Positions 1-54,228 of a stretch of 54,228 nt of DNA are shown here, in pieces. Both the position numbers and the translations under genes were made by a program. The notes under the pieces were generated by a model. That model was not told the origin of the DNA. It ran no database searches and saw only the letters and a list, made by a program, of their open reading frames with translations. The DNA comes from an uncultured Methanobrevibacter sp. (GTDB lineage: Archaea; Methanobacteriota; Methanobacteria; Methanobacteriales; Methanobacteriaceae). Positions within the stretch are counted from its first letter, which is position 1. Every line of letters begins with the position of its first letter. The stretch spans positions 1 to 54,228 of the forward strand of contig NZ_CADAJR010000023.1 in NCBI RefSeq assembly GCF_902788255.1, given 5' to 3'.

Positions 1-967
1 GGTAAATTACTATTTATATTACCAAACGGAACTCAGATTAATGCAACTTATGGTGCTAACGGTATCTGGTGGGCAGTACATACATTTGACGCTTACGGTG
101 AATATAAAGTCAATGCAACATATGTCGGATTGGATAATGTAACTGTTAACAATGCTACAATAACTGTAAACAAGATTAAAACAGAACTGTCAGGTAATGC
201 AATAACTACAACCTACAACATCAACAAGGATTTGATTATCACATTGAAAGACAGCAACGGAAATCCAGTTAGTGGCGCTAAATTAATCGTTGACTTGAAC
301 GGTGCTAAAACATACACTACTGACAGTAACGGTCAGGTTAAGGTGTCAACCAAGGGTTTAGCTCCTAATGTTTACACTGCTAAGGTAACATTCAACGGCA
401 ATAATCAATTATGCTAAATCAACCAAGGATGTTAAAGTCACTGTCAAGAAGGCAACTCCTAAACTGACTGCCAAAAAAAAGACCTTTAAGACAACTACAA
501 AAACCAAAAAGTACACTATAATCTTAAAGGACAATACTGGTAAGGCAATCAAGAAGGCTAAAGTCGCCCTGAAAGTCAAGGGCAAGACCTATAAGGCAAC
601 AACCAACAGTAAAGGTAAATCAGTCTTCAAAATCAAAAATCTCAACAAGAAAGGAACCTTCAAGGCAACAATAACCTACAAAGGAAACAAATACTACAAC
701 AAGGTATCCAATAAAGCCAACATTAAAGTTATTGTCACCTTCAAGACAGTTTCCAAAGGAAGCAAGGACAAATCCACTGTTAAGGAAATCCAACAGGCCC
801 TAAAAGACCACGGATACTACCTCTCATACAAAGGACACTACCTTAAGGTTGACGGTAAGTTCCAAAGCTGCACTGAAAGATCCGTCAAGGAGTTCCAAAA
901 GGACAAAGGACTTAAGGTGACCGGTAAGGTTGATGAAAAGACTGCTGTAAAACTTGGAATAATTTAA
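1..967 (+). pseudogene. Adhesin-like Ig-repeat protein, 3' part, frameshifted; PG-binding domain at C-terminus
   Basis: The gene enters the window already open and reads in frame 1 to a TAA at 415-417. The same protein then continues in frame 2 from about 407 (NYAKSTKDVKV...) to the TAA at 965-967, so one extra base near 406 breaks it. The visible part holds two bacterial Ig-like modules (LKDSNGNPVSGAKL and LKDNTGKAIKKAKV, each followed by a KTY..T.S.G strand pair typical of Methanobrevibacter adhesin-like proteins). It ends in about 65 residues resembling a peptidoglycan-binding type 1 domain (VKEIQQALKDHGYY, VDGKF, SVKEFQKDKGLKVTGKVDEKTA). Such domains bind cell-wall polymer; here that would be pseudomurein, which is inference. 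The protein is probably secreted and wall-anchored, but the N-terminus lies outside the window. The frameshift may be real decay or a sequence error. Confidence 0.7.
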
Positions 968-1070
968 ATAAGGATTTTTATTCCTTATTTTCTTCTCTTT
1001 TTTTAAGACTAATTTTTCATACATTAAAATTAGAAATCACACAGGCTTTTGAAAGGGCCGTGGTATAAGT

Positions 1071-1082
1071 TTTTTATATAAT
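1071..1082 (+). promoter_or_regulatory. TATA box of the Drg/AK6 operon
   Basis: An A/T-rich TTTTTATATAAT box lies about 50 bases before the ATG at 1130, which would put transcription start near 1105. A TTGGAG ribosome binding site follows at 1114-1119. Confidence 0.45.
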
Positions 1083-1129
1083 AAAAATAATATAATTAAC
1101 ATAAACTAATTTTTTGGAGTTCATACTAT

Positions 1130-2224
1130 ATGGGTATTGAAGAAAAGATTAAGGATATTGAGGAAGAAATTCAAAAGACACCTTATAACAAGGCTACTTC
1201 CCACCATATTGGAAAATTAAAGGCCAAATTATCCAAATTAAAAGAAGAATCATTGCAGCGCAGTAGCGGGGGATCCAAAGGACAGGGATTCCATGTAAAA
1301 AAGAGTGGAGATGCTACTGTGGTTCTGGTCGGTTTTCCGTCTGTGGGTAAATCAACATTACTGAATAACATTACAAATGCCGAAAGTAAGGTCGGCGCCT
1401 ATCAGTTCACCACACTGGACATCGTTCCGGGTGTGATGGAGCACAAGAATGCCAAGATTCAGGTTTTTGACATTCCCGGAATCATCACCGGTGCAAGCTC
1501 AGGTAAGGGAAGAGGTAAGGAGATTCTTTCAGTTGCAAGAACCGCCGATTTGATACTTGTCGTTTTGGACACATTGAACCCTCAGCACCTGAAGGTCATT
1601 CTTGAGGAGTTGAGAAATATCGGCATAAGGCCTAACGAGCAGCCTCCGGACGTTACAGTCAAAAGGAAAAAGCTCGGTGGGGTAAAGGTATCAAGCACCT
1701 GCAAGCTCACACACCTTGACGAGAAGACCATAAGGTCAATTCTCAACGAATACGGCTACATCAATGCAGATGTGCTTTTCCGTGATGACGTTACAATGGA
1801 CCAGTTCATTGATGTCTTGGACAGGAACAAGTCATACGTTCCGATGCTTATTCTGCTCAACAAGGTGGACCTGGTGGATGACGCTTATATCAAGGAGCTT
1901 AAAAAGTACATTCCGGATTTCATTCCGATTTCCGCAGACAAGAACACCAACATCGATGAGCTCAAGGATTTGATATTCGACAACCTCGATTTGGTGAGAG
2001 TTTACCTTAAACCGCAGGGAAGAAAGGCGGATATGGAGGATCCTCTGGTCATCAAGAAGGGCTCTACAGTCATCGACGCATGCGGCAAGCTCCACAGGGA
2101 ATTTGTCAAGAACTTCCGTCATGCGAAGGTATGGGGTACATCCGTCAAGTTTCCGGGCCAGAAGGTAGGACCTGACCATGTCCTTGAGGATGAGGATGTC
2201 TTGAGGGTGATTTTGAAAAAATGA
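1130..2224 (+). CDS. Drg-family OBG-type GTPase with TGS domain
   Basis: A 364-residue protein of the developmentally regulated GTP-binding (Drg/Rbg) family, translation-associated TRAFAC GTPases that bind ribosomes or RNA. Visible motifs are the N-terminal helical region ([16 protein letters not shown]), the P-loop GFPSVGKST at about 68-76, the G2/G3 region ([21 protein letters not shown]), the NKVD specificity motif at about 245, and a C-terminal TGS domain ([28 protein letters not shown]...HVLEDEDVL). The length is normal for archaeal Drg. TTGGAG about 11 bases before the ATG supports the start. The stop overlaps the next gene's ATG (ATGA at 2221-2224), so the two are probably translationally coupled. 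Confidence 0.95.
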
Positions 2225-2751
2225 CTGCTGTTTTTATTACAGGCACTCCGTGTACGGGCAAGACCACAATTGCAAGCAAATTGAACGGACGTGTTGTTAA
2301 AATCAATGACCTTGCAAGAAGTCACGGTTTCATCATGGGTGTCGATGAGGATAAGGGCTATGAGATAATCGACATCGAGAAGCTGTCCGATTATGTGGAT
2401 GGCCTTATTGAAAAATCAGATGATTTGCTTATTTTTGAGGGTCATGTATCACACCTTCTCGACGGCGCCGATAAGGTGATCGTTTTGAGGGTGAGGCCTG
2501 AGATTTTAGCCGAAAGGCTTAAGGCAAGAGATTATTCCGAGTCAAAAATCCGTGAAAACCTTGAGGCGGAAGCCCTTGGGGTTTGTTCTGCCGAATCATT
2601 TGAAAAATATCCTGATGAGACATATGAGATTGATGTAAGCGATTTGGATATTGATGGGGCTGTCGGAGTGATAGAGGATATCATCCAAAACGGTGGGGAC
2701 TATCCTGTCGGCAGTGTTGACTTTATGCAATGGCTTGTTGAAAATCCTTAA
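2221..2751 (+). CDS. AK6/Fap7-like adenylate kinase family protein
   Basis: A 176-residue P-loop kinase. The Walker A motif GTPCTGKTT lies at residues 8-16. It is followed by NDLA and [10 protein letters not shown], which recall the AK6 (Fap7/hCINAP) substrate region, and by [11 protein letters not shown] and [35 protein letters not shown], the lid-type helix of that family. Family members are adenylate kinases or ATPases with a role in small-subunit maturation. The ATGA overlap with the Drg GTPase gene suggests co-translation, which fits a shared ribosome-related role (inference). The symbol is left blank because archaeal naming varies. Confidence 0.85.
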
Positions 2752-3041
2752 TTGCTGATTTGTAAATTGAAAAAATCCATTTTGGAAATTGATGTAATTA
2801 TTTCTATTTTTGCCAGTTTGCCTTAATTTAACTTGAATAGGTCAATATTGTATTCATAATTAATGATTTCACAAATGCACATTCGTGTTTTTGCACACTT
2901 CAAAAAACTATATATGAAATTCACTACAGATAATGGGTTAGCTTTCACCGGCCGGTTTAAGTGTATGGGGCAAGCACAATCGTTAAATCTTTATAATGGT
3001 ATAAACATATCATAACTTGTGTGGGGTATAGCATCGCTCGA
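2752..3041. other. Intergenic region with a promoter-like motif
   Basis: About 290 bases without a convincing gene. It has a TATATAT-type box near 2910 and a short CCGGCCGG palindrome near 2949. At 2989-3010 is a block (core ATGGTATAAACATAT) that recurs with two single-base insertions at 3484-3507 before rnp4. No tRNA or other structured RNA was recognised. Confidence 0.5.
2989..3010 (+). promoter_or_regulatory. Shared promoter/operator-like motif, copy 1
   Basis: CTTTATAATGGTA followed by TAAACATAT, about 32 bases before the ATG of the ribbon-helix-helix gene. A near copy lies at 3484-3507. The shared sequence includes a TATA-like element and could be promoter or operator; this rests on similarity between the two sites only. 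Confidence 0.35.
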
Positions 3042-3409
3042 ATGAGTTTTGATATTGATGATGAGCTATTGAAGGATTTGGAGGATTTTGCTCTTGAAAG
3101 CAATTCGATGTATCTGAATTGGCTTTGAAATTCATCCGAGAAGGATTAAACAATCAAAAGAGAGCTGATAATATGCAGGAAATAACCATATCAGATGAAA
3201 TTATTAATGGAATTAAAAATAGAAGTAAACATCTTAATTGCAGCCCTGAAAAACTTGTAAACAGTATTCTATATGATTACCTGATGAAAGTTGAAGATGT
3301 TTCCAGTGTTGATGTTGAAAAACTTGAAAAAAGTGCTGTAAGGGACAATCCTGAAGGTGATGACACTTTAAAGAAACTTCGCCAGTTGGGTAATGTCGGA
3401 TGGGATTAG
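3042..3409 (+). pseudogene. Double ribbon-helix-helix (CopG-like) regulator, frameshifted
   Basis: The ATG at 3042 opens MSFDIDDELLKDLEDFALESN, then hits TGA near 3128. In another frame the sequence continues as DVSELALKFIREGLNNQK and on to GNVGWD at 3409. One missing base near 3100 (AATTCGAT where AATTTCGAT would keep frame) explains this. The repaired product, about 122 residues, has two ribbon-helix-helix-like units, one at the N-terminus and one starting MQEITISDEIINGIKNRS with LNCSPEKLVNSILYDYL. It could act as a small DNA-binding regulator or antitoxin; no toxin partner is visible. A fragment starting at TTG 3119 may also be expressed. Confidence 0.55.
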
Positions 3410-3483
3410 TTATGGGTTTTCCTAACCCATTCATTTTCCTTTGAAAATTTTATTTTATATGAAAAACCACCAAAATTCACAAC

Positions 3484-3507
3484 CTTTATAAATGGTAATA
3501 AACATAT
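3484..3507 (+). promoter_or_regulatory. Shared promoter/operator-like motif, copy 2
   Basis: CTTTATAAATGGTAA followed by TAAACATAT, about 120 bases before the rnp4 start. It matches the block at 2989-3010 apart from two single-base insertions. It may be the promoter of the rnp4 cluster, a target of the neighbouring ribbon-helix-helix protein, or both. Confidence 0.35.
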
Positions 3508-3626
3508 TTATTCTTAATATTCATATTAACCTAAGGTTATTTTAACTATGGTTTTTGTTTTAATTTGCGCAAATCATTTTAATTCAATTTTGAATATTAT
3601 ATCCTACATTTTAAAGGAGGATATTT

Positions 3627-3992
3627 TTGAGTAGAGGAAACAGACCAAAGTGGATGATTGAAATAGCGATTGAAAGAATGAACATTCTTTTCAACCGTGC
3701 TGAGATGGAATTCATCACCCATCCTGAAAGGTCAAATCGCTATGTCGAAATGGCATTGAAGCTGTCCACCAAATACAATACCAAAGTGCCAGCTGAATGG
3801 TCCCGGAGGTATTGCAAGAGCTGCAAGTCCTTTCTCAAGCCTGGTCACAATTGCACCGTCCGGCTAGTTAACTCAGAAGTTAACATTTTTTGTGGTGAAT
3901 GTGGTCATGTAATGAAAATTCCCTATCACAGGGAAAAGAAGTTAAAAAGGAGAGCCAAATATGATTCAAAACAAAAAAGAATTAATGAATAG
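3627..3992 (+). CDS. rnp4: Ribonuclease P protein component 4 (Rpp21/Rpr2)
   Basis: A 121-residue protein of the Rpr2/Rpp21/SNM1 family, a subunit of archaeal RNase P that helps the catalytic RNA remove tRNA 5' leaders. It starts at TTG 3627 behind AAGGAGG at 3614-3620. The N-terminal helices (ERMNILFNRAEMEF, RYVEMALKLSTKYN) precede a zinc ribbon with four cysteines: CKSC in YCKSCKSFLKPGHNC and CGEC near the C-terminus. The basic tail (KKLKRRAKYDSKQK) suits RNA binding. Its 3' end overlaps the YhbY-like gene by 32 bases in another frame, so the two are co-transcribed. Length is normal. Confidence 0.93.
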   Translation: MSRGNRPKWMIEIAIERMNILFNRAEMEFITHPERSNRYVEMALKLSTKYNTKVPAEWSRRYCKSCKSFLKPGHNCTVRLVNSEVNIFCGECGHVMKIPYHREKKLKRRAKYDSKQKRINE

Positions 3993-4218
3993 AGCTCTTA
4001 ATGCGATGACAATTAACATTGGTAAGTCAGGCGTTAACGATAATGTCATTGAAGAAATCAAACGTCAGCTTAAAGCCAATGAAATCGTTAAACTTAAATT
4101 TGCAAAAAATATCGCTCGCGATAAAGATACTTACATCGACGAAATCGTCTCAAAGACCCGAGCTAAACTCGTGGATGTCAGAGGCCACGTTGCTGTAATT
4201 TACAAGAAAAAGCCTTAA
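3961..4218 (+). CDS. YhbY/CRS1-like RNA-binding protein
   Basis: An 85-residue single-domain protein of the CRM (CRS1-YhbY) family, which binds pre-ribosomal RNA. It shows the expected order IGKSGVNDNVIEEIKRQL, NEIVKLKFAKN, then TRAKLVDVRGHVAVIYKK, where VRGH corresponds to the conserved GxxG-type loop region. The ATG at 3961 is preceded by AAAAGGAGA, so it is translated from inside the end of rnp4. Next to RNase P and ribosomal genes, a role in RNA or ribosome maturation is likely. Confidence 0.88.
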   Translation: MIQNKKELMNRALNAMTINIGKSGVNDNVIEEIKRQLKANEIVKLKFAKNIARDKDTYIDEIVSKTRAKLVDVRGHVAVIYKKKP

Positions 4219-4310
4219 ACATTATAAATTTAGAGTTACAGGCCCTATTTTTTTAGGTCTTAAATTTACAGTGGATTAAGCTACAATAAAATTAATATTG
4301 GAGAATTAAT

Positions 4311-4748
4311 ATGACTACTGTATATGATGTACCTGCAGATTTATTAATTGAAAAAGTCGCAGAAGAATTTAAAGCAAACGATAAAATAGAATCTCCTGCA
4401 TGGTCCAATTTTGTTAGAACTGGTGTTCACAAAGAAAGAAAACCAGAAAACCCAGATTGGTGGTTCGTAAGAGCTGCTTCAATCATCAGAAGAGTTTACA
4501 TTGACGGACCTGTCGGTGTTTCAAGTTTAAGAACTTTCTACGGTGGTAAAAAAGACCGTGGGGTACGCCCTGAAAAATTCATGAGAGGTAGCGGATCCAT
4601 AATCAGAACCGCACTCCACCAACTTGAAGACGCAGGATATGTGGAAAAAGTAGAAGGCGGAAGAGTTGTAAGTCCTCAAGGAAGATCCTTTTTAGATAAA
4701 ATTTCTGGAGAAATCATTAAAGATATTCCTGAACTTGAAAAATACTAA
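4311..4748 (+). CDS. rps19e: 30S ribosomal protein S19e
   Basis: A 145-residue archaeal/eukaryotic S19e, a small-subunit head protein. Recognisable family stretches are [73 protein letters not shown] and the [10 protein letters not shown] end. The ATG at 4311 follows TTGGAGAATTA. The upstream gap carries a T-rich stretch, so this gene may have its own promoter. It leads the group rps19e, PDCD5-like, PP-loop, rpl39e. Confidence 0.96.
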
Positions 4749-4773
4749 TTAGATTTATTTGGGAGAGTTTGAT

Positions 4774-5130
4774 ATGAGCGATTTAGATGAAATTCGTCAA
4801 AAAAGAATGGCTGAATTGCAGGCCCAACAGGCTGCTGCGCAAAACCAGGCACAACAACAGGCCATAGCACAGGCTCAACAGCAAGAGGCTCAAGCACAAT
4901 TCGAAGCTCAGAAAAAACAAATCTTAGGCCAGATTATGACTCCTGAAGCTCGTCAAAGATTGTCAAATCTTAAACTGACCAAGCCAGAAATGGTCAACCA
5001 GATCGAACTTCAACTCATACAGTCAGCACAGGCTGGCAGTCTAAGGGGTAAGGTAACTGACGAGCAATTGAAAGTCCTTTTAAGACAGATTGCAGGTCAG
5101 AAAAGAGAAATTAAGATTACAAGGAAATAA
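4774..5130 (+). CDS. PDCD5-family DNA-binding protein
   Basis: I choose the ATG at 4774 (MSDLDEIRQKRMAELQAQ) because GGGAGA lies just upstream at 4761-4766; the frame is open further upstream but without better support. The product is 118 residues with a Gln/Ala-rich N-terminal helix (about residues 15-50) and the PDCD5 three-helix core (ILGQIMTPEARQRLSNLKLTKPEMVNQIELQLIQSAQAG, then VTDEQLKVLLRQIAGQKREIKI). Archaeal members are small basic proteins reported as DNA-binding; their exact function is unclear. It sits between rps19e and the PP-loop gene, the order I know from Methanobacteriales. Confidence 0.9.
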   Translation: MSDLDEIRQKRMAELQAQQAAAQNQAQQQAIAQAQQQEAQAQFEAQKKQILGQIMTPEARQRLSNLKLTKPEMVNQIELQLIQSAQAGSLRGKVTDEQLKVLLRQIAGQKREIKITRK

Positions 5131-5136
5131 TATCCC

Positions 5137-5721
5137 ATGAAGGCAGCTGTTTTATATAGTGGAGGCAAGGACTCATCCTTTGTGGCAGTGATGCTTAAAA
5201 GGCTAGGTCTTGATGTTGAATTGTACACCGCAAATTTCGGCGTTTATGATTCCTATATTCCAGCAGGAAAGTCCGCAAAATCCCTGGGTTTTGAACACAA
5301 CGTCCTTGAGATGGATAGAGATATCCTCAAAAGAACCTGTGAGCAGATCATGGAGGACGGATTTCCAAACGACGGAATAAAATACATTCATGCCCAAACT
5401 GTTGAAAAACTTGCTGAAGACCATGATATTATTGCCGATGGGACAAGAAGGGATGACAGAACTCCTAAGTTATCCATCAATCAGATAAAAAGCCTTGAAG
5501 ACCGCAAGAGCGTTCAATACATAAACCTTGACAGTTTCGGTCACAAGTCAGTAAGGCTCATAACCGAAAATCTCTTTGAGATTTCAAAGGAAAAGTCAAA
5601 CAGGGACAACAGTTCAGACTTTGAGGTTGAAATAAGGACAATGATTGATGAGATGGGAGGAAACTCATTGGACATTTTCCCAGAACATTATCAAACTCGT
5701 GTTATCGGATATAAAAAATAA
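5137..5721 (+). CDS. PP-loop (N-type ATP pyrophosphatase) family protein
   Basis: A 194-residue protein starting [13 protein letters not shown], the SGGxDS PP-loop that binds ATP and adenylates a substrate in tRNA thiolases, NAD synthases and similar enzymes. A second conserved feature is [14 protein letters not shown] at about 98-111, an adenylate-contacting region. There is no zinc-binding or RNA-binding domain, so the substrate cannot be told from sequence. It lies 6 bases after the PDCD5-like gene and just before rpl39e, so it belongs to this translation-related operon. A role in tRNA or protein modification is possible but unproven. Confidence 0.8.
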
Positions 5722-5741
5722 TTATTATTACAGGTGAAAAA

Positions 5742-5897
5742 ATGAGTAGAAATAAACCTTTAGCTAAAAAATTAAGAATGGCAAAAGCAAACAAACAAAA
5801 TAGGAGAATTCCAATCTGGGCTTATGCTAAAACTAACCGTAAACTTAGATACAGACCTAAACCTAGACATTGGAGAAGAAACAGTCTTAAATTATAA
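5742..5897 (+). CDS. rpl39e: 50S ribosomal protein L39e
   Basis: A 51-residue, very basic protein at 5742-5897. It starts [19 protein letters not shown] and contains the diagnostic [14 protein letters not shown] and a [13 protein letters not shown] end, matching L39e in length and motif. L39e lines the nascent peptide exit tunnel of the large subunit. CAGGTGA at 5731-5737 is the ribosome binding site. It is followed 11 bases later by rpl31e. Confidence 0.96.
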
Positions 5898-5908
5898 AGA
5901 GGGGTACT

Positions 5909-6154
5909 ATGGAAAGAGTTTACACAATTCCACTTAGAAATGTAAAAGAAGTCAAAAGGACTATCAGAGCTCCTAGAGCAATTAGGGAGATTAAAATTTT
6001 CTTAACCAAACACATGAAAGCTAGTGATGTTAAAATTGACGAATCTATTAATCATGCTATTTGGGAAAGAGGTATTCAAAAAATACCTTCAAAAATCACT
6101 GTAAAAGCAGTTAAAGATGATGATGGTGTTGTAAAAGCTACTTTAGCAGAATAA
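5909..6154 (+). CDS. rpl31e: 50S ribosomal protein L31e
   Basis: An 81-residue L31e starting [21 protein letters not shown], with [24 protein letters not shown] and [21 protein letters not shown], all family hallmarks. L31e is a large-subunit protein near the tunnel exit, where it contributes to docking of targeting factors. A GAGGGG ribosome binding site lies just before the ATG. Part of the conserved archaeal cluster rpl39e-rpl31e-eif6-L18a/L20e-pfdA. Confidence 0.96.
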
Positions 6155-6181
6155 GCACCGCTTTAAATGTGAGGTAACAAT

Positions 6182-6856
6182 ATGTTGAAAAGAATGGACA
6201 TTGTAGGAAATCCGAATATAGGGGTATTTTGTCTTGCAACCGACAATCTGGCTATTGTTCCTTATAATCTTTTAGATGAAAGAGCAGAAATTATCAAGGA
6301 AACATTAGAAGTTGAAGTTGTAAAATCTTCTATTTCAGGATCAAGCCTTATAGGATCTTTAGCTGTAGCTAATTCAAACGGTATTGTTGTTTCCCCACAT
6401 GTTTTAGATAGGGAAGTTAAACAGTTTGAGGATATTGGATTGAACGTAGCTACCATGCCTGGCCAATACACTGCCGTAGGTAACATCGTGGCTGCAAACG
6501 ACAATGGTGCGATAGCTTCACCATTCATATCCGAAGAAGCGATTCAGGTTCTCGAGGAAACCCTTGATGTGGATGTAAAAACATCACATATCGTTGGAAG
6601 TGACATTATCGGTTCTCTAATCAAGGTCACAAACAGGGGATTTCTGATGAGCAAGAACGCACTGACCTCAGAAGTTAACTTTGCTCGTGAAGTATTTGGT
6701 GTTGAAGGAGACATTGGTACTGTAGGAAGAGGCATTCCACTTGTCGGCGCTTGCATACTCGGAAACTCAAATGGTGCAATCGTGGATAAGGATAGTACTG
6801 GTCCTGAAATGGCTAGAGTTGAAGAAGCGTTAGGCTTTTTGGATGATGACTTTTAA
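6182..6856 (+). CDS. eif6: Translation initiation factor aIF6
   Basis: A 224-residue aIF6, the pentein-fold factor that binds the large subunit and prevents premature joining of subunits. Internal repeats of the five-bladed fold are visible: GNPNIGVFCLATDNLAIVP, GSLAVANSNGIVVSP, GNIVAANDNGAIASP, GSLIKVTNRGFLMS and GACILGNSNGAIVD. The ATG at 6182 follows GAGGTAACA. Normal length, intact. Confidence 0.96.
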   Translation: MLKRMDIVGNPNIGVFCLATDNLAIVPYNLLDERAEIIKETLEVEVVKSSISGSSLIGSLAVANSNGIVVSPHVLDREVKQFEDIGLNVATMPGQYTAVGNIVAANDNGAIASPFISEEAIQVLEETLDVDVKTSHIVGSDIIGSLIKVTNRGFLMSKNALTSEVNFAREVFGVEGDIGTVGRGIPLVGACILGNSNGAIVDKDSTGPEMARVEEALGFLDDDF

Positions 6857-6880
6857 TTAATTAATCATGAGGGATTTTAT

Positions 6881-7105
6881 ATGATAACAAAAATTTACAG
6901 AGTTAAAGGTACTTTTGTAATGGGTGATGAATATCATGATTTTACCAAAGAATACAAAGCTGTTAACGAAAGCGACATAGAAGAAAAAATCTATGCTAAC
7001 TTTGGTAGTAAACATGCTATTAACAGGAACCAAATTTCAATCGATTCAATTGAGGAAATTGCTCCTGAAGATGTAGAAGACCCAATCGTAAAAGAAATTA
7101 TTTAA
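6881..7105 (+). CDS. 50S ribosomal protein L18a/L20e (LX)
   Basis: A 74-residue protein starting MITKIYRVKGTFVMGDEYHDFTKEYKAVNE, with IEEKIYANFGSKHAINRNQISIDSIEEI. This fits the short archaeal L18Ae (formerly LX or L20e), a large-subunit protein. It follows eif6 by 24 bases and precedes pfdA, the standard archaeal order. A GAGGGATT ribosome binding site is present. Confidence 0.93.
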   Translation: MITKIYRVKGTFVMGDEYHDFTKEYKAVNESDIEEKIYANFGSKHAINRNQISIDSIEEIAPEDVEDPIVKEII

Positions 7106-7123
7106 GTGCATTGAGGGATTAAC

Positions 7124-7558
7124 ATGGAAGATCAACAAAGATTAAACAATCTTGTTAATGAAATCAATGTATACAGACAGCAGGCTGAATTAATCCAACA
7201 GCAAATTGAATTGATTCAGGCTTCCATCGCTGAGGTTGAGGCTCTGTTTTCAACCCTGGACGATATTGAAGGTAAGGATTCAGTAGAGGCATTCGTACCT
7301 GTTGGTGCAGGTTCCTTTGTTAAAGGGGAACTCAAAAGTACTGATGAGATTATCGTAAGTATCGGTGCTGGAATCGCTGTTAAGAAAGATGCTGAAGGCG
7401 CTCGTGAAATCTTATCTGGGCAAAAAGAGGAATTAATCGACAGCCGTGACAAAATGCTTGCAAACTTACAGCAGGTAACTGACATGGTCGGTAATCTTCA
7501 GGCTCAGGCTGAACAGATTGCTGCCGCAGCACAAGGTAATATGACCCAAATGGGTTAA
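7124..7558 (+). CDS. pfdA: Prefoldin subunit alpha
   Basis: A 144-residue archaeal prefoldin alpha subunit; the hexameric chaperone captures unfolded proteins with its coiled-coil tentacles. Two long coiled coils (about residues 3-45 and 95-140) flank a beta hairpin region containing EAFVPVGAGSFVKGEL and EIIVSIGAGIAVKKD, the alpha-subunit signature. The stop is followed by a T-rich stretch that could terminate transcription. In many archaea ftsY comes directly after pfdA; here about 3.1 kb of accessory DNA separates them. Confidence 0.94.
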   Translation: MEDQQRLNNLVNEINVYRQQAELIQQQIELIQASIAEVEALFSTLDDIEGKDSVEAFVPVGAGSFVKGELKSTDEIIVSIGAGIAVKKDAEGAREILSGQKEELIDSRDKMLANLQQVTDMVGNLQAQAEQIAAAAQGNMTQMG

Positions 7559-7590
7559 TATTACTAATTATTTTTTTATTAAACTATTTT

Positions 7591-7894
7591 TTAAATATTA
7601 TATTGATTTTCGACCATTAAAATTAATTCATCAAGTATTTTTCGTGCTTCTGGTGTGTTTAGGTCGTCTAGTTCGTTTAGTTTTTCGATTTGTTTTTTAT
7701 ATTCTTGGTTTGATTTTTTGAGATATTCGGTTTTTTGGTTAATGAGTTCTATTTCAAGATTTTTGATTGCGAGTTTGTGTTTTTCTGATTGCTCTTTCAT
7801 GGTGTTTGATTTCTATTATTTTGTCTATTCCAATGATTTCGTCTTTATAATATTCATATGCGAATTTTTCAAATTCATTTTCAAATTTTATCAT
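7591..7894 (-). pseudogene. Decayed second copy of the coiled-coil gene's 3' end
   Basis: Reading leftward, an ATG at 7894 opens MIKFENEFEKFAYEYYKDEIIGIDKIIEIK. The recognisable tail then runs in another frame from 7800 (MKEQSEKHKLAIKNLEIELINQ...). It ends KKSNQEYKKQIEKLNELDDLNTPEARKILDELILMVENQYNI, which repeats the end of the split gene at 7949-8722. I read it as a broken partial duplicate of that gene or of a paralogue. The 7591-7800 stretch could still make a 69-residue coiled-coil peptide. No function is claimed. Confidence 0.5.
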
Positions 7895-7948
7895 TCAAAT
7901 CATCTCTATTTGGATTATTTGCTATATATTGAGATGTTTTTTAACATC

Positions 7949-8722
7949 TCAAAGTAATTTTAATGAACTGAGTATTTTTCGTGCTTCTGGTGTGTTTAGG
8001 TCGTCTAGTTCGTTTAGTTTTTCGATTTGTTTTTTGTATTTTTCGTTGGATTTTTTGTATTCTTGGTTTGATCTTTTGTATTTTTCGTTGGATTTTTTGT
8101 ATTCTTGGTTTGATTTTTTGTATTTTTCGTTGGATTTTTTGAGGTTGTTGATTTCTTTGTCTTTTGCGTCGAGTTTGTCTCCGTATTCTTCATACAGAAG
8201 TTCATCCAATTCATTTTTAATCTCTCTCATTCCAATTACCTCCATTAATCTTTTCTGTTTGCTTTGATTTTGCACATGTTTTAAAATCATTCCACCTAAA
8301 ATGACTTTTACATCAAGCCTTAAACCTTTGTCTTCAATTTGGGCATCTCTAAAAGCTTCACACAGTTTTTCAATAACTTCCGGAGCATCTTTTTTTGATA
8401 TGAATTTGCTGGTGAATGCAATGTCCAATGCTTCGGTGTCTGTTAATGTTTCATTATGTTCAACCTTATTAATAATGTTTTCATATTTTTCCCACAGGGA
8501 GTCCTCTTCAAAGTAGATATAATGGACTTTGATGTAGAGTGAAGGTGCATATTCAAAGCATTCACTTTCTTTTTTAGGATTTTTGTGACAGATTACTGCT
8601 AGGTATAGTTTCCTTTTGAGATACCAGTAACAAAGAAATATTGCATATTTTGAAAACTTTTCAAGAGTTTTAGGGCTAATATATTCGCTTTCCTCCTCAA
8701 GGTCTATGAGCAAATCTTCATC
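7949..8722 (-). pseudogene. Rpn/PD-(D/E)XK-like coiled-coil protein, C-terminal part split by the IscB element
   Basis: These 258 codons, including the stop, read DEDLLIDLEEESEYISPKTLEKFSKYAIF at the element edge. Then come YLAVICHKNPKK, LDIAFTSKFISKKDAPEVIEKL, KHVQNQSKQKRLMEVIGM, and a long Lys/Asn/Glu coiled coil made of 7-residue units (KSNEKYK / KSNQEYK alternating, about five copies, 42-bp DNA period). The acidic EEESE segment and following strand suggest a PD-(D/E)XK-type nuclease of the Rpn/PDDEXK transposase-associated group; this is inference from pattern only. The N-terminal 61 codons lie at 10246-10428. Joining the two pieces gives one 318-residue frame. A downstream TTG at 8713 could still start a fragment. 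Confidence 0.65.
7971..8035. repeat. 65-bp direct repeat, second copy (first at 7634-7698)
   Basis: About 65 bases beginning AGTATTTTTCGTGCTTCTGG occur at 7634-7698 and again here in the same orientation. They encode the shared KQIEKLNELDDLNTPEARKIL segment on the minus strand. The repeat joins the 3' ends of the split coiled-coil gene and its decayed copy, and could be a deletion or recombination point. Confidence 0.75.
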
Positions 8723-8740
8723 TTATTTTGGCAAGGATAC

Positions 8741-8760
8741 CTCGACCTCTTTAGGTCGAG
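8741..8760 (-). terminator. 3'-end hairpin of the IscB element
   Basis: CTCGACCT-CTTT-AGGTCGAG forms a perfect 8-bp stem with a 4-base loop. It overlaps the iscB stop codon (8751-8753) and lies about 20 bases inside the element's 3' border. It may be the right-end structure recognised for transposition, a transcript end, or both. Confidence 0.55.
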
Positions 8761-9983
8761 GATGGAATTGCTATCCTCCAATCTATTAACCAACCTTTTA
8801 TAGGTTCTAATAATTTTAACTTCTTACTACTTACTCCTTGGCTGATTACAGTTCCATTGAAACTTTTCAGCTGAAAATACCCGCTGCTACGTTTTCCTGT
8901 AATAAAACATTCTATACTTTTATACATTACTTTGTCGTATCTTCTAAATCCATTGATGATGTATGGTGATTGGTTTTTTCGTCTTTGTCCTCCTTTACTG
9001 GGTTTGGCTTTGTGAATCTGTCGGTTGTGTCTTCTAACTTTTTTAAATAAATATTCAACATCTGATTGTTCAGCTTCCAAATTATGACTAATCACAAAAG
9101 CATCATTGCAATGGGACTTAACAATACCTAAATTCTCTCGAAGATACTTCGTTAAATAACCAAATGTTTCATAAACATTATTAAACTCTCTCTTGAGGGA
9201 TTCCAGTATTCTTTTTCTCATGATGTTCATGTGGCTTGCATGTTTAAATGTTTTTACTTTTTTGTTAAAGGTTAATTGTTTTTTATGGATTTTACTGTGA
9301 CAATCGCTGCATAATGTTACAAGATTGTCCATACGATTAGAACCGCCTTGACTTTTAAAAATGATGTGGTGTACTTCTAATTTTGTATGTTTTTTTCCAC
9401 ATATTTGGCATGTATATTTGTCTCTGCTTAAAACAGCGGATTTAACGTTATAGAAACCTTCAGCATCTCCATGCTGATACTCAACACCATTTATTTCAGG
9501 ATTTTTTAGTTTATATGTGTCAAATTCAGCAGTCTCAACAATAATGTTGTCCACTGGAAGTATACTGCAAACACGTTTAATCATAGTTAAATGACATTCA
9601 ATTTTATGCTGAATACTGGGAGCCAATTTTCCTTTTTTACTACGATTATTAAACCGGGCTGGACGATAACGTAACTTGCTCCTGCGATTCCTGCGCTGAC
9701 TCCTTCTACTTTCCAGTAATTTACTAATGTCCTGTCTTAATTCGACAGTGGCTTTGAATAATTCTTTTTTACTGGTTGTTGCAGACAATCCAATATATTT
9801 GCTTCCAGCATCAACACCTAGATTAACCGGTTGACGATAATCTGAAGATCGATGCAGTAATTGTATGGTAAATGGTGTACGATTCACAACTTTTGCTTTC
9901 TTATCTTTCAATAATATTCTTGCTTTTCTTGGTCGGCATGGCATTAACGGTTCACCATGCATGTTTAGTACGTAAACAAACAT
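8751..9983 (-). CDS. iscB: IscB RNA-guided endonuclease
   Basis: A 410-residue protein with the full IscB architecture. The N-terminal PLMP domain (EPLMPCRPRKARILL, residues 11-25) is followed by RuvC-I (NLGVDAGSKYIG, D58), an Arg-rich bridge helix (about 93-117), RuvC-II (IIVETAEFD, E150), and an inserted HNH domain with zinc cysteines 192/195/225/228, HH at 205-206, N220 and H229. RuvC-III (SHCNDAFVISH, H291, D294) and a C-terminal target-interaction region ending near GWLIDWR complete it. All expected catalytic residues are present. IscB is the ancestor-like relative of Cas9 and uses an omega RNA from upstream DNA to cut matching targets next to a target-adjacent motif. The ATG at 9983 follows AGGAGGT. 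The HNH inside RuvC and the PLMP domain exclude TnpB. It probably promotes retention and spread of the element. Confidence 0.92.
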   Translation of the reverse strand: MFVYVLNMHGEPLMPCRPRKARILLKDKKAKVVNRTPFTIQLLHRSSDYRQPVNLGVDAGSKYIGLSATTSKKELFKATVELRQDISKLLESRRSQRRNRRSKLRYRPARFNNRSKKGKLAPSIQHKIECHLTMIKRVCSILPVDNIIVETAEFDTYKLKNPEINGVEYQHGDAEGFYNVKSAVLSRDKYTCQICGKKHTKLEVHHIIFKSQGGSNRMDNLVTLCSDCHSKIHKKQLTFNKKVKTFKHASHMNIMRKRILESLKREFNNVYETFGYLTKYLRENLGIVKSHCNDAFVISHNLEAEQSDVEYLFKKVRRHNRQIHKAKPSKGGQRRKNQSPYIINGFRRYDKVMYKSIECFITGKRSSGYFQLKSFNGTVISQGVSSKKLKLLEPIKGWLIDWRIAIPSST

Positions 9984-10245
9984 AAATGTTTACCTCCTAT
10001 TCCTAAGTTTATATTTTTATCCCTCGACAATGTTATCCCAAGGTTTAATGTAAATTGGCACTGTTCCTACCATCTCAGAACCATGTTTAACCAATTACCG
10101 TAGAGCAAGGGGACTGGGATTAAACATCCCCTGGTACCTATAATATTCTTGGGTAACGTAGGTCAATAAAGACCCGAGTCTATTAAACTAGTGGACTTTT
10201 TAGAGTTATTTCTAAAAAATCCACGGCTTCTACAAGCCGTGGTAG
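9984..10245 (-). ncRNA. Candidate omega RNA (HEARO RNA) for IscB
   Basis: About 260 bases without an ORF between the element's 5' border and iscB, read on the minus strand. It begins with CCACGGCTT-GTAG-AAGCCGTGG (10242-10221), a 9-bp perfect hairpin, then a second imperfect stem at 10221-10193 (TCTAAAAA pairs with TTTTTAGA). A third is AGGGGATGTTTAATCCC at about 10133-10117, whose GGGGA also faces TCCCC just downstream. The region ends near the iscB ribosome binding site. IscB guide RNAs are encoded exactly here, with the guide at the 5' end taken from the flanking DNA. That predicts the guide as the 16 bases ending at 10246 (CTACTACAATATTAAA). RNA ends and fold are inferred by eye. Confidence 0.7.
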
Positions 10246-10428
10246 TTTAATATTGTAGTAGATTTCGTCTCCACGGGCTGAAGTCATGTCTGTAAAAACC
10301 ATTTCCTGGGGCAGTCTGACATCATACTCTCCAGGCAGATTCAGATACTGGTGCTGGCGCTTTGACTGTGCAAAGGACATGTATTTCAAAGTTTTGTCAT
10401 TGAGATGATAGGTTTGACTTAGTTTCAT
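10246..10428 (-). pseudogene. Rpn/PD-(D/E)XK-like coiled-coil protein, N-terminal 61 codons
   Basis: The ATG at 10428, behind GGAGATAGAATCCT, opens MKLSQTYHLNDKTLKYMSFA and reaches TSARGDEIYYNIK at the IscB border. In-frame translation runs on 20 codons into the element before a stop. The rest of the gene is at 7949-8722. The start has a good ribosome binding site and a TATA box at 10475-10483, so the gene was likely active before insertion. It was itself an addition between pfdA and ftsY. Confidence 0.75.
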
Positions 10429-10474
10429 AGGATTCTATCTCCTTTTTTTTATTTTTTAGAGATTTCCAAAAATC

Positions 10475-10483
10475 TTATATAAA
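10475..10483 (-). promoter_or_regulatory. TATA box of the split coiled-coil gene
   Basis: On the minus strand, TTTATATAA lies about 50 bases before the ATG at 10428, predicting a transcript start near 10452. The rest of the 10429-10704 gap is A/T-rich, with a likely ftsY promoter box (TTTTTTAAATAATATA) around 10645 on the plus strand. No gene is seen in this gap. Confidence 0.4.
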
Positions 10484-10716
10484 CTACTCATGAGCAAATA
10501 ATAATTTTAAAAAGACCATATATAAAGATATGTTTTATTTAAAAGCATTATTGATTTTTATTTGTATTTTTAGAAGTTTTAAACAATATTTATTTTAGCT
10601 CGCTGAAAATATGATAAGTGTGTCGGGTCTGTTTTTTGACTATTTTTTAAATAATATAACTGACATAACTATAATTAATATAGATTTTTAACTAACAGTT
10701 TAGGTTGGGATTAATT

Positions 10717-12240
10717 TTGTTTGAATCGTTAAAAAAGAAATTCTCACGTACCAGTGAAAAACTGGAAGAAGAACTTATAGAAGAAGCAGAAGCAGAAGAC
10801 AACCTTCAGGAGGAATCCGGTTCAAGATTTTCATTTTTCTCATTCGGTAAGAAAAAGGAAGAGGAGACTGAAGAGGAAGAGGATGAAAATTTACTTCCGG
10901 AAGCTGAAGAAGTTGAAGAAAGCGAAGAGGTTTTAGAGGAACCTGCTGAAGAGCCTAAGGAGGAGAAGAAATCCCGTTTCTGGAGCAGAAGCAAGGATGA
11001 AACCCCTGAAGAGGATGAGGCTGAAGAGGTTTTAGAAGAAACTCCTGAAGAGGATGAGGCTGAAGAGGTTTTAGAAGAAATCGAAGAGAAAGACGAACCT
11101 AAGGAGGAGAAGAAATCCCGTTTCTGGAGCAGGAACAAGGAAGAGTCATCCGAAGAGGAAGATGATGAACCTAAAGAGGAGAAAAAGTCCCATTTCTGGA
11201 GCAGGAACAAGGATGAATCATCCGATGATGGGCAAGAAGATGAAGCCGAAGAAAAAGAGGAAAAATCTCATTTCTGGAGCAGGAACAAGGACAAGGATGA
11301 AAAGGACGTTTCCGCTGACGGTGAGGCCAAAGGTGGAATATTCTCATTTGTAAGGGAAAAGACCATTCAGGAAAAGCACGTTGAAGACATTCTCTTTGAA
11401 CTTGAAATGGAACTTCTCCAGGGTGATGTTGCAATGGAGGTTGCAACCGAGGTCGTTGAAAGCGTCAAGGAAAACCTTGTCGGTAAGAAAATCAAAAGAA
11501 GCAATGACATCACTGAATACACATTCTATGCTTTAAGGGATGCGGTTTCCGATATCATAAGCATTGAAGGCAAGTCAATGACCGAAATGCTTGAGGAAAA
11601 GAAGGCACAGGGAGAGCCACTTGTTGTGATGTTTGTGGGTATCAACGGTACCGGTAAGACCACAACAATCGGAAAACTCGCCAACTACTATCTCAAAAAA
11701 GGTTACACTCCTGTAATTGCGGCTTCAGACACATTCCGTGCAGGGGCAATCGAGCAGGTCACACATCACGCAGACAATGTGGGGGTTAAAATCATCAAGC
11801 ACCAGAAGGGTTCAGATCCTGCCGCTGTTGCATTCGATGCGGTTGAACACGCAAAGGCCCAGGGCAAGGAACTTGTTTTAATCGATACTGCAGGAAGGAT
11901 GCAGACCAACACAAACCTTATGGACGAGATGAAAAAAATCAAGCGTGTATCCAAACCTGATTTGGTCATTTTCGTCGGTGATGCAATAACCGGTAACGAC
12001 GCAACCGAACAGGCACGTAAGTTCAATGAGGCAATTGACATTGACGGTGTAATACTCACCAAGGCCGATGCTGACAGTAAGGGTGGTGCTTCACTTTCAA
12101 TCGGTTATGTAATCCAGAAGCCGATTATGTTTTTAGGTGTTGGTCAGGGATACGATGACATTATGGAATATGACTCTGAATGGATGCTGAATCAGCTCTT
12201 TTCAGAAGACGATGAGGCAATTGTTGAAAATGAAGCTTAG
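10717..12240 (+). CDS. ftsY: Signal recognition particle receptor FtsY
   Basis: The SRP receptor GTPase that docks SRP-ribosome complexes at the membrane. The TTG at 10717 gives MFESLKKKFSRTSEKLEEE (507 residues); a TTG at 10705 is also possible. The N-terminal about 210 residues are very acidic and low complexity, with four copies of a block containing EEKKSRFWSRNK (or SHFWSRNK, and one shortened EEKSHFWSRNK). The C-terminal NG domain has GINGTGKTTT, SDTFRAGAIEQ, IDTAGRMQ, LTKADADSKGGASLS and ends FLGVGQGYDDIMEY. The acidic A domain is known from other FtsY proteins, but the regular aromatic/Arg repeats stand out. The 3' end overlaps the CapA-like gene by 11 bases. Confidence 0.95.
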   Translation: MFESLKKKFSRTSEKLEEELIEEAEAEDNLQEESGSRFSFFSFGKKKEEETEEEEDENLLPEAEEVEESEEVLEEPAEEPKEEKKSRFWSRSKDETPEEDEAEEVLEETPEEDEAEEVLEEIEEKDEPKEEKKSRFWSRNKEESSEEEDDEPKEEKKSHFWSRNKDESSDDGQEDEAEEKEEKSHFWSRNKDKDEKDVSADGEAKGGIFSFVREKTIQEKHVEDILFELEMELLQGDVAMEVATEVVESVKENLVGKKIKRSNDITEYTFYALRDAVSDIISIEGKSMTEMLEEKKAQGEPLVVMFVGINGTGKTTTIGKLANYYLKKGYTPVIAASDTFRAGAIEQVTHHADNVGVKIIKHQKGSDPAAVAFDAVEHAKAQGKELVLIDTAGRMQTNTNLMDEMKKIKRVSKPDLVIFVGDAITGNDATEQARKFNEAIDIDGVILTKADADSKGGASLSIGYVIQKPIMFLGVGQGYDDIMEYDSEWMLNQLFSEDDEAIVENEA

Positions 12241-13294
12241 AAACATTCTTTTGATTGTTCTGGTCTTTCTTGTGATTGTTGCCGCATGGGCAACATTCTT
12301 CAATCCCTCAAGTTCGGTGGTAAACGTCGGACCTAAGGAAAACGTGTCCGTAGCCGTTACAGGGGATGTGATGTTTGCACGTAACATGCCGGGGGTCCTT
12401 AGCATGGACTCCTCACCGTTCAAGGGCGTAAGTGACGTTACTTCTGCCGTTGATTTGCTTTTAATCAACTTTGAAAATGCTGCGACAGATACGGACAATG
12501 CCCTCAAGGGTGATGTTCCGCTGAAATGCGATCCGAGCTATGTTCCCCTTGCAAAGGCAAACAACAATACCGTTGCGGCACTTGCAAACAACCATGCATT
12601 TGACTATGGCCAGACCGGAATGGAGGATACCATAAAATACCTCAAGGATGCCGGAATCACACCGATGGGTGCCGGAAACACTGAAGATGAGGCCCATCAG
12701 GCTGTTGTCAAGGAGGTAAACGGAAGAAAGATTACAATCCTCAACTATATGGATTCCGAAAACTTCGCCGAATACTCACAGGAAGTGATGCCGTATGCCA
12801 ACGGGTCAAATCCGGGATATTCCGCATATGACTCAGCGGATGCCCAAAAGCAGATTGCGGAAAACAACGATTCAGACTGCATCATTGCATACATGCATTA
12901 CGGAAACGAATATTCCAATTCACCAAACGAAAATCAGGTCAAGATGTCCCATGAGCTGATTGACTACGGTGCGGACATTGTCATAGGTTCACATCCTCAC
13001 GTTACCGAGGGAATTGAGATGTATAAGGGCAAGCCGATATTCTACAGTTTGGGAAACTTCATATTTGACCAGTCAAACGAGGCGACACATACTGCATACT
13101 TTGTAAAGCTTGACCTGGTTGAAAACACAGGTACCTGCACAGTGTATCCTATATACATTTCAAACTACCTGCCGGAGCATATGTCAGCGGAAGACGGAAC
13201 TTCTCTTTTAAGCGGTCTTTCCCCGCAATGCGAACAACTAAAGGTCAATTCCGATGGTACCGGAACATTAACATTCAATTTAACTGATGGATAA
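12230..13294 (+). CDS. CapA/PgsA-like metallophosphoesterase-fold protein
   Basis: I use the ATG at 12230 (MKLRNILLIVLVFLVIVAAWATFF), which gives a clear signal anchor; the product is 354 residues. The CapA fold is recognised by VAVTGDVMFARN, LINFENAATD, VAALANNHAFDYGQTGMEDT, GAGNTEDEAHQ, IAYMHYGNEYSNSP, GADIVIGSHPHVTEGIE and FYSLGNFIFDQ, with metal-ligand Asp, Asn and His positions kept. Family members act in poly-gamma-glutamate capsule synthesis or related surface-polymer metabolism; the substrate here is unknown. It overlaps ftsY by 11 bases, so it may be co-expressed with it. Confidence 0.85.
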   Translation: MKLRNILLIVLVFLVIVAAWATFFNPSSSVVNVGPKENVSVAVTGDVMFARNMPGVLSMDSSPFKGVSDVTSAVDLLLINFENAATDTDNALKGDVPLKCDPSYVPLAKANNNTVAALANNHAFDYGQTGMEDTIKYLKDAGITPMGAGNTEDEAHQAVVKEVNGRKITILNYMDSENFAEYSQEVMPYANGSNPGYSAYDSADAQKQIAENNDSDCIIAYMHYGNEYSNSPNENQVKMSHELIDYGADIVIGSHPHVTEGIEMYKGKPIFYSLGNFIFDQSNEATHTAYFVKLDLVENTGTCTVYPIYISNYLPEHMSAEDGTSLLSGLSPQCEQLKVNSDGTGTLTFNLTDG

Positions 13295-13552
13295 CTCCAA
13301 TCAGTTAAATGCTTCTTATTTTTTTTCAGATTAATTTTTAATTTATTAGTTAAACTCTTAAAAAATCACATTTTAATCTAAACATTTTAAGGTTATTGTA
13401 GCATATTTCACTATTTTTGTTATTTTCATAGTTTTTTCTATATGTTTTCAAGCTATTTTCATCAATTTAAGCTATTTTAAAGCTATTTTTAAAGTAAAAA
13501 GATTTATATATGTTTTTTGATAAACCATTCAATGAGAGGTGAAAATATTTCG
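13295..13552. promoter_or_regulatory. Intergenic region with repeats and TATA box for the hydrolase-like pair
   Basis: A/T-rich 260 bases. AAGCTATTTT occurs three times at 13450-13459, 13469-13478 and 13480-13489. Next is a TATA box TTTATATA at 13503-13510 and a GAGAGGTGA ribosome binding site at 13534-13542. The triple repeat just upstream of the TATA box could be a regulator or BRE-proximal site (inference). Confidence 0.4.
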
Positions 13553-15355
13553 ATGAAAAATAAAATATTGATTTTATTAATTGCAGTGACATTAATTTTC
13601 ATGATAGGTTCCGTCAGTGCAGTCAATGAAACCGATATTGCAGTATCTCAAAATTACGATTCACAGGAGTCTGTTGTAGAAGATGTTAATGAAGAACTCC
13701 CTGACGAATCATCAAAACTGGGAAATGAAGATAATCTAACCAAAGTCAAGACATCAGTCAAAAGCGAAGATACTAATATTGTTAAGGGAAAGGATTTCAC
13801 TGTCCAGCTGACAGATTCAAATTCAACACCTGTGGCGAACAAGACCATAACATTCAAGTTCAACAATAAGAATACAAAAGTCGTTACCGACAATGACGGA
13901 TTTGCAAAACTTAAAATCAATGTCGAACCCGGAACATACACACTCAAGTACTCATTTTCAGGAGATGACGGATATTCGGCAAGTAGCGGTTCAACCAAAA
14001 TCTTTGTAATCTCATCATCAACTTCAAAGATAGCCGCCAAGACCTACACTGCATATGTGGGCCTGACCAATATCTATACCGTAACATTGACTGCAGGTGA
14101 CACTCCACTTTCCGGTAGGGTTGTCGTGTTTAAGATCAATGGAAAGACATACAACAAAAAGACAAACAGCAAAGGGCAGGCTAAACTCAGCATCAATCTG
14201 CCTAAGGCAAATTATAGAATCACATTCTCCTATGCCGGTGAAAAGAACATTAAATCGACATCAGGATCATCTCAAATAACCGTTTTGAATGGAATGCCTA
14301 CCAAAATGTCCAAGGCAAATTCCGTAATATACAGAAACAAGAAAGCCGGATATTTCAAGGTCAAATTGCTTGACATGAGAAACCATCCTTTAAAGTCAGC
14401 AAATGTCAAATTCAAGCTTAAGGGCAAAACCTATGTCAAAAAAACTAATGCCAATGGTATTGCAAGCCTTAAAATCAAATTGAAAACAGGCAACTATAAG
14501 ATTAAGGCCTACTTTTCCAAAACTTCCATGTACAAACAGGTATCCAAAACCTATACGGTAAAAGTGAAGCCTAAACATGTTACCAACAATGGTATGTGGC
14601 TTTTCGGTAAGGATATGAAAGCCGTCAACTTCAATACTCTTAAGAAGCATGAATTCAAGCATGTTTTCCTGAATTTCAAAGCCGTTGAACTGTATGGTAA
14701 AAGCGGAGTTGAGAATTGGATCAAGCAGGCAAAATCATACGGCATAAAGGTTCATCTGTGGATGCAGGTCTTTTATGGAAAGGGCAACTGGCAGAATCCG
14801 GTCAGGAATGGCGGAATAGATTATGAACTGATCAATTCAAAGGTCAAGGAGGCCAAAAGCTATGCCAAAATCAAAGGTGTGACCGGAGTTCACTTTGACT
14901 ATCTCAGATATCCGGGAAATGCTTATCAGTATAAAAACTCTATAAATGCGGTCAACACATTTGTCAAAAAGGCCGCAAATGCAGTCCACAGCGTAAATAA
15001 AAAACTGATCGTATCTGCAGCTGTGATGCCGGAGCCTTCCTCAATGAAGACATACTACGCTCAGGACATCAGGACAATGGGCAAATACTTCGATGCGATT
15101 GTCCCTATGGTCTATAAGGGAAACTACAATGCCGGAAGGACATGGATCAAGTGGGTTACCCAAACATTTGACAAGCAATCCAGCAAGGCACAAATCTGGA
15201 CAGGTCTTCAGTCATACAGATCCGATTCCAGTTTGAATAAACTATCTGCTACAGAACTGATGGGAGATGCTGATGCCGCTGTTTTAGGCGGAGCAAAAGG
15301 TGTAATCCTATTCAGATTCGGACTGTTCAATTTCTTAAACTTCAAGGAGCTCTAA
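13553..15355 (+). CDS. Secreted Ig-like protein with C-terminal TIM-barrel glycoside-hydrolase-like domain, copy 1
   Basis: I choose the ATG at 13553 (MKNKILILLIAVTLIFMIGSVSAV, signal peptide) because of GAGAGGTGA upstream; the product is 600 residues. An acidic spacer follows, then three Ig-like modules (KDFTVQLTDSNSTPVANKTITFKF; YTVTLTAGDTPLSGRVVVFKI; FKVKLLDMRNHPLKSANVKFKL). The last about 245 residues form a hydrolase-like barrel: FKHVFLNFKAVELYG, GIKVHLWMQVFYG, IKGVTGVHFDYLRYPG, SAAVMPEPSSM, DAIVPMVYKGNY and QIWTGLQSY. HFDYLRYP resembles the GHL10/DUF4015 group of putative glycoside hydrolases. Candidate catalytic acids are the Asp of HFDY and the Glu of MPEPS. A wall-polymer substrate is plausible. 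One base separates it from copy 2. Confidence 0.75.
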   Translation: MKNKILILLIAVTLIFMIGSVSAVNETDIAVSQNYDSQESVVEDVNEELPDESSKLGNEDNLTKVKTSVKSEDTNIVKGKDFTVQLTDSNSTPVANKTITFKFNNKNTKVVTDNDGFAKLKINVEPGTYTLKYSFSGDDGYSASSGSTKIFVISSSTSKIAAKTYTAYVGLTNIYTVTLTAGDTPLSGRVVVFKINGKTYNKKTNSKGQAKLSINLPKANYRITFSYAGEKNIKSTSGSSQITVLNGMPTKMSKANSVIYRNKKAGYFKVKLLDMRNHPLKSANVKFKLKGKTYVKKTNANGIASLKIKLKTGNYKIKAYFSKTSMYKQVSKTYTVKVKPKHVTNNGMWLFGKDMKAVNFNTLKKHEFKHVFLNFKAVELYGKSGVENWIKQAKSYGIKVHLWMQVFYGKGNWQNPVRNGGIDYELINSKVKEAKSYAKIKGVTGVHFDYLRYPGNAYQYKNSINAVNTFVKKAANAVHSVNKKLIVSAAVMPEPSSMKTYYAQDIRTMGKYFDAIVPMVYKGNYNAGRTWIKWVTQTFDKQSSKAQIWTGLQSYRSDSSLNKLSATELMGDADAAVLGGAKGVILFRFGLFNFLNFKEL

Positions 15356-15356
15356 C

Positions 15357-16916
15357 ATGAAACGTATAATGTTGATATTCATATTCTTATTGGCGCTGGC
15401 TTCCATTTCTGCAGTCACAGCCGATGAGAACTCTACTGATTTGATTGCTGATGAGAAGGAGGACATTTCCGCTCTTCAATCAGTGGATAACCTTTCATCT
15501 GAAGTGGATGACACTTTGGCCGAGCAATCGAATGAGGATATTGTGAAGGAAAATGAAAGCGGGGATGTTAAGACAACATCTCAAATCACAGCATCCGCCG
15601 TATCCGGTTATGAGGCATCATTTATAAAGATAACATTCAAGCTGACTTCAGGCGGCAAGCCATTGGCTTCCAAAAATGTCACAATTCTTTTGGATGGCCT
15701 CACTTATGACAAAACCACAAACAGGAACGGTGAGGGAAGCATATCCGTACTTCTTATGAAGGGAACATACTATGCGAAATTCAGCTATGAGGGGGACAAT
15801 TCGACAACATCCGCTGAGAAGACATCAAAGGTGACAGTTAAAAGTCCCACCAAAACCAAGCTGGTTGTCGGCGACAAGAACATCAACTACCGTCAGGGTT
15901 CAAAATGTCTCTTTTATGTCAAGCTGATGACATCCTCCGGAAAGGTTCTAAAAAACCAGGAAGTTGTGCTGAATGTTGCAGGCAAGACTTATAAGCTCAA
16001 AACTGACAATAGAGGAAATGCCAAGGTATACCTTAACCTTAAGAAGGGAACCCACAAGGTGAAATATTCATTTAAAAGAGTTCCCGCATATTCCGCCTCA
16101 AGCGGATCATACAAAATCAAGGTCAAGGCCAAAATGGCTAAGGGTAACGGATATTGGCTCTGGCCGGCACACATGAAAAGCATAAGCCTTAAGAGTCTGG
16201 CCAAAAAGGGAACCAAACATCTTTTCCTTCATGTTGAGGCCATTTCAGCATACGGCAAATCCTATGTTGTGTCATTCATTAAGAAGGCACACAGACAGGG
16301 AATAAAGGTTCATCTGTGGATGCAGATATGCTACAGTGGGGGAGAATGGGTAAGTCCCGTAAGGGATGACGGCTCATATAAATATGGATTCATGAACAAG
16401 AAAATCGCTGAAGCCAAAAGATACGCCAAAATCAAGGGTGTGGATGGAATACACTTTGACTATATGAGGTATGGCGGAACCGCCCACAAGCACAAGAATG
16501 CCGTTGAATCCATCAACTACTTTGTCAAGAAGACTGCAATTCAGATTCATAAGATAAGGCCGAACTGTATAGTTTCAGGTGCGCTTATGCCCGAGCCTAG
16601 CATGATGGAGTATTATTACGGTCAGGACGTTCCAACATTAAGCAAATACGTAGACGCACTGCTTCCGATGGTTTATAAGGGCAACTATCATCAGACCCGT
16701 TCATGGATTAAGTCCGTAACCCAAACATTTGTCAAGCAGTCAAACGGGGCGCAAATCTGGACAGGTCTTCAGTCATACTATTCCGATTCCAATACCAATA
16801 AACTGCCTCACAGCACACTTCTGAAGGATGCAAAGGCTGCTAAAAATGGTGGTGCTTTAGGTATTGTACTGTTCAGAATAGGTATAAGCTGTAATTTCAA
16901 TTTCAAAAAGGTTTAA
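15357..16916 (+). CDS. Secreted Ig-like protein with C-terminal TIM-barrel glycoside-hydrolase-like domain, copy 2
   Basis: A 519-residue paralogue of the preceding protein, with AAGGAGCT before its ATG. A signal peptide (MKRIMLIFIFLLALASISAVTA), acidic spacer and two Ig-like modules (FKLTSGGKPLASKNVTILLDG; YVKLMTSSGKVLKNQEVVLNV), one fewer than copy 1, precede the same barrel: KHLFLHVEAISAYG, VHLWMQICYSGGEW, VDGIHFDYMRYGG, SGALMPEPSMM, DALLPMVYKGNY and QIWTGLQSYYSDS. Both ends of the barrel and the putative acid residues are conserved between copies. The tandem arrangement shows local duplication followed by loss or gain of an Ig module. Both are probably wall-associated enzymes. Confidence 0.75.
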   Translation: MKRIMLIFIFLLALASISAVTADENSTDLIADEKEDISALQSVDNLSSEVDDTLAEQSNEDIVKENESGDVKTTSQITASAVSGYEASFIKITFKLTSGGKPLASKNVTILLDGLTYDKTTNRNGEGSISVLLMKGTYYAKFSYEGDNSTTSAEKTSKVTVKSPTKTKLVVGDKNINYRQGSKCLFYVKLMTSSGKVLKNQEVVLNVAGKTYKLKTDNRGNAKVYLNLKKGTHKVKYSFKRVPAYSASSGSYKIKVKAKMAKGNGYWLWPAHMKSISLKSLAKKGTKHLFLHVEAISAYGKSYVVSFIKKAHRQGIKVHLWMQICYSGGEWVSPVRDDGSYKYGFMNKKIAEAKRYAKIKGVDGIHFDYMRYGGTAHKHKNAVESINYFVKKTAIQIHKIRPNCIVSGALMPEPSMMEYYYGQDVPTLSKYVDALLPMVYKGNYHQTRSWIKSVTQTFVKQSNGAQIWTGLQSYYSDSNTNKLPHSTLLKDAKAAKNGGALGIVLFRIGISCNFNFKKV

Positions 16917-16986
16917 AAGTTGATTCTTTTAAATCTAAACATTTCTTTTTTTAATATTGGTTGGTGAGGGTTAATATATTCGGCAA

Positions 16987-17364
16987 TCACCATTTACGTT
17001 TGGATATTGCCTTCAGGCGTTTCTTTTCGATATCCTTCTTTTTTTGTGACTGGTACTGTCTGTTCTGGCGGCTTGTGGTTGTTTCATTGTTTCTCATGAC
17101 TGTTACAAGATCAATTGAATTGCCTGTGCAGGCCATAAGAATCCTTATTTCCCTATAGTCCTTGCCTTCAGGTGCCTTATAGACTACGGCATACTTTTCT
17201 CTTTCCACATGCTCATAGCTTACAGGTTCTTCGTTCATAAGGCAGTCAACAACATATTCTCTGGATATTCCATTTTCATCCAGCCTGTCGATGAAATGCC
17301 TGTTTTCAAAGCACCAGTTTATGCCTGTGGTTTCACCCATTAGAAATTTGTCAAAAACATTCAT
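16987..17364 (-). CDS. DUF4258-like small protein
   Basis: A 125-residue protein with HFIDRLDENGISREYVVDCLMNEEPVSYEHVEREKYAVVYKAPEGKDYREIRILMACTGNSIDLVTVM, then a basic, Gln/Lys-rich tail. The order (H..R..E.GI....V......E........Y.V.Y, then I.V.T...) resembles DUF4258, a RelE/toxin-like small fold. No antitoxin-like partner is next to it. It is transcribed divergently from the symporter; the ATG at 17364 lies about 29 bases from the shared TATA box, suggesting a leaderless message. Family assignment is by pattern only. Confidence 0.5.
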   Translation of the reverse strand: MNVFDKFLMGETTGINWCFENRHFIDRLDENGISREYVVDCLMNEEPVSYEHVEREKYAVVYKAPEGKDYREIRILMACTGNSIDLVTVMRNNETTTSRQNRQYQSQKKKDIEKKRLKAISKRKW

Positions 17365-17390
17365 TGTAGTTAAATATCTATAACATTTAT

Positions 17391-17398
17391 TATATATT
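17391..17398. promoter_or_regulatory. Shared TATA box for two divergent leaderless genes
   Basis: The TATATATT core lies about 26 bases before the symporter ATG (17417) and about 27-29 bases before the minus-strand ATG (17364). Neither gene has a visible ribosome binding site. The spacing fits transcription starting at or next to both start codons. Confidence 0.45.
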
Positions 17399-17416
17399 CT
17401 TTACATAATTAATACC

Positions 17417-18871
17417 ATGTCAAAACAAGGTCAATGGGATTCGCCTATAGCTTTTATTTTTGCAATGATTGGGGCGGCAGTAGGTTTAGGTAACATTTGG
17501 CGTTTCAGTTATGTGCTTTATTCTAATGGTGGGGGATCATTTTTCATTCCTTACCTTATTGCCATAGCTATAATGGGAATTCCGTTTTTAATATTAGAAT
17601 ATGGTGTGGGATTCTCATTCAGGGATTCCTTTTCGAACATTGTTAAAAAAATCAATCCGAAATTTGAAATTTTCGCGTGGATGTTGGTTATTTTTGTTTT
17701 TGTAGTCACAATCTACTATATGGTTATCCTAAGTTGGGACCTTGTGTATCTGGGTTCAAGCTTCACATTCAGCTGGGGAACCGACGTTGCGCACTACTTT
17801 GTAAACAACGTTGGAGGCAGTTCCAACCTTTCCAATGCAAGTTTCCTTCTGGTTCCAACAACAATAGGTGTTGTTGCATTGTGGATACTGCTTTGGTTCA
17901 TTGCTCACAGGAATGTTGATGAAGGTATCGGTAAGGCTTCAAAAATCCTTATTCCGGCACTGTTTATCATAATGGGCAGTATAATCGTTTATGCCCTGAC
18001 CCTGCCTGGTGCGAGCATCGGTATCAACACTCTCCTGACTCCGGACTGGACAAAACTGACAGATGTCAACATCTGGCTTGCCGCATTTGCTCAAATCATA
18101 TTTTCATTAAGTATGGGACAGGCTATCGCCTTGACATATGCAAGCTATCTGCCTGAAAACTCCAGACTCATTGACAATGCATTGATAGTCATTGCATCCA
18201 ATTCCCTTTTTGAAATATGTACCGCATTCGGGGTATTCTCAATTCTGGGATATATGTCATTTACACACGGTACTCCAATGGTTCAGCTGATTACCGAGGG
18301 TACAGGTTTGGTTTTCGTCGTTTTCCCTATGATATTTAACATCATGGGTCCGATCGGAAGAGTTCTTGCTCCGTTACTGTTTCTGGCAATTCTCTTTGCG
18401 GGAATCACTTCCGCTTTGGGATTTTTCGAGCCGATGCTGAACTCAGCATCAAACAAGCTCGGATGGTCAAGAACCAAAACCGCAACAATACTGTCAGTTA
18501 TCGGATGTGTATTTTCAGTAATCCTTACAACAGGAATAAGCAGTTATCTTGTAAGCATAGTCGACTCATTTGTCAATGAATTCGGAATACTGATTTTGAT
18601 TGCTGTTCAGTGTGTAATCTTTGCATGGTTCTATAACGTTGACAAGATTATTCCGGCTCTCAACGAGTACTCAATATTCTCCGTGGGTAAGACATGGAAA
18701 TTCGTAATAAGATATCTGCTTCCATGTGTGCTCAGTGCAATGTGGCTTATTGGAATAATTAAGCTGTTCTCCACTGCAAAACAGTTTGAAATCGTTGTCG
18801 ATGTCATTATAATCGCATTGGTAATGGTATTTGCACTGATTCTTACAAAAATTAATCCGGCAAATGAGTAA
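17417..18871 (+). CDS. Sodium:neurotransmitter symporter family (SNF/NSS) transporter
   Basis: A 484-residue LeuT-fold membrane protein with about 11-12 transmembrane helices. The NSS signature sits at the N-terminus (AFIFAMIGAAVGLGNIWRFSYVLYSNGGGSFFIPYL). Further conserved parts are WLAAFAQIIFSLSMGQAIALTYASYLP (TM6 region) and ITSALGFFEPML (TM8). Members couple Na+ entry to uptake of amino acids or related solutes; the substrate cannot be told. There is no ribosome binding site and the TATA box is close, so a leaderless transcript is likely. A C-terminal remnant of a second such transporter lies at 25553-25888. Confidence 0.92.
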   Translation: MSKQGQWDSPIAFIFAMIGAAVGLGNIWRFSYVLYSNGGGSFFIPYLIAIAIMGIPFLILEYGVGFSFRDSFSNIVKKINPKFEIFAWMLVIFVFVVTIYYMVILSWDLVYLGSSFTFSWGTDVAHYFVNNVGGSSNLSNASFLLVPTTIGVVALWILLWFIAHRNVDEGIGKASKILIPALFIIMGSIIVYALTLPGASIGINTLLTPDWTKLTDVNIWLAAFAQIIFSLSMGQAIALTYASYLPENSRLIDNALIVIASNSLFEICTAFGVFSILGYMSFTHGTPMVQLITEGTGLVFVVFPMIFNIMGPIGRVLAPLLFLAILFAGITSALGFFEPMLNSASNKLGWSRTKTATILSVIGCVFSVILTTGISSYLVSIVDSFVNEFGILILIAVQCVIFAWFYNVDKIIPALNEYSIFSVGKTWKFVIRYLLPCVLSAMWLIGIIKLFSTAKQFEIVVDVIIIALVMVFALILTKINPANE

Positions 18872-18892
18872 CTCATTTGCTCATTCTTTTTT

Positions 18893-19108
18893 TTAATAAT
18901 TTTTATATGCATCAAATCCTGCATATAAGTGATATATGGTATTGACAGCGCTTCCCAGAGGGTTGTTCATGAAAAACCAGATGAATATGTGGAGTAGTAC
19001 TGCTATTGCGAATAATTTGATTGCCTTTTGATTGTCTTTGTTCAGGTATTGGCCAAGTCCCGGTATGATGAATGAAAAAACGCCATATTTTACTGAATCA
19101 ATATCCAT
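18893..19108 (-). CDS. Small membrane protein (TM2-like)
   Basis: Read from the ATG at 19108 (MDIDSVKYGVFSFIIPGLGQYLNK), because GGAGGTGAG lies just upstream; 71 residues. It has two hydrophobic segments: FSFIIPGLGQYL, then KLFAIAVLLHIFIWFF. The PGLGQ(Y/F)..G/N..-type turn is seen in TM2-domain and DUF5683-like small membrane proteins. The C-terminus has YHLYAGFDAYKNY. Function unknown. Confidence 0.6.
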   Translation of the reverse strand: MDIDSVKYGVFSFIIPGLGQYLNKDNQKAIKLFAIAVLLHIFIWFFMNNPLGSAVNTIYHLYAGFDAYKNY

Positions 19109-19224
19109 TACTCTCACCTCCATAATCATTTTAAAGTTAAAGATTAACTAAATTAACTTTGTTGTTGATTATTTTAATACTTTTTTATTAATCATTTAAA
19201 ATAATCCTGTCTAAATACAATAAT

Positions 19225-19365
19225 TGATATGGCAATGACGATGGGGAAATCCCTGTTTTTCAACAAACAATAAAACAAGATGTTAAGTCTAAAGGCAACA
19301 GGACCTTTAGAACTTAAACTAAAAATTTTTTAGTATAACACGGGAGTGTTACAATAGTATTATTG
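19225..19365 (+). ncRNA. Candidate structured small RNA
   Basis: A 400-base gene-free gap contains four close hairpins on the plus strand: GGG/CCC around 19239-19250; TTAAGTCTAAAGG paired with CCTTTAGAACTTAA at 19283-19317 (13 bp with one bulged A); CTAAAAA/TTTTTAG at about 19319-19333; and TAACAC-GGGA-GTGTTA at 19336-19351. A TTAAAATAAT box near 19196 could be its promoter, and T-rich sequence follows. No ORF, tRNA or known box C/D pattern fits. Ends and strand are inferred. Two copies of TTGCCTAAAT follow at 19401 and 19432. Confidence 0.4.
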
Positions 19366-19538
19366 TTTTAATTCTTATTTAAAGATATAATTATTTTTAC
19401 TTGCCTAAATATTAATTTCAAGTGTTAAGGTTTGCCTAAATCACATTCAAATTTTACATGAAAAAATTGTTCAATCGAAGGGGTGTCACATAGGTAGTTT
19501 TTAATAGTTCAAATGCAATATTCATATATAGTGATAAA

Positions 19539-19982
19539 ATGCATTTTAACAAAAAACACTTCATAATCTTTTTGATCCTGATTGGGGCACTGATAATAGT
19601 TTGCGCCGCTTCAGCACATGACGTGAGTGCGGCCAAGACATCAAAAACAACAGTCAAGATACACAATTTCAAACCTGGAGTTCTGTGGGCTCCAAAGGCG
19701 GTCAAGCTCAAAAACGGTGACGTAATTGCCGGATATGTCGAATACAATGGGAACATGCAGTTTGACAAGGGAACTGGAGTCACATGCTGGTATGTTGGAA
19801 GCGGATATAACGGAGACATCGATCCTCACCACACAAAGCTGGTAAAGGCCAAATTCTACTTCAAGAACAAGAACGGTAAGGTAAAAACTAAAACCGTCAA
19901 AAAGACCAGCGCACACATATCCACCAAGCTTATTAAAGGTTACACTCCTTACAAGGCCGTTGTTTGGTATCAGACTTATTAA
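19539..19982 (+). CDS. Small secreted protein with the recurrent 'KAKFYFKNK' domain
   Basis: A 147-residue protein with a signal peptide (FIIFLILIGALIIVCAASAHDVSA). It is followed by one domain of about 110 residues: LKNGDVIAGYVEYNGNMQFDKGTGV, DPHHTKLVKAKFYFKNKNGKVKT and IKGYTPYKAVVWYQTY. The same domain forms the C-terminus of the proteins at 32606 and 35141 and nearly all of the one at 36175. I do not recognise it as a named family. The tryptophan/tyrosine-rich ends and secretion suggest an extracellular beta-rich domain. It has no Ig-like module. Confidence 0.7.
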   Translation: MHFNKKHFIIFLILIGALIIVCAASAHDVSAAKTSKTTVKIHNFKPGVLWAPKAVKLKNGDVIAGYVEYNGNMQFDKGTGVTCWYVGSGYNGDIDPHHTKLVKAKFYFKNKNGKVKTKTVKKTSAHISTKLIKGYTPYKAVVWYQTY

Positions 19983-20101
19983 TTAGTGGATAATATCCAC
20001 TCACTCTATTTTTTTTGGCAGTTTGTCTGCTTTTAACTCATTTTCAACTTTTTTTTTAAAAACTTTCATAAAAAAAATAAAAAATAATTAAAATTAATTA
20101 A

Positions 20102-21634
20102 TTATCTTTTAACTTTTGCAGTAACTTTAACGATATCTCTTCCATATCCTGCCTGATAGGTTACCCTTTTGCCAACTATGAGTTTTTTAAGCAATGCCTT
20201 TTTGATGGTAACTTGTGCAATGCCCTTTTTATTGGTTACTTTTTTGAATGTTTTGCCGTTAAACCTGAAAGTAACGCTTTTTTTGGCAAGTGGGGTTTTG
20301 CCGTTTTTAACTGTGGCCTTTAAAACAAGTCTTTTAGCTGATTTTTTAACATTCACCTTTTTTAAAGTCACTATATGCTTTACATTCACTTTTTTAGTCA
20401 TCTTGTGGCCCTTATATATTGCACTGATTTTATATGATCCAGGCTTTTGATTAATCTTGATGCGGGCATATCCATTTTTATCAATTTTACTGGTTCCAAT
20501 AGTCTTTTTGCCTATTTTAAATCTAACCTTGCCTCCGGTTAGTAGGTCCTTATCGATGCCGGTTATTTGAACCTTATAATAACTGCCGTAGCGTACGTTC
20601 ACATTACTTGCCTTAATAGTAGGATACTGAACATCTATAACAAACTCATATTCATACTTCTGATTATCTGTAGTGGAATATAAAGTGAGAGAAAGAGGGT
20701 ATTTTCTATCAGTCACATCTCTTAAATCGAGGCTTGCTATTCCATTAGTCAATTTGGCTTCAGTATCTAATTCGTCATAACCCAAGTCCGCCCATGGTAC
20801 GATATATACAATAGTGCCTGAAAAACCAGGGATTTTAACAATTACATTGGCATCGCCCCTGACAATTTTTGAAGGAACATAAATGTCGGGATTTACAGAC
20901 AAATCACTTGAAAGTTCTTTGACATTATAATCGCTGCCATTATATTTAGCTTTCAGTTTGTATTTGCCAACTTCAATGTTTCCTAACGAATAGGATGCAA
21001 TCCCTTTATTTAAGGAAATGGTTTGATTGATGATCCAATTTTCTTGCCCATCAATAATTTTGCCTATTTGTATTGACAATGCGCCAGCCGCATTTTCAGG
21101 CAATTTCAGATATACCTCTCCATTTTCATTAAAAACGGTGTCTGGAGCCAATATTTTTGGAACAATTTCAAATTTGAAGTTTTGTGAATATTGGGGAATT
21201 TCCTTATCGCCCATATATTTAACGATTGCAGTATAGTTTCCAATAGTCAAATCATTGTTTATTTTAGCAAAACCGTGAGTACTCATGCCCCATTCATCAT
21301 AAAATTTGTCCACTTTATATTCCTTGCCGTTCACAGTTAAAAACAGATCTCCTGATGTCGCACTATCATAATCAACTTGTATTCTGCCAGAACCATATAT
21401 TACAGTATCTTCAACGCCTATAGAATGCTTATCATCTACAGCCCCTCCTTTTAATAGTTCTGAATCAGAAGATTGTTCTAATTCATCGCCATCAAATTCA
21501 CTTAAGGAATTTGAATCATCAACTTCCTCAAATGAAGTTTCCAATGTTTGATTTTGTCCATCATCAGCGCTGACCGCACCTACAGATAAGATTAGCAATG
21601 TCAGACTGATTAATATTAAATGTTTTATCTTCAT
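20102..21634 (-). CDS. Adhesin-like secreted protein with Ig-like modules
   Basis: A 510-residue protein starting with a signal peptide (MKIKHLILISLTLLILSVGAVSADD), then an acidic stretch (EEVDDSNSLSEFDGDELEQSSDSE). Several beta-sandwich-like repeats of about 90 residues follow: GRIQVDYDSATSGDLFLTVNGKEY, PDTVFNENGEVYLKLPENAAGALSI, VVRGDANVIVKIPGFSGTI-like and VQITGIDKDLLTGGKVRFKI. The basic C-terminal Ig-like repeat (LKATVKNGKTPLAKKSVTFRFNGKTFKKVTNKKGIAQVTI) ends VTAKVKR. No LPXTG-type anchor was seen. Charge runs from strongly acidic at the N-terminus to Lys-rich at the C-terminus, as in the next gene. Probably attached to the wall by its basic end (inference). Confidence 0.75.
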   Translation of the reverse strand: MKIKHLILISLTLLILSVGAVSADDGQNQTLETSFEEVDDSNSLSEFDGDELEQSSDSELLKGGAVDDKHSIGVEDTVIYGSGRIQVDYDSATSGDLFLTVNGKEYKVDKFYDEWGMSTHGFAKINNDLTIGNYTAIVKYMGDKEIPQYSQNFKFEIVPKILAPDTVFNENGEVYLKLPENAAGALSIQIGKIIDGQENWIINQTISLNKGIASYSLGNIEVGKYKLKAKYNGSDYNVKELSSDLSVNPDIYVPSKIVRGDANVIVKIPGFSGTIVYIVPWADLGYDELDTEAKLTNGIASLDLRDVTDRKYPLSLTLYSTTDNQKYEYEFVIDVQYPTIKASNVNVRYGSYYKVQITGIDKDLLTGGKVRFKIGKKTIGTSKIDKNGYARIKINQKPGSYKISAIYKGHKMTKKVNVKHIVTLKKVNVKKSAKRLVLKATVKNGKTPLAKKSVTFRFNGKTFKKVTNKKGIAQVTIKKALLKKLIVGKRVTYQAGYGRDIVKVTAKVKR

Positions 21635-21895
21635 AATAACACCTTAGTATATATAAGTTATATATTGATGACGTATTAATTTTACTAATTTTACCTTGTT
21701 TTTGAATTGTGTATCTTCATTCCATTTTTTTTAAATTCAGATTTGGGGTTTTCATGAATCCATTGCACATAGTATATATTCTTTGAATGATAGAAATCAT
21801 ACTGTATGCCTATTTAATTTTATTGAATTACTATTATTTTTCTTTAAAATTGAATATTGTAAAAGAATAATGTTTTTATATATCGGAGTGTTTAT

Positions 21896-24800
21896 ATGAA
21901 GGCTAAAAAATCAATAATCATGTTGATGCTTGTTATTTTCCTGTTTAGCCTGACAAGTGTGTGTGCAGGCGAAATGGATGATGCGATGGCAAGTGATGAT
22001 ACAGATCAAATCGTGTTGTCCTCAAACGATGGGATCGCTGAGGATAATCTTAAGACAGGTGATGAAAAAGTGACGTTGGGTGAAAGAGATGACTCAGCAG
22101 AATCCGATGTCAGCTTAAAGTCATCCGAGGGTGATGTGTTGTCATCATCAGGGAACTTTGGAGAACTTCAAAAACTGATTGATGATGCTTCAGAAAATAG
22201 TGTAATCAATCTTGAACACAATTACACTTATACCGTTGGTACAGACACCATGACTCAAGGAATATTTATATCTAAGAGTTTAACAATCAACGGTAACGGA
22301 TTTGCAATAAACGCACAGGGCCAGTCAAGAATTTTCAATATTGGAAGTGGCATCACTGTGGCTTTAAACAATATCACATTTATAAACGGATACGTTGACG
22401 GCGATGGTGGAGCAGTTTATTTCGGCGGATCAGGTGAAATTCTAAATTGTAATTTTATTAATAACAACGTAACTGGTTTATATGGTAGGGGTGGTGCAGT
22501 TGAATTCACTGGTGAGGGTAAAGTAACAAATTGTAATTTCACTAACAACACTGCAGCCTATTATGGTAGTGCAGTTCACTTCTCACAAAATGGTGAAGTG
22601 ACAAAGTGTAATTTCACCGGTAACAAAGCGATTGGTAATATGATGACTTCTGCTGGTGCAGTTGTCTTCGAAAATGAGGGTAAATTGACAAATTGTACTT
22701 TTACTGATAACCGAGCTGGTGATGGGGCTGGTGCTGTTAGGATGGTGGGTTCTGGTACCATTATAAACTGTAATTTTACTAACAACACTGCTCCTAGGAA
22801 TGGTGGTGCAGTTTACTTCATGAATGATGGTGCTATTATAAATTGTAATTTTATTAACAACACTGCAAAAAATGGTGGTGCAGTTTACTTTGGTAAGTCT
22901 GGTAATGTGACAAATTGTAATTTCACTAACAATGGGGTGATTGGTGAGAAAAGTTCCGGTGGAGCAATTTACTTTAATGGTGCAGGAAATGTGACAAATT
23001 GTAATTTTACTAAAAACTCTGCATATCAAGGTGGAGCAATTTTCCTTAATGGCGCAGGAAATATGATAAATTCTATTTTCACAGCCAACAGGGCATCTAG
23101 AAATGGTGGTGCTATATATGTTGAAGCTCAATTAACCAACAACAATTTTTCATCCCAATTCTATAATAATTATGCAGGACAATGTGGAGGAGCAATATTG
23201 TTCCATAATTCAGTTCAAAACAATAGTTTTGATTGCATTTTCAAGGACAATTATGCAGGCTACGGTGGAGCAATGTTTTTCTCCAAGAACGCAAATGCCA
23301 ATAAGATCAAAGGTGACTTTATAAACAACACTGCAAAATCATGCGGAGGTGCAATGTTTTTCTACAGCACAACCGATAAGAACAACTTCTCAGGTAGTTT
23401 CATCAACAACAGTGCTTTAGGTCAACTTGATCCAACATACGGAAACGGTGGGGCAATAACATTCAAGAATGTTTCCACCAATTGTGTTTTCACCTGTGAT
23501 TTCATTAACAACAGTGCTGTTTTGAACGGTGGAGGTGTAAACTATCGTGAAAGTCCTTCAAACATTACATTCAACAGCAATTTCATAAACAACACTTCTC
23601 CTAGTGGTGGAGGGGTCAATTTCTTTAAAACCTTTGAAAATGTGATATTTAACGGTGAATTCATTGGCAATTCTGCAACAAAATACGGTGGTGCAATAGC
23701 TGCAGTTGAGGGAATTGTCAGAGATGCTACATTTAAGGATAATGATGCATCATTAGAAGGTGGTGCGATTTACTTTAAAAATTCCGGTAATGTGACTAAC
23801 TGTAAATTTGAAAATAACTTCGCAGACTTTGGAGGAGCTGTCAGTGCTAACCTGGTCGTTAACGTAGTTGATTGTGATTTCACAGCTAACCATGCATCAG
23901 TGGAGGGCGGTGCTCTCTATATGGGTTCAGGTAGTATTGAAAATTCCAATTTCACCAACAACATTGCAAGCAATGGTGAGGGCAGTGGTGACGGTGGTGC
24001 TGTTTACATCGACGGCAATGCCACTGTGGTAAATTCCAAATTCACAGGCAATAAAGCTGATGCGGGTTCTGCAATTTACTTCTGGGCTCTCAGGGATTCC
24101 AAATACTCAAGGTCCATTTCCCACTCCACATTCCTGAACAACAAGGCAAATATGGATCCTATATCTCCATTTACTTTAACAGTCAATGGAAACAATGTTG
24201 AAATCGCTTTCGTTGGTAACGATAATCTTTTAAATGCAATATTTTCCAGATTTAATACTGATGTCAGTGTCACAAACGTTACCTATTGGGGGGCAAAGGG
24301 CATTGAAAACACTGGTTCGGCTACCATTGTGCCTGTCATGACATATAATGAAGCCGGTCAGAACGTCACAATTTCCGGTATTGTTAACGGTGAGTCCGTA
24401 AATATCAGTGCAATCACCGATGCTGACGGTAAGGTCACTTTGAAGGATGCTTCACAAGATTGCTGGTTAATTGTCAGCCACGATGATGATTCATACTACT
24501 CTTCTGGCAAAAAGGTGTTAACAACTATGAAGATTATAGTCGTTGATGGTAATGTTACCGTAAATGTTCCAAGCGATGTCACCGGAAATGTGAGCGTAAT
24601 CATAAACAATGTGGTTTATCCGGTCGATATTGTTAATGGTACTGGAAGCATTAAGGTTCCATCAATGCCGTCCGGTCCTGTAACCGTAGTTATATCCAAC
24701 GACTCCAAATACGGTAATTTATCATATGATGTAATTCCAACTGTGCCTGTATCTCTTGACAGCAACAAGAATGTCAATGTATTCTATCTTGAACCTGCAA

Positions 24801-25501
24801 GCTACAGTGTCCGTGTACTGGTGGATAAAAAACCTGTTTCAGGTATAAAAGTCAAGTTCACAGTTGCGGGCAATACCTACTATGCAAACACTGATGCCAA
24901 AGGTATTGCAACTATCAAACTGTCTCTGGCGCCTGGTAAATACACAATAACTGCAACATATTCTGGCAAGACTGTCAAAAACACTGTCACTGTAAAGCAG
25001 ATCATTTCCGATAAAAAGACAACAACAGTCAAGAAGTCCAAAAAGACAACCTTGATTACAATAACTGTCAAGGGCCATAAGGTAAAGCAGTCCGGCAGTG
25101 TCAAGTTCACCTACAAGGGCAAGAACAAGGTTGCGGTCAGCTTCGGCAAGGACATGAAAAAACAGACAGTCACTGTCAAGTTCAAGGGCAAAACCTACAA
25201 GGTCAAGGTCAACGCTAAGGGCAAGGGTACTTTGAAACTGGCCAAGAAGGTTGCCAAAAAGCTCAAGAAGGGCAAAAAATACACAAGCAAAGTGACCTAC
25301 AAGGGACCTAAGCTTTACAAAAAAGCAACACTGACTGTCAAGTTCAATGGCAAAAACTACAAGGTCAAAACCAATGGCAATGGAATTGCAAAGTTCAAGG
25401 TAACCAAAAAGATGGTTAAAAAACTCAAGAAGGGTAAAACAGTAGCCTACACAATTACCTACAAAAAGGCAACCCTCAAAAGGTTCGCCAAAATCAAATA
25501 G
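21896..25501 (+). CDS. Large adhesin-like protein: beta-helix with GGA-type repeats, Ig-like and Lys-rich C-terminus
   Basis: A 1201-residue secreted protein. A signal peptide (residues 1-25) and acidic region (about 26-90) come first. A right-handed beta-helix from about 95 to 790 then has over 20 turns marked by NCNFTNN and GGAVYF/GGAIYF, the motif style of polymorphic outer-membrane proteins (Pmp) in bacteria. An Ig-like region (VRVLVDKKPVSGIKVKFTV, about 970-1040) leads to a very Lys-rich tail with three KFKGKTYKVKV-type repeats. These features fit the adhesin-like proteins of Methanobrevibacter, thought to mediate contact with host, other microbes or wall polymer. GGAG lies just before the ATG. 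The repeats are prone to recombination. Confidence 0.88.
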   Translation: MKAKKSIIMLMLVIFLFSLTSVCAGEMDDAMASDDTDQIVLSSNDGIAEDNLKTGDEKVTLGERDDSAESDVSLKSSEGDVLSSSGNFGELQKLIDDASENSVINLEHNYTYTVGTDTMTQGIFISKSLTINGNGFAINAQGQSRIFNIGSGITVALNNITFINGYVDGDGGAVYFGGSGEILNCNFINNNVTGLYGRGGAVEFTGEGKVTNCNFTNNTAAYYGSAVHFSQNGEVTKCNFTGNKAIGNMMTSAGAVVFENEGKLTNCTFTDNRAGDGAGAVRMVGSGTIINCNFTNNTAPRNGGAVYFMNDGAIINCNFINNTAKNGGAVYFGKSGNVTNCNFTNNGVIGEKSSGGAIYFNGAGNVTNCNFTKNSAYQGGAIFLNGAGNMINSIFTANRASRNGGAIYVEAQLTNNNFSSQFYNNYAGQCGGAILFHNSVQNNSFDCIFKDNYAGYGGAMFFSKNANANKIKGDFINNTAKSCGGAMFFYSTTDKNNFSGSFINNSALGQLDPTYGNGGAITFKNVSTNCVFTCDFINNSAVLNGGGVNYRESPSNITFNSNFINNTSPSGGGVNFFKTFENVIFNGEFIGNSATKYGGAIAAVEGIVRDATFKDNDASLEGGAIYFKNSGNVTNCKFENNFADFGGAVSANLVVNVVDCDFTANHASVEGGALYMGSGSIENSNFTNNIASNGEGSGDGGAVYIDGNATVVNSKFTGNKADAGSAIYFWALRDSKYSRSISHSTFLNNKANMDPISPFTLTVNGNNVEIAFVGNDNLLNAIFSRFNTDVSVTNVTYWGAKGIENTGSATIVPVMTYNEAGQNVTISGIVNGESVNISAITDADGKVTLKDASQDCWLIVSHDDDSYYSSGKKVLTTMKIIVVDGNVTVNVPSDVTGNVSVIINNVVYPVDIVNGTGSIKVPSMPSGPVTVVISNDSKYGNLSYDVIPTVPVSLDSNKNVNVFYLEPASYSVRVLVDKKPVSGIKVKFTVAGNTYYANTDAKGIATIKLSLAPGKYTITATYSGKTVKNTVTVKQIISDKKTTTVKKSKKTTLITITVKGHKVKQSGSVKFTYKGKNKVAVSFGKDMKKQTVTVKFKGKTYKVKVNAKGKGTLKLAKKVAKKLKKGKKYTSKVTYKGPKLYKKATLTVKFNGKNYKVKTNGNGIAKFKVTKKMVKKLKKGKTVAYTITYKKATLKRFAKIK

Positions 25502-25552
25502 AAGGATTCCATATCCTTCACTTTTTTTCTTTTTTAAACAAAATTCGATTAA

Positions 25553-25888
25553 TGTATAATTTTTTTTACAGCGGTACTTCTGGGAATCGTTTTCGAGTGC
25601 ATTCTCTTTGCATGGATGTTTGATGCTGAAAAGCTCATGGGTTTTCTCAATGCCCGAAGCAAGACAATCAAGCTCGGCAAGGGTTGGCTTTTAATTGTGA
25701 GATTTATTCTGCCGATAGTGGTGGCCATCATATGGATTGGAGGCCTGGGCGATATTATAACCAACGGATCATTTGGCCAGCTGATGGTTACACTCATTTT
25801 GGCTGTGATACTTCTTGTATCCTGCCTGATATTTACAGTTCTTCCGGCCAGAAATCCTGACTGGGAGAATATTGAAGAGAGGATTTAA
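25553..25888 (+). pseudogene. C-terminal remnant of a second SNF/NSS symporter
   Basis: An open frame after a TAA at 25550 gives IFFTAVLLGIVFECILFAWMFDAEKL. It continues with KLGKGWLLIVRFILPIVVAIIWIGGLGD and ends NIEERI. This aligns by eye with the last three helices of the symporter at 17417 (IAVQCVIFAWFYNVDKI, KFVIRYLLPCVLSAMWLIGI). The first about 350 residues are absent; upstream sits the end of the large adhesin gene. An internal ATG at 25616 could express a 90-residue piece, but no ribosome binding site is seen. It looks like the scar of a deletion or of adhesin insertion. Confidence 0.75.
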
Positions 25889-26071
25889 TATTAATCGTGT
25901 GAAGGTTCAATCCTTCATGCCCATTTTCTTTTTTTAAGCATCAATTAAACGACAGGTTTTAGGTTGACTGTTAATTATTATCGATGACTATTTTTAAAAT
26001 ATTGATGAAGCGTTATTGACGCGTTAAATGCCGTCTGTACAGATAGGATATAATAAAAAAATAAGAGAAGA

Positions 26072-27463
26072 TTAAGGTTGTTTTGACCTGTCGTAAACAA
26101 ATGTTGCAACGGTAACGACTATGAATGCGCATATTATGATTGCCGCATTTGCAAGGACATCAACCAGGTAACTTCCGGCCTTTGTAAGGAAGTCTATAAT
26201 CGCGTTAATCAGTGCACCGATCTGATTGATTAAATTGGTGAGGAATGAAATGATTGCATTTATCAAGTCGGTAATCATTCCTATAATCTGGCTTATGAGT
26301 CCCATGACGAAGTTTATTATGCTCAGTATCAGTCCGATGATATACTGTATAAGGGATATGATTGTCTGGAGAAGTCCTATGATGAAATTCAGTGCGGACA
26401 GGATTAAGTTTAGGAGCTGCTCAATTGAGGTCAGAATAATCGCAAAGAATTTCAGGAATCCTGAAAGTTCCGTCCATATGGTTCCGAGCAATTCTGTAAA
26501 TCTGTTCAGACCATCTATCAGCTGCTGAATCTGGTCCATAAATCCGTTGAACATGTTTCCTATCCATTCGATACCTCCGGCAAGGGATAGGGCGAAACCT
26601 GTAATTGAGTCAATGATAGGTTTCCATGCGTCATAGATTGAATTTAGAACGGAATCAAAATAACCCTGCAGGTCATCAAAGAATGTGCCGTTTGTTTCAT
26701 TTCCTCCGGTCTGATTTAGGGCTACTGTAGGTATGGTTGTATTGTTTGTAAAGCTTTCCGGACCGCTTTCGTTTGTGTCAGTCTGGTTGATTGGGACAAT
26801 GATATGGTCAATGGTTCTGAATGATAATGTATATGCAAAATAGTCTGACTCATTTCCTGAAACGGATTTCAAAACTTCAAAATTAAATACTGCTTCAGTC
26901 TTGTTGTCCACCATGACGACTGCGGTGTCGCCTATAAATTCACTTGAACTTGCAACCGCTTTTCCTACCTTTGAAGAGGATGATCCGCTTTTTATGAAAT
27001 CGGACAGTATGTTTCCTACACTTCCGTCCATGTCGTGTCTGTAGCATTCGACTACGGCAAGCTTGAGTGTGTTGGCATTCGGAGCCCTTGAAGCAGAGAC
27101 ATGTTTGAATTCATCGCCACTGCTTGCAGGGGATTTTGAATAGTCAAGTCTGAATCCTCTAAATCCGTCGCTAAATTTGATGTCATTTCCATGTCCTCTA
27201 GCCTTGATGTAGTTATGTTTGGATTTATCATCGGTTTTATCTTTGCTGTCCGTTTTATCCTTGTCGGACTTCTTGTCTTTATCCGTATTCTTATCCGCTG
27301 CATCGCTCTTGTCTGAAGAATCATCTTTTTTATCCGGAGTGTCTGATGAGCTGTCGTCGGCTCCGGTGTTGGCATCATGTGTGGCATTGTCTGCTACCAC
27401 AATGCTTAGAAATGAAAATGAAACCAGCATGACAAGTATCAATGTGACTATTTTTTTGTTCAT
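26072..27463 (-). CDS. Secreted protein with Asp/Lys-rich linker and long amphipathic helical C-terminus
   Basis: A 463-residue protein. The signal peptide (MNKKIVTLILVMLVSFSFLSIVVA) is followed by a low-complexity Asp/Lys/Ser linker (about 30-85). A globular domain of about 150 residues (FSDGFRGFRLDYSKSPASSGDEFKHV, KLAVVECYRHD, AVVMVDNKTEAVFNFEVL) comes next. The last about 190 residues are Ile/Leu-rich helices with regularly placed Asn/Gln (LNLILSALNFIIGLLQ, LINAIISFLTNLINQIGALINAIIDFL), ending in one true membrane helix (ANAAIIICAFIVVTVATFV) and a short basic tail (DRSKQP). I do not recognise the family. It is probably held in the membrane by its C-terminus, with the rest outside. Confidence 0.6.
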   Translation of the reverse strand: MNKKIVTLILVMLVSFSFLSIVVADNATHDANTGADDSSSDTPDKKDDSSDKSDAADKNTDKDKKSDKDKTDSKDKTDDKSKHNYIKARGHGNDIKFSDGFRGFRLDYSKSPASSGDEFKHVSASRAPNANTLKLAVVECYRHDMDGSVGNILSDFIKSGSSSSKVGKAVASSSEFIGDTAVVMVDNKTEAVFNFEVLKSVSGNESDYFAYTLSFRTIDHIIVPINQTDTNESGPESFTNNTTIPTVALNQTGGNETNGTFFDDLQGYFDSVLNSIYDAWKPIIDSITGFALSLAGGIEWIGNMFNGFMDQIQQLIDGLNRFTELLGTIWTELSGFLKFFAIILTSIEQLLNLILSALNFIIGLLQTIISLIQYIIGLILSIINFVMGLISQIIGMITDLINAIISFLTNLINQIGALINAIIDFLTKAGSYLVDVLANAAIIICAFIVVTVATFVYDRSKQP

Positions 27464-27634
27464 AATCTGCCCCTATACTAATATCTTTTATCACTCCCCA
27501 TATATTAAGATTATTGTAATTATGCCATATTTTTCAGTGAAAATCAGTATTTGTCACTATCTGTTTAGCAATAAAAATTTTAAATAGTATTATCTAAAAA
27601 TATATATGTAAATGAGTTAGGTAATGTGATAAAA

Positions 27635-28438
27635 ATGGATTTGCGTGATATTATAAGGGATGCTATAAGATATCCCATTGTTGACAATCGAAAATTTTTA
27701 ATATTCTGTGCTTTAATTGTTATAATGAGCTTATCATCAATTCTGCCGTCATATGGTGTTAATAATGATACTTTAAACCTCGTTTTAACTCTTATAACTT
27801 TAATTGTTTCATTTGTAGTTTTAGGATACTTGATTGAAGTCCTTAAAGGCGGAACCGAGGGTGAGGCCACACTTCCCGATTTGGATTATGTGAAACATTT
27901 CATCCTGGGTATCAAGGCGATGATTCTGGAGATAATCTATTTCCTCATACCTCTTGTAATTACAATAGTCGTCGCTTCCGCAAGCGGACTGTTTTCCTCA
28001 CTCACCACCATGGTAAATGCAGGCGTTAAGGCCATGGAAAAGGGTGCGGAAAATGCCACTGCGATAATGGCCGCAATTCCTAAAGACTCAATTGCCACAT
28101 TCAACAATGCCCTGACCGTTACCTTGGTCATTGGAATTGTCCTCTTTGTAATATTTTCACTGCTTTCATTTACAGCAATCGTGAGATATGCAAAAACCGG
28201 AAGCGGAACTGAAGGTCTGAGATTCAGGGAAATAATCAAGGACATGCGAAAAGTGGGAATCCTGAATATTATAGTTTCACTGATTGTAATTTATATAATT
28301 GCAGTGCTTTTGGCACTTGTCATCGTAGTTATCGGACTCATACCTTATATAGGAGTTTTCATAGGCATCTTTGTTGGAGTGCCGTTCATACTCCTGTTCA
28401 TGTACAGGGCTGTCGGTTTAGCCTATGCTGATGCATAG
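27635..28438 (+). CDS. DUF4013 family membrane protein
   Basis: I choose the ATG at 27635 (MDLRDIIRDAIRYPIVDNRKFLIFCALI); an in-frame GTG at 27626 is the alternative. The product is 267 residues. It matches the DUF4013 pattern known from Methanobacteriales: an N-terminal amphipathic segment before helix 1, VLGYLIEVLKGGTEGEATLPDL between helices, and about six hydrophobic helices ending PFILLFMYRAVGLAYADA. Function is unknown; it is an integral membrane protein. It is divergent from the secreted helical protein at 26072. Confidence 0.8.
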   Translation: MDLRDIIRDAIRYPIVDNRKFLIFCALIVIMSLSSILPSYGVNNDTLNLVLTLITLIVSFVVLGYLIEVLKGGTEGEATLPDLDYVKHFILGIKAMILEIIYFLIPLVITIVVASASGLFSSLTTMVNAGVKAMEKGAENATAIMAAIPKDSIATFNNALTVTLVIGIVLFVIFSLLSFTAIVRYAKTGSGTEGLRFREIIKDMRKVGILNIIVSLIVIYIIAVLLALVIVVIGLIPYIGVFIGIFVGVPFILLFMYRAVGLAYADA

Positions 28439-28877
28439 ATTAAACCCTTTTTTTATCTTTTTTTTGTTTTAACTTTATTGTGTAGGAATTTTCCGGCTTC
28501 TTCAAGCCGGAGTGGTTCAAAGCAGATAATTAATGAACAAATATGATGGAGTTAATGAGAATATATCATTAAAGTTTTCAGACTGGTGGATAAAATCAAA
28601 AGTTTATTAAAAAATTTGATTAAAAATTATTTTTTTCCTATTTTTTCAAATAATCGTTAAATTCAATGATTTTTCTTTAATCGGAGAAATAATTGTTTTT
28701 ATAAAAATTTAAATATAATATAAGTCATAAATAATGTATGGGTTATAATTAAGGGTGTAAATTATATTTTACCGTTAATTTTTAATTAAAAATATAAATT
28801 TCTTGCATGAAATTTATCAAATTTCCATAATTGATATTAAATAAATTAATTTAATAATGCTAATTGACAGGGTTTGA
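28439..28877. other. Gene-free A/T-rich region with one hairpin
   Basis: 440 bases with no supported ORF. A hairpin CCGGCTT-CTTC-AAGCCGG lies at 28493-28510. It recalls the end hairpin of the IscB element (CCACGGCTT-CTAC-AAGCCGTGG) in stem, loop length and position before a GG-AGT-type sequence. It could be a solo end left by an IscB/IS605-type element. TTTAAATATAATATAA near 28708 could be the promoter of the glycosyltransferases. Confidence 0.4.
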
Positions 28878-28883
28878 GTGAAA

Positions 28884-30024
28884 ATGGTTAAGGTCTCAGT
28901 TGTAATTCCAGTTTATAATGTTGAAAACTATCTTGAAGAATGTCTGGACAGCATTATTAATCAAACATTGAAGGATATTGAGATTATTTGTATTAATGAT
29001 GGTTCAACAGATGCTTCAATTGATATACTGGAAAAATATGCAAAAGCGGATTCAAGAATACAAATTTTTAATCAGAATAACTCCGGTCTTTCAGCAGCAA
29101 GAAATCGGGGTATAGAACTATCTAAAGGGGAATTTGTTTATTTTATTGATTCCGATGGTTATCTGGATTTAAATGCATTAAAAGAATTGTATGATCTTTC
29201 TGTTAAATATGATCCGGATTTTATCATTTTCAAATTAATAAATTTTGATGATGGTACTGATGAATTTTATGAATCAGATTATTATGAAATGGATTGTTTG
29301 AAAGATTATAAAAATAAGTTATTTAATTATAGGGATGTTGGGGACAAGATTGCTGATGTTGCAGTAACTGCTCAGGGCAAATTCTTTAAAAAAGAAGTTA
29401 TTTCAGATATCAGATTTTCCTGAAGGATTAATTTTTGAGGATAATCTGTTTTTTTGGAAGGCTTTATTAAAATCCGAAAAAATATTTTATTTAGATAAAT
29501 ATTTATATTATCATCGTGTTTGTCAAAATTCCATAACCACTACCTACACAATAAAATTTGCAGACAGTATTCAAATTATTAATAAAATCATAGATTTGCT
29601 AAAGGAAAACAGTGTTTATAACATTTTTAAAAGGGAATTCATTGAAAAGAAAATGAGGAGTGCTCATTCAAGATTTGAGGCGGTACGCGAAGAGGATAAA
29701 AAAGAATTTTATAAGCTGCTTAAAGACGATTTTCAAAAGCATATTGATGAATATGAACATGATGATGTTTTTATTAATGAGGTTAGTTTCAGGTCGAAAT
29801 TGATTTTTAATACATTGCTAGAGTCAAGAAGCTATAAAGAATTTTTATATGCTGTTAAGATTTATGATTCAAAAAAGCGGATTTCCTATTTTGAAAAAGA
29901 AAACTCAAACCGGGATAAGGAAATAGATTATTTGAGGAAATCTAATAATGAAATTCTCAATTCGAAAGGTTGGAGATATACCCGAATTTTTAGAATGCCC
30001 AGGATTTGGTTAAAGTCTAGGTGA
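28884..30024 (+). pseudogene. Glycosyltransferase family 2, single-base frameshift
   Basis: A GT-A fold family 2 enzyme: VKVSVVIPVYNVENYLEECLDSIINQTLKDIEIICINDGSTD, SGLSAARNRGIELSKGEFVYFIDSDGYLD. The frame stops at TGA 29421 after RFS. Removing one T from the run at 29415-29418 restores RFPEGLIFEDNLFFWKALLKS. Translation then continues through YHRVCQNSITTTYT to a coiled C-terminus and TGA at 30022-30024, about 380 residues in all. The DXD metal site (DSD) is kept, although the usual following Asp is Gly. Such enzymes build surface glycans. The GTG at 28878 is an alternative start. The gene is followed closely by a second, intact family-2 enzyme. The indel may be an error in a T run, or slippage. 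Confidence 0.75.
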
Positions 30025-30028
30025 GTTT

Positions 30029-31246
30029 ATGGTGAAAATTTCAGTGATAATGCCGGTTTTTAATGATGAAGATTATTTAAAGGAATCAATTGAAAGTGTT
30101 GATGCACAAACCTTTAAAGATTTGGAATTGATCTGTGTTAATGACGGTTCAACCGATTCCTCTCTAGATATCTTAAATGAATTTTCATTAAAACATGATT
30201 TCATTAAGGTTTACTCTCAAGAAAATAATGGGTCTGGAAGTGCTAGAAATAATGGATTAAATCATGCAACAGGAGAATACATTGCATTTTTAGATTCTGA
30301 TGATTTATATGTTGATAAACATGCATTGGAAATAATGTATGATGTGGCTGTGAAAAATAATGCGGATATGGTTAGCGCCAATCTGGTTAATATTAATCCT
30401 CAACGTGAAATAACAAATAAAAATCCTAATTGTGAAAACAAATACATTTGTTTTGATGAGTACTGTAATATTCGTCCTGATGAATATGGAATTCCATGGT
30501 CATTTTATAAAAACTTATTTAAACGGGATGTCATTGAAGAGAATAATATAAGATTTCCCGATTTATTAAGAGGTCAGGATCCGGTTTTTTTTGCTGAATT
30601 TTTATCAAAAATTGATGTTATTTATGGGGTTCCCGTTGTGTTGTATGGTTATATGGCTCCGGAACCTGGTAAAAATCGGATTAATACGACCATTAAAAAA
30701 CGACATTATATGATTCATTATAAGAAAACTTTTGAAATTTTAGAATCCAACGGATTAAATTCCATTCTTGACGCTTATAAGTTGAATCTGATTAACCGTC
30801 TGGATAATTTTAATTCAAATAATGATGTTGAGGCCTATACCATTTTCACTGAAATTTTTGGCAGGAAACCTGATATTTTAAAGGAATATAAAAAGGATTT
30901 GGAGTTTTTTTATATTTCAAACGTTTTTCATACTTTATTAATAAACGATGATGAAACTTATTTTAATTCCGTAAAAAAAGAGTTGGACGACTGTGAGTTA
31001 TGGAATAATAACAGATTTTCTAATGAGGAATTGAGAAAAATTATTTTACTTTATGCATGTAATTCCTATGATGACTTTAAAGGGGAATATTTGGAAATTG
31101 AATTTCATGCGATGGATAAGAAGGTAAAAAGATTGTATGGGGAAAATAAAGAACTTGAACGAAAGGTCGAGGATTTAAAAAAGATCGATTATGATATTCA
31201 TGATTCAAATAGTATTAAACTCATTAATCTGTTAAAATTTGGATAA
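30029..31246 (+). CDS. Glycosyltransferase family 2
   Basis: An intact 405-residue enzyme with VKISVIMPVFNDEDYLKESIESVDAQTFKDLELICVNDGSTDSS, NNGSGSARNNGLNHATGEYIAFLDSDDLYVD (DXD-type metal site intact) and RGQDPVFFAEFLSKID, then a helical C-terminus ending in a coiled coil. It is probably cytoplasmic or membrane-peripheral and transfers sugar to a lipid-linked or protein acceptor; acceptor and sugar are unknown. It starts 4 bases after the preceding glycosyltransferase, with AGGTGAG before the ATG, so the two form an operon. Confidence 0.9.
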   Translation: MVKISVIMPVFNDEDYLKESIESVDAQTFKDLELICVNDGSTDSSLDILNEFSLKHDFIKVYSQENNGSGSARNNGLNHATGEYIAFLDSDDLYVDKHALEIMYDVAVKNNADMVSANLVNINPQREITNKNPNCENKYICFDEYCNIRPDEYGIPWSFYKNLFKRDVIEENNIRFPDLLRGQDPVFFAEFLSKIDVIYGVPVVLYGYMAPEPGKNRINTTIKKRHYMIHYKKTFEILESNGLNSILDAYKLNLINRLDNFNSNNDVEAYTIFTEIFGRKPDILKEYKKDLEFFYISNVFHTLLINDDETYFNSVKKELDDCELWNNNRFSNEELRKIILLYACNSYDDFKGEYLEIEFHAMDKKVKRLYGENKELERKVEDLKKIDYDIHDSNSIKLINLLKFG

Positions 31247-31505
31247 ACTGGCAGTTTCAAGGAATTTTTTTATATTGATCAATTAAAGGTATTAGCCATT
31301 GTATTGGGGTTATTTTTTGATTTTAAGATGTAAGTGCCTACTTGCACATTAAAATCAGTAAAAAAGATTATTATTGGTTTAAATTGTAAAATAAATTGTT
31401 TAATTTTAAAAAATAAAAAAAATGGGGAGGGTTTCAATTCTCCCTTTGAGGTAATTTTCACTTTTTCATGCTTTCAAGGACCGCTAGGTTGCAGTGACTT
31501 GTTCT

Positions 31506-32414
31506 TTATCTGATGCGTTCATAATGAGGGGATTTGTATCTGATTTTGATTTTATTAACCGGAGCCATGTTGTAGTAATAGACGACCATTTGAACTCCAT
31601 TGTAGTCGCTGCTTTCCTCCCAGGTGTTGTCCCAGTACCATTTTCCGTTAGGATACTTTGAGTGAAGTTTTGTTGAAATTGGAATAATGGTTCTTGTTTT
31701 CTTGTTTCCGGCTGCAATAATGATGCCGTGTGTGTCCTCCTCCACTGCATCGTTGGTAATCACCGCAATGGATCCACGGTTGTATTGATGCTGTCCTGAT
31801 TTGAAAGGCACTGTTACATACCTGTAGTTCTTGTGCCTGTATTTTTTAACAATGGATTTTTTATTGGAAGTTACTTTGAAACTGGTGGAACTTGCCTTAT
31901 ATGTCTTGGATCCTGCAAACTGGACGGTACATGTACGTATTGTTTTAAAAACTTTTTTAACGGTCAATATGCTTCCTTTTTTGCTTTTAATTGTTTTGAA
32001 ATATTTCGCCTTAGGAAGCTTAACAGTTATGCTGGCCTTTCCATTATTATCGGTCTTGGTTTTGTATGTCTTTCCACTAAATTTAAAGGTCACTTTGGAA
32101 TTTTTTATCGCCTTGCCGTCTGTCTGTTTGACAAAAGCAGTCAATTTAACTTTTTTCCCTTGCTTGCCACTTACAGGCTTGCCTTTAATCTTTGTTTGTT
32201 TTTTTAAAACAGGGGTTGGGGTTGTTTTTGTGTCGTCTTCATTGACTGCAGTTGTATCATTGGCTGATGAGACATCCGTTTCGCCGGTTATTTCATTGGT
32301 GTTTGAATCGGTGCTGAGCGTATCATTGATATCATCACTGGCTGAAACGGCTCCGATCAACAAAAATAGAAGTAGCATGAAAAATATTCCTATTTTTAAG
32401 TTAGTCTTGTTCAT
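31506..32414 (-). CDS. Secreted protein with one Ig-like module and a basic C-terminal domain
   Basis: A 302-residue protein with a signal peptide (MNKTNLKIGIFFMLLLFLLIGAVSA) and a Thr/Asp/Glu-rich spacer. An Ig-like module follows (VKLTAFVKQTDGKAIKNSKVTFKFSGKTYKTKTDNNGKASI). The C-terminal about 120-residue domain carries YVTVPFKSGQHQYNRGSIAVITNDAVEEDTHGIIIAAGNKK and WYWDNTWEESSDYNGVQMVVYYYN. This domain differs from the 'KAKFYFKNK' domain of neighbouring proteins, though both follow an Ig module in short secreted proteins. Function unknown; probably wall-associated. Confidence 0.65.
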   Translation of the reverse strand: MNKTNLKIGIFFMLLLFLLIGAVSASDDINDTLSTDSNTNEITGETDVSSANDTTAVNEDDTKTTPTPVLKKQTKIKGKPVSGKQGKKVKLTAFVKQTDGKAIKNSKVTFKFSGKTYKTKTDNNGKASITVKLPKAKYFKTIKSKKGSILTVKKVFKTIRTCTVQFAGSKTYKASSTSFKVTSNKKSIVKKYRHKNYRYVTVPFKSGQHQYNRGSIAVITNDAVEEDTHGIIIAAGNKKTRTIIPISTKLHSKYPNGKWYWDNTWEESSDYNGVQMVVYYYNMAPVNKIKIRYKSPHYERIR

Positions 32415-32605
32415 TTATATCTCTCCCATTGACAATAATCTGGGGTATTGCCGTTGATTAAATATTTAATGTTACTTGCTTATAATCTTTTTAATCACAA
32501 ATTGTACGTGGGGAAGTTGCTAATTTTTCTTGACAGCTGGGATTTTCGGCCTGTAAAAAATAAATTTCGCTAATCATTAATACAACTTGGGCACAATATA
32601 CTATT

Positions 32606-33640
32606 ATGAAGACTAGATATCTGCTTATAATGGGGTTTCTGTTTTTTCTTCTGATGGCTTCGGTAAGTGCCCAGGACAACCAGACTGCACTTTCTGTAAG
32701 TGAAGATACTCCACTTGAAAAAACAGACGATGAGGTTTTAGAAAAGACCTATTACTATGAGGACGGCGAGGAGTATGAGGATGACACCGTCGTAACCCGT
32801 AATGTGGTCAAGTACTATGGGGATAAGGATACCAAGTTCAAGGTAACGGTATATGACGACGACTACTATCCTTTGGAGGGGGTCTATGTGTCATTCGGAA
32901 AGTTTGGAGGAAAATATAAGGAAAGGACAACTAATTCATATGGTAATGTGTATTTCCCGATCAACTACAAGGTGGGAAGCCATGAGGTTGAAACATACAT
33001 CGAAAGCGATGACGGCAGCGGCTACTGGAGCGCCTACAATACCGTCAAGGTGAAATCAACCATCAAAACAGGTAAGCTTGTTAAGTACTCCAATGAGAAA
33101 AACAAGAAATTCAAGTTCAAGTTTGTCGATTCCAAGGGAAAAAGCCTTGTAAAGACACAGGTCAAGTTCAAGATTAAGGGCAAGACATATAAGCTTCGTA
33201 CTGATTCGGAGGGTTACATCAAGCTCAAGCTGAATCTGGGTTGGGGCAAGCACAGGATTATCGCCTACAATCCAAAAAGCAAGGAGACACGCAAGTTTTC
33301 TGTTGTGATTTTGAAAAAGGGACTTCATAGGGTAAATATCCGGATTGACGATCCTACATACCTGTTTCCCACCAAACGGCTTAAAAACGGTGATGTGTTA
33401 TGTTCTGTATATTCAACCAGGAATATGCAGTATGATAAGGGAGTCTATGTCCATATGGAATATGATTATAAGCACACAAAGGTTGTGAAGGCAAAGTTCT
33501 ACTTTAAAAGCAAATCAACAGGCAAGGTGATTACAAGGACCTCAACCGATGCGAAAAACAGTGCAATCAAGGTAAATATGATTAACGGATACTCACCTTA
33601 CAAGGCTATGGTTTGGTATAAGGATAGAATCAAGGTGTAA
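32606..33640 (+). CDS. Secreted Ig-like protein with 'KAKFYFKNK' C-terminal domain, copy 1
   Basis: A 344-residue protein with a signal peptide (YLLIMGFLFFLLMASVSA) and acidic spacer. Two Ig-like modules are at about 55-150 (FKVTVYDDDYYPLEGVYVSFGKFGG) and 155-228 (FKFKFVDSKGKSLVKTQVKFKIKGKTYKLRTDSEG). The C-terminal domain has KNGDVLCSVYSTRNMQYDKGVYVH, HTKVVKAKFYFKSKSTGKV and INGYSPYKAMVWYKD. It is about 80% identical by eye to the gene at 35141, including upstream sequence (TTAATCACAAATTG before both), so the two arose by a recent duplication around the zinc-ribbon operon. Confidence 0.75.
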   Translation: MKTRYLLIMGFLFFLLMASVSAQDNQTALSVSEDTPLEKTDDEVLEKTYYYEDGEEYEDDTVVTRNVVKYYGDKDTKFKVTVYDDDYYPLEGVYVSFGKFGGKYKERTTNSYGNVYFPINYKVGSHEVETYIESDDGSGYWSAYNTVKVKSTIKTGKLVKYSNEKNKKFKFKFVDSKGKSLVKTQVKFKIKGKTYKLRTDSEGYIKLKLNLGWGKHRIIAYNPKSKETRKFSVVILKKGLHRVNIRIDDPTYLFPTKRLKNGDVLCSVYSTRNMQYDKGVYVHMEYDYKHTKVVKAKFYFKSKSTGKVITRTSTDAKNSAIKVNMINGYSPYKAMVWYKDRIKV

Positions 33641-33718
33641 TTTGAAATCTGATTTTAGCAAAATCCGTTGCCATGATCTAAAAAAAGATTGTGGTGATGG
33701 TTTTTTTTAAACGGTTAC

Positions 33719-34333
33719 TCATTGGGGTATGTCTATCTGGTTTAGGAGATTTTCTTCGGAAACCATTATATAAACATTTTGTTTGCCCTCATTATATGAA
33801 AATGCGGCTCCTCCATCTTCAAATCTGTTCAGATACCCGTCCCGGTCATATCTTGTTTCTTTGGTACCTCCAAGGCTTGCTATTAGGACGTCTCCGTCAT
33901 CGTTGCTTGAAATCGGCACAATCATGACCTGGATATATTTTCCGTCAGGGGTGTCCCAGTACTTGTTGACCTCGGATAATGTCTCATTGTCGCTTTTTGC
34001 ATTATTCAATTTGAAATCCGCAGGTATGCGAAGTATGATGTCTTCAACACTCACTGACTGCTTTTCAACGGTATGATTGACAATTGCCTGGCCCACAAAA
34101 AGTGTAACAATCACAACGATAATCACAACAGGTATTATGAGCAGTTTCCTGTTTTTGAGAACGCTTTCCTTTTCAGTCAGTCTCCATCCGCAGCTTTCAC
34201 AGAAGTTTTCACTTCCCTCTATGTTTTCTCCGCAGTTCGGGCACAGGTGACTGTTTATTCTATTTCCGCATTTGGAGCAGAATTGGGCATTCTCCTTAAG
34301 TTTCGCACCGCATTCAGTACAGTATTCATCCAT
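33719..34333 (-). CDS. Zinc-ribbon single-span membrane protein, downstream copy
   Basis: A 204-residue protein. It has zinc-ribbon CxxC pairs at the N-terminus: YCTECGAKLKENAQFCSKCG and LCPNCGENIEGSENFCESCG. A membrane helix (LLIIPVVIIVVIVTLFVGQAIV, about 88-110) is followed by an extracellular domain of about 90 residues (ILRIPADFKLNNAKSDNETL, KYIQVMIVPISSNDDGD). The layout suggests cytoplasmic zinc ribbons and an outer sensor-like or binding domain. The gene lies 9 bases after a similar gene, with GAGGGATTTT before the ATG, so they form an operon. Function unknown. Confidence 0.7.
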   Translation of the reverse strand: MDEYCTECGAKLKENAQFCSKCGNRINSHLCPNCGENIEGSENFCESCGWRLTEKESVLKNRKLLIIPVVIIVVIVTLFVGQAIVNHTVEKQSVSVEDIILRIPADFKLNNAKSDNETLSEVNKYWDTPDGKYIQVMIVPISSNDDGDVLIASLGGTKETRYDRDGYLNRFEDGGAAFSYNEGKQNVYIMVSEENLLNQIDIPQ

Positions 34334-34342
34334 AAAATCCCT

Positions 34343-34993
34343 CTAATCTATGCTGTATGTTGAACTTATCTCAACTGAATTCAACATCTTTTTCATAACT
34401 TCCTCGTTTCCTCCGATTATGTCGACTTTTATTCCTCCGACCTCACGAATCATGTAAAGGCCGTCTTCACCATTGGTGGCCCTGTAGATGGTGATGTCCC
34501 CATCCTGCCTGTCAAGTGTAAAGGATGACGGTGCGCCTTTGCCGATTGTTGTTGAAAATGTAATCGAGAATGCGTCATGGGCATATTTCCCGGTATTCTT
34601 GTACATTATGAATCCTCCGACACCATAATCCGGCAGGCTATTGCTCTCAACAAAGTCGGACCCGACAGGAACAAGCATGCTGATTCCTCCGAAATCCTTG
34701 GTTCCAAGAGGCACATCGCTGCCTGTAAGTGCTCCGCTTAAAAGCAATCCCACAAGAGCTATTATAACAATACCTAAGGCGACAATTATTATCTTGTGCT
34801 CTTTTTTGAGTGAAGCGGTTTTGGGCTTGAGACGTTTCCCGCATTTGCTGCAGAATTCCTCATCAGCATCAATTTCGCTTCTGCATTCCGGACAGAATAA
34901 ATCTGTATCATTTTCTAGACTTTCTCCACATTCCGGACAGAACTTGGCTTTGTTTTTAATCTTTGTGCCACAATTTGTACAGTATTCGTCCAT
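34343..34993 (-). CDS. Zinc-ribbon single-span membrane protein, upstream copy
   Basis: A 216-residue relative of the downstream gene. It has two zinc ribbons (YCTNCGTKIKNKAKFCPECG; FCPECRSEIDADEEFCSKCG), a membrane helix (IIIVALGIVIIALVGLLLSGAL) and an outer domain (GGISMLVPVGSDFVESNSLPDYGVGGFIMYKN, ITIYRATNGEDGLYMIREV). The outer domains of the two differ much more than the ribbons and helix, so they may bind different partners (inference). It is the first gene of the minus-strand operon, with GAGGTGA before the ATG. Confidence 0.7.
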   Translation of the reverse strand: MDEYCTNCGTKIKNKAKFCPECGESLENDTDLFCPECRSEIDADEEFCSKCGKRLKPKTASLKKEHKIIIVALGIVIIALVGLLLSGALTGSDVPLGTKDFGGISMLVPVGSDFVESNSLPDYGVGGFIMYKNTGKYAHDAFSITFSTTIGKGAPSSFTLDRQDGDITIYRATNGEDGLYMIREVGGIKVDIIGGNEEVMKKMLNSVEISSTYSID

Positions 34994-35140
34994 CAGTTCA
35001 CCTCTAGATGAATATATATTAGTAATACTTTATATCTTTTTAATCACAAATTGCATATGGTGTGGTTTGCATCGCAGCATCGGGGAATACATTTCCAATT
35101 TCGTTAACAATTAATACAACTTGCATACAATATAATAATT

Positions 35141-36178
35141 ATGAAGGTGAGATATCTGCTTATAATGGGGGTTCTGTTTTTTCTTCTGATGGCTTCAGTA
35201 AGTGCCCGGGACAACCAGACTTCACTTTCTGTGGGTGAAGATACTCCACTTGAAAAAACGGACGATGAGGTTTTAGAAAAGACCTACTACTATGAGGACG
35301 GCGTCAGACAGTATGAGGATGATGTCGTTGTCACCCGTGACGTGGTCAAGTACTACGGGGACAGGGATACCAGGTTCAAGGTAACGGTATATGATGATGA
35401 CTACAATTCCCTGAAGGGAGTCCAGGTATCATTCGGCCAGTGGTGCGGAAAGTACAGGGAAAAGCCAACCAATTCATATGGCAACGTGTATTTCCCGATC
35501 AACTACAAGGTGGGAAGCCATGAGGTTGAAACATACATCGAAAGCGATGACGGCAGGGGCTTCTGGAGCGCCTACAATACCGTCAAGGTAAAGTCAACCA
35601 TCATGAAAAGCGAAAAGCTTGTTAAGTACTCCAATGAGAAAAGCAAAAAGTTCAAGTTCAAGTTTGTCGACTCCAAGGGAAAAAGTCTTGTAAAGAAAAT
35701 GGTCACCTTCAAAATCAAGGGCAAGAACTATAGGCTCAGGACCGATTCTGAAGGTTACGTCAAGCTCAAGCTGAATCTGGGTTGGGGCAAGCACAGAATT
35801 ACCGCCTACAATCCCAAAATCAAGGAGACACGCAAGTTTTCCGTTGTGATTTTGAAAAGGGGTCTTCATAAGGTTAAAATCAGGATTGACGATCCGACAG
35901 ACGAGTTTCCTCACAAGAGGCTTAAAAACGGAGACCACCTCTATTCGATATATGTGACCAAGGACGCACAGTACAAGAATGGGGTATATGCTGAGTTGGG
36001 CTATGATTTTGCTCACACAAAGCTTGTGAAGGCAAAGTTCTACTTCAAGAATAAGGCAACCGGCAAGGTGATTACAAAGACCTCAAGCAAGGTGGATTAC
36101 GGCACGTGGATTAAGGTAAAGGCTGTTAAGGGATACTCACCTTACAGGGCCACAGTTTGGTACAGGGATGTGAAATGA
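35141..36178 (+). CDS. Secreted Ig-like protein with 'KAKFYFKNK' C-terminal domain, copy 2
   Basis: A 345-residue near-duplicate of the protein at 32606, with the same signal peptide (YLLIMGVLFFLLMASVSA), two Ig-like modules and C-terminal domain (KNGDHLYSIYVTKDAQYKNGVYAELG, HTKLVKAKFYFKNKATGKV, VKGYSPYRATVWYRD). Differences cluster in the C-terminal domain and first module edges, as expected of diverging surface proteins. Its stop overlaps the next gene (ATGA at 36175-36178), so the two are translationally coupled. Confidence 0.78.
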   Translation: MKVRYLLIMGVLFFLLMASVSARDNQTSLSVGEDTPLEKTDDEVLEKTYYYEDGVRQYEDDVVVTRDVVKYYGDRDTRFKVTVYDDDYNSLKGVQVSFGQWCGKYREKPTNSYGNVYFPINYKVGSHEVETYIESDDGRGFWSAYNTVKVKSTIMKSEKLVKYSNEKSKKFKFKFVDSKGKSLVKKMVTFKIKGKNYRLRTDSEGYVKLKLNLGWGKHRITAYNPKIKETRKFSVVILKRGLHKVKIRIDDPTDEFPHKRLKNGDHLYSIYVTKDAQYKNGVYAELGYDFAHTKLVKAKFYFKNKATGKVITKTSSKVDYGTWIKVKAVKGYSPYRATVWYRDVK

Positions 36179-36591
36179 TGAGGAAAGTATTAATAGTATT
36201 ATTGTTTTTGATGTCATTGGGTGTGGTCAGTGCGGTTGCGCCCTTCGGTGTTTCTGATGTTAGCTTTGATGTTGTGAATGTAAGTGACGGTGAGCATTTT
36301 AAGGATAAGGCAACTGAATTGGCTGGCGGGGATTCTGTTATCTGTTTTGCCGAGCACAGGGACAACGTGCAGTACTCAAAAGGTGTCCACATAGTCCACT
36401 GGTATGTGGGGGATGGCGAGGAGGATATTGATCCTCACCATACGGTGATTCTCAAGGAGATTGTGTTTTATCGGGACGGAAATGGTAATGTGATAAACCA
36501 GACACAGACTCTTGATAAGGGTTTTGAGGCCTTTCCATTGATTGACGGTTACACTCCTTTCAAGGCACAGGTGTTTTTTAAGGAGTTTTGA
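36175..36591 (+). CDS. Small secreted protein with a diverged 'KAKFYFKNK' domain
   Basis: Read from the ATG at 36175 (MMRKVLIVLLFLMSLGVVSAV), which overlaps the previous stop as ATGA; 138 residues. After the signal peptide comes VNVSDGEHFKDKATELAGGDSVICFAEHRDNVQYSKGVHIVHWYVGDGEEDIDPHHTVILKEIVFYRDGNGNV, then IDGYTPFKAQVFFKEF. Key positions (QYSKGV, DPHHT, YTPFKA) match the protein at 19539 although the basic residues are largely lost. This makes an acidic/basic pair of forms of one domain. It may be a partner of the preceding protein. Confidence 0.65.
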   Translation: MMRKVLIVLLFLMSLGVVSAVAPFGVSDVSFDVVNVSDGEHFKDKATELAGGDSVICFAEHRDNVQYSKGVHIVHWYVGDGEEDIDPHHTVILKEIVFYRDGNGNVINQTQTLDKGFEAFPLIDGYTPFKAQVFFKEF

Positions 36592-36820
36592 TGGGATTTG
36601 TGTTAAATACACATTTCCTCATTGATATTGTTTCACATATAGAATGTAATTCTTATGGATTACTTGGCAATGATGCTATATGAATATGGTTTAATAGTAT
36701 TTTTATTAAATCTTCATTTCTTCTTTTTTTAGGTTAAATTCTCGTTTATGGATTAAATTTAATATATGCCTGTTATAAAATTATTATTAAATGAATATTG
36801 TCATTAACTTGTAATATTGT
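36592..36820. promoter_or_regulatory. Promoter region of the defence island
   Basis: 230 A/T-rich bases with no ORF. A TTTAATATATG box at about 36758 is the most likely promoter for hsdR. Confidence 0.35.
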
Positions 36821-39800
36821 TTGGAGTTGGTTAATATTTCAATTTATAATGAAGAAGCATATGAAAAATCCATTATGGAATTGTTTCAAGACTTAGGCTA
36901 TACTTATTATTATGGTCCGGAAGTTGACAGGGACTATAAAAATCCATTATTTGTGCCTGATTTGGATAATTTGTATAGGATCAACAGATCATTGGACAGA
37001 AATGCTGTTGATAAGGCCATTGAAACCATTCAAGATTTTGGCATTGGTTCTCTTGAAGATAAAAACAATAAGTTCATGGAATATCTTCAAAATGGAATCA
37101 ATGTAACCTATTGGAGTGACGGAAAGGAGGAATCCACTCATGTCAGGCTGGTTGATTATGATAATATGGACAACAATCTTTTTACAGTCATCAACCAGTG
37201 GACAGTTGTTGATCTGGAAATGAAAATTCCAGATGTTGTTGTATTCATTAATGGTTTTCCATTAGTGGTTTGTGAGTTGAAATCTCCATCAAGAGAAGAT
37301 ACGGACACATCTGAGGCATACACTCAATTGAAAAAATACATGCAGGTAATCCCTGTACTTTTCAACTATAACGCATTCTGTGTAATGAGTGACATGTCCC
37401 TTTCAAAGGCGGGAACCATTACTGCTAATGAGGACAGGTTCATGGAATGGAAAACAACTGATGGAAGCTATGAGTCAACACAATGGGCTGATTTCACAAC
37501 ATTTTTTGAAGGAATTTTTGAAAAAAACAGATTTGTAGATATTTTGAGGAATTTCATCACATTTTCAAATGATTCAACAAATAAGGTTAAGATTTTAGGT
37601 GCATACCATCAATACTTCGCTGTTAACAAGGCTGTTGAGTCAACTGTCAAGGCAATCAACAGTGACCATAAGGCAGGAGTGTTCTGGCACACTCAGGGAA
37701 GTGGTAAGAGTCTGTCCATGGTATTTTATGTAAACAAGCTCCAGCAAAGACTTGAAAGTCCGACATTTGTTGTAATAACTGACCGTAATGACTTGGATGA
37801 TCAGCTATATTCCCAATTTGCCAAGTGCAGTGACTTTTTAAGGCAAACTCCAAAACAAGCAACAAGTATGAAAAACCTAAAGGAACTGCTAAATGACAGA
37901 AAAGCCAATGGAATATTCTTCACAACCATGCAAAAGTTCGATGATTATGATGAATCATTAACTGACAGGAGTGATGTCATTGTAATATCTGATGAGGCAC
38001 ACAGAAGCCAGTATGGTCTTGAGGAAAAAGTTGACCCTGAAACTGGTGAAGTCAAGATTGGGGCGGCAAGAAAAATCCGTAATGCGCTTCCAAATGCAAC
38101 CTACATCGGTTTTACAGGAACACCAATCTCCAAATCAGATAGAAGCACTCGGGAAGTGTTTGGAAATTACATTGACATTTATGACATGACACAGTCAGTA
38201 GAGGATGGAGCGACAGTACCTATAAGTTATGAAAGTCGTATTGCTGAAATTGGCCTTGATGAAACAGTTCTCGACCAAATCGATCAAAAATATTGGGAGT
38301 TAAGGGAAGAAGCAGAGGAACATAATATTGAAAGAAGTAAAAGGGAACTCAGTAGAATGGAATCCTTGCTTGGAGCTCCAGAAATAATTTCTGATATCTG
38401 TCAGGATATTGTTAATCACTATGAAGATAATCGTGCACAGGAACTGACCGGTAAGGCAATGATTGTTGCATATTCAAGGTCAATCGCCATTAAGATGTAT
38501 GAGAAGATATTGGAGCTTCGTCCTAATTGGGATGAAAAAGTGAAAGTGGTAATGAGTGGTTCCAATAAGGACCCTGAGGAATGGCATGACATTATTGGGG
38601 ATAAATCATATAAAAAACAGCTTGAAAACAAGTTTAAGGATGATGAAGATCCAATGAAAATAGCTATTGTAGTTGATATGTGGCTTACAGGATTTGACGT
38701 GCCTTCTCTTGCAACAATGTATATATACAAGCCAATGCAGGGCCACAACTTAATGCAAGCCATTGCTCGTGTCAACAGGGTGTTCAAGGATAAGGAAGGT
38801 GGGCTTGTAGTTGACTATATTGGAATAGCATCAGACCTTAAAAAGGCGATGAGTGAATACACAGAAAGGGACAACAAGAACTACGGTGATATGAATGTTG
38901 ACAAGATCGCGTATCCTAATTTCCAGGAAAAACTTGAAATATGTCAGGACTTATTCCATGGATTTGACTATTCCAAATTCTTTGGCGACAGTGATTTGGA
39001 AAGATCAAAAGTCATATCCAATGGTGTAAACTTCATGGAAGACTTGTCCCGTGAAGAAACTAAAAAATCATACCTGAAAGAAGCGTTGCTATTGAAAAAA
39101 TGGCTTTCATTATGCAGAAGCAGAGCAACAGAAAAGGAAAGATTTGAAGCGGCATTCTTTGAAGCCGTCAGAACAGTTCTTGTTAAGGTATCCTCAGATA
39201 AGAAATTGTCAATTCATGAAATTAACGCTCAAATTACAAAACTCCTCAACCAGTCAATTAAAAGCACAGGTGTAATCAATGTAATCAATGTCAGTGATGA
39301 GGTGTCATTGTTTGATCCTGAATTTTTAGATAAGGTTCGTGCAATGGAATCGTCCAATTTAACAATTTCCCTTTTGGAAAAATTGCTTAGCGATCAAGTA
39401 AAAGGTTATACTCGTACCAATATTGTCAAATCAGAGGAATTCTCGGAGCTTTTGAAACAAACCATGAACAGTTATGTTAATGGTCACATCACAAATGATG
39501 AAGTGATTGAGGAATTGATGAGAATCGCACAACTTCTGCGTGATGCACACAATGAGGGAGAAGAATTGGGATTGACAGAAGAGGAACTGGCATTTTACAA
39601 TGTAATTGCACTTCCGGAAAACATTCACGAGTTCTATGACGATGAAACCTTGATTAAGATCACTCAGGAATTGACGGAGTCATTAAGAAGAAACAGAACT
39701 ATTGATTGGCAGAAAAAGGAATCTGCAAGAGCTAACATGAGAAGAACAGTTAAGAGACTGCTTAAAAAATATGATTATCCTCCAAGTGAAATGAAATTTG

Positions 39801-39853
39801 CCTTGGAAAAGGTTATAGCACAATGTGAATTATGGGTAGATGAATCAGCATAG
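36821..39853 (+). CDS. hsdR: Type I restriction enzyme, R subunit
   Basis: A 1010-residue motor and nuclease subunit. The N-terminal PD-(D/E)XK nuclease shows PDVVVFINGFPLVVCELKSP (D...ExK, about 135-155). The SF2 translocase has FWHTQGSGKSLSM (Walker A, about 288), ISDEAHRSQYG (DEAH), FTGTPIS, MWLTGFDVPSLATMYIYKPMQGHNLMQAIARVNRVF, then a helical C-terminus for HsdM contact. It works with HsdM and HsdS to cut unmodified DNA far from the recognition site. The start is uncertain: TTG 36821, TTG 36827 or a nearby codon. It lies 9 bases before hsdM. Full length, no broken motifs. Confidence 0.95.
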   Translation: MELVNISIYNEEAYEKSIMELFQDLGYTYYYGPEVDRDYKNPLFVPDLDNLYRINRSLDRNAVDKAIETIQDFGIGSLEDKNNKFMEYLQNGINVTYWSDGKEESTHVRLVDYDNMDNNLFTVINQWTVVDLEMKIPDVVVFINGFPLVVCELKSPSREDTDTSEAYTQLKKYMQVIPVLFNYNAFCVMSDMSLSKAGTITANEDRFMEWKTTDGSYESTQWADFTTFFEGIFEKNRFVDILRNFITFSNDSTNKVKILGAYHQYFAVNKAVESTVKAINSDHKAGVFWHTQGSGKSLSMVFYVNKLQQRLESPTFVVITDRNDLDDQLYSQFAKCSDFLRQTPKQATSMKNLKELLNDRKANGIFFTTMQKFDDYDESLTDRSDVIVISDEAHRSQYGLEEKVDPETGEVKIGAARKIRNALPNATYIGFTGTPISKSDRSTREVFGNYIDIYDMTQSVEDGATVPISYESRIAEIGLDETVLDQIDQKYWELREEAEEHNIERSKRELSRMESLLGAPEIISDICQDIVNHYEDNRAQELTGKAMIVAYSRSIAIKMYEKILELRPNWDEKVKVVMSGSNKDPEEWHDIIGDKSYKKQLENKFKDDEDPMKIAIVVDMWLTGFDVPSLATMYIYKPMQGHNLMQAIARVNRVFKDKEGGLVVDYIGIASDLKKAMSEYTERDNKNYGDMNVDKIAYPNFQEKLEICQDLFHGFDYSKFFGDSDLERSKVISNGVNFMEDLSREETKKSYLKEALLLKKWLSLCRSRATEKERFEAAFFEAVRTVLVKVSSDKKLSIHEINAQITKLLNQSIKSTGVINVINVSDEVSLFDPEFLDKVRAMESSNLTISLLEKLLSDQVKGYTRTNIVKSEEFSELLKQTMNSYVNGHITNDEVIEELMRIAQLLRDAHNEGEELGLTEEELAFYNVIALPENIHEFYDDETLIKITQELTESLRRNRTIDWQKKESARANMRRTVKRLLKKYDYPPSEMKFALEKVIAQCELWVDESA

Positions 39854-39862
39854 GTGAATAAA

Positions 39863-41365
39863 ATGGCAAAAGACAACAGTAGTGAAATAGGATTTGAAAA
39901 GCAAATTTGGGATGCGGCAGATGAACTGAGAGGTTCAATGGATGCGGCAGAATACAAGCATGTGGTATTAGGATTAATTTTCCTAAAATACTTATCTGAT
40001 AAATTTGAAGAAAGATATCAGGAACTGGTCGAGGAAGGAGATGGATTTGAAGAAGATATAGATGAATACACTGCAAAGAATATTTTCTTTGTTCCTCCTG
40101 AAGCTCGTTGGGAAGTAATTGCTAAAAAAGCAAATACTGCAGAAAACGGTAAGGCAATTGACAATGCAATGAAAGCTATTGAAGACAATAACAAGTCACT
40201 TAAGGGAATATTACCTAAAAACTTCTCAAGACCAGAACTCGATAAAAAGAAACTCGGTGCTGTAATTGACATATTCACAAATGTTCAAATGTCCGATAAG
40301 GGAGACAAAAAGGATATTTTGGGCCGTACTTATGAGTACTGTTTAAGTATGTTCGCTGAAACTGAAGGTAAAAAGGCAGGGGAGTTCTATACTCCTGCAT
40401 GTGTAGTTAAAACATTGGTTTCAGTACTAAAACCATATGATGGAAGGGTTTACGACCCATGCTGTGGATCTGGAGGAATGTTCGTTCAATCTAAAAACTT
40501 CATAGAAAACCATGCTGGAAACATTAATAATCTATCTATATATGGGCAGGAATCAAATCCTACAACTTGGAAAATGGCTAAAATGAACCTGGCTATTCGT
40601 GGACTTGAAGCAGATCTTGGAAAACATCAGGAAGACACGTTCTTAAATGATTTGCACCCAACATTAAAAGCAGACTATGTAATGGCAAATCCTCCATTCA
40701 ACCTTAAAAAATGGGGGCAGGAACAACTGCAGGATGATGTGAGATGGAAATATGGAATTCCTCCAAAAGGAAATGCGAACTTCGCATGGATGCAGCACAT
40801 GATTCATCACTTATCTCCAAAAGGAAAAATAGGACTTGTATTGGCTAACGGATCATTATCATCTACAACATCAGGTGAAGGAAAAATAAGACAGGCCATT
40901 GTGGAGGATGACCTTGTGGAATGTATTATAGCATTGCCAACACAATTGTTTTATACAACAGGAATTCCGGTTTGCTTATGGTTCCTTAATCGTGACAAAA
41001 AACAAAAAGGCAAGACATTGTTCATTGATGCTCGTGAAATGGGAACAATGGTCTCAAGGAAACTCCGTGAACTGACTGATGAGGATATTGATTTGATTGC
41101 AGAAACATTCACTGATTTTGAACAAGGAGTATTGGAAGATGAAAAAGGATTCTGCAAAGTCAGTGACTTGGAAGAAATCAAGAAACATGATTTTATCCTG
41201 ACTCCTGGACGATATGTTGGATTTAAACCGGAAGAAGATGATGGAATACCATTTGAGGAAAAAATGAAAACATTGACCTCTGAACTTGATGAATTATTTA
41301 AGGAGTCTAATGAACTTGAAGGAAAAATCCGTCAAAGTTTAAAGGAGATTGGTTTTGAATTCTAG
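39863..41365 (+). CDS. hsdM: Type I restriction-modification DNA methyltransferase, M subunit
   Basis: I use the ATG at 39863 (MAKDNSSEIGFEKQIWDAADELRGS), preceded by TAGGTGA; 500 residues. It is an N6-adenine methyltransferase with the HsdM N-terminal helical domain (KHVVLGLIFLKYLSDKFE). The catalytic domain has GEFYTPACVVKTLV, VYDPCCGSGGMFVQ (SAM-binding motif I) and MANPPFNLKKWG (NPPF motif IV). It modifies sites chosen by HsdS. The gap to hsdS1 is about 40 bases and holds AAAGGAGTGATAAA, which supplies hsdS1's ribosome binding site. It also holds an imperfect copy of the cassette-start repeat (TTTGAATTTAGAATT, 41367-41381). Confidence 0.96.
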   Translation: MAKDNSSEIGFEKQIWDAADELRGSMDAAEYKHVVLGLIFLKYLSDKFEERYQELVEEGDGFEEDIDEYTAKNIFFVPPEARWEVIAKKANTAENGKAIDNAMKAIEDNNKSLKGILPKNFSRPELDKKKLGAVIDIFTNVQMSDKGDKKDILGRTYEYCLSMFAETEGKKAGEFYTPACVVKTLVSVLKPYDGRVYDPCCGSGGMFVQSKNFIENHAGNINNLSIYGQESNPTTWKMAKMNLAIRGLEADLGKHQEDTFLNDLHPTLKADYVMANPPFNLKKWGQEQLQDDVRWKYGIPPKGNANFAWMQHMIHHLSPKGKIGLVLANGSLSSTTSGEGKIRQAIVEDDLVECIIALPTQLFYTTGIPVCLWFLNRDKKQKGKTLFIDAREMGTMVSRKLRELTDEDIDLIAETFTDFEQGVLEDEKGFCKVSDLEEIKKHDFILTPGRYVGFKPEEDDGIPFEEKMKTLTSELDELFKESNELEGKIRQSLKEIGFEF

Positions 41366-41403
41366 ATTTGAATTTAGAATTTTTTAGTTAAAGGAGTGAT
41401 AAA

Positions 41404-41417
41404 TTTGAGTTTAGATT
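41404..41417 (+). repeat. Cassette-start repeat, copy at hsdS1
   Basis: TTTGAGTTTAGATT contains the TTG start of hsdS1 (41405). Inverted copies mark the starts of hsdS2 (45139-45152) and hsdS3 (46621-46635). Recombination between this and the 45.1-kb copy would swap whole hsdS genes into the expressed position. Confidence 0.7.
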
Positions 41418-41938
41418 CAAATTATACTATTAAAGAAATTAATGAACTTTGTGAAATAAATAGTTCTAATTATTCCAAAAAAGATAATTGGGATTTTATA
41501 AATTATTTGGATACAAAAAATATCATTAAAGGTGAAATAAATGAAATTAAATTGTTTGATCCAAATTATGACAAAGTACCGAGTAGAGCAAAAAGAAAAG
41601 TTAAAATAGATGACATAATAATTTCAACTGTTCGACCAAATCAAGAACATTATGGAATGATAAAGAATAAAATTGATAATTTTTTAGTTTCAACAGGTTT
41701 TACAACATTAACCGTTGATAAAACTCAAGCATATCCCGAATTTATTTATTATTACATTACTCAAAAATATATAACTGAGTCATTACAAACAATTGCTGAG
41801 CAAAGTACGACATCCTATCCTTCTATTAAGCCATCTGACATAGGTAATTTACTTATTGAACTGCCACCTCTTGAAATTCAAGAAAAAATTTCTAAAATTC
41901 TCACTTCGATTGAAAATAAAATTACTGTGAATAAAGAA

Positions 41939-41953
41939 ATAAATAAAAATTTA
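41939..41953 (+). repeat. Central hsdS repeat, copy in cassette 1
   Basis: ATAAATAAAAATTTA lies between the two recognition domains. Inverted copies are in hsdS2 (44574-44588 and 44603-44617), and a 13-base version in hsdS3 (46087-46099). Exchange here would swap only the second domain. Confidence 0.6.
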
Positions 41954-42624
41954 TATTTAAAAATTGGTTTGTTGATTTTAATTTTTTAAATGAAAATAAT
42001 AAACCTTATAAAATAGATAATGGTAAAATGAAAAATTCTGAATTGGGTTTAATTCCTAATGATTGGGATATTGGTATTTTAGGAGATTATATCAAAATAG
42101 AACGCGGATTATCTTATAAAGGAAAATATTTATCTGATGAAGGAATTCCATTAATTAACTTAGGCAACATACTACCTAATTCTAAATTTAGGTTAGAAAA
42201 ACTAAAATTTTATTCAGGAGATTTTGATGAAAAATATGTTGTTAATGCGGGAGATATAGTTGCAAATACGGATTTGACCCAAGATCGATTAGTATTAGGT
42301 AGTCCAATTATTGTTCCATCATTAATAGATAATGATGTAATTATTTATTCTCATCATATCAATCGTTTAAGTCAATTTAAATTGCCTAAATTTTATATTT
42401 TTTATAATTTATTAAGTGAACGATACAATCATATGGTATCTGGATATGCCACTGGAACTACTGTATTAGCAATATCAAAAGAATCTTTATATGATTATCG
42501 AATTATTATACCTCCTAAAGAATTATTATTCCAATTTGAAGAAATAGCAACAAATATCGAAAAGATAAAAGATAATAATCTTTTAGAAATCGAAAAATTA
42601 ACAAAATTAAGAGATACATTACTT

Positions 42625-42674
42625 CCTAAGTTAATGTCTGGTGAAATTGATGTCTCAAAGATAAATTGTGATTT
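42625..42674 (+). repeat. 50-bp inverted repeat at hsdS 3' ends, left copy
   Basis: A perfect 50-base inverted match to 43882-43931, starting CCTAAGTTAATGTCTGGTGA, covering the MSGEIDVSKINCDL end of hsdS1 and hsdS2. Codon choice is identical over its whole length, which protein conservation alone does not require. It flanks the recombinase gene and marks one edge of an invertible segment. Confidence 0.85.
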
Positions 42675-42834
42675 AGAATAACTGATTAGGTAGTTATTCT
42701 TCTTTTATATTTTAAATTCAAAAATAATATGGGTCTTGTTTTTTTAAATTTGATATTAATTGAGTTTTATTCATGTTAATAATAACAGTGTTATTTTTTT
42801 ATTTTATAAAATCTTTACAAAACTAAATAATTAT

Positions 42835-43821
42835 TTATCCTATGAATTTTCTATGTGCTAATTTTACATTACTTTGATTTACCATTGCATATTGCATTGT
42901 AGTGTCAATTTGAACATGTCCTAAGAGTTTTTGTACTTGTTCTATTGGCATGCCTTTGTCGATTGCATTTGTTGCCATGGTTCTTCTGAATTTATGGGGA
43001 TGAACTTTATTAATATTACATTTTTTTCCTAATTCCCGAAGTCTTGTTTCAACGCCACTTATTCCTAATCGGTAATGTGGTTTATTCAGTGAAACAAATA
43101 ATGCAGGATTTTCATCATTTCGTGAATGTAAATATTCAAGTAAATGTATTTTCGTTCTTGCATCAAAATATACTACTCTTTCACTTTCACCTTTTCCAAA
43201 AACCACACATTCCCGTTCATAAAAATCAATATCTTCAATGTTTAAATTAACTAATTCTCCAACTCTGATCCCAGTTGAGGTTAGTAATTCAACCATCGCT
43301 AAGTCTCTGATTTCTTCACAGTTGTCTCTTAATATTTCAAGATTTTCATCACTTAAAACTTCTTTGACAACTCTTCCTGTTTTTACTCTATGTATTCTTC
43401 TAACGGGATTTTTTATAATATAATCTTCATCTTCTAACCATGAAAAAAAACTAGAAAAGATTCTTCTTATATTATCAATAGTTGTTTTTGAGGAATGTTT
43501 TTCATATTTGTGATCAAAAAGATACTTTCTCAAATCATCAGTGCTAATGTTGTAAACCTGCTTTTTGATTTTCATTAACATTTTTTCAATAGTTGATTTG
43601 TAATATATGATTGTTTTATCGGAACAGCCTTCAACTTGCTTTGCCGATAAAAAAAGATTTAATAACTTAAAATTGTCTACTTCACTCAATTCATTGTTAT
43701 TGTCAATAATATCAATATCTTGTAGGGAGTTGAGTAATGAATTTGTTAATTTTATGTATTGTCCCTGGTTTAGATAAGGTTTCATCTGATTTTGGATTTT
43801 TGAAATAATCTTAGTTTTCAT
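42835..43821 (-). CDS. Tyrosine recombinase (XerC/D-like) of the hsdS locus
   Basis: A 328-residue phage-integrase-fold recombinase. The N-terminal core-binding region has KQVEGCSDKTIIYYKSTIEKML. The catalytic domain has TSTGIRVGEL (R186), FGKGESERVV (K210), HPHKFRR (H276, R279), LLGHVQ (H292) and nucleophile Y301 in TTMQYAMV. All catalytic residues are in place. The ATG at 43821 follows GAGGTGG and overlaps the hsdS2 stop by ATGA, so it is coupled to that cassette. It sits between inverted hsdS cassettes, the usual position of recombinases that shuffle type I specificity genes in gut bacteria. A phage or transposon role is less likely because no other such genes are present. Confidence 0.92.
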   Translation of the reverse strand: MKTKIISKIQNQMKPYLNQGQYIKLTNSLLNSLQDIDIIDNNNELSEVDNFKLLNLFLSAKQVEGCSDKTIIYYKSTIEKMLMKIKKQVYNISTDDLRKYLFDHKYEKHSSKTTIDNIRRIFSSFFSWLEDEDYIIKNPVRRIHRVKTGRVVKEVLSDENLEILRDNCEEIRDLAMVELLTSTGIRVGELVNLNIEDIDFYERECVVFGKGESERVVYFDARTKIHLLEYLHSRNDENPALFVSLNKPHYRLGISGVETRLRELGKKCNINKVHPHKFRRTMATNAIDKGMPIEQVQKLLGHVQIDTTMQYAMVNQSNVKLAHRKFIG

Positions 43822-43881
43822 ATTACCACCTCTATTAACTTATTTTTGAGTTTCAATGTTAAATTATTAATCTCATATTTC

Positions 43882-43931
43882 AAATCACAATTTATCTTTG
43901 AGACATCAATTTCACCAGACATTAACTTAGG
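43882..43931 (-). repeat. 50-bp inverted repeat at hsdS 3' ends, right copy
   Basis: Inverted, base-for-base match of 42625-42674, within the 3' end of hsdS2. Recombination between the two would invert the recombinase gene between them. Confidence 0.85.
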
Positions 43932-44559
43932 GAGTAAAGTATCTCTTAACTTTGTTAAATTTTCTATTTCAAAGCAATTTGCTGATATTTGAGAATATAA
44001 TGAACTAACAATATTTTTATATTCTGAAATAATATTCTCTGGAGGAGAAACAATTTTAAATGATTCTACATTGTTTTTATTAATATGTTGCTGTGCTCCC
44101 CCTGTTTGATGTTTCAATAAATCAAAAAGAATACTTGAAATTAAAGGATATACGAACTCATAAGGATATTTTTTATTCGGAATAACTCCAATGACTGACT
44201 GATTTGCACAAGAATCTATTTCTAATAAACTAATTTGGCCTAAAGTAGCACCAGTAATTGCAATAACAGTAGTTTTGGCAGGTAATAATTTAGTAGCAGA
44301 TTTTTTTAAACCTAATTCTGTAATATACTCTGAAGCTTCAAGAATTCTAAATTCATTAACTTTACCAGAATTTATCCATGCAATATCTCCTCCCCAATAA
44401 TTTTCATTAGATCTACTAGGAGTTCCTCCTAATTTACAATCTAAAATATCTCCCACTGTTGTTATATTCCATCCTTTTGGAATTTCTCCAATTTCAGTAT
44501 CAATGAATTCATTGTTCTGAAAAGGAATAAAATCTATGAAATAATATTTAAAAATTAGA

Positions 44560-44617
44560 TGACATAATTCATCTAAATTTTTATTTATTGACATAATTCA
44601 TCTAAATTTTTATTTAT
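44560..44617. repeat. Perfect 29-bp tandem duplication in hsdS2
   Basis: Two adjoining copies (44560-44588, 44589-44617) of a 29-base unit starting TGACATAATTCATCTAAATT. Each carries the central hsdS repeat. As 29 is not a multiple of 3, it shifts frame and splits hsdS2. Confidence 0.9.
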
Positions 44618-45138
44618 ATTTTCATTGACTTCAATTTTTTTATCAATTCTTTCTAAAATATTAATAATTTTATTTTGATTTTCGATATTAGGATAATTAA
44701 TTGGAAATTTTTTAAAATCTTTAAGGATAATCCTTGGAATAACTGATCCAGAAGTATAAGTAGTTTGAATATACTTCTTAATTGAAGGATTTTGCAGATA
44801 ATATTTTAAAAATTTAGGAAGTATTTTATTTTCATTTGTTCTTATTATAGCTATTGAAGATAACAAAACCATAGGATATTCTTCTTTATAAATAAATATA
44901 TTTGATAATGGAGATCCATCCTTTGCAATTAAAATATCATTATTTCTAGGAGAACATCCGGATTTAACTAATTTATCATAATCTTCTTTGGATATTTTTC
45001 TGCAATCAGAATAATTAAACTTATACATTCCCATATCTTTCACAGATGCCATATAATATCCTTCTACTTGTGAAGGAGGACTATGATGAGAACCATCTGT
45101 TACTAATTCACATAAATCAATTAAGTTATCCTCATTGA

Positions 45139-45168
45139 AATCTAAACTCAAAGTTAAATTTGAGTTTA
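45139..45168. repeat. Cassette-start repeat at hsdS2 with an outward-facing copy
   Basis: AATCTAAACTCAAA (45139-45152, the inverted start of hsdS2) is followed after 6 bases by TTTGAGTTTA (45159-45168) facing the other way. The pair makes a 10-bp palindromic stem. The outward copy is what a cassette start in the opposite orientation would leave. Confidence 0.65.
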
Positions 45169-45389
45169 TATTATACTGTATTTTATGGTTTATTTATTAA
45201 AATTATTAATATATTTTTGTTTATAATCCAAATAACTATAAATTTTAATAATTTTAATTTAATTAATGGATTTTTAATCCTCAGTTTTCTGATAACTGAA
45301 TTATATGCGCTAGATGATGTTAATGTTAAGAAAGATTTAATAAAAATAATCTTGGAAGTATTATCTTTAGTATATCTATATTTCATATG
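45153..45389. other. Spacer between cassettes 2 and 3, with an ORF of doubtful status
   Basis: 237 A/T-rich bases. A plus-strand frame (45160-45393, 77 codons, very hydrophobic) starts with the same TTG-AGT-TTA as the hsdS cassettes. It has no ribosome binding site and no recognisable family. It may be a chance frame, a membrane peptide or debris of an older cassette. I do not call it a gene. Confidence 0.4.
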
Positions 45390-46634
45390 TTAAATTTCAA
45401 ATTTGGAAACATCAATTTCTCCAGACATTAATTTCGGGAGTAAAGCATCTCTAAGATTAACTAATTTATTAATTTCTTTTTGATTACATTGAATTTCAGA
45501 ATAGAAAATTTCTAATCTTTCAGAAATATTTTTTAGTTCTGATAAATCTTTTGGTAGTGCTATTTTGAATTTTTTAATTCCTTTTTTGTCTAAATGTAAA
45601 ACGGTAGTTCCATTAACGTAACCTAAAATATGTTTTTTAAAACTATAACTTTTAAATATTGTAGCTAATAAGAAATTATTAATTTCAGGAATTTTAGATT
45701 CAATTTTCACTAAATCCATTGACATTATAAGTTCATTATACTTTTGTTTGTCAAGAACAATTATGCAATTTCCTATAATGTCTGCATCTTGAGTTACATC
45801 CGTACATGAAATCAAAACATCATTTTCATTTATGAAGTGATGTTTCTTAATTTTTGTTGAATAAACAATTTCCTTAAATCCATCGATTCTAAAACTTCCG
45901 TCTCGATTAAAATTTTTTATTGTAACTATTCCACAATTTGATTCTTGTAATTCTTTTCCTTTATAGGAATATCCATTATAAATATCAATAATTGACTCAA
46001 GATTAATTATTTCCCAATCATTTGGGATATTATTTAATTCAAAACTCTCAAAATAATCTTTATATAATATTTTTATTAAATTTCGCAAATTTTTATTTAA
46101 CTTTTTATTAACTGAAATTAATTGATCAATATTATTTAAAAGTTCAATAATTTTCTTTTGCCGTGTTTCATTTGGAATTTCTACTTCAAAATTACGTATA
46201 TCTCTTAAAAGCAAATTTTTTTGTGTAGTTCCACCAGCATATTCGACTAATCTCCTTTTTTCTGAAATCAAATAATAATATAAAAATTTGGGCATTATTT
46301 TATTTTTATTTGGTTTTATTATCGCTACACTCTTCTGAAATGTTGTTTTTCTAGATAATGGTGAGTTTACAAAAACAAATTTCCCAATGGTTCCACTATT
46401 AGTAATTAATATATCTTCATTTTCTAATTTTGTTCTTTTATCAGTATCTTCAAAATCAAATTTAGTTATTTGTCTTGCATTAGAATAATTAATTACTCCA
46501 TCATCAATATCTTTTACACTAACAAAATAATATCCTGAATTTTCTTGGTTTTCACAGTCCCCATGTTTTCCATCAGTAATTTGTAAACATATATCTTCTA
46601 ATTTATATCTTGAAGTAGATAATTCTAAACTCAA
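45390..46634 (-). CDS. hsdS: Type I specificity subunit, cassette 3 (inverted, intact)
   Basis: A 414-residue HsdS with two recognition domains: YKLEDICLQITDGKHGDCENQENSGYYFVSVKD and LNNIPNDWEIINLESIIDIYNGYSYKG. The first central conserved helix contains VNKKLNKNLRNLIKILYKDYFESF, and it ends NLRDALLPKLMSGEIDVSKFEI. It starts at TTG 46634 in the repeat AATTCTAAACTCAAA (inverted). No ribosome binding site precedes it, although a palindromic TATA-like box lies at 46675-46686. Its 3' end is more diverged than those of cassettes 1 and 2, so 50-bp exchange there is less likely. It could exchange through the start or central repeats. Confidence 0.88.
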   Translation of the reverse strand: MSLELSTSRYKLEDICLQITDGKHGDCENQENSGYYFVSVKDIDDGVINYSNARQITKFDFEDTDKRTKLENEDILITNSGTIGKFVFVNSPLSRKTTFQKSVAIIKPNKNKIMPKFLYYYLISEKRRLVEYAGGTTQKNLLLRDIRNFEVEIPNETRQKKIIELLNNIDQLISVNKKLNKNLRNLIKILYKDYFESFELNNIPNDWEIINLESIIDIYNGYSYKGKELQESNCGIVTIKNFNRDGSFRIDGFKEIVYSTKIKKHHFINENDVLISCTDVTQDADIIGNCIIVLDKQKYNELIMSMDLVKIESKIPEINNFLLATIFKSYSFKKHILGYVNGTTVLHLDKKGIKKFKIALPKDLSELKNISERLEIFYSEIQCNQKEINKLVNLRDALLPKLMSGEIDVSKFEI

Positions 46635-46674
46635 ATTTTTTCATGGGTTAACGATCGACATTTTTTAATATTTG

Positions 46675-46686
46675 TTTATATATAAC
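46675..46686. promoter_or_regulatory. Palindromic TATA box between hsdS3 and mcrB
   Basis: TTTATATATAAC (palindromic core TTATATATAA) lies about 40-50 bases before both hsdS3 (minus) and mcrB (plus, 46726). It could serve either direction. Confidence 0.4.
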
Positions 46687-46725
46687 ATGTATTAATTAAT
46701 GAAATATTGTTTTTGGTGGGTCTTT

Positions 46726-48528
46726 ATGTCTGAAAATGTAGTGGTAGGTTCATTTTATAATTATCTAATATCTAATGGATATTATTTTGATAAGCAATTA
46801 GTTGAAAATTATCTTTTATCAATGAAAGTTAAACCATTTGAAATACTTACTGGAAATTCTGGTACTGGAAAAACAAAATTGTCCCAATTATTTGCTAAGT
46901 ATGTTTTTAAATCAATTAATGATGTCGACTTGGAAGGAAAATATGTAAAAGTTAAAGGAAGAGTAAATTTTGCTTCCTGGAATTCGATGGGTTGGACTCT
47001 GGATAAGAAATATTTTATTGATTTTTTACCAATCAGACAATCTGAGTCCAAATTTAATCTTTTTGTAGATGATATTCCTGCAGAAGGGAGTATTAATATT
47101 TCTGTTCAATTAGATTATACTAATGAGAAACTTAAAGATCATTTATTCAATAAATGGGATGATCTGCCTAAAGAACAAAAAAAGAAGTACTCTAAAGGAC
47201 CAGAAATTGATATATTGATTAAAGCAGAAGATATTAATAATATTTTGGGTGATTATCAAAAGTTAAATGACTATGTAAATATTACTAAAGATTCAACAGC
47301 TTCTGCTTATAATGATAGACAATGGAATATTGGCAAGGATATTTTCCATTTTTTCCCATTTAAATGGGGAAAAGTTGATTTAAATATAATTGTTGATGGC
47401 ATTGAATCGAAAGCAAAGTTAAGAGCATTATTTAAGTTATCTTATTCTCCAAATAAGAAACTGCAAACTTATTTGGAAGAAAAGGAGGGAGAAGAAGTTA
47501 ATCTAAAATTGAATTTGGAGGATATGGATTTTGACAGTTTTGTCCCTCATTATGATTTTTGTAATTCTTCGGGGGAACCTATCTCATCTAACTTAAATTC
47601 AAATAAATGTTATGAAATAATTCCAGTTGGGGCAAATTGGACAGATAACACTAATATTGTTGGATATTATAATGTAATCACTGAAAATTATCAATCGACC
47701 CCAGCATATGAATTGATTAAACAAGCTCAAAAAGATGCTGAAAATCCTTATTTCTTAATTTTGGACGAAATGAATCTTTCGCATGTTGAAAGATATTTTG
47801 CTGATTTCTTGTCAGCTATTGAAAGTGGTGAAGAAATTCCGTTATATGGTGATGATAAAACTTTAAAACTACCTGATAACTTATTCATAATAGGTACTGT
47901 CAATATTGATGAAACAACATACATGTTTTCACCAAAAGTATTGGATAGGGCAAACACTATTGAATTTGATACATTATCTGCTAATGAATATATGTCATTA
48001 AATAGGGATCATGGAGATTTTGAAGGCGACATAAACTATTTACAATCTCCACTTAGAGATTCAAATATTTCTAATTGGGGAATTGATAAATTAAAAGAAG
48101 AATTATCTCAAATTACAGTTGAAGATAAAAATTTGTGGGATATTTTAGCTATTGAACTTACAGCATTCCAAGAAACCTTGAAAGGATCAGGATTTGACTT
48201 TGGTTTTAGAGTAATTAATGAAATTTTAAGATTCATGGTCGTAGCATGGAGATATGAAAACTCACCAAACGAATGGGATAACTGGGAGAGATACTTTGAT
48301 GCTCAAATCAAACAAAAGATCCTTCCAAAACTTCATGGATCTGAAAAAGCTATGGGTAATGTTTTAACTAACTTGTTTAACATTTGTTTGGTTGACAGGA
48401 ACAATAATGAAAATCCTAAAAATACAATCGTCAATAAAGATGATTGCAGGTACTACACTTCAGCTTTAAAACTCAAAGACATGGCTAAAGTATTGTCTGA
48501 TCAAAGATATGTTTCATTTATTAATTAA
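46726..48528 (+). CDS. mcrB: McrB-like AAA+ GTPase of a type IV restriction system
   Basis: I use the ATG at 46726 (MSENVVVGSFYNYLISNGYYF), preceded by GGTGGGT; 600 residues. The AAA+ core has TGNSGTGKTKLSQLFAKY (Walker A, about 43-60), a long insert, FLILDEMNLSHVERYFADFLSAIESGEEIPLY (Walker B) and IIGTVNIDETTYMFSPKVLDRANTIEF (sensor 1, McrB-type). McrB hydrolyses GTP to drive a motor that, with McrC, cuts modified DNA. The partner follows 7 bases later. The N-terminal DNA-reading domain is short or unusual, so the recognised modification is unknown. Confidence 0.88.
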   Translation: MSENVVVGSFYNYLISNGYYFDKQLVENYLLSMKVKPFEILTGNSGTGKTKLSQLFAKYVFKSINDVDLEGKYVKVKGRVNFASWNSMGWTLDKKYFIDFLPIRQSESKFNLFVDDIPAEGSINISVQLDYTNEKLKDHLFNKWDDLPKEQKKKYSKGPEIDILIKAEDINNILGDYQKLNDYVNITKDSTASAYNDRQWNIGKDIFHFFPFKWGKVDLNIIVDGIESKAKLRALFKLSYSPNKKLQTYLEEKEGEEVNLKLNLEDMDFDSFVPHYDFCNSSGEPISSNLNSNKCYEIIPVGANWTDNTNIVGYYNVITENYQSTPAYELIKQAQKDAENPYFLILDEMNLSHVERYFADFLSAIESGEEIPLYGDDKTLKLPDNLFIIGTVNIDETTYMFSPKVLDRANTIEFDTLSANEYMSLNRDHGDFEGDINYLQSPLRDSNISNWGIDKLKEELSQITVEDKNLWDILAIELTAFQETLKGSGFDFGFRVINEILRFMVVAWRYENSPNEWDNWERYFDAQIKQKILPKLHGSEKAMGNVLTNLFNICLVDRNNNENPKNTIVNKDDCRYYTSALKLKDMAKVLSDQRYVSFIN

Positions 48529-48535
48529 GATTTAA

Positions 48536-50413
48536 ATGATTGAGCAAAAGGTTATTATTCATTTAACTGATGAGAATTCAGCTGATTTAGGAACATTAAC
48601 AGTCAGTTCACTAGATTATGCTGGGGATGAGGAATTCGACGATAGCATCTCACGTTCTGTAACCTTAGAGAATGTTCCAATTGTTGATGAACCGGATAAT
48701 CAAACTCCTATTCAGTATTGTCCTGACATTGGGGCTAACTTTGCAAAGTTAATGTTTTTGGAAGAAACAGAATATCAAATACTTTTCGAATCAGGAGATG
48801 TCAAAGCCGATTTTGATGTATTGTATTCATTAACAAAAATTAATGATTCTCATTTTAAACCATTCAGATTTGAGTTGGGTGACAATAAACAATATAAAAT
48901 TGCAGGAACACTTAATTTTAGAAGTTATGTTGGTAAATCATTTTTGGATGTTAGAAAAGATAAGATTAACTCAATCAAAATTCCAATTGAGGTAAGGTCT
49001 AAAAAGATCGATTACTTCAATCAATACTCGGCAATGATAGCTGATCTGTCACAACATTCATTAAGTCTGATATTTGAAGTCAACTCTTCATTATACCAGG
49101 AGTTTGAACTTGACTATCGCCAAAAAGAGACATATTATGAGGATTTCATGTTTTTAGAATATCTGTTTAGAGAAGATAATTTACCCTCAATATTTGAATA
49201 TTTATCTAAAAACCTACATTCTCAACTTAAAAATCATACAGAAACTGTTCCAATTTCTTTTGCATCAAATGTCAATCAGAATACCTTAAAAAATATCATA
49301 TCAAAACCAAATAAACTTTTTAAAGCCAATAATGATTTGGAAATTACTCAAAAACTGAACGGTTATCTGCCATATGAAATAGAGCAGACAAAACATGAGG
49401 ATATAATTGACATTCCGGAAAACCGATTTTTCAAATACTTTTTAGAATTGATTCGTGAACTTGTTGAAAAGTTACTTAAAAACTCAAAAGAGGGATATAT
49501 TAAAGATAAACTCTCTTCATTTGAAGATGAAATTGAATATTACTTGTCAAACAAATTTTTCAATCACATTTCAACAATGGAGTATGTTCCTTTCAATTCA
49601 CAGATTCTACAGAAAAAAGAAGGTTACAGGGAGATTTTCCAGTACTTTTTAATGCTTGAATTTTCATTCAGGTTAAGTTGGGATGAGATCAACAATCAAT
49701 TTAAAGGATTTGAAAAGAAATTGTCCGAATTGTATGAATATTGGTGTTACTTTAAATTATTAAAAGTTTTAAACGATATGAGTCTTAAAAAGATCAGTTT
49801 TGAGGATGTTTTTAAAATCAACAGGGATAATTGGTCAATAGGTATCAAAAAAGGTGTAGGGTCACGTAAAAAATTCAAACTGTTCCTATATGATCATGAA
49901 ATCGATGTTGAACTGTTTTATAATTTAAGATTTTTTGATGGTTCAAAATACAGGTCATATTCACTTGCATTCAAACCGGATTATACATTAAGGATAACAA
50001 TTGATGATGAGGTCAATTACATTCATTTTGATGCTAAATATCGCTCAGAATTGGAAATTGTTGACTTTTATAAAAAAATCGGTTTGGAAAAAGAGTTGGA
50101 CGCTGAAATCGATGAGCGTGATGCATTGGAAGAAAAGGAATATGTCTTTAAGGATGGGGACATTTATAAAATGCACACATATAAAGATTCAATTTTAATG
50201 ACTGAAGGATCTTACGTATTGTATCCTGGAAACAGAACAAAACAATTCTTTGAAACGGATACTATCATTCCTTCTGTTGGAGCATTTTCATTAACTCCAG
50301 GAAATGAAGGATTTGAGGAAGATAACCTTGAATTGTTTATTAAGGAAGTTATAAAGACATTACTGTTTAATAGAGGATTGATGCCAGTAGATATTGTTAG
50401 TGTAAATTATTAA
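48536..50413 (+). CDS. McrC-like nuclease subunit (DUF2357 with PD-(D/E)XK)
   Basis: A 625-residue partner of the McrB-like protein. The N-terminal about 350 residues resemble the DUF2357 part, with PENRFFKYFLELIRELVEKLLK. The C-terminal nuclease has ELYEYWCYFKLLKVL, LAFKPDYTL (PD), YIHFDAKYRSE (DAKYR, the D-x-K core) and YKMHTYKDSILMTEGSYVLYPG. This type of McrC is seen in LlaJI-like or expanded McrBC systems. The start at ATG 48536 is weakly supported (GATTTAA spacing to mcrB). All core nuclease residues are visible. Confidence 0.85.
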   Translation: MIEQKVIIHLTDENSADLGTLTVSSLDYAGDEEFDDSISRSVTLENVPIVDEPDNQTPIQYCPDIGANFAKLMFLEETEYQILFESGDVKADFDVLYSLTKINDSHFKPFRFELGDNKQYKIAGTLNFRSYVGKSFLDVRKDKINSIKIPIEVRSKKIDYFNQYSAMIADLSQHSLSLIFEVNSSLYQEFELDYRQKETYYEDFMFLEYLFREDNLPSIFEYLSKNLHSQLKNHTETVPISFASNVNQNTLKNIISKPNKLFKANNDLEITQKLNGYLPYEIEQTKHEDIIDIPENRFFKYFLELIRELVEKLLKNSKEGYIKDKLSSFEDEIEYYLSNKFFNHISTMEYVPFNSQILQKKEGYREIFQYFLMLEFSFRLSWDEINNQFKGFEKKLSELYEYWCYFKLLKVLNDMSLKKISFEDVFKINRDNWSIGIKKGVGSRKKFKLFLYDHEIDVELFYNLRFFDGSKYRSYSLAFKPDYTLRITIDDEVNYIHFDAKYRSELEIVDFYKKIGLEKELDAEIDERDALEEKEYVFKDGDIYKMHTYKDSILMTEGSYVLYPGNRTKQFFETDTIIPSVGAFSLTPGNEGFEEDNLELFIKEVIKTLLFNRGLMPVDIVSVNY

Positions 50414-50459
50414 AATATATAACGTAAGCTGCCCTATATTTAACCAGGAGAAAACAATC

Positions 50460-50849
50460 ATGAAAACTTTAAATGTAGTTGCAGCTATTATCAAAAAGGA
50501 CAATAAAATCCTTGCAACCAAAAGGGGCTACGGCGAGTTCATAAACATGTGGGAGTTTCCGGGCGGAAAAATAGAAGGCTCAGAAACCAAAGAAGAGGCA
50601 CTAATCAGAGAAATCAAGGAAGAACTCGACTGCACAATAAAACCGACCAAATTCGCCCTAGATTTAGAATACCAGTACCCTACCTTTTATCTCAAGATGA
50701 GCTGCTTTGAGGCTACAATTCAAAAGGGAACCCCAAAGCTATTGGAGCACAACGACGCCAGGTGGCTTTCAAAGGACCAGCTGGACGAGGTCAACTGGAT
50801 TCCCGCAGACATTCAAATCATTGATTATTTAAAGGAAACTATGGAGTAA
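50460..50849 (+). CDS. MutT-like Nudix hydrolase
   Basis: A 129-residue Nudix enzyme: VVAAIIKKDNKILATKRGYGEF, FPGGKIEGSETKEEALIREIKEELDC (complete Nudix box, about 37-62), ending ADIQIIDYLKET. It resembles 8-oxo-dGTP diphosphatases. Codon use is more G+C-rich than in the hsdS/mcrBC genes beside it. CCAGGAGAAAA is its ribosome binding site. It is followed at 6 bases by the 49-residue gene, and that by the helicase in an ATGA overlap, so the three are one operon. Its physiological substrate in this context is unknown. Confidence 0.88.
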   Translation: MKTLNVVAAIIKKDNKILATKRGYGEFINMWEFPGGKIEGSETKEEALIREIKEELDCTIKPTKFALDLEYQYPTFYLKMSCFEATIQKGTPKLLEHNDARWLSKDQLDEVNWIPADIQIIDYLKETME

Positions 50850-50854
50850 TTAAA

Positions 50855-51004
50855 ATGGCAGACAAAAGACTAGATTTAGCTAAAGAGAAACTTGAGGCTT
50901 TAGAGTCCAAACTCGAAAAGGTCAAAGGATCTCCAAGAGAAGAGGAATTCCAAATCCAGGTGGACAAGTTAAAGGAACTTATCAAACACCTTGAAGGCCA
51001 ATGA
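50855..51004 (+). CDS. 49-residue coiled-coil protein in the Nudix-helicase operon
   Basis: Reads MADKRLDLAKEKLEALESKL, then EKVKGSPREEEFQIQVDKL and KELIKHLEGQ. It is a charged two-helix peptide with a Gly-Ser-Pro turn. The stop overlaps the helicase start as ATGA (51001-51004). The codon use and tight spacing suggest a real gene. It may be a small partner of the helicase; no family is recognised. Confidence 0.6.
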   Translation: MADKRLDLAKEKLEALESKLEKVKGSPREEEFQIQVDKLKELIKHLEGQ

Positions 51005-53901
51005 ACATTGACGATATCCTCAATGGCGCAAGAACAGCATTCATAGACGAAACCCTGGATTCCAGTTCGGACCTTCGACCGAAACTTCTGGTGAACAGCC
51101 GTGAAACCAAGGTAATCAATTCAATCAAGGATGAGCTTAAAAGCTGCACCGAGTTCATCATCTCCTCGGCGTTCATCACCATGGGAGGCATCACTCCCCT
51201 TTTGGAGGATTTCAGATACCTGGAAGCCCACAACATAAAGGGTAAAATCCTCACCACAGACTATCTCAACTTCACCGAACCCAAGGCATTAAGAAAGCTT
51301 CAGGATTTCAAAAACATTGAAATCAAGCTCTACAGCCATGAGAATGAAGGTTTCCACACCAAGGGATACATCTTTAAAAAGGACGGCTTTTACAAGGGCA
51401 TCATCGGAAGCTCAAACATGACCATGAATGCTCTTACGGTGAACAAGGAATGGAATGTGGAATTCACCTCCTTAAACGAGGGCGAGATGCTCTCACAGAT
51501 TAGACGGGAATTCGAAAGCCTCTGGAATCAGGCGGACGATTTGGATAAGGTCCTTCCGATATATGAAAAAATCTACAAGGACACCAAAAGATTCACAAAC
51601 ATCCGTGAGATTTCAAGGGATTTAAAGGAAAAAAACATCACTTTAACTCCGAACTACATGCAGGAGCAGTTTCTTGAAAACATCAGGAATCTGATAAAGC
51701 ATGGTGAGGACAAGGCAATTCTGGTATCGGCCACTGGTACCGGTAAGACCTACGCTTCCGCATTTGCGGTAAAGGATTTCAGTCCGAAACGATTTTTATT
51801 TCTGGTTCACAGGGAACAGATTGCAAAGCAGTCCATCGAGGCCTACAAAAATGTTTTCAATGACCATGAAAACTTCGGACTCCTAACCGGTAACCGGAAA
51901 GACTACGACAGGCCATATCTTTTCTCAACTATCCAGACAATGTCCAAGGAGGATGTCTATAAAAGATTTGACAGGGATTATTTCGACTATATCATCGTTG
52001 ATGAGGTCCACAAGGCAGGTGCCGCATCATACCTTAAGGTAATCAGCTATTTCGAGCCCGAATTCCTTTTGGGAATGACAGCTTCACCGGAACGTACCGA
52101 CGGCTTTAACATCTATGACCTTTTCGACAACAACATCGCACATGAAATCCGTCTCCAGGAGGCTCTTGAAGAAGATCTATTATGTCCATTCCATTACTTC
52201 GGAATAAGTGACGTTGAATTTGAGACAGGCGAAATCGATGATGACTTTACGGACTTCAACCTTCTTGCAAGCGATGAGAGGGTTGACTATCTAATCGAAA
52301 AGTCTGAGTTCTACAGCTACTCCGGAAGCAGAAGAAAGGCGCTGGTGTTCTGCTCAAGAAAAAGGGAAGCGAAGCTGTTGGCCGAGAAGTTCAACGAAAG
52401 GGGCTACAGCTCAATATTCCTGTCAGGTGACGATTCACAGGATAAAAGAAAGGATGCAATCGAGCGACTTACCGATGACAGTCATCCAAACAAATTAGAA
52501 TTCATATTCACCGTTGACATCTTCAATGAGGGTGTCGACATTCCCGAAATCAACCAGGTGCTTTTGGTAAGGCCGACCGAATCCCCAATCATCTTCATCC
52601 AGCAGCTTGGAAGGGGTTTGAGGAAATACAAGAACAAGGAGTATGTGGTAATCCTTGACTTTATCGGCAACTACAGGAACAACTTCATGATTCCGATTGC
52701 GCTTTCAGGGGACAGGTCCTATGACAAGGACAAGATTAGGAAGTATCTCATGGAGGGTACGAAAATCATTCCGGGTGCCTCTTCAATCAACTTTGATGAG
52801 ATTTCAAGAAAGCGTATTTATGAATCAATAAACAACACTTCTTTTAATAAGAAGGCACTGTTTAAAGAAAAGTACAATCAATTAAAATACAAGTTGGGAA
52901 GAATCCCTTCATTATATGACTTCGCAATCAACGCAGAATTCAATCCCGAACTCATCCTCTCACACAAGGACTATCCGACATACCATGATTTCCTCACAGA
53001 CATCGAGGACGACTACACATCACACATAGACGATGATGATTTGGACTCCCTGCGCTTCATATCAAGAAAACTCATGAAGGCGATAAGGCCCCATGAGCTC
53101 ATCATTCTGGAATGTCTTAAAATCAATAAACGTTTCACAGTTGAACAAATCGAGAAGTGTTTAGATGAGAGTTACGGATTAGTTAATCAGAAGGATGCCA
53201 TAAGGGGTGCGATAAACTTTTTAAGCCTTGATTTTTACCGCAAGGAAAACGGCGATGGATATCAGGCAAACACAATCCAGAAGATTGTTGAAAACCCTGA
53301 AAACCTATTCTTCAATGAAAACCTTGAGGCATCAGATCGCTTTAAAAAGGCTTTAACAAATCCGGTTTACTACAGCCATCTGGAAGATGTCCTTAAATAT
53401 GCGTTCCACAAGTATGAAAATGTTTATAAAACCGATTCACAGTTCAGGCTCTATGAAAAATACTCCCGTGAGGACGTGCTGAGGCTTTTGAACTGGGACA
53501 GTTATATGAACGGACAGAACATCGGCGGATACAAGATAAAGTACAACACCTGTCCGATATTTGTAACCTACAACAAGTCCGAGGACATCTCCGAGACAAT
53601 AAACTATGAGGATCACTTCATTTCCAAAACACTCTTCAACTGGATGAGCAGAAACAACCGTAAAACTTCCTCAAGGGAACTGGAGCCGCTGATTAACTAC
53701 AGTGATTTGCAGGTTGAGCTTTTCATCCAGAAAAGCAATGACGAGGGAATAGAGTTCTACTACATCGGTGAATTGAAACCGCTCAAATATAAGCAGATGT
53801 ATAGAACAATTGATGGTCGTGAGCATCCTATTGTCAACTTCAAGTTCCAGATTCTCACAGAAGTCAAGGATGAAATCTATTCCTATTTTGTCAATGACTG
53901 A
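51001..53901 (+). CDS. PLD-nuclease / SF2 helicase / DUF3427-type protein
   Basis: A 966-residue protein. The phospholipase D-like nuclease domain (about 35-180) has GFHTKGYIFKKDGFYKGIIGSSNMT (HxK motif with following GSSN). The helicase core has ATGTGKTYASAF (Walker A), IIVDEVHKAG (DEVH), GMTASPERTDG, FCSRKREA, FTVDIFNEGVDIPEINQVLL and FIQQLGRGLRKYK (motif VI). The C-terminal 340 residues match the DUF3427 style. The layout is shared with proteins often found next to MutT-like genes and in defence islands. It may degrade or unwind foreign DNA or damaged nucleic acid; this is inference. Confidence 0.88.
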   Translation: MNIDDILNGARTAFIDETLDSSSDLRPKLLVNSRETKVINSIKDELKSCTEFIISSAFITMGGITPLLEDFRYLEAHNIKGKILTTDYLNFTEPKALRKLQDFKNIEIKLYSHENEGFHTKGYIFKKDGFYKGIIGSSNMTMNALTVNKEWNVEFTSLNEGEMLSQIRREFESLWNQADDLDKVLPIYEKIYKDTKRFTNIREISRDLKEKNITLTPNYMQEQFLENIRNLIKHGEDKAILVSATGTGKTYASAFAVKDFSPKRFLFLVHREQIAKQSIEAYKNVFNDHENFGLLTGNRKDYDRPYLFSTIQTMSKEDVYKRFDRDYFDYIIVDEVHKAGAASYLKVISYFEPEFLLGMTASPERTDGFNIYDLFDNNIAHEIRLQEALEEDLLCPFHYFGISDVEFETGEIDDDFTDFNLLASDERVDYLIEKSEFYSYSGSRRKALVFCSRKREAKLLAEKFNERGYSSIFLSGDDSQDKRKDAIERLTDDSHPNKLEFIFTVDIFNEGVDIPEINQVLLVRPTESPIIFIQQLGRGLRKYKNKEYVVILDFIGNYRNNFMIPIALSGDRSYDKDKIRKYLMEGTKIIPGASSINFDEISRKRIYESINNTSFNKKALFKEKYNQLKYKLGRIPSLYDFAINAEFNPELILSHKDYPTYHDFLTDIEDDYTSHIDDDDLDSLRFISRKLMKAIRPHELIILECLKINKRFTVEQIEKCLDESYGLVNQKDAIRGAINFLSLDFYRKENGDGYQANTIQKIVENPENLFFNENLEASDRFKKALTNPVYYSHLEDVLKYAFHKYENVYKTDSQFRLYEKYSREDVLRLLNWDSYMNGQNIGGYKIKYNTCPIFVTYNKSEDISETINYEDHFISKTLFNWMSRNNRKTSSRELEPLINYSDLQVELFIQKSNDEGIEFYYIGELKPLKYKQMYRTIDGREHPIVNFKFQILTEVKDEIYSYFVND

Positions 53902-54228
53902 ATTCAATATGTTCATTCACACTTATTCTTATTTCGTTTGAAAAAATGTAATATATTTTATTATTTATTGGATTAGTATAATTTTTTTTAATAATATTAA
54001 ACAAAAGTTAACTATAACGGGTTATGTGTTGGGGGTCTAAAAAGTCATTGTGAATGGGAGGGATGTTAAAAATAATTTCTATTTGTTTGTAAGTCTTTGA
54101 TTTTTAGAAAAATTAATTCTTAACATTTTTTTAAAAAAAGAGGCTGACTCATAATTTTTGTGTTTAAATTTTTTTTCTTATTTTATTATCCTTTAATTTT
54201 ATATACTAGGAAGTACAATCTATTATTA
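53902..54228. other. Gene-free A/T-rich end of window
   Basis: 327 bases without a supported ORF. A TTTTATATACTA box near 54197 suggests a promoter for a gene beyond the window. No tRNA, repeat or attachment site was recognised. Confidence 0.5.

What the first reader, a model, noticed from the sequence alone, without database searches (positions are those of the whole stretch)
8723..10245. IscB/omega-RNA element inserted precisely in an archaeal gene, with predicted guide and target-adjacent motif
The 1523-bp insert splits a coiled-coil gene so exactly that its removal restores the frame (codon 61 AAA joined to GATGAAGAT). In IscB systems the guide is the 5' flank and the adjacent motif is the 3' flank of the element. 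Here that predicts a guide ending in CTACTACAATATTAAA (minus strand, 10261-10246) and a motif GATGA, with ATGA fitting the recalled HEARO target preference. The empty site would be cut and the filled site protected, a homing-like logic. All RuvC and HNH residues are intact. A complete IscB locus with readable boundaries in a methanogen is notable.
Basis: partly seen in the sequence, partly recalled or inferred. Interest (0 to 1): 0.9.

Follow-up and report, generated by a model that had tools for sequence, protein, structure and literature searches.

The report
Cas9-ancestor mobile element in a methanogen
A gut methanogen carries a complete mobile element that encodes an RNA-guided DNA-cutting enzyme (IscB, from the family that gave rise to Cas9) and its guide RNA; comparison with relatives fixes its ends to the base and indicates that it is moved by a borrowed single-strand transposase, whose DNA pairing rule also sets the motif next to which IscB would cut.

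Summary
An intact 410-aa IscB gene (NCBIfam guided_IscB, 365 bits) follows an Rfam HEARO/omega-RNA (97 bits), inserted cleanly in a 316-codon gene that is uninterrupted in two congeners (Methanobrevibacter). Comparison of 21 sister elements puts the ends at 8722 and 10250 (1529 bp), not 8723/10245. The guide is GAAATCTACTACAATA (10266-10251, minus strand) and the motif is ATGA. The restored frame did not discriminate, because the two corrections sum to six bases.

The element has no transposase, but both its ends match those of resident IS605 (tnpA-tnpB) elements. The terminal bases and the ATGA motif pair with tetranucleotides beside the end hairpins, as in IS608; the rule holds in 58-59 of 60 omega-RNA starts, with compensatory changes between groups. 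Best explanation: a non-autonomous IS605-type element moved in trans by a Y1 transposase and kept by IscB re-cutting empty sites (inferred, not tested). IscB in archaea is already reported, so this is a new member of a known kind. Side results: omega-RNA-only mini-elements, and three insertions that lost exactly the DNA between two motif sites.

The parts
8722..10250 (-). complete IscB/omega-RNA element, 1529 bp
   Evidence: end comparison with 21 congeneric elements and empty homologues
8751..9983 (-). IscB, 410 aa, RuvC and HNH intact
   Evidence: dN/dS 0.10-0.34 between genus members
10011..10250 (-). HEARO (omega-RNA) scaffold
   Evidence: Rfam RF02033, 97.4 bits
10251..10266 (-). predicted 16-nt guide GAAATCTACTACAATA (host DNA flanking the element)
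   Evidence: position relative to the HEARO start; length of 16 nt taken from general knowledge of IscB
8716..8721 (-). target-adjacent motif ATGAAG (core ATGA; its complement TTCAT is the presumed transposase target)
   Evidence: RTGA at 17 of 18 readable right ends; present in both empty homologues
10247..10250 (-). terminal tetranucleotide TTAA (cleavage site of the guide-side end)
10217..10220 (-). ATTT, DNA guide that pairs with the terminal tetranucleotide
   Evidence: IS608 rule (PMC5934647); covariation
10221..10242 (-). subterminal hairpin CCACGGCT..AAGCCGTGG at the guide-side end
8740..8761 (-). subterminal hairpin CCTCGACC..GGTCGAGG at the motif-side end, overlapping the IscB stop
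8736..8739 (-). TATC, DNA guide that pairs with the ATGA motif
10251..10428 (-). 5' part of the interrupted host gene
7949..8721 (-). 3' part of the interrupted host gene (coiled-coil tail)

Best explanation
This is a non-autonomous IS200/IS605-type mobile element of Methanobrevibacter that carries iscB and its omega-RNA. A Y1 (HUH) transposase acting in trans, most likely that of the resident IS605 tnpA-tnpB elements, excises it as single-stranded DNA and inserts it 3' of TTCAY. The target is chosen by pairing with a tetranucleotide in the element's own end, so the same pairing sets the RTGA motif that IscB would need. The omega-RNA takes its guide from the flank it lands beside. IscB would then cut empty copies of the site and favour retention of the element through repair from a filled copy. 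Shown here by sequence: anatomy, exact ends, clean empty sites, ends shared with IS605, pairing rule. Inferred: movement by TnpA in trans, RNA expression, cleavage and homing.
For: IscB and HEARO family hits. Common exact starts in the sister elements and RTGA at 17 of 18 readable right ends. Clean empty sites, base-exact, for the window and for L059, L063, L065, L068, L069, L071. Nearly all Y1 loci of the genus show the same motif-side end (GCAAGAATACC plus hairpin, at TTTAT), and the IS605 in L270 ends ..GTCGTGGTAGTTCAA against ..GCCGTGGTAGTTTAA here. IS608 pairing rule: terminal bases pair with hairpin-foot bases in 58, 58 and 59 of 60 starts, shuffled means 22.7, 37.2 and 59. States: GTCA/CTTG, CTCA/GTTG, TTCA/ATTG, TTAA/ATTT; the first base changed at least four times on the IscB tree (my reading). 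Motif side: ATGA with TATC or TTTC, ATGG with TACC in Erysipelotrichaceae RD49, ATAA with TATT in the archaeal IS605. IscB is under purifying selection.
Against: No element-encoded transposase. No intact tnpA seen in this assembly: two open tnpA starts run off contig ends and the rest are broken. Of 13 HEARO-bearing genomes only G015 has a full-length uninterrupted tnpA hit. The resident IS605 uses TTTAT, not TTCAY. Two of the motifs are GTGA and one is ATGG, G:T wobbles under the rule; two ATCA starts break the pairing at position 1. No expression or cleavage data.
Confidence: 0.82

Rival explanations
1. The element no longer transposes; it spreads only by IscB homing, cutting empty alleles that are repaired from filled ones, like a homing endonuclease gene.
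For: No tnpA in most HEARO-bearing genomes; IscB open in all 13 elements covered in full and under purifying selection.
Against: Elements sit at unrelated sites; four ORF-less copies at 99-100% identity lie at different sites in one genome, so recent transposition occurred. The DNA-level pairing rule is maintained.
Confidence: 0.1
2. IscB and its RNA have been domesticated as a host regulator or defence system, and the IS605-like ends are relics.
For: One relative (L061) has no recognisable motif-side end, and its guide flank matches 12 nt of an FMN riboswitch about 1.5 kb away.
Against: The window element keeps both ends, the pairing rule and all nuclease residues; its sisters lie at other sites.
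Confidence: 0.05

Closest known systems
IscB/HEARO (OMEGA) systems, e.g. OgeuIscB
   Same: RRXRR, split RuvC with HNH, upstream HEARO RNA, guide in the 5' flank, motif in the 3' flank
   Different: archaeal lineage forming one side of a branch (93/88), 74-81% identical to its nearest kin; motif ATGA/GTGA known from comparison, not from an assay
IS200/IS605 elements (IS608, ISDra2, and the resident Methanobrevibacter IS605)
   Same: subterminal hairpins, no target duplication, tetranucleotide guides paired with cleavage sites, target at one end and guide RNA at the other
   Different: no tnpA; iscB in place of tnpB; target TTCAY instead of TTTAT
MITE-like or REP/REPIN elements moved by Y1 transposases in trans
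   Same: non-autonomous, small, ends recognised by a Y1 enzyme encoded elsewhere
   Different: carries an RNA-guided nuclease; ORF-less sister elements still carry a whole omega-RNA

Membership tests
IscB | RRXRR/bridge region with split RuvC and HNH, equivalog model hit | tested here: met
   guided_IscB 364.9 bits, cut-off 175; catalytic residues aligned with OgeuIscB
IscB | RNA-guided cleavage of DNA next to a motif | not testable with these tools
   no biochemistry
HEARO / omega-RNA | match to RF02033 above gathering score, upstream of the ORF | tested here: met
   97.4 bits, full model 1-211
IS200/IS605 group | subterminal hairpins and guide/cleavage-site pairing at both ends | tested here: met
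IS200/IS605 group | insertion 3' of a fixed short target without duplication | tested here: met
   empty sites base-exact; RTGA at 17 of 18 readable ends
IS200/IS605 group | own Y1 transposase gene | tested here: not met
   only iscB inside 8722-10250; so a non-autonomous derivative, not an autonomous member
CRISPR-Cas9 | CRISPR array with the nuclease | not tested
   protein length (410 aa) and the equivalog hit point to IscB; Cas9d model far below its cut-off
PD-(D/E)XK (Rpn-like) nuclease, for the host gene | profile hit | tested here: not met
   no Pfam hit; only a D..LEEES motif pattern by eye among homologues

The most novel reading that the evidence does not exclude
A single transposase lineage serves both TnpB and IscB elements in this genus, because target choice lies in the element's DNA: one compensatory change in the end (AATA to GATA) moved the target from TTTAT to TTCAT and with it IscB's motif. 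In addition, integration can use two nearby motif sites at once, deleting what lies between (3 of 10 insertions with a known empty site).
Probability: 0.45. Interest if true: 0.65.

Novelty: new member of a known kind. Interest (0 to 1): 0.5.

Why it matters
Most IscB/HEARO genes lie apart from any transposase, and how they move is seldom shown. Base-exact ends, empty sites and a pairing rule that holds across bacteria and an archaeon give a direct, testable answer. They also let the target-adjacent motif of an uncharacterised IscB be read from its own end sequence.

Tried and rejected
Energy-minimised hairpin finding forced non-canonical closing pairs and shifted the tetranucleotides, so its counts were discarded. 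The first alignment-column count was out of register by one base between archaeal and bacterial rows, because the archaeal stem is one base shorter; one search uses a group-wise register, a choice I made after seeing the alignment. Searching the own genome for another target of the guide gave none with two mismatches or fewer other than the filled site itself, and 3-mismatch hits were no more frequent than in the reversed control. Pfam did not identify the host gene.

Full report
What is there. The window lies in a Methanobrevibacter genome: the nearest relatives of the protein are all in that genus. IscB (8751-9983, minus) and the HEARO RNA (10250-10011, minus) are beyond doubt. The genome has one copy. 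Residues D58, E150, H205/H206, H291 and D294 align with the OgeuIscB active sites and are invariant in eight genus members.

Ends. Twenty-two HEARO loci, the window's included, were found in 13 of 67 genomes of the genus. All but one start TTAAAC or TTCAAC (one TTCAACTG) exactly at HEARO position 1, with unrelated sequence before it (the exception is L061, GTCAGC). Four ORF-less copies in genome G060 share their sequence from that base to ..ATAGATGA and then diverge. Of 18 readable right ends, 17 finish ..G followed by RTGA and one (L066) by ATGG. The window element is therefore 8722-10250.

Host gene and empty site. The joined gene is 316 codons. G056 and G020 carry it uninterrupted, reading TACTACAATG^ATGAAAAT and TTTCAATG^ATGAAAAT. 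The insertion falls in a loop of variable length between two conserved motifs. Composite flank searches and alignment gave clean, base-exact empty sites for six more elements: L059, L063, L065, L068, L069, L071.

Mobility. The element has no transposase. The Y1 transposase family occurs in 11 of 67 genomes of the genus. Nearly all Y1 loci show the same motif-side end as the IscB elements, at TTTAT instead of TTCAY, and the guide-side end of L270 matches too. In IS608 the bases 5' of each hairpin pair with the cleavage site: the published contacts are +16 with -3 and +17 with -4, and the guide/target pair AAAG/TTAC implies +19 with -1 (PMC5934647; the last is my reading). In the IscB frame, element bases 1, 3 and 4 should then pair with bases 1, 4 and 3 after the first hairpin. 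In 60 distinct starts the counts are 58, 58 and 59. The third pair barely varies and carries no weight: its shuffled mean is also 59. The first two exceed every shuffle, but shuffles ignore relatedness; on the IscB tree I count at least four separate changes of base 1, each matched. These positions are not paired with one another in the Rfam RNA structure, where base 1 pairs within P1; alignment columns show that RNA pairing as well. On the motif side, groups with several copies give ATGA with TATC or TTTC, and ATGG with TACC.

How it works. Inference: a TnpA in trans moves the element; IscB with the flank-derived guide cuts empty sites, which are repaired from filled copies. In this assembly two similar tnpA starts run open to contig ends, so an intact enzyme is possible but not shown. 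Four nearly identical ORF-less copies at different sites in G060 argue for recent transposition rather than homing alone.

Known or new. HEARO/IscB in archaea is reported (PMC9755519, PMC12988326), as is the scarcity of TnpA beside HEARO genes. That IS605 transposases can move IscB elements in trans was, as I recall, reported for Geobacillus (paper not held). The pairing covariation across HEARO elements I did not find in the library, which holds only part of the literature. The Methanobrevibacter IscBs form one side of a branch (93/88) against bacterial ones at about 50% identity. Within the phylum, HEARO was found in 13 Methanobrevibacter genomes and, just below the curated cut-off, in one genome of another genus of the family.

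Noticed in passing
L056, L064, L072 against L135-L137, L147, L148: Three insertions lack exactly the 230, 115 or 144 bp between two RTGA sites: in empty genomes the left flank is followed by ATGAA, while the filled right flank starts at a second RTGA downstream. Two-site integration, recombination of two insertions, or deletion between short repeats are all possible. For L072, G010 and G059 give 156 bp and no ATGA at the second site.
   Followed up: partly
L055-L060, L065: Seven ORF-less elements of 314-337 bp with a whole omega-RNA and both ends; four in G060 are 99-100% identical at different sites.
   Followed up: partly
L062 against L064: Same right flank, but in L062 a further 781 bp are missing on the guide side, ending exactly at the element's first base, so the predicted guide differs.
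   Followed up: partly
L061, FMN riboswitch 2379-2515 and element start 4071 (minus): The guide flank ends TCTCAGGGCGGG, identical to 12 nt of an FMN riboswitch about 1.5 kb downstream, where it is followed by GTGC.
   Followed up: partly
window 7591-7824: Remnant of a second copy of the host gene's C-terminal tail just downstream, 52% identical, with stops.
   Followed up: no
L173, L188, L191, L197: Erysipelotrichaceae RD49 elements use ATGG instead of ATGA, with the matching change TATC to TACC at the hairpin foot.
   Followed up: yes
L268 and L269 (G000:C8 and G000:C50 contig ends): Identical 94-bp IS605-type ends at TTTAT run to the ends of two contigs: an unresolved repeat in this genome.
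   Followed up: partly
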